This document shows positions 1-64,000 of a stretch of DNA of 64,000 nt, one piece after another. The notes under the pieces are model-generated. The model saw nothing but the letters and a program-made list of their open reading frames with translations, had not been told where the DNA came from and did no database searches. The stretch spans positions 33,906,914-33,970,913 of the forward strand of contig OY735222.1 in the NCBI GenBank assembly GCA_963457665.1, given 5' to 3'. Every line of letters begins with the position of its first letter. Within the stretch, counting starts at the first letter, position 1. Both the position numbers and the translations under genes were made by a program. This DNA is from Thysanoteuthis rhombus. Lineage: Eukaryota; Mollusca; Cephalopoda; Oegopsida; Thysanoteuthidae.

Positions 1-89
1 TTAAAATGGATACATGATCTGTCAGAATGATAATGAATTGCATTATATTATACTGAAACACTTTATTTGAAATGATCTCCCATGAATGT

Positions 90-960
90 ATTCATGACCA
101 TAGGAATTTCGAATGTCTGTAAATTCTACACCAAATGGCATTTTGTATTCTGCTGCTTTCTCTTTTAGTTGATTTATCAAGTGGAGATGGTTCATGGTCA
201 AGTAGCTTCCTCTAAAGCCAGCTTGCAAATATGGTTGGTTTTCATCTAGTGTTTCGGTGATTTGGTTGGTGATGATTTTTGTGAAAAGTTTGTAGATGTG
301 GTTGAGTAGACATTGGTCTGTTGTTTCCTTTCCTAGCTAATTTCCAAATGATCTTACCAACTTTTCTGAGCAGATTGATGGTGATGTAATCTGGTCCATC
401 GACCTTTCTTTTTTGCATTTGTTTAATGGCTTGTTCTACCTCCAATAGTGTAACTTCTGGAAAATCCACAAACTGATCGCATTTTACATATTCTGTTTTG
501 TTTTATAATCCTTGTCTGGTAGAATTCTTGAGCATGTTCGACAATTCTGTCTCTTTCTGTCATTAGGTCTCTATTTTCCCTGAGTATACTGGTTATTTGT
601 TTCCGTCCTATAGTGAGAACTTTGTTTATTGCTTTAAAGCCCTAACCTTTTTTGGGAATTGTTTCAATGATTGCTGTTGTGCATCTTCTTTTGTCTTCTC
701 TTAGTTTCTTTTGTAATGTTACATTCAGTTCGATTACTTCAATTTTCTCTCCAGTTGTTGTCGATGGTTTGAGCTTTCAGCGTTTTTCCATGTGATCCTT
801 GGTTTCATCTGAGATTTTACAAATAGTTTGTGTTTAAATATAGTGAAGACTTTGATGAAAAAGGCTGTTAGTTTGTTGTTGAATTTGTTGAACTCTGATT
901 CGGCAATTTTATCCAATTGAGAAGTACATTGAAGTTGAAGACAGATTTGTTTCAGGAATA
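90..960 (-). mobile_element. RTE-type LINE fragment (start of reverse transcriptase and linker)
   Basis: Minus-strand translation gives degenerate LINE pieces: GFRGSYLTMNHLHLINQLKE with KAAEYKMPFGVEFTD, the RT stretch shared with the copies at 47.2 and 57.7 kb; FPEVTLLEVEQAIKQMQKRK upstream of it; and ITWKNAESSNHRQQLERKLK in the linker. Stops and frameshifts break it up, so it is not functional. It sits in the intron after exon 13 and is bounded at its 5' side by a (TA)n tract. Confidence 0.8.
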
Positions 961-962
961 CA

Positions 963-965
<3 letters not shown>

Positions 966-1048
<83 letters not shown>

Positions 1049-1051
1049 ATA
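966..1051. repeat. (TA)n microsatellite
   Basis: About 86 bases of nearly pure AT/TA dinucleotide with two TTT interruptions, directly beside the LINE fragment. Confidence 0.95.
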
Positions 1052-1098
1052 TACAATAAAACATAATCAAATGGGTAATTTTGAAAATCTTTCCATAC

Positions 1099-1134
1099 CT
1101 CTTGTGCTAGTTAATGGTTGCCGAGTTGTTGGAG
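1099..1134 (-). CDS. SRCR gene exon 13: 36-nt linker, copy 2
   Basis: A 36-nt phase 1-1 exon between gtttttcag and gtatgg, encoding [11 protein letters not shown]. It differs from exon 12 at only a few positions. It is the last exon visible; the gene continues beyond the left edge in phase 1, presumably into more SRCR or linker units. Confidence 0.75.
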
Positions 1135-4100
1135 CTGAAAAACAAAGCAAAATATTCAAAATTCTCCTGTTAAAAGTATCTTTTCCATTTCTTATTTGAT
1201 TGATATTACTGAAAGTGAAAACTACTGGTAAATCTTCAGGGAATAATGCAATACAATGGATAATCTCAAAATAAAGCTTTTCTCATTATTATGCTATGCA
1301 CTTGTGCAAAGAATATCTATTAATTATGTATCAAAAATTGCATTCAGCATTTTATAATACACTTTTTGCCTGTAAATTCCGATCCTAAACTAATATCTTT
1401 TATCAATTATAATCACTTTAGCTTTTTATTTTCTGGATGAAACCTTGCGCTTCCTTGCACTATCATTGAAACATGGAACAAAGTTGTATTAAGTTGCAAA
1501 GAATATTCTATTGAGAGGTGTCTTATGATCATTCTATCTTATAATTCTTCCAATTAGATTCATCATGTAACTCATAAATTTCACTGAAAGATATTCATTG
1601 AAATGAAAAATAAATTTCATTGAATAATTTAAAATAGAATTTCATTATGTTATATATACTGACAAAATAAAAGAGTACAGTTAGTATGAGGTAATTTACA
1701 AAATGCAAAAAGAAATATTCAATTCTTGGGTAATAACTTGAGAGCAGGGTTGTCATTTTAGCCTTTAAAAGTATGAAACAATAGCTAATCTATGAGAGTC
1801 TTTATGGCTGATTGGTAAAAGCAGCTAGGCATAAACTAGACTCCCTCTGGCAATGAGGGGATGAGTTTGATTCATTGAAGTCTTACTCTTTACTTCCAAT
1901 TATATTGTTATTCATTGCCATCAAAACAATGGCCAAAATTGAAAGTTGTTTAAAAAAGAACTGAAAATAAGATGAAAGAAAAATACTAGTCAGAAGTTTA
2001 GTGAAAAATTTGAGCTGTACAAACTTTTTGGAAGCTGGTAGACAAGGTTGAATTTTTACATATAATTGATTTAGTACTTTGGATTTTTGAACAATGTATT
2101 GAGAAGATTCAAAATGTGCATGTAACCGAAAAGATAAAACGTCAAATACTCAACTGAACGACCTCCACCACGAAGCACTTTTCATCATTCTCAATTCTTT
2201 CATCTTGACTTAATTCATCAAAGTCTTTTTATACCCAACAGATTCTCTTCTCTAAGTTAATTTCTACCCCCAACAATTGAACCTGTCGTATAGCTAAATC
2301 AAAAGATTCTCATGGCCATTTTATGTGCCCCCTTTTAATTTTTTTATAGATTTTGTTTTTAGATTATTCTATTTCAAATATTCAAGGACCCTCGGATGAA
2401 TTGTGCCATCAATTGCAGATTCTTTGTACCCAACGTGTCGCCTCTGCTTTTTATTGCAACTTCACACTGGAGGTCATTGTAAAATTACTATAAAACAATT
2501 GAAAAATCAAAATGAAAGTAAGTTGATTAAAAAAAAATGATTTACGATACTTCATCTGATAAAAATGAATAATATAATGATTGTTTTTAAAAACAATTCT
2601 GACATATGGCCATTTTTGGACATTATTTTGTGTGTTTTTGGACAGAAATGTCTCTAACTGTCTGGCGATCCTGTTTTAGGAAGTGCTTCATATAAATATA
2701 AGACATAATGGGTGATAGTTGGGAATCCCATTGCTATATCTACAATTAGTTGATTAATAGCTGAGCCTTTAATAGATTAAATTATGTTTAAAACTACCAA
2801 TTTAAAGATAAAAACATTTCATTTTGATGTTTATTTTAAAATAGCAAAGAACTCCAATTCTTACCTCGAGTGCTAGTTAATGGTTGCTGAGTTGTTGAAG
2901 CTGAAAAACAAAGAAAATGTATTTTTGAAAGAAAGCCAATCTAATAACTGGAAAAAAAACTTTTCTTATCACTAACACCGATTTATAATACTGGAAAAAT
3001 GCTTTTTGATTGACATGCACTGAATTCAGATATGCATTTAAAAAAAAATATCTACTGGCTCTGGGATTAGTGTAACTCTTAAGGATCAATTTTAACTGAA
3101 AATTATCATCTTCAATTTCAAAATTCCTTTAGTATACAAAAACTTACTGCAGATAACACCAGCATCTTCAGCATGTCCACAATTGTGTTGACCCCATGGA
3201 TTCTTTCTACACTGATCAATTGAGGTTTCATTTCCTAAACAGTTGACTTCATCAAGCCAAATCTTTCCAGTACCAGGTCCATATCTTCCATTTCTTTGAG
3301 CTGTACCACCACTGCAACAGCAAGAGAAATCAATGATTATGGTAATAACAATGTTTGCCTTATCCGTTTTTTTCTTTGGCTATATCGCCAAATACATCTC
3401 TCAAATTATTTTGCTTTTTTCTTCCAACAAAGGGTCTGATACTAGTGTAAAAATGAAAAAAATGACTGGCAGAATATTACTTACAACTCTTTATTTTTTT
3501 TTTCTACATCAGACGCATGTAATTTCGTTCACCTCATTTAACAAATGACCCTCCTTTACTAAGAGTGTGAACTAAGTCTATAAGTACTCTCTGTCCAATA
3601 ATCTTAAAAAGAAGAGTATACAACCAATGCATTCTCCCAATAGTCACTTATGGAGCTGAAACATGGAACCTAACCAAGAGACAGACCAACAAACCAAGAA
3701 GCATGCAATGCGTGTATGAGAGAATCATGCTCAACCTTACATGGAGAGATCATAAGACAGCACAATATATCAGAAAGAAAACGGGAGTCAGAGACATCTT
3801 AGAATCTATTAAAAAATTTGAATGGCAATGAGCAGGCCATGTTGCAAGAATGACAGACAACCAATAGACATCTTGACTCACAACATGGATCCTCAGAGAT
3901 CACATGCAAAACCAAGGCCAATAGAATACAAGATGGAGAGATGAAGTTGACAAATTCAGAAAATACTGGCCCCGCAACACCCATGATAGAAAATAGTGGT
4001 GGATCCTGGGGAAGGTCTATGTCCAACGATGGATGTTAAAAGACTGATGATGATGATGAAATGACAGCATTAGTGAAATCAGCTAGAATACCAAGAGGAA

Positions 4101-7100
4101 TGCTGTTGAGAAAACTTTCACTTGATCTTGAATAAAAGTTTCTAGTTATGATTGATTTAAAAACTCAATGAGTATGCTATAATTATGTTCAATGCCACAT
4201 AAGCTACTCTGTTGCTTGATGAATTTTTCTAAACTACTCTCTATTTCATACTCAAGTAAAAGGTCACATATAATAGAGAAAATGAAGCAATTTTATCATT
4301 GCTACATAAGGAATTATTAAGTTATCATTCAGAGTGCTTTATCTTCAGACTGAAAGTAAATATTTAAGAACTAAAGAGGTCACTAATATATATATATATA
4401 TATATATTTTTTTGTATGTATGTGTGAGTGTATGTCTTCTGCCATAATCAAGTCATCAATCTTGTCTTTGTGGTTTTTTAATACAGTTATTTTAGTTACT
4501 CTACCCGATGAAGTTTCAAGAAAAATAAGTCATGTGAATTTTTCTTTTCAAAAATTTAAATCCATTGAACTGAAGTGTATCTATGCAGACACACAATGCG
4601 TAGGGTGGATTATTCTACAAATACAGATTATTATCATGTCTTGGTTACTTCAAACATAAATTAGCCTTTATAACAGATTTAAATGATTTAGGCAGATGTG
4701 GAATTGGAAATGTGAAAACATAATTGAAATCCAGGTAAAGTGTATATATATTTTAGGTGACTCTCTCTTTCCAGAGATTATTCTGTAATATTTTAAAAAA
4801 AATGTATTTTTGTACGCAATATATAAATCATTGATTTCAACATTGATATTAAAAATACTTGATCAAATTAGAATTACCTGTATCCCAGCATACGGCATAT
4901 AACATCTGCATCACTGTCATCCCATTGGTCATCACATACTGTACCCCAAATCGCTTGGTGTAAAACCTCAACGCGTCCATTACTTCTATTGTTACCTCCC
5001 CTCAGGCGGATAGACAGAGGAGTTGCAGTTGCTTGTTAAAAAAATAATAAAGTACATCAATAAATTTCAAGTGATGCACAATAAGACATTTATTGTCAAT
5101 CAAAAGAATGAATGCCAGCTGGCTACGATCATTACTTCTCTGGCTGCCATGTTTTCAAAGCTTTGCAAGATCAACTATTTTGCTGAAATAACATAAGTAA
5201 AGTAAGTATTACTTCAAGGACATTCAATTGTTCAATATGAAATTACTGCTTTTGGTTCAAGCTTGACATAAGGTTATAATTTTTGAACAATAACAATTCT
5301 AAAATTATTTCCTCTTTTAATGATATATCATTTGTTGATTAGTCAGTAGAAATTACATTTCTTTATATTAATTTCTTCTACCGTTTTTCAGCAAATAAGG
5401 GAAGTCAAATTCATGATTTTTGCTTTTCGTACTTGTATGACCATTATGAAGCTAAAGCTTGAAGAGATATGAAGTCTGCATTTGGGGAAATTTCAGTTCA
5501 GTACACCAGGAGAAAAGTCTACCAATACCATCAATCAATGATGAAAAGTTGGAAGCTATGTTGGGAACTGATACCTAAATTGCAACAAACTCCAATGAAT
5601 TGGTTGGAACCATTTCATATCATTTAACAGTGATTAGGGAGAAGAAATGCAGGTTCCAATTGAATGAAGAATAAAATATTGGATGTATAAGAGTCTGAAT
5701 TGATTATGTCAATGGTACAAAATATATCTATTTTTGCTTTGTATTAAAATGTGATGAGAAATTAATTTTGTCTGATAGATAGAGGAGATCTTCAAAAAGG
5801 TTGAAATGCTGTATTATCAAGTAAAGTTGTCCTATTGATCTAGAAAGTTCATGGTGAGTATTTGGAAGAATAGGAATGTTTCTATAGATTATAACTCCCT
5901 TTGAAGTTACCAAAGAAAAATATACATAGATATGTCAATCAGTTTGAAATAAATCATTTAGACAATTTTTAACTTGAAGTCTTTTTTAGCTACAGAGATT
6001 ATAAATGTGCTTATACAACAAAACAATCTTTAAAGTATTGAAACAATACATAAAACAACTTCCATAATTAGTTTTTAGGGTGTCTGACCTTATTAGAAAT
6101 AACATTTCAAATGGCCAACTTGAAATACACATGACAAAGTATAACAAAAACAAAGTAAATAAAATAAAATAAAATTCTCACCTTCGTGTTCTGTGATGGA
6201 GACGGTAGTACTTGTAGTAACTAGAGTAAACATGACAAAATTGAATATTTTGGTTTAATTTTTTATAAAATAATTCATAAAAACGAAAAATGTCAATAGC
6301 CACTTGAAATGGATACTTCAGTATTTAACCAAGAGAATAAATAAATGAAAAACATTTTCAACAAAGATCTTACAAATTTCTTAGTGCCAAATTACTCATA
6401 CTGAATATGTTTTGGACATACATTTTCTGTCTATACGTATGTTACATATTGTTACAAAAGTAAATAACCGATACTTGTATAATGCATATCAATATAAACA
6501 AAAAACTTCATTATTTGTTATACCTGGGAAGTTGCAATCTCTTGCAAATATTATGGAATTGCCACACTTAAAGGATGTTCATCCAGCTTTTTTACTTCAT
6601 TGCAAATAAACAAATCACAGACATGACACAAAACATTTTTTTTATTTCATAGCTGAACATTCTGGCTTCATGGAATATGCCTCAAAGAAATCAAATCCAA
6701 TTATTTTATCCAATGGGATATTTTTCCATACCAAAAAGAGGAAACAAATTATAGAATCATAAAATTATGTTGCGGAAACAATTATGTTCATCAATAAAAA
6801 ATAATCACAATTAGTACTTTGTTGCTCCCCTTAAACCTAAATGAGACTGATTTTTCAAGGCATGGACTTCACTAATGAAAAACAATATTCTGCATCAAGC
6901 TGAATACTGGTTGATAGATCAGTTTTGTAGGATTGTGCCTTGTCATGGACCATTTATAAATGTTTCCATCATAAATTTTCAATTGGATCAAGACCTGTAC
7001 TGTTATTTAGTTGATATATCTTTCCTGTAAAAAGCTTTGACACTCTTTGTTTTGTTGCAAGAGATACTATCATCCTGAAAAAATGACTTCATTACAAAAC

Positions 7101-10100
7101 ATATTTTCTATTGATGGAATGAGAACAGTCTCCAAAATTCCAATGTTCACCTATTCATTGACTATTGAGATGATGATTACCATTTCCCCTGGTCCTTTGC
7201 AATACTATTAACAAATGGAGGAATTTGCTTGTTTTCTTCAGACTATCATATTTATATATTTCATCGGGATGGCATCAGGCAAAAGTTTCAGCATCATTGC
7301 CTTGATCCATACAGATTTGCGATTCACTATTGAATATCACTTTCATCCATTCATCCACACTCCATTATTGGTTCTCTTTAGCCCATTGTAACCTTGTTTT
7401 CTTCTGTTTAAGTGTTAGTGCTGGTTCTCATTTGGCTTTTCTGTACATCAATCCCATTTCATTCAGTCAATTTCTTACAGTTCTGCCACAAACATTGACT
7501 GATGTTTTCACCCATTTCTTTTTCATTTGTTTTGAAGAGCATTTTCTATTTTTCTGATGTTTTTATACCTTCCCTGATTTCTGTCTTCCATTTATAACTA
7601 TTGCATTTTATGTACACTTTCACTGAATTTTAGACATAGCTTACAGGGAAAAAATAGTATATTTTGCCACACTCCATGATGGATTTCCTTCTCAAAGGAG
7701 CTTTATAATACTTTCCATTGTTTCAATTGACAGTTCATTTGTTGGAGCCATGTTTCCTTTCAATTATCCAAGTTCGTCAGCTCCTTGAGGTCTGCAAGCA
7801 CTCTCTTTCAACTACAGACTAATTTGCATATTGAGACTTGCACTGGTATTTGTTTGAGAAATATTAATTACAAAGTAATTCCTAAATTTTTTCCCTTACT
7901 TGATCTGGAAAAAAATATGTCATTAATTTAAACTAGACTAAATATCTACATTTTTTTTCTGTACAAGCTGAGTAAATTGATGTCAAGAAAAAAGAATTTA
8001 TAAAATAGAAAGATACATTGCATTTAATTTAAAAAAAAAAGAGTCTTATTTAAAGCAGAAGTTGCCATTAAAAGCAAAAGAAAAATGAAGTAACAGCTCT
8101 TACACTTTCATTGTGAGGGAAAGAGTAAGAGCTAGAGTTCTTAAAGACGGGGAGGGCAATAGAAGAAGGTATTGCCTGCATAGAAATTTTCTAATGATTT
8201 GAGGGAGTGAGAGAATCTCTTTGAACTGTATTGCCTCTTTCTAAGTCTCTCATCCTCCCTAAAAGCGATCAAAGCACCTCTCGTCTCTGACTCTGGCTGG
8301 AAAATTGTTTGTTTCAATATAGATTTTCTATTGTGAATTGATTAACGGCCCTGAAAATACTGGCGGGGGTAGGAAGTTTAAAAAAAAAAAATTTGCTAAA
8401 AATATGCCCAGGACTCATGGAAAATTTCTTGGGGTTCATTTGTATATTTTCTGCAGTACGCAGTCATGTACGGACAGAAGGACGGACAATTGGTGAATTA
8501 TGATGCAATAATTTAATTTAATTTGTTTGTGGTATATTTCACGAAGCCAAAATATTAAGTTATTAAACAGAACAGGTCTGTTTAGTCACTTGATCAATCC
8601 CATCACATGACCAAAGTCTTTTAGCGGCATGCATAATTAAAAAGATGGAAAAATGGGTGATCAATAAATATATTATTTCTCTTGCCTTCTGATTGGCAGT
8701 GATTTCTAAGAAAAATTAAAAAGAAAAACGAGTGTGAGTAATAAACTAAATGACCATTTTAGTATAAATTTACATTGCAAAGTACGCCCCACATCCCACA
8801 AAAACTTATCTTGGGAGGAATTTTTCAAAAAACAAAAAAGTGTTCTTTTTAGACATAATAAGGATTAGATGTTTATGTTTGAGCCCTCTAGCTTTGGTGC
8901 TGTCAGTATACATGATACCTACATAGCTAGCCAGTGAGCTAGCCAAACTCAGATAAAGATTGAAGAAATCAATGTGGACAGATTGGGTTAACGGTTTCTA
9001 ATAAATTTTGTATATCTATGATTTATCTATTTACTCTGAAGTAAAAATGCTTGGTAAGCATCCTCTGAATGTGGTGATTCCATAATTGCTACCAGGTGTT
9101 GTTGAATCTTCTTTTTTTAAAGTGTATGATTCCACTTCTTTAGCAGCTGAGCTGGAAATGTTAACAGAATCATCATAAATCAAATTCGTTTTTGGCGGGA
9201 AAATTTTTATACCAGTGAAAAATCTTGGCTAAAAGTTGAACTCCTCCAGAGTGATTTTAATGAAAATGATGACTTTCTTCCTATTTTAATCCATATTCTA
9301 AATTTGTGTCTATGAATTTTGAAGAAGTGAAAAAAGAGTATATACTTGCAAATTTCTTTCCAAAGGAAAAAAAACTGTATAATTACGTACATAAAATTTC
9401 TCAATTTTTTTGACCATGAAAAGAAAAGTATCATATTTTAATTTTTGACAGAAAAGAATGCCGGAGAAAAAAAGATTTTTCCTTTACAACTTTCAATTAC
9501 ATTACAATTGTCAGAATAAATGCGTTATTCAAGTGAAAAGTAATTAGAGACATAAGATGTTATAATTTTAAAAAATTTCATATGACTATTCCCAAATCAA
9601 TTTTAACCTTGATGATGATATTAATCGATAATGTTTTTTCTTTATTTCAGAAAAAAAAAATCACTTCCCATACTTTAAAATAAACTTACCTACAGATGTT
9701 TCAGTTTGTTGACGTGTACCTGGAAAGATATACAGAACAACAACAGAATGATAAAAATTGCAATCAACAAAAAATATGTATTTGTTCATATTTCAATGTT
9801 TATTTACATCGCCCTCAGAAAATGATGAAAGCATTCTTTAACCTTTTCCTTATTTTGATAGGTTGATAGACAACATCTAGATTTTTCCAGAATTTAGATG
9901 CTTTTTGATGTTTTTTTTTACTTCATTTTAGATGTTTTCCAGTGGAAAACGCCAGTGATGTAATTAATAGAATTTATAATGACAGTATATATTCTTCGAT
10001 AGAAATTTTTTTTTTGTGACTTCTAATTTTGACTCTATGGTTGTTCGGTAATTGACTATTATGGTATGATTTCTTCCTTTTTATCCTTGAAATTTCTAAA

Positions 10101-12515
10101 AGTGTAAAAACTTTTAAAAGTATAAGAACATTTGAGTATTAGCATTGAAGACAGAAACAGGAAGTAAACAAGTATGAAAGATCAACACAGAACTGATGGA
10201 CTAAGTGAGTAATACAAATAGAAATTTCTGGCTGCCTCAGAGACAATAAAATTATTTTTATTTGATTGTAGTTGGTGATTTCATTAAAAGTCTCACATGA
10301 TAGTCAAGAAATTTGACTGAAGTTTCATACCTCAATGGAAAAATTTAATTAATGAAAAGTATCAGTTAAAATTCGATACTGAAGATACTTCATCTTGGAA
10401 TCCAAATGACAAAAAATTGAATTTTTTCAACATAATGTAATCTCTAAATAAGAGTACACTTACTGCATTCAACACCAGCATCTTCAATATGCCCACAGTT
10501 GTTGTCACCCCATGAATTTCGAGGACACTGGGCAATAGAGCTTTCAGTACCAATACATTCCGTATTATCAACCCATATAGGGCCTGAACCTTGTCCATAT
10601 CGTCCACCAGAAAAAGCTATACCATCACTGCAAATAAAAGCAATATAAAAACACTAGTCCTAGGAGATAAGCTAAAACATATTTGTTATTACTAAATGAT
10701 TTATATAGTAATAACAATACAAAATATTATTTTCTATAACAAATTTTCCAAATTTGGATTACAATAAAATAGATCTTGAAAGTAGATCTTACAGCAGATA
10801 TTGCTTCAAGATTTGCTTTGACTGAAGTTTGTTGAAAAATTCACATTAATATAAAGATTTTAAAGTTTTCTGAAATATTATTTAAGATGCAAGGCTGTTG
10901 TGTAAATTTCAGGAAAACCTTCAGATGATCATTTTACAAGCTGTTAAATGTCTGAGAAATTTACAGTTGAATAAAAATTTGCACTGAAAATAAGATGGAT
11001 CTATGAAAACATAAGAGAAATCCAAAGGTATTTACGACCGAAGTGGACATGCATATTTTGGGAACACCTTGAATGTAACAAAAAACTTATACACACTTTA
11101 GTAGTAAAGAATTGTTTAAAGTTACTGTAAAAATTATGTATATAATAACCCTGTTTTGCTGTCTGCCAGTAATATTATTTCTTGACCACTGACAAAGCCT
11201 TTTCTTTTTCATCTTCAATGCCCAACAAACAGATTAAGAGACAAAATTTACCCAAACAAATTTTAAGTAAAAAAATTTTGTGTCTAATTGTCAAATCTTT
11301 CCTCTACCAAGACAAATAATAAGTTTGTTTGTAGAAAATGACTAGCGCTAGAAGGAGGAGTGGTAAAGTCAGTGGGCAGTAATGAGAAAAAGTTAAAACT
11401 TTGCCTGCATATATCAGGTTAAAATGCAGTTGGCACTGTGATTATTGTTTTATTTGTTCTTTCCTACCATCAGAATTAGCTGAGTCAAGATAGAAGTTTT
11501 GATGTATTTGTTTAATAAAGCCTACCTATGATATCACAGGTTGCATGAAGAGTTAGTTAAAAGCAAAGATTAGTTGTATTATGATCAATTAATGCAATGG
11601 CTTTATGGTGCATAACATATTTTCTTCATTTTCTTTTGACAGTTTTTTTATATATGCATTTATTTTTGAGAGTATAAAAACATGAAAAGAAACATGATAA
11701 TCATACAAAATCAATCATTAAAAAAAAAAACGAAAATTATTCTGCTTTCATTCTTAATGAATAGATGAAAAAACATTGATATGTATTCATTATGGCAATT
11801 ACTTTCTCCAGGGCTGGAAAACTTATCAGAATAACTTTTTATAATCCTTTCTACCATTTACTTGAGTGAATGAAAGAAATGATATTATTTCCAAAGAGAA
11901 AAAAAAAATTGATTTAATTGCAGTCTAAATAAATGGAGCAAAATAAATAATTTCTTTTTATTCAGAATCTGGCATGAATAGATGATTGCTATGAAATCAG
12001 AATAAAAATGCTAAACTCACGTGTATCCTAACATGCGGCAGATCACATGAGCATCATTATTATCCCACAGGTCATCACATATTGTACCCCATTGACCCCT
12101 GTAAAAGATCTCAACACGACCATTGCTTCTTCGATCACCTCCAGCCAAACGGACAGTTATTGGAGCTGTATTAAAGTATACATGATAGAGAGATTATAAA
12201 CATAAGTTGACAAACCTTATAAGTGACTTTTGCTGAAGAATAATGACATACTTCTGTACATTACATTATAAGAAAGCATGCAAATTGACGGTTAAAAATA
12301 ACCACAATAACCACAACCATTTTCAATAACAACAACCAATACCCTTTTTTAAGGAAGTTGATATCATTTCCAATACAATGAATTTTTTTAAAGACCCCCA
12401 GGGAAACAAAGATTCTTGTAGCAGAGATTCTAGATTTTTGTAAAACCTCATGTTTTATAATTAACATACTGATATACCTCTTTGTAGCAATTTATGGTAA
12501 GAATATTTTTGCTCA

Positions 12516-12568
<53 letters not shown>

Positions 12569-12577
12569 ATATATATA

Positions 12578-12620
<43 letters not shown>

Positions 12621-12677
12621 ATATATATATATGATATATATATATATATATGATATATATATATATATATATATATA

Positions 12678-12755
<78 letters not shown>

Positions 12756-15700
12756 AGCATTGCAAAAAAAATTATGAATAACCACCATCTATATCTACTG
12801 TGTTGGGGATGATCAATTAAAAAGGTTGGAGAAAAGGATGATCAATGAATAAATTACCTCTCTCACCTTTGTTAGGCTGAAAAAGGTCTAAATTTTCAAA
12901 AAACAAGCTGGCTCTAAGTAATCACCAAATTAGCATAAATTTACATTACATATTTGAACCCCTCACTAAAAAAACTATTTTGGAGGGGAATTTTCAAAAA
13001 GCATAAAGAAGATTTTTCTTTCTCATTGAGAGGAGTGTGTAAACAAAACTTCAAGTTTATACAACAAACGGTAAAGGCTGGGCAAAAGCCTGATTGATAG
13101 ATAGGTAGATACATACATACATACATATAAATGTCAAAACACACGAATAACTTAAACCAAGCAACAGTGATCAAACCAGTCTGTTGTGGGTAGCAGTGAT
13201 TAATCATATATTTCAGGTCTATTAATGATCTTGCGGGAATGGAAAAACTAAATCTATGCCAAATGACAATAAATAAGGTTCAAAACTGCAGTCTTGATAA
13301 ACTTATGTCTTGCAATACTCAAAAAAAACATATTTAGTACAAATCCTATGTATATATTCTTACATTTAAGTGTATTATTACAAAATGATTTAGAAATAAC
13401 TGAAGATTCGTTTATTGGGTTCAGAAATATCAACTTTACTGACAACATTGACAAGAGCAAAATTAATGAAAAATTATTTTCTGATTTTCTTAACAGAAAA
13501 TAAATCATGTATTCGAGTGTCAATAAGCATTAGCATCAGATAGCTCTGAAACATAGAGGATGACAGTAACTCTGAAAAACGTGCTAACAGGTAATCAATG
13601 CATACTGTGATGCCTTCAGTGAACTATATGGATCAAAACCAGAACTGATTCACTGATTAACACAAGAATAAGGGAAAACTTTATGTATAATATAGTCGGA
13701 CTATTTCCCTTGTCTATGTGCTCATTTGTTCACAACATTTTGGCTGTGTAGCTTATTACCTTCCTCAGTTGTTGTTGGTTCAAGAATGTGAATCAATACT
13801 CTGAGTGCATACTTCATTGGACTGGGCACATCATATACGTTTTTTGTACATTTTATATGTGTTTTAGGGGCATTTCTGAGTTTCCTCTGTTGTGAGGAAA
13901 ATAGTGGGACCATATCATACAAAATGATTAATTCAAAATTCAGACAAGAAGGGAATCCCTGCCTCATCCACTTCATAAGTACTTCACCTGAAATCTACAC
14001 TTTGCACTTTATTTCACAAATATACACCTTGTATTTTCCATGTCACCGGGCATTACTAACCCAATATACAGTAGCACTTGGCTGCCATAATCTGTTAAAT
14101 GTTGTTACACTGTTTTTATATGGACAAATCAAACTTACTTGAACAATATAAGCATAACTAACCTTCAAAGGGAATTATGAATTGCCATCATCCATATATG
14201 CTTCTTTTTACATTGTCAATTAAGCAGTGGTGGTGGTGAAATAAAGTTATCTTGATAAAAATAATATCAGTATGGTTTGAAGCATAAATGTATCATTCAA
14301 AAAAATTACAAAATGATAAAAAAAAAAACATGTCTGTTTAGTCACTCAATAGAAATTGAAATGTGACCAAAGTCTTTAGGCAGCATACCATGTACGGGTG
14401 ATCAATTAAAAAATTGGAAAAAGAGGGTGATCAATGAATTAGTTACTTCTGTTGCCTTTTTGGGAGCTGTGATCACTAAAAAGCCCAAATTTTCAAAAAC
14501 CAGCACAAATGCTCTTGAACCAAGGGATCAGAATGGTATAAACTTTCATTGTTAAACATATTTTGGGAGGAAATTTAAAAAAAAATTGTTTTCCCAACAC
14601 ACTGAGAGGAGTGTACGTGCAAAATTTGAAGTCTATACTATAAGGATTTAGGTCTTTGCAAATCAGTATACATAGATATATATAAATGGCAGAACACATG
14701 AATTACCTAAACGCAGCAACAGTGTTTAAATGGATCTTTTGTGGGTAGCAGTGATTAAAAACATTGACCAATAGTATAAATGAATTTTAAAATATTCTTA
14801 CATTCTGAACTGGATTCTTCTGCACTTTTACCTAAGATGAAAACAAAGATAAAAACAGTAAGGATTTAGCAAATTCTTTTACTAAGAAGGACAAACATTA
14901 TAAAAAATACATCATCTTATTCAAATTGATATCATTTAAAGCAATCCAAGTCTACAAATAAAGGATAATAATAAGAATCTAGTAAGATGATTAAAAAAAA
15001 TTTCTCTTATTCTATTCAATAAGTTTGTGTCATGAAATTGTTCATATCAAAATTCATTAGTGTTTCATTCAATTTTGATTTGTTTAATAATGTATTGAAT
15101 GCTAATGTCATTAAAGGTAAGAAAATATTTTTCAATGCAAGTATTATAAGAAGTAGACCTTTTGTTGCCAAGTAATTATGAGAGTGTTGATTTCAGATGT
15201 TTTCACCCAGCCACTTTTTTCTCAATCAATTATCTGCTCAAAATAAATTGGTGAATAGGCAGAGCGAAGGGAGATTTGGATTCATGCCTTTCCCAGAGGT
15301 ATAAGTATAAAAATGACAAAAGCAGTCCAATTGAAATTCAAACTAGGTTTGCCAATTTCAATTTCTAAAGTGCTAACTGTTACAATGATTTACATTTTCT
15401 TGTTCGGCAAAATATGTTAATATTATTAGTGTCTATCTTTTTATATATCGTATGTCTTGTGTTAGATGGTATGAAAAATATATAAAATTTGACAAATTCG
15501 CATTGGAAATCAAAAGATATCAATTTGGAAAAATATGATAAAGTCAGATTTCAAAAAGATGAAACTGAATGATTTTAGATACAACAAAAACTTTACGTAG
15601 AGTAATTAAGTATGAATGGAACTTAGGTAGATATAGTTCTCGGCTTAGCACATAATTCCCTTAGATTAATCGGTATAAAAGTTTCATTATCTGTTTTTTA

Positions 15701-16065
15701 ATTGGTCATTTTATAAAACAATATTTTCCCATATCATTTATCTTTATTAAATATATCTTATTATAATTTCAGTCTGTCTGTTTATATGTACTTGCTTACT
15801 GCAAAAACCACTGAACATAATCCCCAGAAATTTTCTGTGGGTATGGGTGTGACCGCTGATAAAGTTTTTTTGCTGATTAGATTTTGAAAATCACCCACCA
15901 AAATGTCTTTTGTGATATTGACGGATAATTTACATGCTAATTCATGTATGTACTTGGTGATGTGGTGAGACTTGAAAAAGGAACATTACAGAAGAGATTA
16001 ATTCTCAAAATAAAACGTGAGGTAATGTAAGAGTTCATTCTTTAATCTGTAAGATTCTTAATCTA

Positions 16066-16147
<82 letters not shown>

Positions 16148-16868
16148 AAGAGAAAGAGAAAGGGAGATAAAAACAAGCTTGGCAGTACAGTAAATTTCTA
16201 GTAAGCCTTTCTTATTTTTTTTTTTCAAAATAAGGTACTCTACTACCTTTATAAAATAGTGTTTAATCAAATTTTAGACGTGCAATACATAATTACAATT
16301 AGTTGCGAAATACAAATGATGCTATTAGAACATTACACCAAATTGTTATAATCAATGGTCTACTCAACCAATGGTCCATTCAACCAATGGTCCATTCAAC
16401 CAATGGTCTATTCAACCAATGGTCTATTGAACCACTACATGATTGAGTTGTGTTATAAAATTGATATTACTATTTCTTAACCAAAAATGTTGTATAACTA
16501 GTGTAAAATTAACCCTTTCGTTTATTACACAAATATTTCATGGTTAACAGTTCAGACCCCAAAAAGTTATTCTAAAAAAAAGTAGGAAAATAAAAATAAA
16601 AATAAAAGGGTAACATTTACTGGTTCCTTTAATACACTGCAGACTAATATCTTCAATATGTGCACAGTTATTAGTGCCCCACAAGGCATGATTGCATTCT
16701 GCCAATGAAGCTTCATTGCCAACACATCTGACATCATCTAACCATATTGGTCCAGTTCCTGGATAAGTTTGTACTCTGTAGCCAGATCTGAAATAATGAA
16801 AAAAAAAAGAATGTATATAAAATAATACTGGATTATGGGTTTTCACTCCAAGGAAAGGATTACAGGTT

Positions 16869-16943
<75 letters not shown>

Positions 16944-19900
16944 ATGTGTATGTGTGTGTGTGTGTATGGTGTAATGATTGTAGGGACATTTTATTTGGAC
17001 ACATATTTAACACTAGTCCATGTAAATGGCGTCATGATAGATTCAAACCTGTGTCCACCAGGAAGCAGTCTTAACCCAATTCTGCTCTACCAACTGAACT
17101 AACAACACCCTTGGTAAGCAGGAATTCGAAAATAAGTGTGTTATTTTCGAACTGAACAAACAGCTTACAAATAAGAGATAAAACATACACATGCATATGC
17201 TTGCATACATTAATACATATACAACCCACATATTTGCGACTTGAAGTACACACACAATCTTACACCATCTGCTCTACCAACTGAACTAACAACACTCTTG
17301 GTAAGCAGGAATTCGAAAATAAGTGTGTTATTTTCGAACTCAACAAACAGCTTACAAATAAGAGATCAAACACATACATGCATATGCTTGCATACATTAA
17401 TACATATACAACCCACATATTTGCGACTTGAAGTACACACACAATCTTACACGATCCCAAGACTTACTCACTTTTCTACATTCGTACGGTTTCTATGAAC
17501 ATTAAAGAAACATGACAATCAATATAGACACTAACAAACTATCCTTTATTACAGTTATTCTGAATGAAAAATATATGTTAACTTATATTCGCCTCTTTGT
17601 CCAATGATTTACTGAACATGCTTTGAATATTAAATTTAGTTGTTGGTTGTTCATAACCCATGCATAATAATCTCACAATCCCAATCATCATCATCTTAAA
17701 GAACAGGAAAAACATTGCCAAATAGGCAATGTACAAATAAGTCATCTGCTCTATATAGATGAGAGGAAAATGTATGCAAAATCAGATAAAGAGGCAGATT
17801 TAGATGAAATGTATACTTAAGGATCATCTTGTCAAATGAAATGAAGGATAAGGAGGAGAATGAAAAGGACGTGTCTGAGTACGACAAGCGATTACGATCT
17901 ATTTTGAAACTTTAACAGTAGTAATCAAATCACTGCCATTGACACCTTTGCAGCACCAGTAATGACATACACGGTGGGTATAATTGATTGGACCTAGCAA
18001 GAACTTCGGTAAGTAGATACGAAAATCAGGAAAAAGATGACAATTTACAAAGTCCTGCCATGCTGGCCAATGACATCTTGGCAGAGGGTCTGGTGGAGTG
18101 GTCACAACAGATTTCAATCAGAGTAGCCTGAGAGCCTCACTGGCTCTTAGAACCAATAACATCCGCTCTTGATATGGTAGATAAGGGCTTTCGCAGCACT
18201 GTAGGGAATTAAAATCAGGTATGGATTATGGGACGGACAACTTTTTCTGTTTTTGTTTAGCAGTATAACTATGATTTCCTCTCCGGTCAATTCTTGAGTA
18301 TTGGAACTAGAGGTAAGCTGGGCAAAGTTAACACTAGTGCATTTGAGTTCACTTTTGGGTTGAACTCTCAAATGAGTGAATGATTTTGTAACAGGTCCTA
18401 CAAATTGGTTTTACGAGTAGTTAGGTGGGTAATTTTGGTTTGATCATACCTCTACCTTATTTCCAAAGGTTTCAACTTAGTAAAAGTCCATGGAAAGGTT
18501 TCATTAGGCAATGAACACTTGGCGTTTATCTGAAGCTCCTGATTTTAGTCGGTTGAAGGGATCTGTTTCAACATTGATAGTTTAATTTATATTTCTTTTT
18601 GCTAAAAAGTCTCTAACAGCTGTTAGAAAATGAAACCCATGACTTACAATAACCAGACTTAATTCTTATATTTGGCTCAAGGGAATTCAGATGTCTACTG
18701 CCTTTTGGTACGGAACCAGGAATACAGGAAGACAGCCGTTCCCTTGTGGTTTCCTTCAAAAAGTGCTATTTCTGTGGATTTAATTTCCATCTTAGATTTG
18801 AATATCCGGTGAAAAACACCAATTGCAACAGATGTGTCAAGAAGGCCACTTTGCTAAGGTTCACAAATTCCAGCTAGTTGGCTGCTACCCTGACTTTGAC
18901 CCTCACTATCAGAGCGGCTTTTCCTGGTAACTTTAGGTGGGCCACCATGGATGAAATGCTCAATGGAGTCAAAGTCTTGATCGATGCTGGAAGCTCAGAG
19001 AGCTTTGAAGCCATCAAATAGTTAAGTGGTATGGTTGAGAGTGACTTCTGCATCTGGATCTGTCGTCATTTCCTTTCTCCTCTTTCCGATCTTGGACTCA
19101 CCTTCATGTCTCAAGAGATGCGAGAGTACTTGACCAATAATAATGACCAACCTGAGCATCATGACTGGCTGGATGATGCCTTATAACCCTCGAGGTAATG
19201 GGAAGTGCGAGTGATATAATGAGGTAATATGGAAGCATATTACCCTGGCCTGAGACACTTCTGCTGTGCTCAGCCACCATTGTCACTCCCCATGGTAGAG
19301 GCTTTTTACATACCAGCGTCAGTGTCCCAGGGGTCATTCATTGACCATCTGGCTACCTGTTACTGGTGCCACCTTTCTGCCCAACAGTAAACATGACTCA
19401 TTTCCTTGGTGAAGTGGAATTAAACCCCCTGTGCGATTTGATGATGGATGTCAATCGATAGTCTCTGTCCATGACTTGGTTCCGATTGGCAACTTATCTT
19501 TAATGGAAAAACCCATTGACTCTTGTATGGATACTTATTCAGGGAAACCTCCTTTACCAGCTCTCAGATCACCCATTTTGCAACACTCCAATGCCGGCAG
19601 TGACCAAGGTTTTATGGGCGATAAAGGAACAAGGGAGAGAGCTCCTCTCTCTGGTATATTCAGTGATGTCCTCGGTGTCCCTGGGGTGGTTTGTGTGGGA
19701 TCACCGTGACCCTATCCGTTATTCTTCAAGAGGGGAGAATGAATGAATCTAAAACCGATTTTCTTGAAGAAATAATGTTCTGCACCTAAGTGTCTTCTAT
19801 AAATACTCATTTTTTCATTGTATGTACCGTTAGGGAAAATAAAGCCCAAGTTAAGGTTACACAAGTCTTGCGATCTTTTGTTAATAATAAGAAATCAGTC

Positions 19901-22900
19901 AAATGTTGCGTTATTCAATCAAAATACAGCTTTACCTTCACTGCAAAGAATCACATCAGGGTTGCCAAATTGGATATTTTCGGCTGGATCTGGCTGATTT
20001 TTTCCTAATTTAGATGATAAAAATTTATGGCAGACAACAATCAGGCCAATTAACATAAATTTAGTAAGTCTATAAAATTATTGGCTTCAATCTTTTTATT
20101 GAATTTATCAACCAAATGCCACTTTTATTTTACGTATTCAAAGTACTTTTAGAGGATGTTTTCTGTAGCTTAGGCAATGCTTAATAAATTCAATCAATGT
20201 ACACAATCCAAATTTCTACGTAAGGAGGAAGGAAATGCCTTTGACCAGCAGTGGACTCAAGGCAACTGAAGATATATGGCTTGTATCCATATGCTAAGCT
20301 TATATTTCATATTAATGTAATATTCATTATGAAATAACAAAATCTCCATACAATACAAAATTGAATATAAACTATAAATCTTTTTGTCTGAATGATTGAG
20401 ATGAAGGATCATCAGTGTAATTTTTTCCCTTTTCTTTCAGCTCAGTTAATGTCTTCAACAAAACTTTTTGGCTGTTGTACCTTACCCCCGTCAGCAGAAA
20501 TGAATGGGTATTCTTCCAACCATTAGAGAGGGGGCATATTGGCAATTGGCAATTGGTCACTCTCTAATTTAGGGTGGGTTTCACTTCGGTAATTGTGAAG
20601 TTTTGCGTCTTAGGGTGATGAATTCTTCAAAATAAATAAAGGGAGACAACCCTATCTAGTAAAAAATTACAATTAATATTTGAAAAAGGGCAATAAAAAA
20701 ACACGAAAAGAATATTTTTATGGAGGTTCAGCTTCCATGAACTATCTTTAGTTTCGTTTTTATAATAAAAAAGTAGATTCAAAACATAAAATATCTCAAA
20801 AATGGAAAAATTCCCGATAATGTGGAGGTCATGATCTTTCAAAACGTCAAAATTAAAAATAAAGTATATTGAATTTATAATGCGCAATTTTTGATTTTTT
20901 TTCGTTAATAATTTGATGTATTAATCTCTTTTGTCTCATGTTTTTATTGACTTTTTACATTATTTGTATTTTTTAATTATTCGTTCGATGCTATATCCCG
21001 TAATGTATCTTGAGAATAATATCTCCCTTGAAAGTTATCTTCCTAGGGCGCTTATCTTCACAATTACCTCAATTTTTAGGTCCTGAACCATGTTGTTGGT
21101 TGTGACGGGTGCAAAGAAACTGTAGTCATCGGCAGTTGATGCCATTAGAAATCGTTTTTTAGGGCAAAAATATCCATGTAAGACACGACAATTGCTTCAG
21201 CACCGTCATTTTGGTTTGAAAGAAGGCTAGTGTCATTTCTGTACGAAAAATTGTACTAAGGGAGTTAACCCTATTCCTTCGAAGAAATCAACTTTTTTTT
21301 TTGGCGATGTGACTTTTAGAACAAGGGGAGGTAACTTTTTTTTTGGTGCAAGGGGTATCATTCGAGTATTTTTCTCATGATTTTTATTCTCAAATAGGTG
21401 GCCTTTATCTGTCATGAGAGAATTCTCAGATAATCTCCCTTGCACAAAAAATTGAAGTTACCCTCACCTCTCAAAATAACAGTAGACCATGCGTTGATCT
21501 GGTGATAATTGTTGCAGCTTGGTCGAGAAGTTTTCATTCATCCACCATATTCTGCTGATATTGCATCTTTGGATTACCATTCATTTCGGTCGTTACATAA
21601 CTCTCTTCAACATTCTTAAATTTCCCAGAAGTTTGCACACACACACCTACAGCAAAGATTAGATTATGAAATTGGCTGAAAGATGGCAGAATGAAATAGT
21701 GAATGGTAGTTGGGGTTGTCTCCCTTGAAATTCATTGGAGAATAGAAAAAAGAAATAGAAAGAAAATTATATTTTTACTTCATCCTTTTCAGACAACAAA
21801 AAGTTGTGAACAAATTACTTTAAAAATGTCATAAATAGATCTTTTACAAACAATGATTGCAGCAGAAACTGAAGAATCAGTAGCATGAAAGAAGATCAGT
21901 AGTACTAGTCTCAAATTCATTTGGTGAAGCCCATTTTATATCTGTCAGTTCTCAATAGGAAAATGAATCATGCATTCTCTAATCTAATCCAATCTTTATT
22001 TTCATTAAGAAACATATTTTTTGATAGATTTGAAGTCATATTAATTTGATTGTAAAAATGTTATTTGTTATGATTACATACAGGGAACACTTAATGCTAA
22101 TTGCTCTGATCCCTAAATGACCCTTCCAAAATGTTGAAAATACAAGCTGCTATTGAAGATCTATTACAATTAGCATCCTTCTGTTGCAGACCATTTCCAC
22201 TTTTTAAGCTGTTTCAGGAGTGTTTCAGAGGAGTTAGATTATAATTCAAAGGTTAACTCGAAAGCCAAACTTTGAATCTTTAAAACCTCAATTCGTAACT
22301 TTCAAATAAATCTAATCTTGATGAAACCCATTGAAATGTTTGGGTTTGATTAGATTTAGTTGAAGATAAGTAAATGTTAATTTATATCATTATGTCATTA
22401 TTTTAATTAATTGAATACATATTCAATAGAAGAAATTAAAGTTATGCAAATAAGCAAGTTGTTTTTAATGATATTAGGACGTTCCATTTTGAATGCTGTA
22501 AAATCTTTTCTGGAATTAAAACATATAAAATGCTTTACTCTAACATTTTCGATTGCATTGAAATTCAGAAAAAAAATTGTCCATCCTGTCATAATTCATT
22601 GAGAACTTTCCGTGATATCATGTGGACAGACATGAAATTATAGCAAAAATATGCGCTTTGGATGTCCAAACTACATATAGCTATGATATAGGGAAGGTAA
22701 CTGTACATGAACCCATCCCAAAATTTGATCAGTTCTTCTATACCCTATTGTACACCACAAAATTTTATTGAAATTCATTGAGTGCTTTTGGAGATCTCAT
22801 GTGAACAGACAGATGAACAGATGGAAAGACACAACCAAATATCTCTTCAGCTCCGTTGGGTGAATCAGTGAAAAATAGAGAAAACTCTCTGAGTTGGGTA

Positions 22901-23349
22901 ATTCATGAATATTCAAGTGAATAAAAGTTGTGAATCTTGAGGAAAATCGTACAAAGAAATGAAAACTTGTCATTTCAGTCTATAACTGAATGACTGTAGT
23001 GTCAGAATTGGAAGCCATGAAATAAAAAAGGTCCGAATAAATTCTATTTATGACATCAGTGGCGTTTCCTACGGAGAGCCATCTGAAAAAATGTGTAGAA
23101 ACGTCTAGATTCTGAAGAATCTAAATATTATTCCCACTGGGAAACATCTAAAATAGAGTAAAAGATATTTAGAGGCATTTAGATTCTGGAGAATCTAGAT
23201 GTTATTTATGAACCTGTCAAAATATGACTCCTAAGAGGTAAAAGAGCGTTTTTTCTAAAAGTAAAAAAAAACGTTTTTGAGAGGGTGCAGTGGAGTACTG
23301 ATGCCAATTTCTAAGTCTGTAAACAAAAAGGTATGACCAGGAGCGCTAG

Positions 23350-23392
<43 letters not shown>

Positions 23393-24857
23393 GTATGTAT
23401 AGATAGATAGATAGATAGATAGATAGAATAGAGCCCTTCATCATATTTGAAGGCCACGATTGTTCAATATAAAACAGGCTGTAAGGAATAGATAGTATCA
23501 TGACTATTGACAGAGCGAATTTTGATATATTCTAACGGTGCTGGATACTTTGCTTTTAAAATTTCTTTTGATACTTACGCATAATTCATTGATCTGCAGA
23601 CCACAAGTGTGTTTTCAGTACTCCAGCCATCATCACAAACAGTACCCCATGTTCCATTATAAAAAACTTCTACTCGTCCATTTGAGTCACTAGTTCCACC
23701 AACAAGTCGAAAGTCTGATCAAAGAGAAGATGGGGAAAAAATCTTTTGAATGGTAATTTTTAGCTGTGACGTAAGTCAGCAGTTCTGTGAATAGTCAAAG
23801 ACCAGATTCAAATCGGTAAACAGCGTTTGTAAGGAATTGAATAACCCAAAGAGAGAGTGATTAAAGAGAAAGAGACAATCTTTCCAACAAAAAAAAGAAT
23901 GCTATTATCTCTATAAGAGCGGGGGGGGGGGGGGTAATAAGAGAGAGAAAGCAAAAAAATTCTAAGTGAAAAGAGAGTGGAAGAAAGAAAGGAATTTAAT
24001 TTTTCAAAGAAATATATTGCACATTTTTTAAAAAAGTATTACCTATTTTGTATTTATTTATCTACTTTTGTACATTTTTTAAATTTTGGAATTGAAAGAG
24101 TAACTGCGAACTAACCATTATTTAACTCCCGCCCAAACTTTGGCATAATGCAGGGAAGGTACCCCCGATTATAAAGTTTCACACCCACTCGATATTAAAA
24201 ATTGCGAAACAAATAATTACATTTTTACTATTCAAATTATCTATGTATTTGCTCCCTTTTCTTTTATCAATTCTCTAATTTCCTTCCACCGTTTTCAACT
24301 GTTCTATCATATCAAGTAGGGAAATTAGAATTAAGGAAATATATGGATGCCTTCTTAAGTGAATTAAAACGACGTTGCATCAACAAAGGTGGTGTAACAT
24401 TTTCTTCTAGAAATAGGATTTTAAAAACTAATTCAAGGCGTAAATTTTTTTTTCGATATTTTAAATATTTTTCTCTATACAAATCTTACTTCAACCACAA
24501 ATTCTAATTTCACATCAGTCAAACTCTCAAATTGTACCATTTTGTTGAAATTGTTACGAAATTTTGTATTTTTGATGAATTTTAATGACATTTTGTGTTG
24601 TTTTGTCAATTACGTCAAAACGTTTGTGTAAACAGCTTTTTTGAACGGAATCTCTTCATTTTCTTGTTTTATTTTCGATGATGCATTTCACATCTCCATT
24701 AAATCAAATGTTAAAAGTGAAAATCCAGTTCGTTGTGGTTCTTATAATATTGGTTCATTTTGAAAATCGATCCAAAGAGGCTATGAAAAAAACTTACAAT
24801 TAAGAAGTTTTTCAAAATTGTCATTAAATTCATATCTTGTCCGATATCCTTATCAAT

Positions 24858-24924
<67 letters not shown>

Positions 24925-25074
24925 ACGCAAAGTTTCTTCTATGAATGGTTACGGCTGGGCAAAGTCCGGATGGATAGGTAGATAATTATAAACGTCAAAA
25001 TACATACACCTAGCAACAGTGATTAAAATGGTCTATTGTGGGTGGCTTTGATCAATGAAGTTATTAATCAGATG

Positions 25075-25164
<90 letters not shown>

Positions 25165-27215
25165 AATACGTAGCCTGATGATAAAAAAAAACATTTGTTT
25201 TGTTCAACAGATATTGATTTTCAAACGTAATCTCATTCCTTGTCAATGCATTTAATCCAGTGATGATAATCACATAGATGGGAGGGAAATGGCTAAATGG
25301 AAATTGAACAGGGATGGAGAAATCGCAAAAAATGCTGGAGGTGAAAGGAAAAGCTTGAGAGACAGCCTGCTTTTCCCCTTGATGTATGAAATCTAAAGCG
25401 ACAGTGATCATCATGGACAGAAAAAAAGGTGCTGCAACGGAGGACTGAGTACACTAAAGACTTTTTCTCGGGCAACAAAAGAGAGAATCCTACAATATAT
25501 AAAAGCATGGGAACCCGAGATACAAAATTCTGTAGTGAGAACACAGAAGACCATGATGAAGTGGTACAAAGCAAAGCAAAGCAGCAAGGCTAGATGAGAT
25601 TGTCATTTAGAAGATTTTGCGACTGAGGAGGTTACTGAAGTGATAAAACAAAATATAGAACAGTGATAAAACGCTGGAGATCTAAATAGATCAATATGTT
25701 GATGAAAGAAACCAGGCGCAACTGAATATGAAATTCATTGAGCTTCAGGAGCCACATCACAATGTTAGGAACCGAGATTTTAATGACTGTAGCTGGTAGC
25801 GGAATCAGACCAAGAATATAAGAAGAACAATGAGCTGCTGTTGTTGAAAATTAACAAGTGTCATTTTTATGGTCAGAATGTATTCAGAAAAATGCAACGG
25901 GCAATATAGGTGCAGATGCCTAGACAAATATAGCTGAGGCCATCGCCTGCGTAATGGCGCTGCTTCGCTAAATTAAACACTAACTGATATCAATTTAAAT
26001 ATTCATCAATTAATTTTGACAGCTATTTACTCGGTCCCTAGATTCATGCTGTGTTTTTTTTTCAAAACTGAACCTTTCTCCTTCAAGAGATCAAGAGTGA
26101 TAGGAAACTTTTTTCAACTTTTTGGGGTTAAAATTGAAGGGACTTTTTCTTTCTTCAAAGAGGTCGAAAGTAAAGGCAATTTTTCCCTATTTAAGGGTCA
26201 AAAGTAGTGGGAATCTATTTCGTTGCAAGTCTGAAAGTTTTAGCACATTTATTTTTTACTCTTTGAATAATTAATGTGATATAGACAGGAACTTCATTTA
26301 GTACAAATAATCTATGAGTTGTTTCAGGAATAAACAGCTTGTATACGGACAGCGAATGTATTGAGTGAATACACCAGAATAGAAAGAGGATTTTAAGACG
26401 GGTGTGTTTTCTGTGTGGATTTATTTAAATTTTAAAGCGAAATGAATTCAGGAGAATTAGAGGATCTACTAGGATTTATTATCGGCAGACACTGTGTTGA
26501 TGGCAGATTCAGAAAGGGAAATTCAAAAAGAACTCCTTAGTTGATTAAAAGAAGAAGAAAGAACAAACAATTAATTGTGAGGGGCCTTGTAATTGTCAAA
26601 ATAATGTCTAGTTGTGAGCAAAACGGACAACCCAAGGTATGAGTTGAAAATTGGGGACGTCAAAATCAAGCAGGTGCAGAGATTCAACAACTTATTATTG
26701 GTTATTTATACAATAGATGACGGAAAGTGTGACAGGAGTTTGAATAGGAATAGTGAAAGATGTTTTCTAGAACAAGATATTTGAAGATGGAAACATAAAC
26801 ATCGTAAACGAAGAGAATAGTACTGGACTGCTATAAAAAGTCTAATCTCAGATATAGCAGTGAATGCTGGACAATTTTATCACAAATGAAAACAAAACTG
26901 AAAATAACCGTGGTGTGGATTTATTGACGAATGTTAGGAATATTGACAAGGGGAGCAGGGACTGCAAGGAAACTGTTACCAACAATCAGAAAGAGCTATC
27001 GGGGATTTTTGGTGACACATAATGAGGAAGAAAAGCTTGGAGAACTTAACACTCATTGAACACATAGAAGGTAAGAGAAACAGACGAAGACCTACTTGTT
27101 AAGTTTGAACAGATGAATAACAAAACAGGTACTAGGAAAGGAAAGAAAGATCCTTAAGGGGAAATAATCGCTAAAAGAAAATTGTGGAGAGATATGTTCA
27201 CCTTCATCCCGAAAG

Positions 27216-27301
<86 letters not shown>

Positions 27302-28008
27302 AATATCATACAATGAAGATTTCATATGAAAATTATCTCAATGATCACACATCGGGCCGCAGACTTGTTGATGTACCCTTGTATTTTTGTGTTTATGTAC
27401 GTGCGAGTGTATGTGGAAATAGTTATATAACTAGAATAAATACATATTGATATATAATAGGTTGATATATAGATTTTATGAAAACACAAATGTACTAGCT
27501 GCGTAGAGGCTTAACACTAAAGGAAAATTCAGGCCAAGTAGATAGATTGATGGATAAATCATTTTAGTAAAAATTGGCAATGAATAATTCATGTAATGCA
27601 ATATCATAGAAATCAAAATTCAAGAATGCACAACAGAGATTAGATAATAGGTATTATGTTAAAAGTAATTATAATTTGTTTTGTTTTGTGAACATAATTA
27701 AAAGAACAATAACTTCAGTGAAAAATTATGTAAAATAATATTTGTATACACTCATTAAATTTATTTTACCTGAAATTATAGAAATTCCTGGAAAAATTAG
27801 GATTAGAAATCTGAAATGAAAGGCATTGATTAAAAATAAGTTGAACATCCTCCTTGAATCAAAAGAAATGCAGAATAATATATCACAACATTTTGTCACT
27901 TCATGAATAACAAAAAAAATTGAAAATTATCTTACTTGTTTGTCCGAAAACATTTTTGGATGTTCCAAAAACCCCAAGAAATGCTACCAAAAGCAATTTA
28001 CACAGCAT
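1099..28008 (-). CDS. Multi-SRCR-domain secreted/cell-surface protein, 13 exons, 3' end outside window
   Basis: A gene model assembled by hand from splice sites. Exons on the minus strand, in order: 28008-27936, 27787-27770, 23714-23579, 16787-16621, 14831-14802, 12165-12021, 10627-10464, 9719-9690, 6220-6182, 5031-4878, 3311-3148, 2900-2865, 1134-1099. They total 1192 nt in one open frame. The order is signal peptide, SRCR1, linker, SRCR2, two linkers, SRCR3, two linkers. Each SRCR domain has six cysteines and lacks the extra pair of group B (no Cys in RSNGRVE, no Cys after LGY). The two-exon layout per domain is also the group A arrangement. Known SRCR proteins are secreted or membrane receptors binding microbial, lipid or matrix ligands; this role is inferred from the family. 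No transmembrane segment or catalytic domain is seen, but the C-terminus is missing. Orthology to a named gene (for example DMBT1-like) cannot be decided. Confidence 0.9.
1135..2864 (-). other. Intron between exons 13 and 12
   Basis: AT-rich intron with no open frame worth reporting. The only structured sequence I see is the tRNA-like stretch near 1.8 kb, listed separately. Confidence 0.7.
1797..1888 (+). mobile_element. tRNA-like SINE head
   Basis: TGGCTGATTGGTAAAAGC resembles a pol III A box, and GAGTTTGATTC, about 60 bases on, resembles a B box. Their spacing fits a tRNA-derived SINE rather than a working tRNA gene, because no good acceptor stem pairing is seen. Confidence 0.45.
2865..2900 (-). 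CDS. SRCR gene exon 12: 36-nt linker, copy 1 of a duplicated exon
   Basis: A 36-nt phase 1-1 exon between gtttttcag and gtaaga. It encodes [11 protein letters not shown], and is nearly identical in sequence and length to the exon at 1134-1099, including the intronic ctttgtttttcag before it. This indicates exon duplication with some flanking intron. Confidence 0.78.
3148..3311 (-). CDS. SRCR gene exon 11: second half of SRCR domain 3
   Basis: One hundred sixty-four nt, phase 2 in and phase 1 out, flanked by ttgctgttgcag and gtaagt. It encodes [32 protein letters not shown] and [19 protein letters not shown] in GNETS is a possible N-glycosylation site. The four cysteines complete the six of a group A domain. 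Confidence 0.94.
3590..4057 (+). mobile_element. RTE-type LINE, 5'-truncated 3' end with (GAT) tail
   Basis: Plus-strand C-terminal LINE sequence: [14 protein letters not shown], then an [19 protein letters not shown]-like stretch, and [10 protein letters not shown], ending in tgatgatgatga. Several codons are broken. The same C-terminal module recurs at 31.0, 41.1, 48.1, 54.9 and 57.3 kb. It lies in the intron between exons 11 and 10 of the SRCR gene, antisense to it. Confidence 0.85.
4058..4508 (+). repeat. Segment shared in inverted orientation with about 50.64-51.10 kb
   Basis: From the LINE tail onward, about 450 bases match the reverse complement of 50.64-51.10 kb with only scattered differences, including the internal (TA)n and the stretch ending gttttttaata. 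The match stops near gttactct. See findings for the possible 3' transduction. Confidence 0.85.
4386..4413. repeat. (TA)n microsatellite
   Basis: A short AT dinucleotide tract inside the shared segment; the partner copy at 50.73 kb has a longer tract. Confidence 0.9.
4878..5031 (-). CDS. SRCR gene exon 10: first half of SRCR domain 3
   Basis: One hundred fifty-four nt, phase 1 in and phase 2 out, flanked by tttaacaag and gtaatt. It encodes [29 protein letters not shown] and [10 protein letters not shown]. It starts with a few extra residues (TATPL) compared with exon 6. It is a canonical group A N-terminal half with two cysteines. Confidence 0.94.
5032..6181 (-). other. Intron between exons 10 and 9
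   Basis: AT-rich, with no repeat or open frame I can name. Confidence 0.6.
6182..6220 (-). CDS. SRCR gene exon 9: 39-nt Thr-rich linker
   Basis: A 39-nt phase 1-1 exon between tttactctag and gtgaga, encoding [12 protein letters not shown]. The Thr/Ser content would suit O-glycosylation, as in mucin-like stalks between SRCR domains; that is an inference. The next exon begins SRCR3. Confidence 0.72.
6515..7860 (-). mobile_element. Dead Tc1/mariner-like transposon (DD34E type)
   Basis: Minus-strand translation starts near 7750 with [19 protein letters not shown] and passes through [38 protein letters not shown] and GLDPIENL, then [17 protein letters not shown] and [11 protein letters not shown]. 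These match, in order, the DNA-binding domain, the RLQWAKEH block, the second catalytic Asp and the DLNPIENLW block of Tc1 transposases. The first catalytic Asp is lost (NSES in place of SDES) and many stops are present. Both ends show a related TACC...TGCAA...TCTC...TGCAAAT pattern in opposite orientation, which I take as decayed terminal inverted repeats. It lies in a SRCR-gene intron. Confidence 0.8.
8093..8260. other. Three successive inverted repeats
   Basis: Arms AGCTCTTAC/GTAAGAGCT (8095-8103, 8125-8133), GGCAATA/TATTGCC (8155-8161, 8170-8176) and TGAGAGA/TCTCTCA (8208-8214, 8246-8252) follow one another in about 165 bases. A second TATTGCC at 8229 could compete for the middle hairpin. 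The function, if any, is unknown. Confidence 0.5.
8555..8855. repeat. Unclassified dispersed repeat R1, 5' part
   Basis: Contains ggtctgtttagtcact, gtgaccaaagtcttt-like text, gggtgatcaat, and cttgggaggaatttttcaaa. The same blocks recur in order at 14.33-14.76 kb and partly at 12.80-13.21 kb. The 3' end seen in the other copies is missing here. Confidence 0.65.
9690..9719 (-). CDS. SRCR gene exon 8: 30-nt Thr/Gln-rich linker
   Basis: A 30-nt phase 1-1 exon between tctttccag and gtaagt, encoding TRQQTETSV plus split codons. The TRQQ/TTRQ theme recurs in the linkers at 2900-2865 and 1134-1099. It lies directly upstream of a second linker exon (6220-6182) with no SRCR exon between them. Confidence 0.7.
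   Translation of the reverse strand, partial: VHVNKLKHL
9832..9975 (-). repeat. Dispersed repeat R2, inverted relative to 23.04-23.22 kb
   Basis: The minus strand reads acatcactggcgttttcca, gaaaacatctaaaat and aaaaatctagatgttgt, matching blocks of the copy at 23.04-23.22 kb. It is about 140 bases and non-coding. It may be a MITE-like element. Confidence 0.6.
10464..10627 (-). CDS. SRCR gene exon 7: second half of SRCR domain 2
   Basis: One hundred sixty-four nt, phase 2 in and phase 1 out, flanked by ttatttgcag and gtaagt. It encodes [21 protein letters not shown] and [16 protein letters not shown], with the canonical HxEDAGVxC end. It has the same length as exon 11, consistent with descent by duplication of a two-exon SRCR unit. 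Confidence 0.94.
10628..12020 (-). other. Intron between exons 7 and 6
   Basis: AT-rich intron without recognisable elements. Confidence 0.6.
12021..12165 (-). CDS. SRCR gene exon 6: first half of SRCR domain 2
   Basis: One hundred forty-five nt, phase 1 in and phase 2 out, flanked by ctttaatacag and gtgagt. It encodes [26 protein letters not shown] and [10 protein letters not shown], a close match to the SRCR consensus and to exon 10 of the same gene. The split codon at the intron makes Thr. Confidence 0.94.
12519..12753. repeat. Long (TA)n microsatellite with TGATA/TTTTA interruptions
   Basis: About 235 bases of TA dinucleotide with regular small interruptions. The long Tyr/Ile frame through it is an artefact of the repeat. 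Confidence 0.97.
12795..13212. repeat. Dispersed repeat R1, copy 2
   Basis: Shares gatgatcaat, aaattttcaaa, gagaggagtgtgt and the terminal ctgttgtgggtagcagtga with the copies at 14.33 and 24.93 kb. It includes a short (GATA)/(CATA) tract at 13.10 kb. It has no coding potential I can recognise. Confidence 0.65.
13213..13680. other. Intronic stretch with overlapping opposite-strand open frames
   Basis: Open frames of 69 and 89 codons overlap on both strands at 13254-13523, but neither has a recognisable domain, codon bias or splice context. I see no gene here. Confidence 0.5.
13690..14150 (-). mobile_element. Penelope-like element terminus with degenerate hammerhead-like motif
   Basis: The minus strand carries CTGAGGA (13768-13762), then AGG...AGCC, then AAAAT (13741-13737) followed by gttgtgaac. 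Penelope-like retroelements carry hammerhead ribozymes whose core reads CTGATGA-stem-GAAAC near such a sequence. Two core positions have changed here, so it is probably inactive. The rest of the interval is unclassified. Confidence 0.4.
14325..14765. repeat. Dispersed repeat R1, most complete copy
   Basis: Holds both the 5' block (tgtctgtttagtcactcaat) and the 3' block (tttgtgggtagcagtgatta), giving a unit of about 430 bases. It ends about 40 bases from exon 5 of the SRCR gene. Confidence 0.7.
14802..14831 (-). CDS. SRCR gene exon 5: 30-nt Ser/Glu-rich linker
   Basis: A 30-nt phase 1-1 exon between ttcatcttag and gtaagaat. It encodes KSAEESSSE plus split codons, joining SRCR1 to SRCR2. It is supported by good splice sites, by phase, and by its place between two domain pairs. 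It is acidic, unlike the Thr-rich linkers further downstream. Confidence 0.75.
14832..16060 (-). other. Part of the intron between exons 5 and 4
   Basis: AT-rich. Text near 15.78-15.96 kb (cagtctgtctgttt, ctgtgggtatgggtgtgacc) looks like a repeat but I cannot assign it. Confidence 0.5.
16072..16165. repeat. (GA)n microsatellite
   Basis: About 70 bases of pure GA followed by a degenerate GAAA/GGGA end. It forces a Ser/Leu repeat frame on the minus strand that is not a gene. Confidence 0.97.
16356..16436. repeat. Minisatellite, about 19-bp unit
   Basis: Five imperfect units of the form caaccaatggtcYattyaa follow each other. It is a simple tandem array in the intron just downstream of exon 4. 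Confidence 0.85.
16621..16787 (-). CDS. SRCR gene exon 4: second half of SRCR domain 1
   Basis: One hundred sixty-seven nt, phase 2 in and phase 1 out, flanked by attatttcag and gtaaat. It encodes [20 protein letters not shown], then AEC, and [16 protein letters not shown], so all four C-terminal-half cysteines are present. The HxEDAGVxC signature is changed to HIEDISLQC, making this the most diverged of the three domains. It ends with IKGT before a short linker exon. Confidence 0.93.
16867..16966. repeat. Compound (TC)n(TA)n(TG)n microsatellite
   Basis: About 45 bases of TC, then TA, then TG with TA interruptions. It lies about 80 bases upstream of exon 4 and, read on the coding strand, gives a GA-rich tract before that exon. 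Confidence 0.95.
17030..17107 (-). mobile_element. tRNA-derived SINE head
   Basis: On the minus strand, TTAGTTCAGTTGGTAGAGCA is a near-perfect A box and D arm, and CAGGTTTGAATC, about 45 bases on, is a B box. The tRNA fold is incomplete, so this is a SINE head or tRNA relic rather than a gene. It overlaps the start of the 187-bp tandem duplication. Confidence 0.65.
17081..17454. repeat. 187-bp tandem duplication
   Basis: Copy 1 (17081-17267) and copy 2 (17268-17454) differ at only about six positions. Each contains the A-box text and an internal inverted repeat attcgaaaataa/ttattttcgaa. The high identity suggests a recent local duplication. Confidence 0.93.
17455..18720. other. Intron sequence, possibly decayed Ty3/gypsy gag
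   Basis: Base composition becomes more balanced from about 17.9 kb and leads without a gap into gypsy remnants, so part may be gag. No conserved gag motif is clear. Confidence 0.35.
18730..19745 (+). mobile_element. Ty3/gypsy retrotransposon remnant (zinc knuckle, protease, integrase end)
   Basis: Plus-strand frames give [10 protein letters not shown] and [14 protein letters not shown] (a damaged CCHC region), [11 protein letters not shown] (aspartic protease active site with DAG in place of DTG/DSG), then [10 protein letters not shown] and [12 protein letters not shown], typical of gypsy integrase, and [20 protein letters not shown], its C-terminal end. The reverse transcriptase and RNase H are absent between 19.03 and 19.17 kb, so a large internal deletion has occurred. 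A purine tract (aagaggggagaatg) at about 19.73 kb could be the old polypurine tract. Stops and frameshifts make it inactive. Confidence 0.8.
19750..22630. other. Intron stretch without named elements
   Basis: AT-rich. Short texts such as gggagacaaccctatc and ggaggtaacttttttt recur at 20.64-21.48 kb and hint at an old repeat. No coding signal. Confidence 0.45.
22630..22870. repeat. Probable dispersed repeat with acagacaga motif
   Basis: Contains ttggagatctcatgtgaaca followed by gacagatgaacag, a layout seen in non-autonomous repeats of invertebrate genomes. No second full copy lies in the window. Confidence 0.35.
23035..23225 (+). repeat. Dispersed repeat R2, plus copy
   Basis: Contains gacatcagtggcgtttcc, gggaaacatctaaaat and two related pieces, tctagattctgaagaatcta and tttagattctggagaatcta, each a near-palindrome. 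It pairs with the inverted copy at 9.83-9.98 kb. Confidence 0.65.
23353..23428. repeat. Compound (CA)n(TA)n(GATA)n microsatellite
   Basis: CA, then TA, TGTA and GATA units in succession. Confidence 0.95.
23579..23714 (-). CDS. SRCR gene exon 3: first half of SRCR domain 1
   Basis: One hundred thirty-six nt, phase 1 in and phase 2 out, flanked by tttgatcag and gtaagt. The translation includes [25 protein letters not shown] and VVCRSMNY, the N-terminal half of an SRCR fold with its first two group A cysteines. NGT in the FYNGTWG stretch is a possible N-glycosylation site. The usual CRxLGY signature is changed to CRSMNY. Confidence 0.92.
23730..24855 (-). other. Intron stretch with a poly-G run
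   Basis: AT-rich intron sequence. A run of about 14 G at 23.92 kb is flanked by GA-rich sequence. No gene seen. Confidence 0.6.
24859..24920. repeat. (GT)n microsatellite
   Basis: About 62 bases of GT. Confidence 0.97.
24925..25062. repeat. Dispersed repeat R1, 3' end only
   Basis: Contains cggctgggcaaagtccgg, gataggtagat and tctattgtgggtggctttga, matching the last 140 bases of the copy at 12.80-13.21 kb. Confidence 0.65.
25078..25160. repeat. (TA)n microsatellite
   Basis: About 83 bases of pure TA. Confidence 0.97.
25390..27218 (+). mobile_element. Second LINE family, degenerate RT and C-terminal part
   Basis: Plus-strand frames give [15 protein letters not shown] then DEIVI, comparable to KGKAAGPDEIVIE of LINE reverse transcriptases; [20 protein letters not shown]; and later [24 protein letters not shown] (X is a stop), [24 protein letters not shown] and [11 protein letters not shown], the usual C-terminal order in this kind of element. 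There are many stops and frameshifts. It ends at a (GA)n tract. It lies in the intron between exons 3 and 2, antisense to the gene. Confidence 0.7.
27219..27298. repeat. (GA)n microsatellite
   Basis: About 80 bases of GA at the 3' border of the LINE remnant, possibly seeded by it. Confidence 0.97.
27770..27787 (-). CDS. SRCR gene exon 2: 18-nt microexon
   Basis: An 18-nt exon is proposed between a pyrimidine-rich acceptor (tttttccag, with a ctaat branch-like motif upstream) and a gtaaaa donor. It is phase 1-1 and would add RISIIS between the signal peptide and SRCR1. The next upstream AG gives an in-frame stop, which favours this acceptor. Exon 1 would also join exon 3 directly in frame, so the microexon may be optional or absent. 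Confidence 0.5.
27936..28008 (-). CDS. SRCR gene exon 1: start codon and signal peptide
   Basis: Seventy-three nt encode 24 residues beginning [17 protein letters not shown] and ending NVFGQT, then one base of a split codon before a consensus donor (A|gtaag). One Lys is followed by a hydrophobic run [11 protein letters not shown] and a small-residue region, which is the layout of a cleavable signal peptide. The start is chosen because it is the only ATG giving this N-terminus and it joins in phase 1 to the downstream SRCR exons. An upstream untranslated exon cannot be excluded. Confidence 0.8.
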
Positions 28009-28142
28009 TATAATTTTTTTCAAGGCTTTTTTTTTCTTATTGCTTTTTGTTTTTCAATACTTTTAAGTTTTATCAATGTCTGTGTGTACTTGGGAGAGTG
28101 GTGTATTGCCAGTTAGTTAGTCATGCACGAAAAGCAACCACT

Positions 28143-28175
28143 GCTTTATAAGGTGGGAACAAGGTTTATATATAC
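28143..28175 (-). promoter_or_regulatory. Candidate TATA region of the SRCR gene
   Basis: About 140-170 bases upstream of the proposed start codon, the minus strand carries TATATAAA (28172-28165) and a second TATA-like CTTATAAAG (28151-28143). The distance leaves room for a short 5' UTR. This is position and motif only; no initiator or transcript evidence is available. Confidence 0.4.
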
Positions 28176-28199
28176 CAGGCTGTATTTTGTCCCCACCCA

Positions 28200-28720
28200 C
28201 TACACTTATCAATGCAGTGAGTGGAGGGTTTTAAGTGGAGGTTTCAAAAATAGTAGTGAACTATATTTGATTTTTCTATTCTAAATTTCTCTCACAGATA
28301 CCAACACTTGTTAAAAGATACAAACTTTGTCAGAATTACCGATAAATGTTATTATCATAAGAAATATCTCAAATATCAATTGTCAATGTTGTCCGTGAGT
28401 GAATAAGAGAACATTTAACAAATAGGAATTGATTAATAGTGAACTGATACAAAATTTAACTGTTTTTTTTAAATTTCCATCACTCCATGTTTTGGTACGC
28501 TTTCTAATAGTAATCCAGGAAAAAGGGAAGTGAGTCTGGTAGATCATTCTTAAGCATACATAGTAGTTTAGGTTAGAACCGTTAGGCTTTCGGAAACATT
28601 CAAACCTGATTGGATAATCGTAGAATTCATTATTCAAATTAAAATGGGCTGGTTACTGATGAGTGTGAGAAACACGAAATGTCAACATTCACCGGGTATA
28701 TAATTTTGTATATCCTATCA

Positions 28721-28783
<63 letters not shown>

Positions 28784-29555
28784 TTTGATATATTTTGAAA
28801 TAAAACATACTTTGTATATGAATGCCAAAATTTCAAGTCCTATTGATAAAACATACATGATATACAGATATATGTATTATATAAGTATTATGATTATTGA
28901 TAATATAGAATTTTGAAGCCAGAATACTAACCAGATTTCTTGCAGATTTCTTTCTGAAACATTTCATAAGTATTTCATTTTTATTCAGGGATGAAAATAC
29001 GTCTATACAATTTGCATTAAAATATGTAACCAACGTTAAAGTACACATTAATTCCTGTTTTTCTAACTATTTAATAAATCCTGCACCCTGCTGCAAGAAA
29101 CTCCGATCCAGATAAGCGCCATTTGTATTTGTCTTCTTTTTATTCTTTCATATAATTAATCCTTTATTTTTAAACTTCTTTTTCCAAATGTTGTTCGCTC
29201 GATTGTTACGTATGTATACTTCAATTCTCCCCTACTCTTTGATCTCTTCTCTTAACTCCTAACAGAAGTAAATGCATGAGTAGGACTTTGAACTTTTAAC
29301 TGTACATTTTATTCCATTATAATATGCCACTAAACCTCCAAAACGAAGATGTATGTAAACGAAAAAAAAAAAAAAAATAAAAAAAGATAATAAGAGACAC
29401 TTCCAGGGTTAAACCATCCAGAAAAACAAACCTTCTGGCACACACTACCACTGATTTGAATCAAAAGACAGACCACCCAAGTAATAAATTATTGCTGCTC
29501 CTAGCCATGGTCGAACGATGAACTTTTAACCAGTAAAAAGAAAAATCAGAATGTT
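28200..29555. other. Region upstream of the SRCR gene
   Basis: AT-rich with no open frame of interest. A (TA)n(GT)n microsatellite sits at 28.72-28.78 kb. Confidence 0.6.
28722..28782. repeat. (TA)n(TG)n microsatellite
   Basis: TA followed by TG dinucleotides. Confidence 0.95.
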
Positions 29556-29902
29556 TTCAACTGTGCAATAAGTACATCGAGAATAAGGACATAACTGTTA
29601 AAATCGAAGATGCAAAACTGGAGAAAGTAGGCCGCTACATCTACCTAGGACAACGGATCTCTATGAAACTCACAAAAGAAGAAATCAAACGAAGAATCAC
29701 TCTAGGATGGCAAGCCTTTGGCAGAGCAAGCTCAACCTTCAAAAACAAGACGATTTCAATAATCCTAAAGAAGAGCATACAACCAATGAATCCTCCCGTT
29801 AGTCACCTATGGAGCTGAAACATGGAACCTAAGCAAGAGATAGATCTGTAAAGTGAGAACCATGCAGCGCGTACATGATGGAATCATTCGTATCCTCACC
29901 TT

Positions 29903-30265
29903 TTTGTGGCCCGTTCGGCATGGATTAAAGTGTAGTATCTGTTCCCCGACAGAGCCCGAGCCACAGGTATTGACACTTGCCTGCCGAATGGGTCGGAGAC
30001 GGTATGTGTCAAAGACCGAGTGCGCCAGTGCAATGTGTCAACCAATGATATAATGAGGCTGCACATTGCTACGCACATTGGATTCATCCTTGGGCTCTCC
30101 CACTATTACTCAGCCAAGCTGCTGGGGGATATGATGCCCCGAGGCAGCACTGTCCCATTGCACTAGAAGGGACAGGTCGGCTGGAGCTATTTTTAAAAGG
30201 TGTCTCCTATTTTCCCCTGACTTTGTGTCGCATTTTGCTCTGGTGGGAGAGTAAATTAATAGACC
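29903..30265 (+). repeat. snRNA-like composite element, unit A
   Basis: The start (29907-29952) reads GGCC..TT.GGC then GTGTAGTATCTGTTC, matching the U2 snRNA 5' region including the branch-recognition GTAGTA. The stretch 30021-30080 aligns with the 5' part of U4 snRNA (TGCGCCAGTG, CCAATGA, GAGGC, ATTGCTA). A conserved hairpin CTGTCCC/GGGACAG lies at 30150-30175. It ends with a TTTTGCTCTGGTGGGAG block and AT-rich text. GC content is clearly higher than the surroundings. Confidence 0.6.
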
Positions 30266-30274
30266 GCACATTTT

Positions 30275-30722
30275 TTTTGCCTTTTGGAAAGGATCAAAGT
30301 GTAGTATCTATTTCCCGACAGAGACCAAGGCGCCGGCACTAACACTTGCCTGTCGAATGGGCCGGAGATTGTGTCATCAAAGACCGAGTGCGCCGGTGCA
30401 ATGCGTTAGCCAATGAGGTTATACTGGGGCTGCGCATTGCTACGCACATTGGAAGCCTTTGAATTCGTCCTTGGGCTCTCCTACAATTACTCAGCCCAGC
30501 TGCGGGGGATACGATGCCCCGGGGCAGCACTGTCCCATAGCACTTAAAGGGACAGGTCGGGCTCGTGCTGGATGCTTTCGTGACTGCAGTTGTTCTAGCA
30601 ACCACGGTTGCTTAGGAACCCAAGTCGCGTCGGCTAGAGCTATTTTGATGGGTTGCTCCTATTTCCCCACGTAAAGACCTGACCTTGTGTCATATTTTGC
30701 CCTGGTGGGAGCATAAATAAAG
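30275..30722 (+). repeat. snRNA-like composite element, unit B
   Basis: Begins GCCTTTTGGAAAGGATCAAA and continues GTGTAGTATCT, closer to U2 at its first bases than unit A. The middle has TTAGCCAATGAGGTTATACT, 14 bases of which equal U4. The hairpin CTGTCCC/GGGACAG is kept at 30530-30555. An extra piece absent from unit A holds the palindrome AGCAACC-AC-GGTTGCT (30597-30612). It ends GGTGGGAGCATAAATAAA. Confidence 0.6.
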
Positions 30723-30862
30723 AGATGCTTTAGCAACCACGTTTGTTTAGCAAGCAAAGTCGCGTCAGCTGAAGCTATTTTTCATGGGTTCCTCCTTTTT
30801 CATCACGTAAAGCCCTGACCTGTGTCACATTTTGCTCTGATGGGAGAGTGAATAAATCGATG
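30723..30862 (+). repeat. snRNA-like composite element, 5'-truncated unit C
   Basis: Corresponds to the last 140 bases of unit B: TTTAGCAACCACG, AAGTCGCGTCAGCT, ATTTTGCTCTGATGGGAG and GAATAAAT. It adjoins the resumed LINE. Confidence 0.6.
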
Positions 30863-31185
30863 CTCAAAGAGATTACAACAAAGAACTGTATATTAGGGAG
30901 AAAACAGTCTGAGACATCATAAAATCAATTAGAAAAACTTGAATGGCAATGGACTGGACATGTTGCAAGAATGGCAGACAACCGATGGACATCACGACTC
31001 ACAACATGGATCCCACATGCGAAACCGAAGCTGGCAGAATACGGAAGATGGAGAGACGAACTAGACAAATTCAGGAAGTACTGGCTCCACGACGCCCACG
31101 ATAGAAAAATATGGCGAATCCTGGGGAAGGTCTATATCCAACGACAGACGATGAAAGACAGCTGGTGGCGATGATGATGAATTCC

Positions 31186-34100
31186 TGCGATGAAATGTCT
31201 TGATAAATCACAAGTTGAATCACGCACATTTTATTTATTCATTTTTCCTCCGTGTATTTTAGCTGATAATTCCCCTAATTGCCCAGCTAATCTATTTTTG
31301 TCCCCAATGATCTGAATTGGTTATTCTTCAAATAATCTTTGACGCTCTTATTAATGATAGTAAGGCATTTTTTAAAAATTCAATAGTTAGAACAATGTTT
31401 TTGTCAAATGTCGATAATTTCATCGAAAATGCTGAGTTCATCATCATTTCAACTAAACCGTTCTAAATAATGTCTCTAGTTTAGCATTTAAACAAATGAA
31501 AAATAAATTTTCAACACTCTCTATCTCGGTAGTGATCGATATTTATAATCGGGCGTTGACAGACAGGCTAATTCCTGCTGATATCCAAGTCATATGGTGG
31601 ACAAAGGGGACATAATCCAGAATGCAATACGCGAAATGTATTTGAGTGGGGGAAAATTGAAAAAATTTAAATGAACTGTAGCAGAGCTGTGCAAAGAATA
31701 GAGAAAAAAGTGTGTTGTTGTTCCCGCTAATCATTTTGCAGCTCCCATAATTTGAAATAGTGGTCAATGTAGACGAACAAAAAATAAACAGGGTAAAAAT
31801 ATATGAAAATTACGCCTGGTAAATACTTTTTCATCATTTCATTTTGGCTAATTTTCCCTCCATTTAATGATATTTCAAAATAAATTCCAGTAGAAGCAAA
31901 ATATTGAAAGAATATAAAATGTGCATCTAAAAAAAATCGGATGAAGCAGAATAATAATTAAAAATGATGAAAATTCATTTCTTAAAAACATTGAGCGAAA
32001 AAATGTTTTTCCAGATTAACGCCTGAATTATAACTAATCGAATAAGATTTTTAAAAATTGCAGGGGAAATAATTATTACCTAATTTTCCCGTTTTCTAAA
32101 TCCCAAGATAAGAGTTCCTTTCTACCAGTTCCGGGATATTTCTTTCAAGGAGACATAATATTTAACTCAAGGGATTCATCTATGAATTGTGTAAAAAAAA
32201 AAAAAAAAAAGCAGAAAAGTACAATAAAATAAATCATCAAATCAATAGTGGATGGGGTAGGGATCTTATGAAAACGAATTTCTCTCCGAAATTATGAAAA
32301 GAAAATTTCAAATTATCGTCCTTTAAGTATAAAATATCCAACATTTCATTGAGATCAAACAATTGTTAAACTACCATATTTTACATTCGGAGGACCAAGG
32401 ATTGTCAAAACGGCAACCATTATGAAAAGGCGTCCTGTTAGCTAAGGTCAAATTTTTTAGAGAGTCACTCCAGCTAAATTTGATCAGCATGATCCAAGGA
32501 CCTTGGAAATGGTTTCAAGCCTAATTCCCCAGACAACGGTTACGGGTCCCTCATATTTGGGCCAAACAGATGCAAAATGAAAAAGAACAATCTATTCTGA
32601 AATCGATTGAAGTGAAGGACATTTCAAAATTAAACAAAACTTACATGAAAACTTTTATTGTGAAAGAAAACATTAAGACAGTCTGATAACATAGTGCTAA
32701 TAACTACCTATTGAAACTAACACTCAGGACCTAGCTTTTTCGACATAAAGCTTCTCGTTTCTTAATAGATAAGTGAAAAAAATCCACGCAGAACCTTAAC
32801 TTTGTATCATGTGAGTGTTAGGGCCTTCCCTAGCTTTATATTAAGCCTATCCTTCTCACTGGACCATTGGGTATTTATCAGCGGAAAAAACAAAACAAAA
32901 AAAAAAGCAAAAGAAAAAAAAAACTCTCAACGTTTGCATTACGAACAGAAAAAAATACACATAATTTAGATAGTTCAGAAAAGATAATGGGACAAGATTT
33001 GATTTTTTTTCATCGTCCATGCAGCTCATTATCTTCAAAAAAGTTTAGACCTGTCTTATCAGGTTTATACGTGTAAAGCAATGCAAACCAAAAAGAGATC
33101 AATTCAAGATAGGAAAAGGACATTATATTCCAATTGAAACGAGAGAAGATTATATTCCAATTGAAAAAAAGGAGGACTTGTCTTCCTTTTGTATATGGCA
33201 ATCCTGGTTGAACCCTTATCGGGTACTTTTCACCAGACATTCAGTTAACAACAAACAAACATGCAAAGAAATAGCACCATAAAGATTGCGTCACTCCCAG
33301 GTTGCTCATGAGTACCCTCCGACATATTTTCCACTGTACAAATGTATACACCCTCACATGAACACATACTTCAGCCAGTGTGATCATATTGATGAAATCT
33401 CTGATGATAAAAAAATACATTTCCCACTCCATATGTGAAATACTTCTTTTCTACTTTTGGTGATAAGAAAAATAAATCAGTCAGAAAAAAAACATGAGAA
33501 ATCATAAGTAATCAATTGCAAAAATCTCGGATCAATCACACAAAAATTAAAAATCTCCCCAGAAAGTTTTCAATGGACGTCTGTAATGGAGCTCTTTTTT
33601 TCAGTATAGAGAAAAACTGCATGTCATAGCTGAAAATAATTAAACATTTTCTCAAACTATCCTTCAGAGCTTAATTGATGACAAGAACTATCATTGAATT
33701 TAAACTTAAATAGATTTTATCAACGAATCAATGGTGCACGCCCACTTTAAACTTGAAATTTTACGAATAAGATCACTTGAATAGTTCTAAAATTAGGGAA
33801 GGATGAATTTTTTAAATGTTTTATTCTAGTTGAAGTTAATTTATAACCTCCTTCTACATTTGAAACAAAAACATGTTTTTATGCATTGGAATGGTAGTAA
33901 AATGCAAAATATTGATTGGTAATCCTTGGTCTCACGAATGTAAAATATGATAGTTAAACATAACATAGAAAGGACCCCAAAAGTTTAACTATACAACGGA
34001 TTAATTAGATATTGACACTATAACGCGGCCAGAAACCATTAATGTTATACGTTTATGAGCCTCTCAAATAAGGAACCAGGACTCAATAATTATTCTAGCG

Positions 34101-36090
34101 GCTTCTGATCTGTTTTTGAAGAGCTGATATATTTTTGGATTAAAACGAACAGAGCCCCTGTCGTAGAGCAATTTTTCAGAAACTAACATTGTAAGCCATC
34201 ACCGAATGATTACTGCTCGTACTTGTTTAGTATTAGTACAGTATAACAAATATCTCATTTACGTTTTAACATTAGTAGTATCACTTCAGGAAAATTCTGT
34301 TATTCAAAAACAAGTTTGCTATTTACCATTTCGAACGCAAATTCTCACCTAAAATAATGTTGACCCTGACGGAGCTCACATTGTTCTCATTTAGATTCGT
34401 CAGTACAGACGAAACCCAATAATTCCCTTTCGCCATAATCATTCTCGTCACACACACACACCCAACAACGACACTACCCCATTAACTACTGACACAGCAA
34501 AGTGGCGATACGAAAATTCTCTACTTCATGAGACTAAATCTCCAAACTATTTACCATGAACATAACTACTAGCCATGTCAGAACCCATCTTCTCAATTCT
34601 GAACATTTTCATTATCATACTATTCGTCATTTCAGTATAGATAAATATTTGGTTATTATTACTATTATTGATTCTTGATTCGTATCTTAATTTCTTCATT
34701 TCCCACTAGCTAAACATCTCTAAGTAGCGACTCTCCTGGTTAGCTGGACACAGTACAAACCTGAGGCAGGGGCGCCTCCACAGCATAAAATCAAACAACC
34801 AGTCAAACCAGTGTCCTAGAGGTCCACTTCGATCTGATTTCCTGAATCTACAAGATTGTGACCTCAACTATATCAAACCCAGTGACTTCAATATAACTCT
34901 ACACACCACTGACCTCGATTCAACCTCCTATAAACTGACGAGCTACATACTACCATAAAATACCAGCCCTAATAGCTCTACAACCAATTGTAACTATCAA
35001 CACTTGTGACAGTCGTGCAGAACAATGCTCTTTAAATAAATCAACACCGTGCTTTGATTTTCTAGCACAAAATCAGGCATAGAGTATCTTTGCCTCAAAC
35101 TCATTATTAACAACTCAAGAGAAAAATCTTACAATAGATACTCAGTTGTCAATATGCTATATATTTTATTATTTATGATCTTCTCTCAACAGCATTGTGT
35201 CTGAAAACCAATTTCAAGTACTGCAAAGTGAAACTCTCTTCGTGTCAACTAATTATTGAACAGAATTCTATTATTCCAATCCAAATTGATGACTTTTTTT
35301 CTGTTAAGTAATTGTAAAATCATTACTTCTAGGTAACCTCTTTTATTCACACCTCATATCTGAAAAATTACATTTGTTGGTTATAAATTATTTAGCGGAT
35401 GTAAATCTTTATGTTAAAAAATAGATGAAACCAAACAGAGGCGGAAGTGGTAACCGGTTCACAAATGAATATATTTACTAGAGGTGAATAAATTTAGAAA
35501 CCGATAAAATAAAAAAAAAACATCTAAAAATATTTCTAGTTAATATTTAGACTTGTCCAGATATTACTGATATTGTAGAGCTATGAATAAGTAGGGACAT
35601 TATTATTGGGTAACCTGAAAAGTAGTTTACAAAAATTCGAGTTGAATGAAGCATCTGATAACGACCAAACCAAGATCTTAATTGAGAATAATGAACGTTA
35701 TACTGCATAAAAGATTCTTCAAATATCTAATCTCTTACCAGGAAAACACTAGCTCGTCTGTTTGAACATACTAACACATTAGAGCTCGTCTGTTTGAACA
35801 TACTATAATATTTAGAACCTAACTTGGAAGTTTTCAACCATCTGCTGTCTATACCGGATATTGTACCTTTGGAATGCAATTTACTTTGTTCTCTATAGAA
35901 TTCTGATGATGAAAATAATTACCAAGGAAATTGCAAAAGGCATGTGCATCAGTTACATGCAGAGGAAAATTTTGAAAAAAGCTTAGGGAGGATGCAATCA
36001 TGAAGTTGGCTGAAGTATTGCAGAAGATAGCGAAACAAAACGATGTTTATATATATGTATTGTTTAATAAAATCAATGTTCAGAATTAGA
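31186..36090. other. AT-rich intergenic stretch
   Basis: About 4.9 kb with only short open frames, no recognised domain and no clear repeat except a 23-bp text duplicated at a 32-bp offset (35751-35805). C-rich patches at 34.34-35.03 kb are unassigned. Confidence 0.6.
35751..35805. repeat. Short tandem duplication (32-bp period)
   Basis: agctcgtctgtttgaacata followed by cta occurs twice, starting at 35751 and 35783. Confidence 0.9.
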
Positions 36091-36099
36091 ATAAAGATG

Positions 36100-37617
36100 C
36101 CTTATTTTACTCAATAAACCGTTACTGTTACTGTGAAAAACAGAGTGCTAGCGGATGTATTAACCTTTTGGGAAATTGCAGCTTGGTCAATGATCCTCTG
36201 AGGGATGTGGATGCAGGCGAGTAATTTCCCTTATTGTTAATCGGGTCGATTGTAAGAAGAGTCGATGTAGACTTTGGAAAATACCCAACGTTCAACAAGT
36301 TATTTCAATTTGGACTCTAAAAAATGGATTGGTTTCTAAGTGGTTAGGTTATAGCGACAGCATGGCTGGTTTAAGAATTACGCTTTTTTTGGACGTGTGA
36401 CCTCAAGCGAGAGCTGATAGAACAAATCAAGAGAAAATGTGATAGCAGTTTCAGCTAAAAGCTGCTCTTAAGGATAAGATTACGTCTTTCTCCTTCAGCT
36501 ATGCCAAGCGAATTTAGAGGCGGCACTAGAATATATATTGTCCCTGGTGGTGACTAAGGAAGAAAACCCCATAACCGTAGACATAGATAGGAAAGACCAG
36601 AAACATTGATTAGCGAGAGTTACATGGAGCAAATAATCAAAGCGAAGTTAAGGAAAAAACGGGATCATAGGTGCAGAATTGCATGAGAACTCGATTGCTA
36701 GAATTAGATATCAACACGCTGGAAAGTAAATGCAATGGTTTTGCCCATGAATAGGAATTTCGAGGTTATTTGGCCGACTTTTCTTTGACTGGAATCGTAC
36801 AAAATGGAAAATACTCGAAACCTATTAGGATATCGCAGCTGTCCCAACAGTAGGTTTCAGTCGCTTTTGCTGTATGCATTGGAGTTGGGACCCTTCCAAT
36901 CCAAGCTGAGAGGAGCGACAACGCAGGTACTAAACGAAATAAACCCCATCTATGGCCTTTTGGCCAGGGTATCCACATACAACATATTGTGTGTTAACCA
37001 AAGAACCGGTTTCAGAGTTGTATACGAGGATGATTTTCCTTGGGCTCAATGGTAGCTGTGACTCTTATGTTCGAGAGCCGTCATAGGCCCCAAAAGGGGA
37101 AACAGACAAATCAAGTGTCGTCCAGCTCAGGCTTAGATCCTTCGGTGAGATTTCACAATCAAGGAATATATTATATCGGGTATAGCGGAAGGGGTATCTT
37201 TAGATCGGTTCACCAGGAGTTTCGGCTTGTCTGCAGGGGAGCTCTGCTCGATGTGGCTTTCAATCTCCCCAAACATTCATTTAGTGTTTGGCCCGAACGT
37301 TGCTGCCATCCAACGATTGGGCATTCAATGCTGACAAAGCAAAATTGTTATTGCTGTTGAGATAACTTGTCAGCCTGTCTTTTTTAAGAGTTTCCTCGCA
37401 TGGTGCCCCATTTACATTTAGCCCCCAGTATCATGCATGTGTGTGGAAATATGTCCTCGACGACAACCAGAGTACAACGAATGGTGTTTTGTTCGCTCTG
37501 ACTCCAGTTAGAAGTGTGGCTTGGAATACACACTTGGGATGGGAATCTACTCGAAAGAATATTTTTGCCTTGGCGATCTGATCACATACTTTGATCATCA
37601 GCTCCGGTTTATAATTT

Positions 37618-37648
<31 letters not shown>

Positions 37649-37680
37649 AACCGCATCAAACCCGTTGGCAAAAGGCAGGT
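36100..37680 (+). other. Unrecognised region with raised GC and coding-like texture
   Basis: Base composition rises compared with both sides. Two overlapping plus-strand open frames (36804-37055, 37040-37360) read like decayed protein (VLNEINPIYGLLARVST; SGLDPSVRFHNQGIYYIGYS). I do not recognise them. An (AAAAC)n tract ends the region at 37.62 kb. It may be an old retroelement. Confidence 0.35.
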
Positions 37681-40600
37681 GGATGAAGCATGAACGTAAG
37701 ATATTCTAATTATCACGTGTCACGAAGAGATCAAATTCCGTCTTGATATTTCCATCCCCACCCTGTTTAGGTATGAGGCTCTACGTCAGCGAAACAATTG
37801 CAGTATCCACCCCCAGTTTTTGCAATCTTCGAAGATATTCTTCCCTGTTATAACTTTCTGCTTGTTATCACCACCGATCCGGTTTCTCTATCATTTTGCC
37901 CAAATTGTTTGCAATTTTTATAAAATCAAAATCGATGATTGTTTCTAGCGAAAAAGAGTCAAACAGGTGCAAAATGAAATCATCTAGAGTATCCTAGAAA
38001 ATAGAGAAAAGCTGTCTGTCCTTTCATTCTCCCACTGCTATAATAATTCATTTGTAAATATCGTATCCAAATTTTACAAATGAGGAGATATTTTATTTGT
38101 TTTTTTAAGTTTCTTTGAGTGAATGTAATGTGATATTATGATTACTGTGAGAGACGAATACATTCTTTTGATGATCCTAATCAAGAGAGAAGAGAAAATG
38201 AAGAAAAAAAAAGCGATAGTAAAAGCCAGCAACATTTTTATATTCATCATTCCACTTACACTTCCCAGCATATCATCTGTGTTTTATGTACCGTATTGTA
38301 AATCATTTTGATCGTACACGTGAAAGGAAGGTCATGTGTTGACTAACTGCATGCCAATTTGTGGGAGTCAACCCGCTTAGAAAGCATCTTTTATAGAAAA
38401 GTTACCAAACCTTCACCTTATTGTTTGGCCTCCATAATTAAAGCGCAAGAATGTATTGATATCAAAAGATTTCTGGCCGTGAGAACACAACTGACAGAAC
38501 AGGTGTACACAAACCTCAGAACCAGATTACATAGTTAATATATTTCATAAGCACATTTATATGTGAGTCGCTAGATTTGGCTTATTTAGCTCAAATGCCA
38601 ATTTTGTTAATATAAGAAAGGTTTAAATTTGAATCATGTTCATTATGAAAATCCCCCAACAAATCCAATCAAAACAAGTCGAGAAAGGAACGCAAAGCTA
38701 CAATGACTTTATTTCTTATTGCATGTACGACACACATTAAAAAGAAATTTGAATTCCTTGATAATCATTTCCCATAATTATGTCTCTTTCAAAAACAAAT
38801 AGGGGAAATTTTATATTGATTATTGAGTGCCCAAAGGATTCGTAATTTGCGTCGAGCTTATGTTTCAATTTTTATCCATATAGGACACAGAATGATACGA
38901 TTCTGCACAAGATTCGATGAAACTTCTTACTATAATTACAATGCTATCTTTTTATTTGTTTCAGTCTTTATAAACACAACATCCAACTCTTTTTCTGAAG
39001 TATAGATAAATTCCAATCGCAGCAAACAAAATTAAGAGATCATAAAATCACTTCTACATGCTGTCATCAAAGTTTCGATTGATTTAATAATACACTGAGT
39101 GGATAATTTTTTTCGATGTTCGATGAAGTTGTGGTAGAAGTACATAATTTTGAATTCGCAGTGAAATTGAAATAATAACATCTCATGAAAAGTGATAGAG
39201 AATTAAAGGCATAGTTTCGTCGGATTCAAGTAATCAACGTTTTCGAAATCAATACGGAGTTTAAACTGTTTATAAAATTATTGGATTACTTGCTGTATTT
39301 CCAGAAGCCAGGGACCCAATTTTAACCCTAAAGTGTAAAAAATTGAAGCGAAATAGTTTCTGATTCATATTTACGTTCAACTTTTATAAAGCTGCAAAAT
39401 GATTCAATCAATCTTGTCTTTTAGCCAAATCATGCAGATCAAAATTGAGATTTATTTTGAACGTGAGCCATTTTTAATGCCAGGAAATACAGTTCTTTAA
39501 AGTAACCCGTCACATGTATTGCAGATTTAAAGCACACATACATACGCAATTATATACATGTATACATAAATGCATATAAGATAATAAAATTATTATCTTT
39601 ATTCCCTGACTGAACCAATATCAGCCAATTGAGATTTTAGGTCACTATCGTTAACTAAGTCTTGTCTTTTTTAGCTACACGTTCGTTTGATCAATGATAT
39701 CTATACACAAATTTTCCCCAACTATTTCGTATTTTTTTATAATTGAAAATATTGCAATCAAAATGTTTAAAAAGAAATGTTATCATGAATTAACGAAATT
39801 TTTTGATAGATGAACAATTTGTCACGTAATATGAAGATTTGGCCTAAATGTTGACATTAAATCGGAATATCATTAAGAATCACTAGTATTTCTCTCTTTC
39901 AGTATTTGGAGCAAATGAAAGCAGTTCTCGATAAGGAGACAGATCACAGCTGCAAATAACCTTTTTCTCGAGAGTATAATGAATTATTCCGATTTTCTGT
40001 GTTCAAATTTGTGATAAGGAAAGCAATCATCTATATAAAAGATATTTGATACTTGGACTGAATCTGAAAAAAGAATTTATGAAAAGAATAATTCCATCTT
40101 ACAAATTACGAATTACGAAATGCATGAGTTAGAAATATTTTATCTTATTCTAAATATCGACTGAGAAGCTGGAAACTGACGACTATATTTTTGTCGGTCT
40201 TATTTCACAGAGATTTAAGCAATACGAATAATCGATTATGTAATCTCAAAATGATCTTCTTTAGTTTTACTTGCGCAAGTCTTTCTGCTTTTGCTCATAG
40301 TGGAGAGTTGGGAGAATGATTCGGCTGTGCACTGGGGATCCGATCCTTGAGCAGTACTCCCCACCAACAGATTGTTAGAATGATAATAGAACTTGAATCA
40401 CGTTGAAACATCTGAAAATGCCAATTTCTGATAATTCATCGATACAGTTTAGCTGTACATTACGAATAAATAATATTTTTTCACTCTATTTAGTTGCACA
40501 TATTTATATTACGAGGCCTAAAGAGGACATTTGTTCTCCCATGGAGCAGGCAATTGGGGGAGACTCCTATTTTATAGTGCTACATTGTCCCCTCAGCTAT

Positions 40601-40860
40601 TGCTCTGTTTCTGTTCAGAAAGTGGGGTGGGGGTGGGGGTCACTTGGAATATTTTCATGTCACCATGTTTTTTAGTCGAAATGATTTTATCACGGGTGAA
40701 TAAGTTTTCCTAGAGAAACCTTGTATAGCTCTTTCCTTGCATCCGTATATTTTGCTGTCCAGTAGAAAGTTCACCGGGGAATGGGATCTTTGGTAAATCC
40801 TCTATCCTGGACACATGACTTGCCCAGCGTGGATGGAGCTTTTGCAGCAAAACTTCAATG
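37681..40860. other. AT-rich intergenic stretch
   Basis: No gene or repeat recognised. A G-rich run (ggggtgggggtggggg) lies at about 40.62 kb. Confidence 0.6.
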
Positions 40861-40865
40861 CTTGT

Positions 40866-41448
40866 TTATCATCATCACCAGTCTTTTAACATTTATCATT
40901 GGAGCTAGACCTTCCCCAGGATTTGCCAGGCCTCCCTATCATGAGCATCGTGGAGCCAGTACTTTCTGAATTTATCTAGCTCGTCAAGCCATCTGAAATT
41001 CAGGCAGCCAAATTTTCGCATATGATCTGTGGGGATCTACGTTGTGAGTCGTGATATCAAGCAGCTGTCTGACATTCTTACGACACGTCCAGCCCATTGC
41101 CATTTGAGTTTTCTGATTGCTTATGCGGTATCTTTTCTTCAATAAACTGTGTTGTCTTATGATCACACCATTTGAGGTTGAGCATGATTATTTCATGTGC
41201 ATGTTGCATGGCAGTCTCTTGGTTAGGTTCCATGTTTCAGCTCCATAGGTGACTAGTAAGAAGATGCTTTGGCCGTATACTCTTCTTTTTAAGACTAATG
41301 GGAGCTTTTTTGTTCTTGATGGTTGAGCTAGCTCTGCTAAAGGCTTGCCATCTTAGAGTAATCCTTCGCTTGATTCATTCTTCTTTCTAGGGTTTCATGT
41401 AGATTTGTTGTCCTAGGTAGATGTAGTGGTCTACTTTCTCCAGTTCTC
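40866..41448 (-). mobile_element. RTE-type LINE 3' end with (GAT) tail
   Basis: The minus strand carries the RTE C-terminal module: a WRDELDKF-like stretch, QMAMGWTCRKNVRQ (in other copies KWQWAGHVARM...) and the YLGQQIYMK text near the 5' border. Its 5' border meets a different LINE at about 41.45 kb. Confidence 0.8.
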
Positions 41449-42830
41449 AGTTTTCGACCTTTGTCAGTTTAATGTTCATCTTTTTGTCTATCTTGGTATC
41501 AGAGGATACGACACATCCCAGGTAGATGAGATCCTTGATTGTTGTCCGTTTTATCGAGCCGATGACGATAGAAAGTGGTCGAGGTTTTAGTCGAGTTGCA
41601 AACTTCGGAAAAATACAGTTTTTCTTCACTGAATTCCAAACCAATGAGTCCTGTAGCCTTTGTTAAGCAATATATTACACAGAGTCGACCAACGAGGAAT
41701 ATATCCCCTGTGAATAGGAGTTACCTTCATACGGGCCAGAAGTCTCTTTAGATTGAACAGGCTGTATGTGTGAGGATGTAGGCGTTGTCTTCACTAACCA
41801 ACTCCACTGTGCCCTGTTTCGACATGATGTTAAAGAATGTTGCAAACAGGGAAAGAAAATACAATCTTGCTTTGTTTTGTTTTCAATAAGGGAAGGGTTT
41901 GAAAAGTTACTGTCGAGCAGCACCTCGCGGATTTTGATGATAAAGATAAAACTTGACGAACATTTTCCAAATTCTACCTCTGATTACAGTTCCGAACGTC
42001 TTTGTCAAATCAATAATGATGACATATAACCAGCCTTTTTTTTTAGTTTTTGACACTTTTTCTGTAGCAGTCATAGATAAAACCATGTCATCAGTGCTTC
42101 GGTCATGAATAAAACACACTGGCTCCCAGGGAGGTGGTCTTCAGCAACATTTGGTATAAGTCTATTTAATAGGACATGCTTATAATTAAAACCAAATGAT
42201 ACTCCGATTGTCAGTGCAGTCAAACCTTTCTCTTTCTCATTTTTGTAAATGAATACAATGACTACGTCTTTCGAGTCCTGATGCTCCAAGCAACAGATAG
42301 GGATTTCACAGAGCTTTGTGTAAATCTTTGGAAAGATACCACCATTCTCGGCAGCTTAGTCACGCTTCAGCTGCTCAATAGATTTTGAAATTTCGGTGAT
42401 GTTAATGTAACAATCAGTTTTTATTTAGTGGATTGTTATTGGATGTCGCATATACAATTGCAACGTCCTGGACAAGCGATTCAATATGGAATCCATGGAA
42501 AGGCACAACTAAGCCCCGTTTGCGCTACGTAAAAAAGGCCGTATGCTACTTTTAATGCCAGATAGAAACCTCTAAATTCGCAGACTTGAGTAGAAAGCTG
42601 GGTTCTTTTTGCGAGGTCGGTCCACAATTCATTTCTGAATATTTATGTTGTTTTTATCAAGCAAATAGGGACTCTCTGTGGAGAAACTGAAGATGTTAGA
42701 GATTCCCAGGAAATCCATCCTAGTTTCCAAGTTTTTGAGGTAGCTGACTCTGTTGTTTGAAGCGAAAGATGAGCTTACAGCTGACAAGGCAGTTGTTTGT
42801 GTGGCATTCTGCACCTTGTATCCTCTTAAT
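41449..42830 (-). mobile_element. LINE of another family (jockey/CR1-like reverse transcriptase remnant)
   Basis: The minus strand, from 42289 down, gives VVIVFIYKNEKEKG, HVLLNRLIPNVAEDHLPGSQ, STDDMVL and VIIIDLTKTFGTV, comparable to LLNRLIxxVAEDxLPESQCGFR and the VDLTKAFDTV block of LINE reverse transcriptases. Further on, LKPRPLSIVIGSIKRTTIKD and YLGCVVSSDTKIDKKMN match their C-terminal FTYLGSxISSDxxIDxEI block. Frames are broken throughout. Confidence 0.75.
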
Positions 42831-45800
42831 GCATATATACTCTATCATTCCTTAACTCCCTTTTCAGGTTGAAATTGGTTTAGAAAAAAATTGCATCAAT
42901 ATGCTACGAATAATGTGAAACCATAAATGAATCATTTAAAAGTTTAAAATTTGATTGTTATGTGTGTGCACGCACGCATGCATGCACACGAGTATGATTA
43001 GTATCGTTAGTTTTAGTTTTCTCTCACAAGGTGAAGCAAAAACAAAATCAAAATGTCATATTGAATTGGTTATTTAACTTTTAAATTTCTAAACGAGCAT
43101 TGGAATATCTTTTGTTATAATCAATGGTTTTTATTTCAAATTCGACATCTCTTTGCTGACTTTTTGTTCAGTCTTTGATCTTTGCTTAAAAAAAAACTGA
43201 CTTCCACAACTTAATTCACAAATACGACCTTATTGATCTTGACCACCGCTTGACATTTCAGGTATTGGTTACTTTTCTTTGGGAAACATTTCATTCTGCA
43301 AAATCGGGTTTGAAACTTTTCTTTTAATCAGAAATTTCACAGAGTATCTTTTCTTGCCATTTCCGAATAACTCACTTGTTTAACAATACAGAAATAGAGG
43401 CTTATCTACAAATGAATTTTCACTTTTGTTCTATCTTTTTAAGAAATTCACAAAATCAAACCTCATGAATACGTTTACGTCTCTAATTAATTGACAGTTT
43501 GAATAAATTGAATGAAAGAATTGGTTTGCGAATGACGCCACTTCGGGGGTTTTAGCCTCTAAAGTGTAATTTCACAAATTGCACACAATCATGATTGCCA
43601 AACTCTTTGGAACCAGCAATATGATGCTTGAGGACTGGCATCAATGGCGAAAAAACATCAACTCGCAAAAAAGATATGGACATAACCGGAAACTAAACAA
43701 GAAAGAATCAGCTTCATGAAAAAATCAAAACATCAATGCCGTCTCTCCAACTGATTTAACCATCGTATGCAGAGATATAAAATGTCGTAATTAGGAGAAG
43801 AAAAAGCAAGAAAAGACAATCTGGAGAAAAAAGAGCGTGGAAAAGAATAATGAATAAGATACGCAGAACCCAAGCAGGATCAGCTTTGCCATCCCCTGTG
43901 TAAAGACAATAATATATATACATATAAGCGAACTATTAAAGAGCTTGTTTTATTTTCACACGGAAAAGTTCAGAGGAGCATTTTTTTCAACATTGAACGG
44001 TTAGGCTGGATATAACCACAGGATAGCAACAGTCATATATTCAGGATGGTAATAAATAATTTTTGCTACAAACTTTGTATAGAAAAAAAAAAACCAAGAA
44101 TATTGTAAACAAGAGAGTGAACTCACATACCCTATCAGAAGCGTGCATGCTTTTGCTTGCTTCTCCCTCAAAGCATTTGATCTTTTTATTGGAAAGAAAT
44201 ACGACGTTAAATATTTTAGTGAAAGCATCGTAATATTTTTTCATCACATTGGTTTCCTTAGAAATGACTGCCTGTTGAAATTATTATGAATTTCGTTTCT
44301 TTTAGTGTCATATGCAGTACTTGTGATACATCATTTCTCTATTCCATTCAATGTATTTACAAAAATGATAAAATCATGGGAAAATCATAAGAAGAGAAAC
44401 AAATTCTACCTTGTTCGTATGTATGAAATTCATATAATAAATCATGTGTTCCCACAGATAAAAGAAGCATTCGTATTGCTTCTTTCAAGTAATAGGTCAC
44501 TGTAAAAAAATCCATTATGAATACAATATAGTGTATTAAGAGCGTTGCTAAATGCCATCTATCCGACGACGAACGAGCCAACAGAACAACGACGGCTTAT
44601 GTTTTTGTTCGGGTTTGTGCGAAGATACAGTGGGACAGGCAAAACGTAAGCACACACGCACAAATATATCTATATATCTATGTCTCTCTACACATTATAT
44701 ACATACACATATATGTGTGTATATATGCACGTATATGTTGATAGAGATATAGATATATAGGTGGATTTGTGTGTGTGTGCGTGTGTGCGTGCGTGTTTGT
44801 ATGTCCTTGCGTTTGTCAACTGTTTGTCAACCGCCTATTCAGCACAAAGCGAGAACTACAAGTGACGAATCTTGTCCGCACTCAACAACAAGCGACAAAA
44901 AGACGTTTACGCCCTCACCCACAGGAAACTGTCGAAGCTATAAAGGTGAGTCAAAGCCGCAGGCTATGATGCATAGCCCCTGAGATCGGGATCATGGTGC
45001 ATGCAAATCACCACGAGCTCCCCCTTAGCTGCTTGAAACACAGCAATCTAACGTAGGACTCCAAGTGTCATACAAACGGGGAATAGTTTCAGATGCAAAG
45101 ATTATCCTTCATAAGCTATATAACTTTTTTATGTCATCCCCCCTTTTATTTGACTACGTAACCTTTTTTTCTGCTCCCTCCCTTCCTACCCTCTCAATTA
45201 AGTGATTTTACTTCCCCTGTTGCCTTTTTTCTCACTCAGATACAAACAAATGTTCCTCCGTCTCTTATTAACTACCTTTCTATTCCTCCCCTCTCACTAC
45301 TCAAACGAACTTTTTCTCTTGGTATTCCCTCAGTAAGCCAACTTTCTTTCTCACCTTCTTTTCTTACCCGCTTGTTAATTAACAGAAATCCCCTTTCTAC
45401 CACTTCAGTAAACCACCTAAGGACTTGTCTCTTATTTTATTAAATATCAAGTTTACAGCAAAAAATATATATTCTAATGAAAGTTGCATTTACATAGCAA
45501 ACAATGAGTAATACATTTTCATGCAAAAAACCCTCTGAATCGAATCTTTATTTCGAATATGAAGAAATGAACTCCTTCCAGAACTGTATCAATTTACCGA
45601 CTTGAATTCCAACCCCATGCATCTTTTGTCTGTTCAGAGAGAGACTTAGTCTGATACATGCATTTATTAAGGAGCCTGATTTTAACAACCCAGGATATAT
45701 TGGGTCTGGGGTGTCTAATTGAAACCTCATACATAGTCTATACCTTTTTTACTCTGACCCCTATCTCAAGATCATCTTTCTACTACGAGCTACAGGGATA

Positions 45801-45860
45801 AGAGACAAGCCTGAGTTCTAATTGAGTACTTAAACTCACCCCCTATTCTTATCTCTTCTT
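42831..45860. other. AT-rich stretch with microsatellites
   Basis: An alternating purine-pyrimidine run (gtgtgcacgcacgcatgcat) lies at about 42.96-42.99 kb, and mixed TATA/CACA/TGTG repeats at 44.65-44.80 kb. Pyrimidine-rich sequence at 45.12-45.42 kb resembles that at 48.95-49.22 kb. No gene seen. Confidence 0.55.
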
Positions 45861-45867
45861 CAACATA

Positions 45868-46600
45868 TTTCTTATCAACTAATAGTTCAGTATCACTAAT
45901 CAGATTTATTTAAATTCATTAATTGAAGTATTTTCAAATTTTACCAATATTTTTTGTAACTATCCAACTTAATCTCAATTTTCATGGCTATTCATCGCAA
46001 CTAAACTTAGGACAGTTTCTCTTTAGTGTGATTGAATGGAACCAAAATGCAGATTGCAATAAAGAATAATTTCTGGGTGAGAATCAAACTCATAGCCCTA
46101 TATGCTGGGGAATGGTGGCTCGGCAGCTCAAACCACTAACTTAGAGGTATCAGTAGCAAGTTGGAGCCAAAATCAAACATTTCAACCCTACCCCGATCAC
46201 TTCTGCACCGTTTCTTATTAACTGGTAGTTCAGTATCAGTAATCCAATTTATTCTTATTTTTCAGACAAAGTATCGTAAATCATTGACAATTTTTATACT
46301 GTTTATCTTCATATCAATTTTCGTAGCTTTTTATTGTAACGAAGCTCAATCCAGTTTCCCTTTGACAGTGGGTGAATTAATTCCCATCGTAGATCTGCAT
46401 GAAGAATAACTTTCGACCAAGAATCGAACTCACAACAATGCCCGACTGCGCTTGCTACTGAGCTGCAGGTATTAAGCTCAAGTCAAAATCAAAAATATAA
46501 AATCATCCCCTATCCCGATTTCATCTGCGCTATGTTTCGTATTAACTTGCAGTTAAGTATCACTAATCAGATTTGTTTATTTATTTAATTCAACCAAGAT
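45868..46600 (-). repeat. Cluster of tRNA-headed SINE-like units (copies 1-3)
   Basis: A block beginning tattaactggtagttcagta recurs at 45870, 46213 and 46538, about 330-340 bases apart. On the minus strand each unit has a B-box-like GAGTTTGATTC or GAGTTCGATTC (about 46.11 and 46.43 kb), and the second unit an A-box-like GCAGCTCAGTAGCAAGC. So the units look like tandem SINEs with tRNA-type heads. Confidence 0.6.
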
Positions 46601-46639
46601 CACAAGCCCCTATGCAAGAGATGGCTTGCAGAACGACTG

Positions 46640-48285
46640 ACCGTCACTGCTCTATCGAGAACTCGTCCACCTAGAATGATTCTTCGCTGCATTTACACCT
46701 TCTTTTGAGGATGTCTTGGAGACTCGTTGTCCAAGGTAGATACAGTGATGAACTTTGTCCAGCTTTGCGTTTTCGATTTTGATCGTTGTGCGTTTATTTC
46801 CGACTCGTTTGTTGTATATGATCTTTGTTTTGCTGAAATTCATGTGAAGGCCAAATTCATTTAGCATTGGCTAGAGTTCGTGGAAGTTTTCTGCAAAAAG
46901 GACGATGTCTTCAGCAAATCTGAGGTTACTCAGGTTTTGCTGTCTCTTCTGATTCCTTTGTTTTCCCAATCTAGGTTTCTGGAGATCATATCGAGGCAGG
47001 ATGTGAAGAGCTTGGGTGAGTTGGTATCACCTTGTTTTACCTCTTTTGGGATCTGAAAGTCTTTATGTAACCTGGCAAAGGAGCTGCTGTGACGGTATAT
47101 ATGGTACAAACCTCTGACATGTATGGGGTCAACATCTTGTGGGATGATAGCATCAATGACCTTGGGAGTTTCTACTGAATCGGAGGCCATCTTGAAGTCT
47201 ATAAATGGTACTGCAAGTGGTATTCTATATTCTGCTGCTTTTTCTTTTAGTTGATTTATCGAATGGAGATGGTTCATGGTTGGGTAGCTTCTTCTAAAGC
47301 AAGTTTGTTCCTCTGGCTGGTTTTCATCCAGCATTTTTGAGATTCGGTTGATGATAACTTTGGTGAAAAGTTTGTGCATTCGAGTAGACTTATTGGTCTG
47401 TAGTTGTTGAGGTCTTTCGGATTTCCTTTTTTATGTAATAGCATAATGATTGCAGTGTTCTAATCATCTGAGACTTTATTGAGAATAAATTGACTAATTT
47501 CCAGTGATGACATGACCAGTTTTTTTGAGTAGGTCGATGGTGATGTTATCGGGTCCAGGGGCTTTTCCATTTTTGTTCGTCTGATGGCTTGTTTTACTTC
47601 CCATGGTGCAACTTCTGGGAAGTCCATGAATTGATTTCTCGTGTCTTGCTATTTGTGTTCCTTGTTTTGAAGATTAGAGTTTTGGGTAGAATTCTTAGGC
47701 ACGTTCGACAATCAGGTCCTTTTCTGTTGTTAGTTTTCCATTTTTCTCGAATACACTAGTTATTTATTTCTGTCCAGCATTGAGAGTTTAGTCAATAGCT
47801 TTGAAGCCCCGACCTTTTTTTGCGAATTGTTTCGATAATTGCTGTCGTGTATCTTCTCTTGGAAGGGCGTATAACCAATGCATCCTCCCAATAGTCACTT
47901 ATGGAGCTGAAACATGGAACCTAACAAAGAGACAGATCTGTAAATTGAGAACCATGCAACGTGCATATGAAAGAATTATGCATGGAGAGACCACAAGACA
48001 GCATAGTGCATCTGAGAAAAGACAAGAGTTAGAGACATCATAGAATCCATTAAAAATCTCAAATGGCGGTGGGCTGGCCATGTTTCAAGAATGGCGGATA
48101 ACCGATGGACATCGCAACTCACGACATGGATCCCCCGAGATCACATACGCAACCGAGGCTGGCAGAATATTAGATGGAGAGACGAGCTAGACAAGTCCAA
48201 GAAGTACTGGCTCCGTGATGCCCATAATAGAGAAGTGTGTCAAATCCTGAGGAAGGTCTATGTCCAACGACGGACGTTAAAAGAC

Positions 48286-48325
<40 letters not shown>

Positions 48326-48375
48326 CTTCTCTTGTCTTCTCTTCGTTTCTTTTGGATGTTTTTTTTTTAGTTCAA
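46640..48375 (-). mobile_element. RTE-type LINE with reverse transcriptase core, interrupted
   Basis: Minus strand: MHKLFTKVIINRISKMLDEN, then the NHLHSINQLKEKAAEYRIPL stretch, FIDFKMASDSVETPKV, and EVKQGDTNSPKLFTSCLD, the usual order of RTE reverse transcriptase blocks, followed by INVELGLHM-like text and KIENAKLDKVHHCIYLGQR. The YADD region is not intact. The element is split by an RTE insertion at 47861-48323 and resumes at 48334. Confidence 0.85.
47851..48333 (+). mobile_element. Nested 5'-truncated RTE LINE with 10-bp target-site duplication
   Basis: A plus-strand RTE 3' fragment (47861-48323) encodes MADNRWTSQLTTWIPRDHI, WRDELDKSKKYWLRDAHNR and KVYVQRRTLKD, ending in about eleven GAT units. 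atcttctctt stands on both sides (47851-47860 and 48324-48333). Removing the insert restores continuous minus-strand LINE sequence. Confidence 0.92.
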
Positions 48376-48379
48376 GACT

Positions 48380-48900
48380 AAATCAAGTATTGTAAATCAT
48401 TAACAATCTTTTGATACCATTTATCTTCGTCTCAATTTTTGTTGCTTTTTATCGAATTTTGGCAATGGGTGAGTAAATCACCATCGGAGATCAGGATAAA
48501 GAATAAGCCCTGGATGAAAATTAAACTCAAGACACTGTAATCCAGCATAGTGCTATGAGTTTAATTCTCAGGTGAAGCCCATTCGATCTTGCCAATGAAT
48601 GGAATCGGTGATAAGCGCAAGTCCAAATCCCATAATATATTCCATATTAACTGCTAGTTCAGTATGGGTAATCTTATTTATTTATTCATACGTTTGCTTA
48701 ATTCATCAGATGAAGCATTTTCAATTATTGATTATAACTTCCCCCTATTATTTGCCTTCATCTCAATTTTTTTGCCTCTAAACTCAGGCCGTTTTCTTTT
48801 CAGCTGTGATTGATAATCCAATTTATTCATTTATTTATTTTATTGAATGACTTATTTTCAATTATTGTTGATAATTTTATGGTACTATTTACCTTATTCC
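48380..48900 (-). repeat. SINE-like units, copies 4-5
   Basis: tattgtaaatcattaacaat, tttatcttcgtctcaatttt and tgagtttaattctca match the units at 45.87-46.60 kb. The cluster therefore predates the LINE insertion between them. Confidence 0.55.
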
Positions 48901-49219
48901 CAATTTTATTGCTGTCTATTGCAACTTCTCTTCCACCCACTGAAACATCACGAATTTTTCCCCTCTCTTATGAAACTACCTAACTTTCTTTTTCACCTTA
49001 TTATTATCTACTGTCTTAATACTCCCCTCTCGCTCATCTCCTACTTAATAAACTGACTTTATCTCGTCAAACTTTTTACTTAGTATTCTCTCAGTAAGCT
49101 ATATAACTCTTCCCCCCCTTTCATATCCTCTTATTCAACAACCTAATTCTCCTTTTCCCCTCTCTTCCTACTCCTTAAGTAAACTACCTATAACTATTTT
49201 TCTCCGCTCTTTCTACCTT

Positions 49220-50137
49220 TGTGGGGGTTTCTGTGGGGGTGGTCTCACAAACTATACTAAACCCAGCCGTGGTTCTGGGTTAGTAAAAGAAGGCAACAAA
49301 ACGGAATTCCGTTTATATGTTTTATATAGAATATTGATTATCAATATCTCTGGAGACGGGAAATGCCTATTCGCAGTTGAAAAGAGAGGAGGCCGATTAT
49401 TATCTAAGTCAAAATGACGACTGGTCTCTCATATCACGAACGGTAGTCTACTGAATGGTAGCAGCGGTTGACAGTCACTAAGGGCGGACGGCTGACACGA
49501 GAGAGAGCTGGCAACGACTCTCTTCTCCAAACCCAAATTTTACTCTGCTTACTTGTTACGAAAATCTCTCTTATTTAAGCCCTTGGTATCGACACTGTAT
49601 CTCTTGTCCCTTCTCTTCTCTCCCTCTCCTGCCATCTCGACCTTTCCGGAAAAACCCAAAACATTGACCCTCATTCATCTCGCGACGCAGGTCTGTTCAA
49701 TATCATAAATTAGTCTCCCCCTCTCCCAAGGACTCTGCAAATAACTTTTCTTTCATAAGCTTTTACTCTCTCTCTCTAGACCCCAAACACTGACCCTTAT
49801 ATCTGGCTTTGTTTTCAAACCCAGGACTTGACAGATGACACTAGATTGAAAAAGTACAGATAACCCAACTTCCCATGACATGGTCATCGAATCGGGAACA
49901 AAACCTTTTTCCAAAAGCATTTGTTTTTGCAACCCAGGACTTGACAGATGACACCAGATTGAAAAAGCGCAGGTGACCCAACTTCCTATGACATCTCGAA
50001 AAACACATTATCCCCTTTTACACAGATAACTCCTTTTGTAATAACAATAGTAATTACTGGTAATAACCATAGTAATTTTTAGTAACAGCCATAGTAATTT
50101 TCGGGACACGGGGGACTCCTGGCCCCCTAGTGTCACA
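49220..50137. mobile_element. Solo LTR, 918 bp, with CCTT target-site duplication
   Basis: The unit begins TGTGGGGGTTTC and ends GTGTCACA, so it has TG...CA ends in either direction. CCTT lies immediately on both sides (49216-49219 and 50138-50141). Inside, a block starting cccaggacttgacagatgac occurs twice, 113 bases apart, and a CTTATTTAAG TATA-like motif lies at about 49.57 kb. No internal coding region is attached. Ty3/gypsy origin is likely but not proven. Confidence 0.75.
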
Positions 50138-50210
50138 CCTTATTATTAATCTACCTAAATCAATATTATAGTAAAAAATACATACTCAAATAGAATAAAT
50201 AATATTTTCA

Positions 50211-50287
50211 TCTCCATCATTACCATCATCATTCTTTTAGCGTCCGACGTTGGACAAAGACCTCCCCCCAAGATTTGTCAGTTCTTT
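50211..50287 (-). mobile_element. Short RTE LINE 3' tail
   Basis: catcatcattcttttagcgt and tccgacgttggacaaagacc reproduce the reverse complement of the RTE terminus. Only about 75 bases remain. Confidence 0.75.
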
Positions 50288-50639
50288 CTATCATTCAATA
50301 CAGAGCAAAAAAAAAAAAGAAAAGAAAAAAAAGAAGAAAGTAGTACATTTTCATTAAAAAAAATCTCCTGTTTTGCTAAAACGAATCTAAACAAAATTTT
50401 TACAATTTTCCTCATCTTGAATATGAAGAAATTAAGGTAATCCGTGACAATATTATTTTATTGATTTAAAATCCCATTTGGGTGGAGTGGGGACTAATTC
50501 TTACAGGTCAGAAAAAGGAGTCAGGTCTGGGTGAGAATCCAACACGACACGTAAATTATTTGTAATCTGTAAGTGTGTTATGTATATAACACCGTCGGAG
50601 AAATGCATCAAAATCATTGACGAATATCTCCATCGCGTA

Positions 50640-50726
50640 AGAGTAACTAAAATAACTTTATTAAAAAACCACAAAGACCAGATCGATGACTTGATTATGG
50701 CAAAAGACGTACACTCACACATACAT

Positions 50727-50788
<62 letters not shown>

Positions 50789-51170
50789 TGATCTCTTTAG
50801 TTCTCAAATATTTACTTTCAGTCTGAAGATAAAGCATTCTGAATGATAACTTAATAATTCCTTATGTAGCAATGATAAAATTGCTTCATTTTTTCTATTA
50901 TATGTGACCTTTTACTTGAGTATGAAATAGAGAGTAGTTTAGAAAAATTCATCAAGCACCAGAGTAGCTTATGTGGCATTGAACATAATTATAGCATACT
51001 CATTGAGTTTTCAAATCAATCATAACTAGAAACTTTTATTCAAGATCAAGTGATAGCAAGTTTCCTCAACAGCATTCGTCTTGGTATTCTAACTGATTTT
51101 AGTAATGCTGTCATCATCATCATCATCATCAGTCTTTTAACGTCCGTCGTTGGACATAGACCTTCCCCAG
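50640..51170 (-). repeat. Inverted copy of the 4.05-4.51 kb segment plus RTE tail
   Basis: The reverse complement matches 4.02-4.51 kb over about 480 bases outside the (TA)n. The RTE part here is only about 60 bases (51109-51168), shorter than the ~465 bases at the other copy. Confidence 0.85.
50729..50786. repeat. (TA)n microsatellite
   Basis: About 58 bases of TA inside the inverted copy. Confidence 0.95.
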
Positions 51171-52765
51171 GATTGTTTAATGGTTCTCTTTTTATATTAA
51201 CTGTTTTAATGACATCCTTAGTGGCAAGGAAACTTTCACCAAAAATAAAAATTAAATATAGATACTTGTTATCATATAAGAGTTCAATGTTTACAAAGAA
51301 AAAGAAAATACCGAGAACTCGGAAACGTGATTTAACACATGACCTCATGGAATCACACTCTCTTTTTCACTCTCTGTTATTCATATTGGAAATTCACACA
51401 TCTCAAATTCCACATCTGGCTAATTGCGATAATACATTCAACTCGGAAATTTTGACAATAGTCAAATAAGTAGACGTCTGAGAAAGACGTCTGAAAAACG
51501 AATTCGTTTAAACAACATGAATATGTTAGAGCAGAATCAGAATTAGAACAAAAGATGACTTCGGTTAGCATGGGGAAGACAAAATGCAGCGTTAGGGGAA
51601 AGCTTTTACCACACCTCCTTCGGTAAGTAAAGATTCCTCTTTATATGAAACTCCCCAACGAAGTCCAAACTTGACAGAAATAAGGGAGAAATGTCTCTAT
51701 ATCTGTATGACTAATGCAATCCCATGTTGATTTTATTGTAAATTATGGGTTCCAGATCCCGTAAGACTTGGGCCAGCTTGTAATGAACGCACAGTACAGA
51801 ACCTCTCTTATCAGCGATTTGCATAGCCATGTTCCCACATCAAAATAGAACACTGCCAATGTTAAGGACAGGTGGAGCCCTGTGGTTGATCCAGCTGCAG
51901 TCAGTCCCCACCATGAGCCGCGATCCCTAGGTAGAAACCAACCTGGGGCCAAGAAATCTTCTATTGGAACAAACTTCTCCCCAAAATCTCAGATAGGTCC
52001 CCAGACTCGGAACGATTCAAACCCTGGCCAATCTGATTCACCATCCAGCAAGCGTCACAATGCAACACAAGAAATGGTCGCGCAAAGGGTATAAAGTAGT
52101 TATGCCTGCATTCTACACAACATTTAGTAACTGCTTTGAGAACAGCCCAGACATATTCGATATGGAGGAAAAAAATTGGACGAAAATGCTTGCACCTACA
52201 TTGATGCAAATACTCTAGCAAAGATCTGCAGACACGTTTGAAGAAATAACCGACTAAAAGCAGCAAAAATCGTTGAAATAACAAACATTAACAAAATCGA
52301 ACCGGCAGAGGTAAACAAGCCAGAACATATCGACGAAACAATGACAAAAGAACCATCGGTATATATCCGAGATCTGACAATGGAAGAAATAAGAATAAAT
52401 GCCATCTGGAAGTTCTAAGCACAAATCTCATTGAGATAAAAAATGTGGTAACTAAAGACTGTAGCAAATCAAATTGCTATAGGAGACCATGGAGCCCAAA
52501 ACAGGGTGACGACGTAGATGTAGATAAATTACAAAGAAATAAAACATACAAGAGATACAAAAACTTGTCATTGTAGGCACTGGCCATATCCTCCGAAATG
52601 CCAAGTGAAATATTGCCAAACATCTGGGATTGAATCTCTTTTTGTAAATGAAACTAAAAGAAAATTTACCACACTGACTATAAAGTCATAACATCGTCGG
52701 ATGCCTTAAATTTCAAGCCCAAACTTGATGCGAAAAGACAACTATAAAACATGAGCGGGGAAAAA
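51171..52765. other. Unclassified stretch, possibly retroelement-derived at 51.7-52.6 kb
   Basis: Composition becomes more GC-balanced at 51.75-52.10 kb and a 70-codon plus-strand frame (51882-52094) is Ser/Pro/Gln-rich. Neighbouring plus-strand text is Lys/Arg/Asn-rich with stops. I cannot assign it. Confidence 0.35.

Positions 52766-52767
<2 letters not shown>

Positions 52768-52805
<38 letters not shown>
52768..52805. repeat. (TA)n microsatellite
   Basis: Short TA tract followed by mixed TATACA repeats. Confidence 0.9.
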
Positions 52806-52810
<5 letters not shown>

Positions 52811-52874
52811 CGTGCATATACATGTATGCATAGATATAGATATGTACATGTACATATACATGGATTTCGCTACT

Positions 52875-53160
52875 CAAACAAGTTAATGTTTCTGCCCTCT
52901 TTGAGACTCCTTATGCGAATGTGTTTTTAAATTCTTGTTTGGTGAATTTGGTGAGAGTCTTTTGGGTGTAGTAGTAGAAGTTTTTTTTTATTTTGGTTTT
53001 ATTGTTTTTAGTAGTATACGTGTTTCTGCTGCTGGTGGTAAGTTACATGTCAGAGGGTGAGGCAGTTATCTTAACCTTGATATTTGTTATCAAATTTGTT
53101 GCCTATGTTGGTGTTCTTTGTGACCATTGGGAATTGTATTATTCTTGAGAATAGTAATGC
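52875..53160 (-). mobile_element. Penelope-like element 3'-terminal fragment
   Basis: atgtttctgccctctttgag and related text recur near 59.90 kb, where they sit downstream of a GIY-YIG fragment. The orientation is inferred from that copy. Confidence 0.45.
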
Positions 53161-53224
53161 ACAAAAATGCGAAAACATTAAAAATATATCATAAAAGAAA
53201 TGAATAAAAATTGATTTCAAAGTA

Positions 53225-53815
53225 AAAATCAAGGCCAACATAAAAATTTTACACTTCCTAGACATTACCTTTAATTTAACTAAAAGTACCCACGAACCAT
53301 AGAGAAAAGAAAAGACTGAATAAGCAAACCACCAGAAAACACCCACCATCAGAGGCCAGCGTCCATGTGATTCCGTGTAACGACTGCGACAAATTTTACA
53401 TCGAAGAGACATCGAGACCTCTCAAGAAAAGATTATATGAACACAAGAAAGCCCTCAGGCTGGATGAAAGGACGAATGCCCTGGTCAAACACAGCAACCA
53501 CGAATTAAACTTTAACCAAGCCAATCTCATCAAGAAATTCACGACTACTCGACATGCAAATACACCAAAGCAGCCATTATATATAAATTCAATGCAACAA
53601 CACGTATGGCACTTTTAGATTGCAAACCCTCTGTGATTTTAAAACAGAACCACGTAGACACGATACACTACAACACCAACAACACCAACATACAAAGTAC
53701 TGGCGAACCACCGACAGTCATTTCGAAAAAACGATGTAAGCTCACATACATCACCCCTTTGAGAAAAGTAAAATTAGTTTTACCCACCATCCACAAGAAA
53801 AAGACTGAATAATAA
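53225..53815 (+). mobile_element. Penelope-like element fragment with GIY-YIG endonuclease
   Basis: Plus-strand frames give ILHFLDITFNLTKSTHEP (end of the reverse transcriptase), then IPCNDCDKFYIEETSRPLKK and RLYEHKKALRLDERTNALVK followed by HSNHELNF. This is the Cys-containing GIY-YIG endonuclease of Penelope-like retroelements, with Gly replaced by Glu (YIE for YIG), so probably inactive. The join between the two parts is shortened. Confidence 0.8.
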
Positions 53816-54340
53816 TGAGAGCCATAGACCTACTTTCAACATGCTCATAATATACCAACACCTATCCATCTTAAAATAGAAATAAAAAAATCACTTCTCC
53901 CAGACAAATGACCATTCTAAACCATCTCTGCCTTTCTTATCTTAGACACGCCAAACACATACACCCCTGACCTTGCCTCTCTAACACCCTTCTAATTTCA
54001 AATCAAACGTCTCCCTACACAGTCACAAGCACTTCACCATCACTACCGACCAAACAATCAAACACAGAAATATTCACATTCTCCTCTTTACCATCAAATA
54101 TAAACAATATATTCTATCTCTGTTAACCGCAGCATATATATTTTCCTTTGGAAAAGAGGGCTGGTCCCCGTCTAAATGCAGCAAACTAAACTACCAGAAT
54201 GATAATAGAGATATTCGTGATTTAACATTTATTTGTTTTTTTTTTCCTTTTCACCTCCCAATTGTGATTCAAATTTCGATACATACACATATACATTCAA
54301 ATATATAGAGAGATAGAAAACTAGAGAAAGACATAAGCAT
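53816..54340. other. C-rich unclassified stretch
   Basis: The plus strand is rich in C and poor in G between 53.9 and 54.1 kb. No coding or repeat identity recognised; it may be the tail of the Penelope-like element. Confidence 0.35.
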
Positions 54341-54344
54341 AAAT

Positions 54345-54540
<196 letters not shown>

Positions 54541-54842
54541 GCTGACATAACTGAAATTCTTGGGAGACATGAAGATATGTGGATCAACAAACTCAAAACT
54601 CTCTCCCCTAATTGACTTAATACCAAACAGAACAACCCTAATCACACTGATCTCTAAATCATAATCCTCCAACAAATAATAACCTCACATACACAATCTA
54701 CCCTCTCTCAGGTATATCTAATATTGGGAACTTCAGAGTCACTCAGACCCATAACGACTGAAACCTTCGAAGGGCATCCCACTCGTGCAAATCAGAGCTG
54801 ACACACATATTCACGTATATACGTATATAAACATACACATAT

Positions 54843-56800
54843 CGTCATCATCATCATCAGTCTTTTAACGCCCAACGTTGAACATAGACCTTCCCCATGA
54901 TTTGCCACACCTTTCCAACGTGGGCGTAGCAGAGCCAATTACTTTCTGAATTTGTCAAGCTCGTCTTTCCATCTAATATTCTACCGGCCTCAGTTGCGCA
55001 TGTGATCTCTGGGGATCCACGTCGTGAGTCACGATGTTCATTGGTTGTCTGCAATTCTTGCAACATGGCATGAGATTTTTAATTGTTTCTATGATGTCCC
55101 TGATTCCTGTCTTTTCCCAGATGCACTGTGCTGTCTCGTGGTCTCTCCATGTGAGGCCCAGTATAATTCGTTAATGTGCACGTTGCATGGTTCTCAATTT
55201 GCGGATCTGTCTCTTGGTTAGGTTCCATGTTTCAGTTCCATAATTGACTATTGGAAGTATGCATTCTTTTAAGGATTAATGGGATCTTCTTATTTTCGAA
55301 GGTTGAGCTTGCTCTGCCAAAGGCTTGCCATCCTAGTGTGATTCTTCGTTTGATTTCCTCTTCTTTTGAGGGTCTCATGGAGATTTGTTATCCTAGGTAG
55401 GTGTAGTGATCTACTTTCTCCAGTTCTGTGTCTTCGATTTTGATCTTTGTATTTTTATCCCCGATGTGGTTGTTGCATATGATCTTCGTCTTGCTGAAGT
55501 TCATGTGTAGGCCAACCTTCTTGCTCTCTTCATTTTGTTCATTTAGCATTTGTTGGAGGTCCTGTCGGTTCTCTGCGAAAAGGGCAATGTTCTTTGCAAA
55601 TCTGAGGTTGCTCAGATATTCGCTGTCTATTTTGATTCCTTGTGTTACTTCTTTTTTGGAGCTGAAAGTCTCTGAGTCTTTATGTAACTCGATAAAGGAG
55701 CTACTGTGATTGTATATATATTTCAGCACTTTGAAATGTATTGTATCTATACCTTGTCGAGTGATGGCCTCCATGACCTTAGAGATTTCTACCGAGTCGA
55801 AGGCCCTCTTGAAGTTGATAAGTGCTACAGCGAGTCGTAGTTTATATTCTGCTGCTAATTCTTTCAGTTGATTTATAGAATGCCATGGTCGAGTAGCTTA
55901 TTATAAAGCCAGCCTGCTCTCGTGGTTGGTTTTCCTCTACTGTTTTAGTGATCTGATTAGTGCTGATTTTTGTGCAAAGTTTGTGAAGTCCTCGAGTTGA
56001 TTGCTCACGTCTTGCGTATCCTGTTCATTGTTTTGTATTCCTTGTTTGGACGGATAGAGTTTTTGGTAAAATTCTTTGGCACGTTCAATAATCCTCTCTC
56101 TGTGTATGGCTAGGTCTCCATTTTCCTCGAGTATGCTGGTTATTTGCTTCCGTGCTGAATTGAGGCCTTTGTTTATAGCTTTGAAGCCCCGACCACTTTC
56201 AATTGTCGATTCGATGACTGGCGTCGTGTATCTTCTGTGTTCTCTTCGTTTTTTCCTGATTATTTTATTCAGTTCGGTCGCTTCAATTTTCTTTCTCGTT
56301 GTCGGTGGCTTGGGGTTTCCGCATTTTCCATGAGATTCCTAGTTGCATCTGAGATTTTACTAATGTTGTTCAGTAAGAATTCAAAATCTGTTTTCCAGTT
56401 CGAGCTTGAGAGATCGAGAGTGCTCTTTTGGTATGTTTAGTGGTTGTGGTTTGGTGTGGAACATTTTCCTGGGTTCTTTGTTGGTGTTTGCTTGCATTTT
56501 ACATCGTACCATTCTGTGGTCGCTTCCTACATTGATTTGATTCAAGATTTGGATGTCCTTGACGATATTACTTTTGCCCTTCACAATGTAGTCTATTTTG
56601 TTCATTTTTCCGTGATTGGGGCTCTTCCAAGTCCATTTACTATTGGATCCTATCTTGAAAAAGGTGCTCATGATTTTGAATCCGTTAGCCATTTAAAAGT
56701 TTATAAGATCTTCTCTCCCGTTCCGTACTTAATATCTGAATTTTTCATTGCTTTGTCATACCTATGCGTTGAAGTTTCCCATGATATATATGTATATATG
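54843..56800 (-). mobile_element. RTE-type LINE, long copy with endonuclease end and reverse transcriptase
   Basis: The (GAT) tail is at 54.85 kb and the coding order runs leftward. It has GNFNA in place of GDFNA near 56.77 kb, WTWKSPNHGKMNKIDYIV and NVGSDHRMVRCK (the endonuclease SDH block), reverse transcriptase pieces around 55.4-55.8 kb (EVTQGIKIDSEYLSNLRFAK; KVGLHMNFSKTKIICNN), then the C-terminal module. Many frames are broken and the YADD loop is damaged. Confidence 0.88.
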
Positions 56801-56879
56801 ATATATGACAATTGGAAGGTGAAGTGAAAAACTGAAGAGACAGGTGTTACATCTCGAAAATTTTATTATCATTCCGTAT

Positions 56880-57210
56880 GCGTAGTTCAATGCATTCCGA
56901 CGGGTGCCAGCCTTTTTTTTAAGAGAAAGATATTTGCAGCATTTCCACCGAGAAAAAATGCTGTTTACTTTTCGATGATGAAGGGGTGAAATCATTTTCA
57001 GTAACAAAATGTAAACCGTATATTTTTCTTTGTGAAATCACTGCAATTTTTTTTTTATACATATAAATATAAAAGTATATACATATACATGTGCATACCA
57101 TATATATTTATATAAATATATATGTATATATATAAAAATATATATACATAAACATGTATATAAAAACATATATATATGCATTCATATATATATACATATA
57201 TACATGTATA
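56880..57210. repeat. Spacer and (ATA/TACA)n repeats between two LINEs
   Basis: About 170 bases of unclassified sequence, then a degenerate TATACA microsatellite at 57.05-57.21 kb. Confidence 0.7.
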
Positions 57211-57214
57211 CTTA

Positions 57215-59090
57215 TACATCATCATCATCATCAACATCAGTCTTTTAACGTCCGTCGTTGGATAAGGACCTTTCCCAGGATTCGCCACAATTCTCTATTG
57301 TGGGCGTCACGGAGCCAGTATTTTCTGAATTTGTCTTGTTCATCTTGCTATCTTGTATTCTGTCGGCCTTGGTTTTGCATGTGATCTCTGGGGATCCATG
57401 TTGTGGGTCATGATGTCCATCGGTAGTCTATCATTCTTGCAACATATCCTGCCCATTGCCATTTAAGTTTTTTAATAATTTCTATGATGTCTCGGACTCC
57501 TGTTTTCTTCCTAATATACTTGTCTTGTCATCTCTCGATGTTGCAGTACTATCACGTATACAGAGTCTACACCTTGCAGGGTGATGGCTTTCATGACCAT
57601 GGGAATTTCTACAGAGTTGAATGCCTTCCTGAAATCTACAAATGCTACAGCAAGTGGCATTTTGTATTCTGCTGCTTTCTCTTCCAGCTGATTTATTGAA
57701 TAAAGATGGTCCATGGTCGAGTGAGTTTTTTCAAATCCAGCCTGCCCTCGTCACTGGTTTTCATCTTGCGTTTTAGTAATCCAGTTGATGATGATTTTTG
57801 TGGAAAGTTTGTAAATGCAGTTGAGTAGGTTTATAGGCCTGTAGCTGTTGCGGTCTTTCGGGTTTCTTTTTTATGTAGAAGTATTATGATTACAGTATTC
57901 CTGTCTTTCAGGACTTTACTCTGTTTCATACACAAGTTGAATAGAATAGCTAGCTTTTTGTTGATGCTCTTACCAGCTTTTTTGAGTACATCGATGGTGA
58001 TGTTATGTAGTCTGGGGGTTTCACCTTTTTTTGTTTGTTCAATGGCTTGCTTTACTCCCCATGGTGTAACTTCTGGGAAGTCCTCGAACTGATTGTCAGC
58101 GTCTTTTGTATTCAGGTCGTCGTTTTACTGTCCGTTCTTTGAAGAGTAGAGTTCCTGGTAAAATTCTTGGACGAGTTCAACAATTCTGTCTCTGTCTGTT
58201 GATATGTCTCCGTTTGCTCTGAGTATGCTAGTTATTTATTTCTGTCATCCACTGAGAGCTTTGTTTATTACTTTAAATCCTCGCCGTTCTTCGAGAGTGG
58301 TTTCGATGATTGCTGTCGTGTACCATCTTTTGTCTTCTCATGGTATTTTTTTTATTGTTTTGTTTAGGTCAGTTTCTTCTATTTTTTCTCTTATTGTTGT
58401 TGGTGATTTGAGGTTTCTGCACTTTTCAATAAGTTTCCTGGTTTCATCTAAGATTTTGCAAATGATCGCTGTGTATTTTGGTTTAAGCATATTGGCAGCT
58501 TCTAATAGATAGGTCGTTTTTTTGCTGTGGAGTTCGTTGAGGTTGGTGTCGTTTTTGGTTAGGATATCAAGGGTTGGGTGAGTTTGTTTAGCACGTTTAA
58601 TGGTTACAGTTTGGTGTGGAACATTCTCCTGTGTTCTTTATTGGTAATTATTTGTATCTTACACTTTACCATTCTATGGTCGCTTCCTACGTTTACTTGG
58701 CTTAGAATTCGAATGTCTTTGATGGTGTTGCATTCGTCTGTCAGGATGAAGTCTATTTCGTTTTTGGTTTCATGGTTGGGGCTCTTCCAAGTCCATTTTG
58801 TATTGGGTTTCTTTTTAAAGAATGTATTCATGATTTTTAAGTCGTTTACGGTTGCAAAGTTTACAAGATTTTCACCTCTCTCGTTCCGTCTTTTGTATCC
58901 AAATTCTCCGATGCAGTGTTTGTTTCCTTGTCCTACTTGTGCGTTGAAATCTCCAATGATGACATTGGAGTATTTTCTGGTATCTTGGGGTATAGAGTTC
59001 AAGTCATCATAGAAGTTGCTGATTTCTTCTCTGGTTGATTGCGAAGTGGGAGCGTAGACTTGGATGACATTTAGCTTGTACTTATTTGAG
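57215..59090 (-). mobile_element. RTE-type LINE with the best-preserved endonuclease, internally deleted
   Basis: From right to left on the minus strand: NVIQVYAPTSQSTREEISNF-like text, NVIIGDFNAQVGQGNK, FKKKPNTKWTWKSPNH and NVGSDHRMVKCK. This is the apurinic-like endonuclease with both GDFNA and SDH blocks, in one open frame of 132 codons (58604-59002). At about 57.54 kb the C-terminal module joins directly to the middle of the reverse transcriptase (AFVDFRKAFNSVEIP), so several hundred bases are missing. Confidence 0.88.
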
Positions 59091-59099
59091 AGTTGTATG

Positions 59100-59168
59100 G
59101 CAGGATTGAAACCTCTGCTTCAGACCCAGAAGCCAATATCCTACCTCTGAGTTACGGAACTGGACGGT
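59100..59168 (-). mobile_element. tRNA-like SINE head
   Basis: On the minus strand, GTAACTCAGAGGTAGGATA resembles an A box and GAGGTTTCAATCCTGC a B box, with about 30 bases between. The acceptor stem is not convincing, so this is not called as a tRNA gene. Confidence 0.5.
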
Positions 59169-59314
59169 CAGTAAGGCTGAATTTAAGTGATATATTCATT
59201 TACGCATGAATTCCCCATCCACTAGAGTGCTCTATTCCAATGGAAGAGCATTGCATAAGCTTACAATGAATGAGTTACCTCACTTAAAGAGTGCTGAACT
59301 CTGAATAGAGGAGC

Positions 59315-59379
<65 letters not shown>
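59315..59379. repeat. (TA)n microsatellite
   Basis: About 65 bases of TA. Confidence 0.97.
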
Positions 59380-59600
59380 GGAGCCGTTTGGTTAGCACGT
59401 GCGAAGAGAGTCACGTATTCTATTCTTGGTACTCTTCATGGGACAAATTTCCTCAGCACTCTGTAGTTAATTGTACGTTTGGGTTGGAAGGTAGGATGAG
59501 AAACGAGCATGCCTGTACCTATCTTCAGTTGTCTTGCTAACTGGAACACCAAAGGGATTATGCATCCTCCAACGTAGCAGAGGAAGCTATAAGAACAATG

Positions 59601-59762
<162 letters not shown>

Positions 59763-59879
59763 GAATCCAAAATGATATAATATGATATAATATAATGCAA
59801 TATTCGATGTGTTATGCATTTATTTCAGGAATTGTTCGATTCATTCAACATTAAACATCAAATTGAGTAGAGCTCAAAA

Positions 59880-61075
59880 TCTGATGATTCGGTACACAAA
59901 CATTATTATGTTTCTGCCCTTTTTGGGCTTCTTTAGGCGAATGATTTGATGATTCGGGAAATTTTTTTTTTCGGGGTGGAGTCGATTTTTTTAGGGTGGA
60001 TAACTTTCCTCTTATTCTTTTTATATATCTTTTTTTCATTTTTGTCGCTTTTGGTCACTGCCAAACACATGTTTTTTTTCTGTTCTACATTGTTGAGATA
60101 CTGTACAGTCTGGTATTTATGAATTAGCAGGGGGGGGGGGCTCTGTAGGCACGTTGTTAAAACATGAGCTCCTTGTGATGTGTTTCTTCTATGGGAGTAT
60201 TTTCTTCTCACTCAAATATATTTCCTAGCGTTGGGTTTCACTTTAACACGACTTAAGTTGTTAGTGTAATTATGTTGGCTTATGTATGTTTCTATACATC
60301 TAAGTTTATAATGAAAAAATGATTTGTTGTTCCTCAATTGGCTGGAGGTATGAAATAATAATAATGTTAATGTTAATAGTAATTTTGCTACTACTAATGC
60401 TAACAATAACGAGGGGAAGGAAATAGCTATGGTGGTTAATTTTTGTATACCTGTATGTAGGGTGTTGTATGTTTTTAGTAGAAATTTTGAACGGTGTCGG
60501 CATTTAACGCTTCTTCATTTCTTCTGCTTAATGATTATGCTTTTTTTTTACTGTTGGCGTCGGTAATATAGGGTTCCAATATTCTGGCATATTTCTTTTT
60601 GTTTTAATATTTTCCATTTAACAGTGAGTTTGAAGTCGCTATCAGTTAGTCTCCAATTATATATTGACAGCAATGTACTATTTTGTATTTTTCGTTTGTA
60701 AATGATGATATATTGTTGGCTAATCTTAGTTGAAAGAGTGTTTTTGATATTCCTTTGAAATATTCCACTTCTAAGGGTATTTCTTGGGTTGATACTTCAA
60801 CTTGATGTACAATATTCGATTTGAGACATTTGCAAACGACATCCGTTTCTCTTTTTACATTGCAATCTAGTTCACTTACGCTTTCTCGATTGGTGTTATT
60901 TCTGATTATTTTATGGTTAAATTTTTTAAAAAACTTATTAAAATTATCCGTAAAACTATAGCTTATTTTCATTTTGTTCTTGTGATATATTTTACATAGT
61001 GGGTTGCTCAGGGGAAGGGTTTAGCTCAACGCTACGTTGAAGCAGCTACCCTATTGGAAAAAAAAACCCTCAAAC
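59880..61075 (-). mobile_element. Penelope-like element fragment with GIY-YIG region
   Basis: Minus-strand frame 60972-60646 gives LDCNVKRETDVVCKCLKSNI, VHQVEVSTQE, then FKGISKTLFQLRLANNISSF and TNEKYK. This matches the Cys motif followed by the YxGxSxxxFKxRxxNHxxSF region of a GIY-YIG endonuclease, with the catalytic Tyr-Ile-Gly damaged. The 750 bases downstream share text with 52.88 kb. Confidence 0.7.
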
Positions 61076-62195
61076 AATAGACATGTTTTAATATATCTGC
61101 AATTTCATGTTGACTAATCTGATATTTGAATGTAAAAAAAAAAGCCTCGTGAACATTAGAACAAATCAACTTTGAGGATCATCCTGACAAATCTTTCGCT
61201 CTTTTTTCCCTCTAAATCAAATTTTATTGACTGGAATCACGTAGAAAAAATATCAGGATATTTAGAATTTGTCAGATAAAAATTATTGTTTTGTCGATTG
61301 TTTTATCCACCCAGTTTGACTGTGGCCCAGTATTTAGGCTCATTACTTTCTGAATACTTCATTTCTAAATGTAACAAAAGGCAAAAATTATGTAAAATAA
61401 TGGAACCTGTTCAAACATTTCACTCCTGTTGAACACAATTACAAAAGTTGATGAAAGAAGCTCGTAGGCAATCAGTATTCGATTAAAAAACAAGAATCAT
61501 GGAGTCAATAGAGTTTTCTAAGCAGTCTATTCCTAAATATTTAAAAATCTCAAATGTATCCCATTCATTGCTCAGCTATTTACCAAAGTATTCAGTTGAC
61601 ATTGTTCGAGAAGCTACTCACGAGGTGATAAAAAAAAGGTAATAAAAAATATCAAAAATAATTCAATAACCATCGTATTATCACGAGGAGATTTCTAGTA
61701 GTGTTCTGTAAGAAGAAAGCGATACCCTTTTGCGATTATATAAGATAAAAAAGAGACCGATAATTAAAATCGTAAACGTCCTCAACAAGCATAGAATCAA
61801 ACCAACAAAGTTGATTCGCTGATATTTGACAATAATATTCTTGCTTGACTAAGTGATTCAAATGAAGATATCTTAGAGTGTGAAACACTTGAGTAAGAAC
61901 TGCCCATGAATTGCATTACAAAAACATATTCATTTCATGATGAGAAATAGAAAATATTGTCTTTGTCAGATCAGCCACAATACGAGGATTCATAAAATCA
62001 ATATTAATATTATAAGCCATGAGAAAAATATTAAACCTCATTTAGATTTCATAAGTCTGTTTTTTTTTTACAGACCCGAAACAATTGTTTAGCAAATAAC
62101 GTTCTTTTTAACTTTATCTGAATTGGAATCGCTCTGAGTTGACCATGATTAGAATTTATCAATGTTTGAAATTGTCTGTATCTAATTGACTTGCA
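61076..62195. other. AT-rich stretch
   Basis: Nothing recognised. Confidence 0.6.
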
Positions 62196-62199
62196 ATAA

Positions 62200-62665
62200 G
62201 AATTCACTGATATAGAAGCACAATAGTCGTGGGGTATGATGTGGTCAATATTGAATCTACTTGTTAACTTGAGTCTGCTTTATGATCTTGTAGATCCAAC
62301 AAATCTCAAAAATGCTCAATGGGATTAAGATCCGGGGAGTTTATTGGCTATGGTAACACAACTAAATCTTCTTCATGTTCCTGAAAACATTCCCACTCAA
62401 TTCATGCAGTGTGACATAGCACATGTTCCTGTTGAAAGTCAACTTTCATCATAGATGAGTTTTGGCATGAAGAAATATATCTTGGTCTTCCTTGAGACAG
62501 TTGGCGATTTTTCCCTTCTCGATCCATTGCCGACACCTGAGCATTCCACAAGCTCCATCGTTTCGGAAATGCTCTGAACTTGTCTACAGGCCATCACAAT
62601 TTGATTTTTGTCGAAGTCAATCAAAACTTTCTTTCAGCCCATGCTTCTGAATTCAACACATCAAA
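62200..62665 (-). mobile_element. Tc1-like transposon remnant, internally deleted
   Basis: Minus strand: DFDKNQIVMACRQVQSISET and MELVECS (N-terminal DNA-binding region), then DFQQEHVLCHTA, CFQEHEEDLVVLP, and NSPDLNPIEHF. These match the order of Tc1 transposases, but the middle of the protein with the first catalytic Asp is gone, and the second Asp is replaced (QEH for QDN). Confidence 0.8.
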
Positions 62666-62789
62666 ATGAAGTACTCGAGGCCAGCTTACCTGCTAATATA
62701 CCTTTGACCCTGACACGCGCATCCTTACGAGACAGCTGCTGTCATTCTTGCCACATATCACTGGTGTTTTGGCTCATTAATTATATATC

Positions 62790-64000
62790 TATGCATAAAT
62801 TTATATCTTACTTGAAGGAATAATGAATGGTTTTTAAGTGTTTAACTTGACCTTTTTTTCTGTACGTGAGCATAGTTCAATAGTTAGGGTATGCGAGAAC
62901 TGTTCTGAAATTGAGAACTTTTGGTTATTCATTTATCCATTCTCAAGATCTCAGGCCCTAATGGCTGGGGATTAAAACTGGGATTATAGATGTAGAGTAT
63001 TTTTAAAAATTCAATTCCAAGACGTTTGTACATTATGATCAAAACAATTCCCTTCTCTGGACAGAATGTATAAATCAGTTTTTGAATACATTTGTTGAAA
63101 TACCAATACTTTGATTGAAGAAAATCTTCAACATTGTGTTCTTTATCTTGATAAGACTCGGAGTCTTCTTTGCAGCGTACAAATAGTCTACGCGTATCCT
63201 CAATTTTTCAACCTATATACTCATGAAAAATAAATCATCTATTAGTATACACGTGAATACCCGTGAAAAATCAAATAGTGTATGCGTATTCTCAATTGTT
63301 ATTCTCTATATATCAGCATGAAAAATAAACCATCTATTAGTGTACAAGTCAATGCATGTAAAAAAAATCTCTGATATATTTGAACTTCCACGATTCTTTG
63401 AGAAAATGTTCTTTTCAATTGGCAACATTTTGAGCCCTGAATGGAAGTGTGCAGTATTAAGGACAGCAAAACAAAAAAAGTGACGCTGTTAATTATGTAA
63501 GTATATGTCAACTTAATGAGTTGATATCAAACCACCTTTACAGAGATCTTCAACAAGGGTCGATCCCACTAACAACGGCTTGCTCCGGGAGCTCTACATG
63601 GGTTTTAGCAAGTTAGTTTTTGACCCCTCAAAATATGATTTTTCAGTGTGTGTGTGTGGGGGGTTCTGTTTCCAATTTAAATTCGTTCTAGAATCACACT
63701 TAGGAAGAAGTTTCTGTTTAAACCTATTCCTCTAATAACGTAAATAGTTTTCGCATTTCAAGAATAAAGGGGTGTATATTGCAGAGATCGTAAAAATAGT
63801 TATATTAAACCATATCTAATTATTCTTTTATTTTTTTGCTGTCAAAAGTCTCCAAGTATGAAGAGCATTTTTGACCTTTTTGACATTCATTCATCCCGCC
63901 CTGGTATCTGACTATTTTCTTAGATTCGACACTACATAAATCAAGCTTTTTTATTGCAGTGCTTTCAAAATCATTGATCTCTCTAGTTGTTGAATAGACA
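62790..64000. other. AT-rich stretch to the window end
   Basis: No gene. A near-repeat of about 95 bases (atgaaaaataaatcatctat against atgaaaaataaaccatctat) occurs at 63.22 and 63.31 kb. Confidence 0.55.

Follow-up and report, generated by a model that had tools for sequence, protein, structure and literature searches.

U2- and U4-like snRNA sequence in a GC-rich tandem block interrupting a LINE remnant of Thysanoteuthis rhombus: a putative snRNA-headed, SINE-like retroposon

Retroelements associated with snRNA sequence

SINEU, reportedly described by Kojima in 2015, is said to comprise non-coding repeats of crocodilian hosts with sense U1- or U2-derived 5′ heads that were added repeatedly. 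The locus considered here lies in a 64-kb stretch of DNA from the cephalopod Thysanoteuthis rhombus, all of which was analysed and is hereafter called the window. Like SINEU, it holds a non-coding repeat with a sense snRNA-like 5′ head; unlike SINEU, the head would join U2 with U4, the host is not crocodilian, and the family, the tail, and the partner LINE are all putative. Membership in SINEU is not claimed. In octopus annotation, we take the SINE label 'U' to stand for the snRNA type. Table 1, within the portion of PMC13282606 that was available, lists for Octopus vulgaris one SINE 'U' family with 19 insertions classed as recently active (13,954 bp) and one 'U-L1' family with 2 insertions (353 bp); these also come from a cephalopod, and it is their label that likens them to the present repeat.

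SINEU is a recognised SINE class in the class table of PMC5753468, and snRNA is among the SINE heads named in the accessible text of PMC7245038. Because SINEU is recognised and the octopus list includes a SINE 'U', the kind of element is not new, and possibly even the family is known; the new part would be the head joining U2 and U4. Among the papers listed, neither a U4-headed SINE nor a snRNA-headed SINE of a mollusc appeared, save for the 'U' label in PMC13282606; no literature joining SINE, U2 snRNA, U4 snRNA, and template switching was found, and the term 'snRNA' is absent from the available portions of two octopus-repeat papers (PMC8967140, PMC9115989).

Two further systems bring snRNA sequence and retroelements together. 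In mammals, according to the accessible part of PMC13174262, LINE-1 forms chimeras with U1, U2, U4, U5, and U6, with a strong sense bias for U6 and a sense bias stated for U3 as well; its authors invoke template switching or RNA ligation to account for the chimeras. They share with the present locus a snRNA or snRNA-like sequence 5′ to a retroelement; as far as that text goes, however, they are single events, with LINE-1 forming the 3′ part and the U6 part usually full length, whereas here a composite with 3′-truncated snRNA-like parts is repeated. Utopia, described in the available part of PMC4640811 as a group of autonomous non-LTR retrotransposons targeting U2 genes, likewise unites U2 sequence with a retroelement; unlike Utopia as presented there, the present block is non-coding and includes a U4-like part.

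The tandem block and its host LINE

The GC-rich block spans 29900-30862 and consists of unit A, unit B, and then a partial copy, unit C (Table 1). Its GC content is 50% (51% in A, 52% in B, and 44% in C) versus 34% for the window. The two GC-rich tandem units of the original prediction are thus found where they had been placed, and nhmmer adds the truncated third copy, which had not been described separately. Units A and B are 81% identical across 300 aligned bases and agree in order and spacing. Unit C matches the end of unit B at 81% over 143 bases, and Tandem Repeats Finder (TRF) reports the linker and tail shared by B and C with a period of 135, 2.0 copies, and 82% matches. The nhmmer model built from A and B gave three matches in the window, all within the block (A, B, and C), and nothing else in the 64 kb matches the tail. 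No copies were found by distant blastn of phages and plasmids, by three exact patterns in viral contigs, or by one exact pattern in prokaryote genome contigs; since these sets comprise viruses, plasmids, and prokaryotes, few were expected there. A bacterial promoter and terminator scan of the sequence gave nothing informative.

Table 1. Positions of the tandem units, snRNA-like blocks, predicted hairpins, and flanking LINE parts in the window
Feature	Position	Strand	Basis or remark
LINE coding remnant, 5′ part (C-terminal side of reverse-transcriptase protein)	29564-29899	+	blastn
Unit A	29900-30269	+	370 bases; nhmmer with A/B model, E 5e-126 (by construction)
U2-like block of unit A	29904-29944	+	aligned to U2 nt 6-45; local score 39
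Antisense arm of hairpin 1, unit A (predicted)	29963-29995	+	contains ACTTGCCTG; fold of 29900-30003
Hairpin 2 of unit A (predicted), at position of U4-like block	30016-30081	+	fold z -3.1, 1/200 shuffles
Two hairpins closed by a stem, unit A (predicted)	30110-30184	+	fold of 30105-30190
Unit B	30268-30725	+	458 bases; nhmmer with A/B model, E 4.9e-165 (by construction)
U2-like block of unit B	30279-30312	+	aligned to U2 nt 12-44; local score 45
U4-like block of unit B, 5′ domain (forms hairpin 2)	30382-30443	+	Rfam U4
Linker and tail of unit B (second copy: unit C)	30588-30722	+	135 bp; TRF, repeat families D6 and D8
Unit C, 5′-truncated, linker and tail only	30723-30860	+	nhmmer E 2.3e-26, model 323-460
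Possible right copy of target-site duplication	30849-30867	+	likeness to LINE sequence left of insertion point
LINE coding remnant, 3′ part	30868-31180	+	ends in GATGATGATGA; blastn

Both flanks of the block are halves of one interrupted LINE coding remnant, and both match other copies in the window. The blastn partners of the 5′ part are 55163-55477(-), 41215-41445(-), 47862-47979(+), 3596-3728(+), and 46670-46798(-), and those of the 3′ part are 57219-57519(-), 48020-48306(+), 3745-4059(+), 54841-55067(-), and 40868-41122(-), plus shorter ones. LINE copies that run across the insertion site lie near 3596-4059, 41445-40868(-), 47862-48306, and 55163(-); in the 3.7-kb copy, the sequence there is AATCATGCTCAACCTTACATGGAGAGAT. 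The copy at 47862-48306 is without 10 bases at 47980-47981 (CTCAACCTTA in the 3.7-kb copy), exactly at the point where the block is inserted. Pfam, run on 4 of the window's 18 long open frames and on one short piece, found RVT_1 in two frames, Exo_endo_phos_2 in one, and a scavenger receptor cysteine-rich domain (SRCR) in one, with nothing in the short piece. We presume from its C-terminal motifs and its GATGAT end that the LINE remnant belongs to the RTE type.

To the right, the block is flanked by TGAATAAATCGATGCTCAA, which is similar to LINE sequence left of the insertion point and suggests a target-site duplication of 13-19 bp such as LINE enzymes make. The score was reached by 0.9% and 3.9% of shuffles for two LINE copies, c41 and c3, and the likeness was not significant for c55 and c47; since two of the four copies show nothing, the duplication is a candidate. 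The candidate right copy overlaps the end of unit C, so the end of the element is uncertain. When the inner junctions A/B and B/C were compared with the four LINE copies, one of the eight comparisons fell below 5% of shuffles (A/B versus c3, 1.5%).

These features also bear on whether the block could be a solo LTR or a promoter-rich repeat of an LTR element, as the original prediction had allowed. The tandem layout would suit such an origin, as would AATAAA motifs close to where B and C end, and so would the absence of a long open frame from the block (the longest stop-free run in six frames is 97 aa); nothing seen favours it strongly, however, three tandem units with the last one 5′-truncated speak against it, and the possible duplication is unlike the 4-6 bp usual for LTR elements. 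We regard an LTR origin as very improbable.

Likeness to spliceosomal snRNAs

The U2 likeness was assessed by covariance models, shuffles, and a scan of the whole window. When 1,001 bases (29880-30880) were compared on both strands with all 4,227 Rfam families using cmscan with E up to 10, three matches only were returned: U2 and U4, both sense, were the top two, and the third was a Dictyostelium snoRNA on the opposite strand (E 2.9). In that scan, U2 matched unit B at 30268-30347 with 19.8 bits and an E of 0.16, which became 0.033 when unit B was scanned alone. Unit A scanned alone gave five matches (U2, Giardia U2, and three snoRNAs), with U2 at 29898-29979 (12.2 bits, E 2.1), Giardia U2 at E 9.7, and one snoRNA (E 0.58) outranking U2; the U2 match falls at the place homologous to that in unit B, which counts for snRNA descent. 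The U2 and U4 matches all stay well below the gathering thresholds: at that level the whole window gave 0 matches, and the U2 scores are far under the gathering score of 46. With E up to 10, the whole window gave 65 matches, most of which came from microRNA models hitting simple repeats, and U2 was absent from them. Because most listed matches start at model position 1, such starts are no evidence of a 5′ position and were not counted; the 5′ position of the snRNA likeness is given by the local alignments (U2 nt 6-45 and 12-44; U4 nt 6-73).

Against 6,000 dinucleotide shuffles each, scored with human U2 and human U4, the U2 score was equalled in none for unit B and in 3 for unit A. A separate shuffle panel of 27 tests (9 RNAs × 3 units) gave p <0.001 solely for U2 in A, U2 in B, and U4 in B, with the next-lowest values at 0.036-0.048. 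Eight snRNAs were then scanned over both strands of the whole window with reversed decoys as a control. The best U2 places were unit B (45) and unit A (39), with the third at 38; the decoys peaked at 37 (U2) and 40 (U4), and top scores for the six other snRNAs were 30-38, so that unit A's score stands just one above the third U2 place and the best U1 place (38 each). When A and B were scored jointly, the values were weaker, with p 0.0037 for U2 and 0.0011 for U4 (Gumbel fit, 60 shuffles each). The U2-like block that the original prediction had set at the heads of the units is supported in both, and we consider it likely that the unit head descends from U2.

U4 had been predicted for both units, and the two differ in this respect. 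In unit B, the Rfam U4 model scored 19.1 bits with an E of 0.076 in the 1,001-base scan, a better E than that of U2 there (13 bits and E 0.66 on the shorter stretch of unit B alone), and the local alignment runs from U4 nt 6-73 over 30389-30460, collinear across most of the stretch. The unit B score (44) was equalled in 1 of 6,000 shuffles and marks the best U4 place in the whole window, the next being 37; U4 was also the sole spliceosomal snRNA among the 65 whole-window matches (E 4.9). In unit A scanned alone, U4 was absent, and the shuffle p was 0.24. Since 1,828 of 6,000 shuffles match unit A's U4 score, the U4 claim is confined to unit B, where the U2 and U4 match starts lie 114 bases apart. 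On this evidence, a descent of the second block from U4 seems to us moderately probable, and the balance tilts at most faintly toward U2 and U4 descent both being true.

Two further parts of the original prediction did not hold. A U1-like 5′ end had been proposed between the blocks; its 45-nt score was reached by 46-49% of 2,000 shuffles, and U1 descent of the middle block was rejected. The likeness is limited to the 9-mer ACTTGCCTG, which agrees with U1 at 8/9 bases, and the score of the first 11 nt of U1 alone was reached by 1.3-1.5% of shuffles; as this 9-mer falls within the antisense arm of unit A's hairpin 1, the resemblance is disposed of. It had also been argued that each unit keeps snRNA bases that the other has lost, so that their ancestor would have been closer to the snRNA. 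Although the columns in which A and B differ and one of them agrees with the snRNA number 9/9 for U2 and 7/7 for U4, shuffled U2 and U4, each optimally aligned, account for 85-87% of the columns that differ; the complementary losses are not above this control, add little, and were rejected as evidence for a snRNA-like ancestor.

Predicted folding bears on how much of the likeness could have arisen otherwise. The U2-like block of unit A is one arm of the near-perfect predicted hairpin 1 (fold of 29900-30003: -45.6 kcal/mol, z -4.1, 0/200 shuffles as good), and, read by eye, the places where its stem departs from U2 match the opposite arm, so the ancestor could have been a palindrome merely resembling U2. 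The homologous region of unit B folds no better than shuffles (z +0.8). Hairpin 2, which occupies the U4-like position, is strong in A and B alike, with z -3.1 also in unit B (fold of 30384-30456); between the units, one stem pair shifts from U-A to C-G, so that both of its bases differ. Further along, the fold of 30105-30190 in unit A has z -3.7 (0/200 shuffles) and its equivalent in unit B z -2.3; whole-unit folds gave z -4.0 for A (1/100 shuffles) and -1.95 for B (5/100). Of the 93 pairs in a consensus fold of the two sequences, 4 are changed on both sides. Hairpin 1 is missing from this fold, and a conserved structure is beyond what two sequences can prove.

One alternative is a SINEU-like, SINE-like element headed by U2 only, in which the U4 likeness would be a chance match of a hairpin. 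With the stem of hairpin 2 strong in A and B and a pair changed on both sides, it could persist for its own sake, and U2 is found in both units while U4 is found in B only; the U4 match in B, on the other hand, has the better E, its score is nearly unmatched by shuffles, and it is collinear over most of nt 6-73, and we consider a head of U2 only unlikely. A second alternative dispenses with snRNA descent altogether and takes the block for an unclassified hairpin-rich repeat with chance likeness to U2 and U4 among many comparisons. Taken one at a time, E-values of 0.16 and 0.076 are weak, and the complementary losses do not exceed their control; in unit A, moreover, hairpin 1 forms a near-perfect palindrome and a snoRNA beats U2 by E-value. 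Against chance, the top two of 4,227 families are both spliceosomal and sense at a spacing of 114 bases, and U2 is recovered in both units. This explanation, too, strikes us as improbable.

Element class and proposed origin

Features of several classes were compared with the block. As in SINEU-type elements, the units are short and non-coding (370 and 458 bases). A tRNA- or 5S-headed SINE is not supported: no B box occurs in the block at up to 2 mismatches, ARAGORN found no tRNA, and among the 27 shuffle tests 5S gave p 0.048 in unit A and 0.087 in unit B. When 1 mismatch is allowed, there are 14 A-box-like matches, one of them exact (minus strand), and they are so frequent that they say little. 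A DNA transposon is likewise not supported, as terminal inverted repeats are wanting and the end-to-end inverted alignment was reached by 6.8% of 1,000 shuffles. The block is small, non-coding, and located inside a LINE with a suggestive target-site duplication, for which reasons we provisionally call it SINE-like. Tandem arrays of snRNA genes exist in several animals, and a decayed array with adjacent U2 and U4 pseudogenes would place the two RNAs side by side; U2 RNA is about 188 nt long, however, so a U2-U4 spacing of 114 bases in unit B is too close, and the block lies inside a LINE and is free of Sm sites even when 1 mismatch is allowed, which makes such an array hardly credible.

The reading to which we lean by a small degree is that the block is the decayed remnant, at one locus, of a snRNA-headed, SINE-like retroposon with a head of U2 and U4. 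Whether there was a retroposon family whose RNA started with the U2 and then the U4 5′ domains, acquired successively, we would put at even chances. The element, if expressed as RNA, would carry the U2 5′ domain (nt 6-45), about 114 nt further on the U4 5′ domain (nt 6-73), a structured body, and an AT-rich tail. A LINE-encoded enzyme may have carried out target-primed reverse transcription of this RNA and, at the 5′ end of the template, may have jumped to a nearby snRNA and copied toward the snRNA's own 5′ end. Repeated jumps would yield a chain of sense snRNA 5′ domains, all of them truncated on the 3′ side. This composite could then have been copied as a unit, as the common order and spacing in A and B suggest, and placed head to tail in the LINE coding region. 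Reverse transcription of the jumping type fits because the snRNA-like blocks are sense 5′ parts without their 3′ sides. The interrupted LINE, the possible target-site duplication, and the mammalian LINE-1 chimeras with snRNAs also count in favour of this reading; the absence of a B box and of an Sm site from the block, and of a second locus from the window, counts against it.

In the spliceosome, U6 pairs with the stretches of U2 and U4 that are represented here, and we speculate that a snRNA head might retain the RNA in the nucleus near the mobilising machinery. If the proposed retroposon is confirmed, two different snRNA heads stacked in one element would document serial template jumping directly, and U4 would join the RNAs used as SINE heads. 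The promoters of snRNA genes are external, so a SINE with a snRNA head needs another route of transcription, and confirmation would sharpen this promoter question for snRNA-headed SINEs.

Elsewhere in the window, a 187-bp unit repeated twice in tandem at 17081-17456 (96% matches) appears, from its consensus, to hold a tRNA-like A box, TAGTTCAGTTGGTAGAGCAGA, on the minus strand; by this motif it is probably a tRNA-derived SINE, though ARAGORN found no tRNA. At 16544-16909 (-), the open frame with the SRCR domain (Pfam, E 2.7e-11) is perhaps an exon of a host gene.
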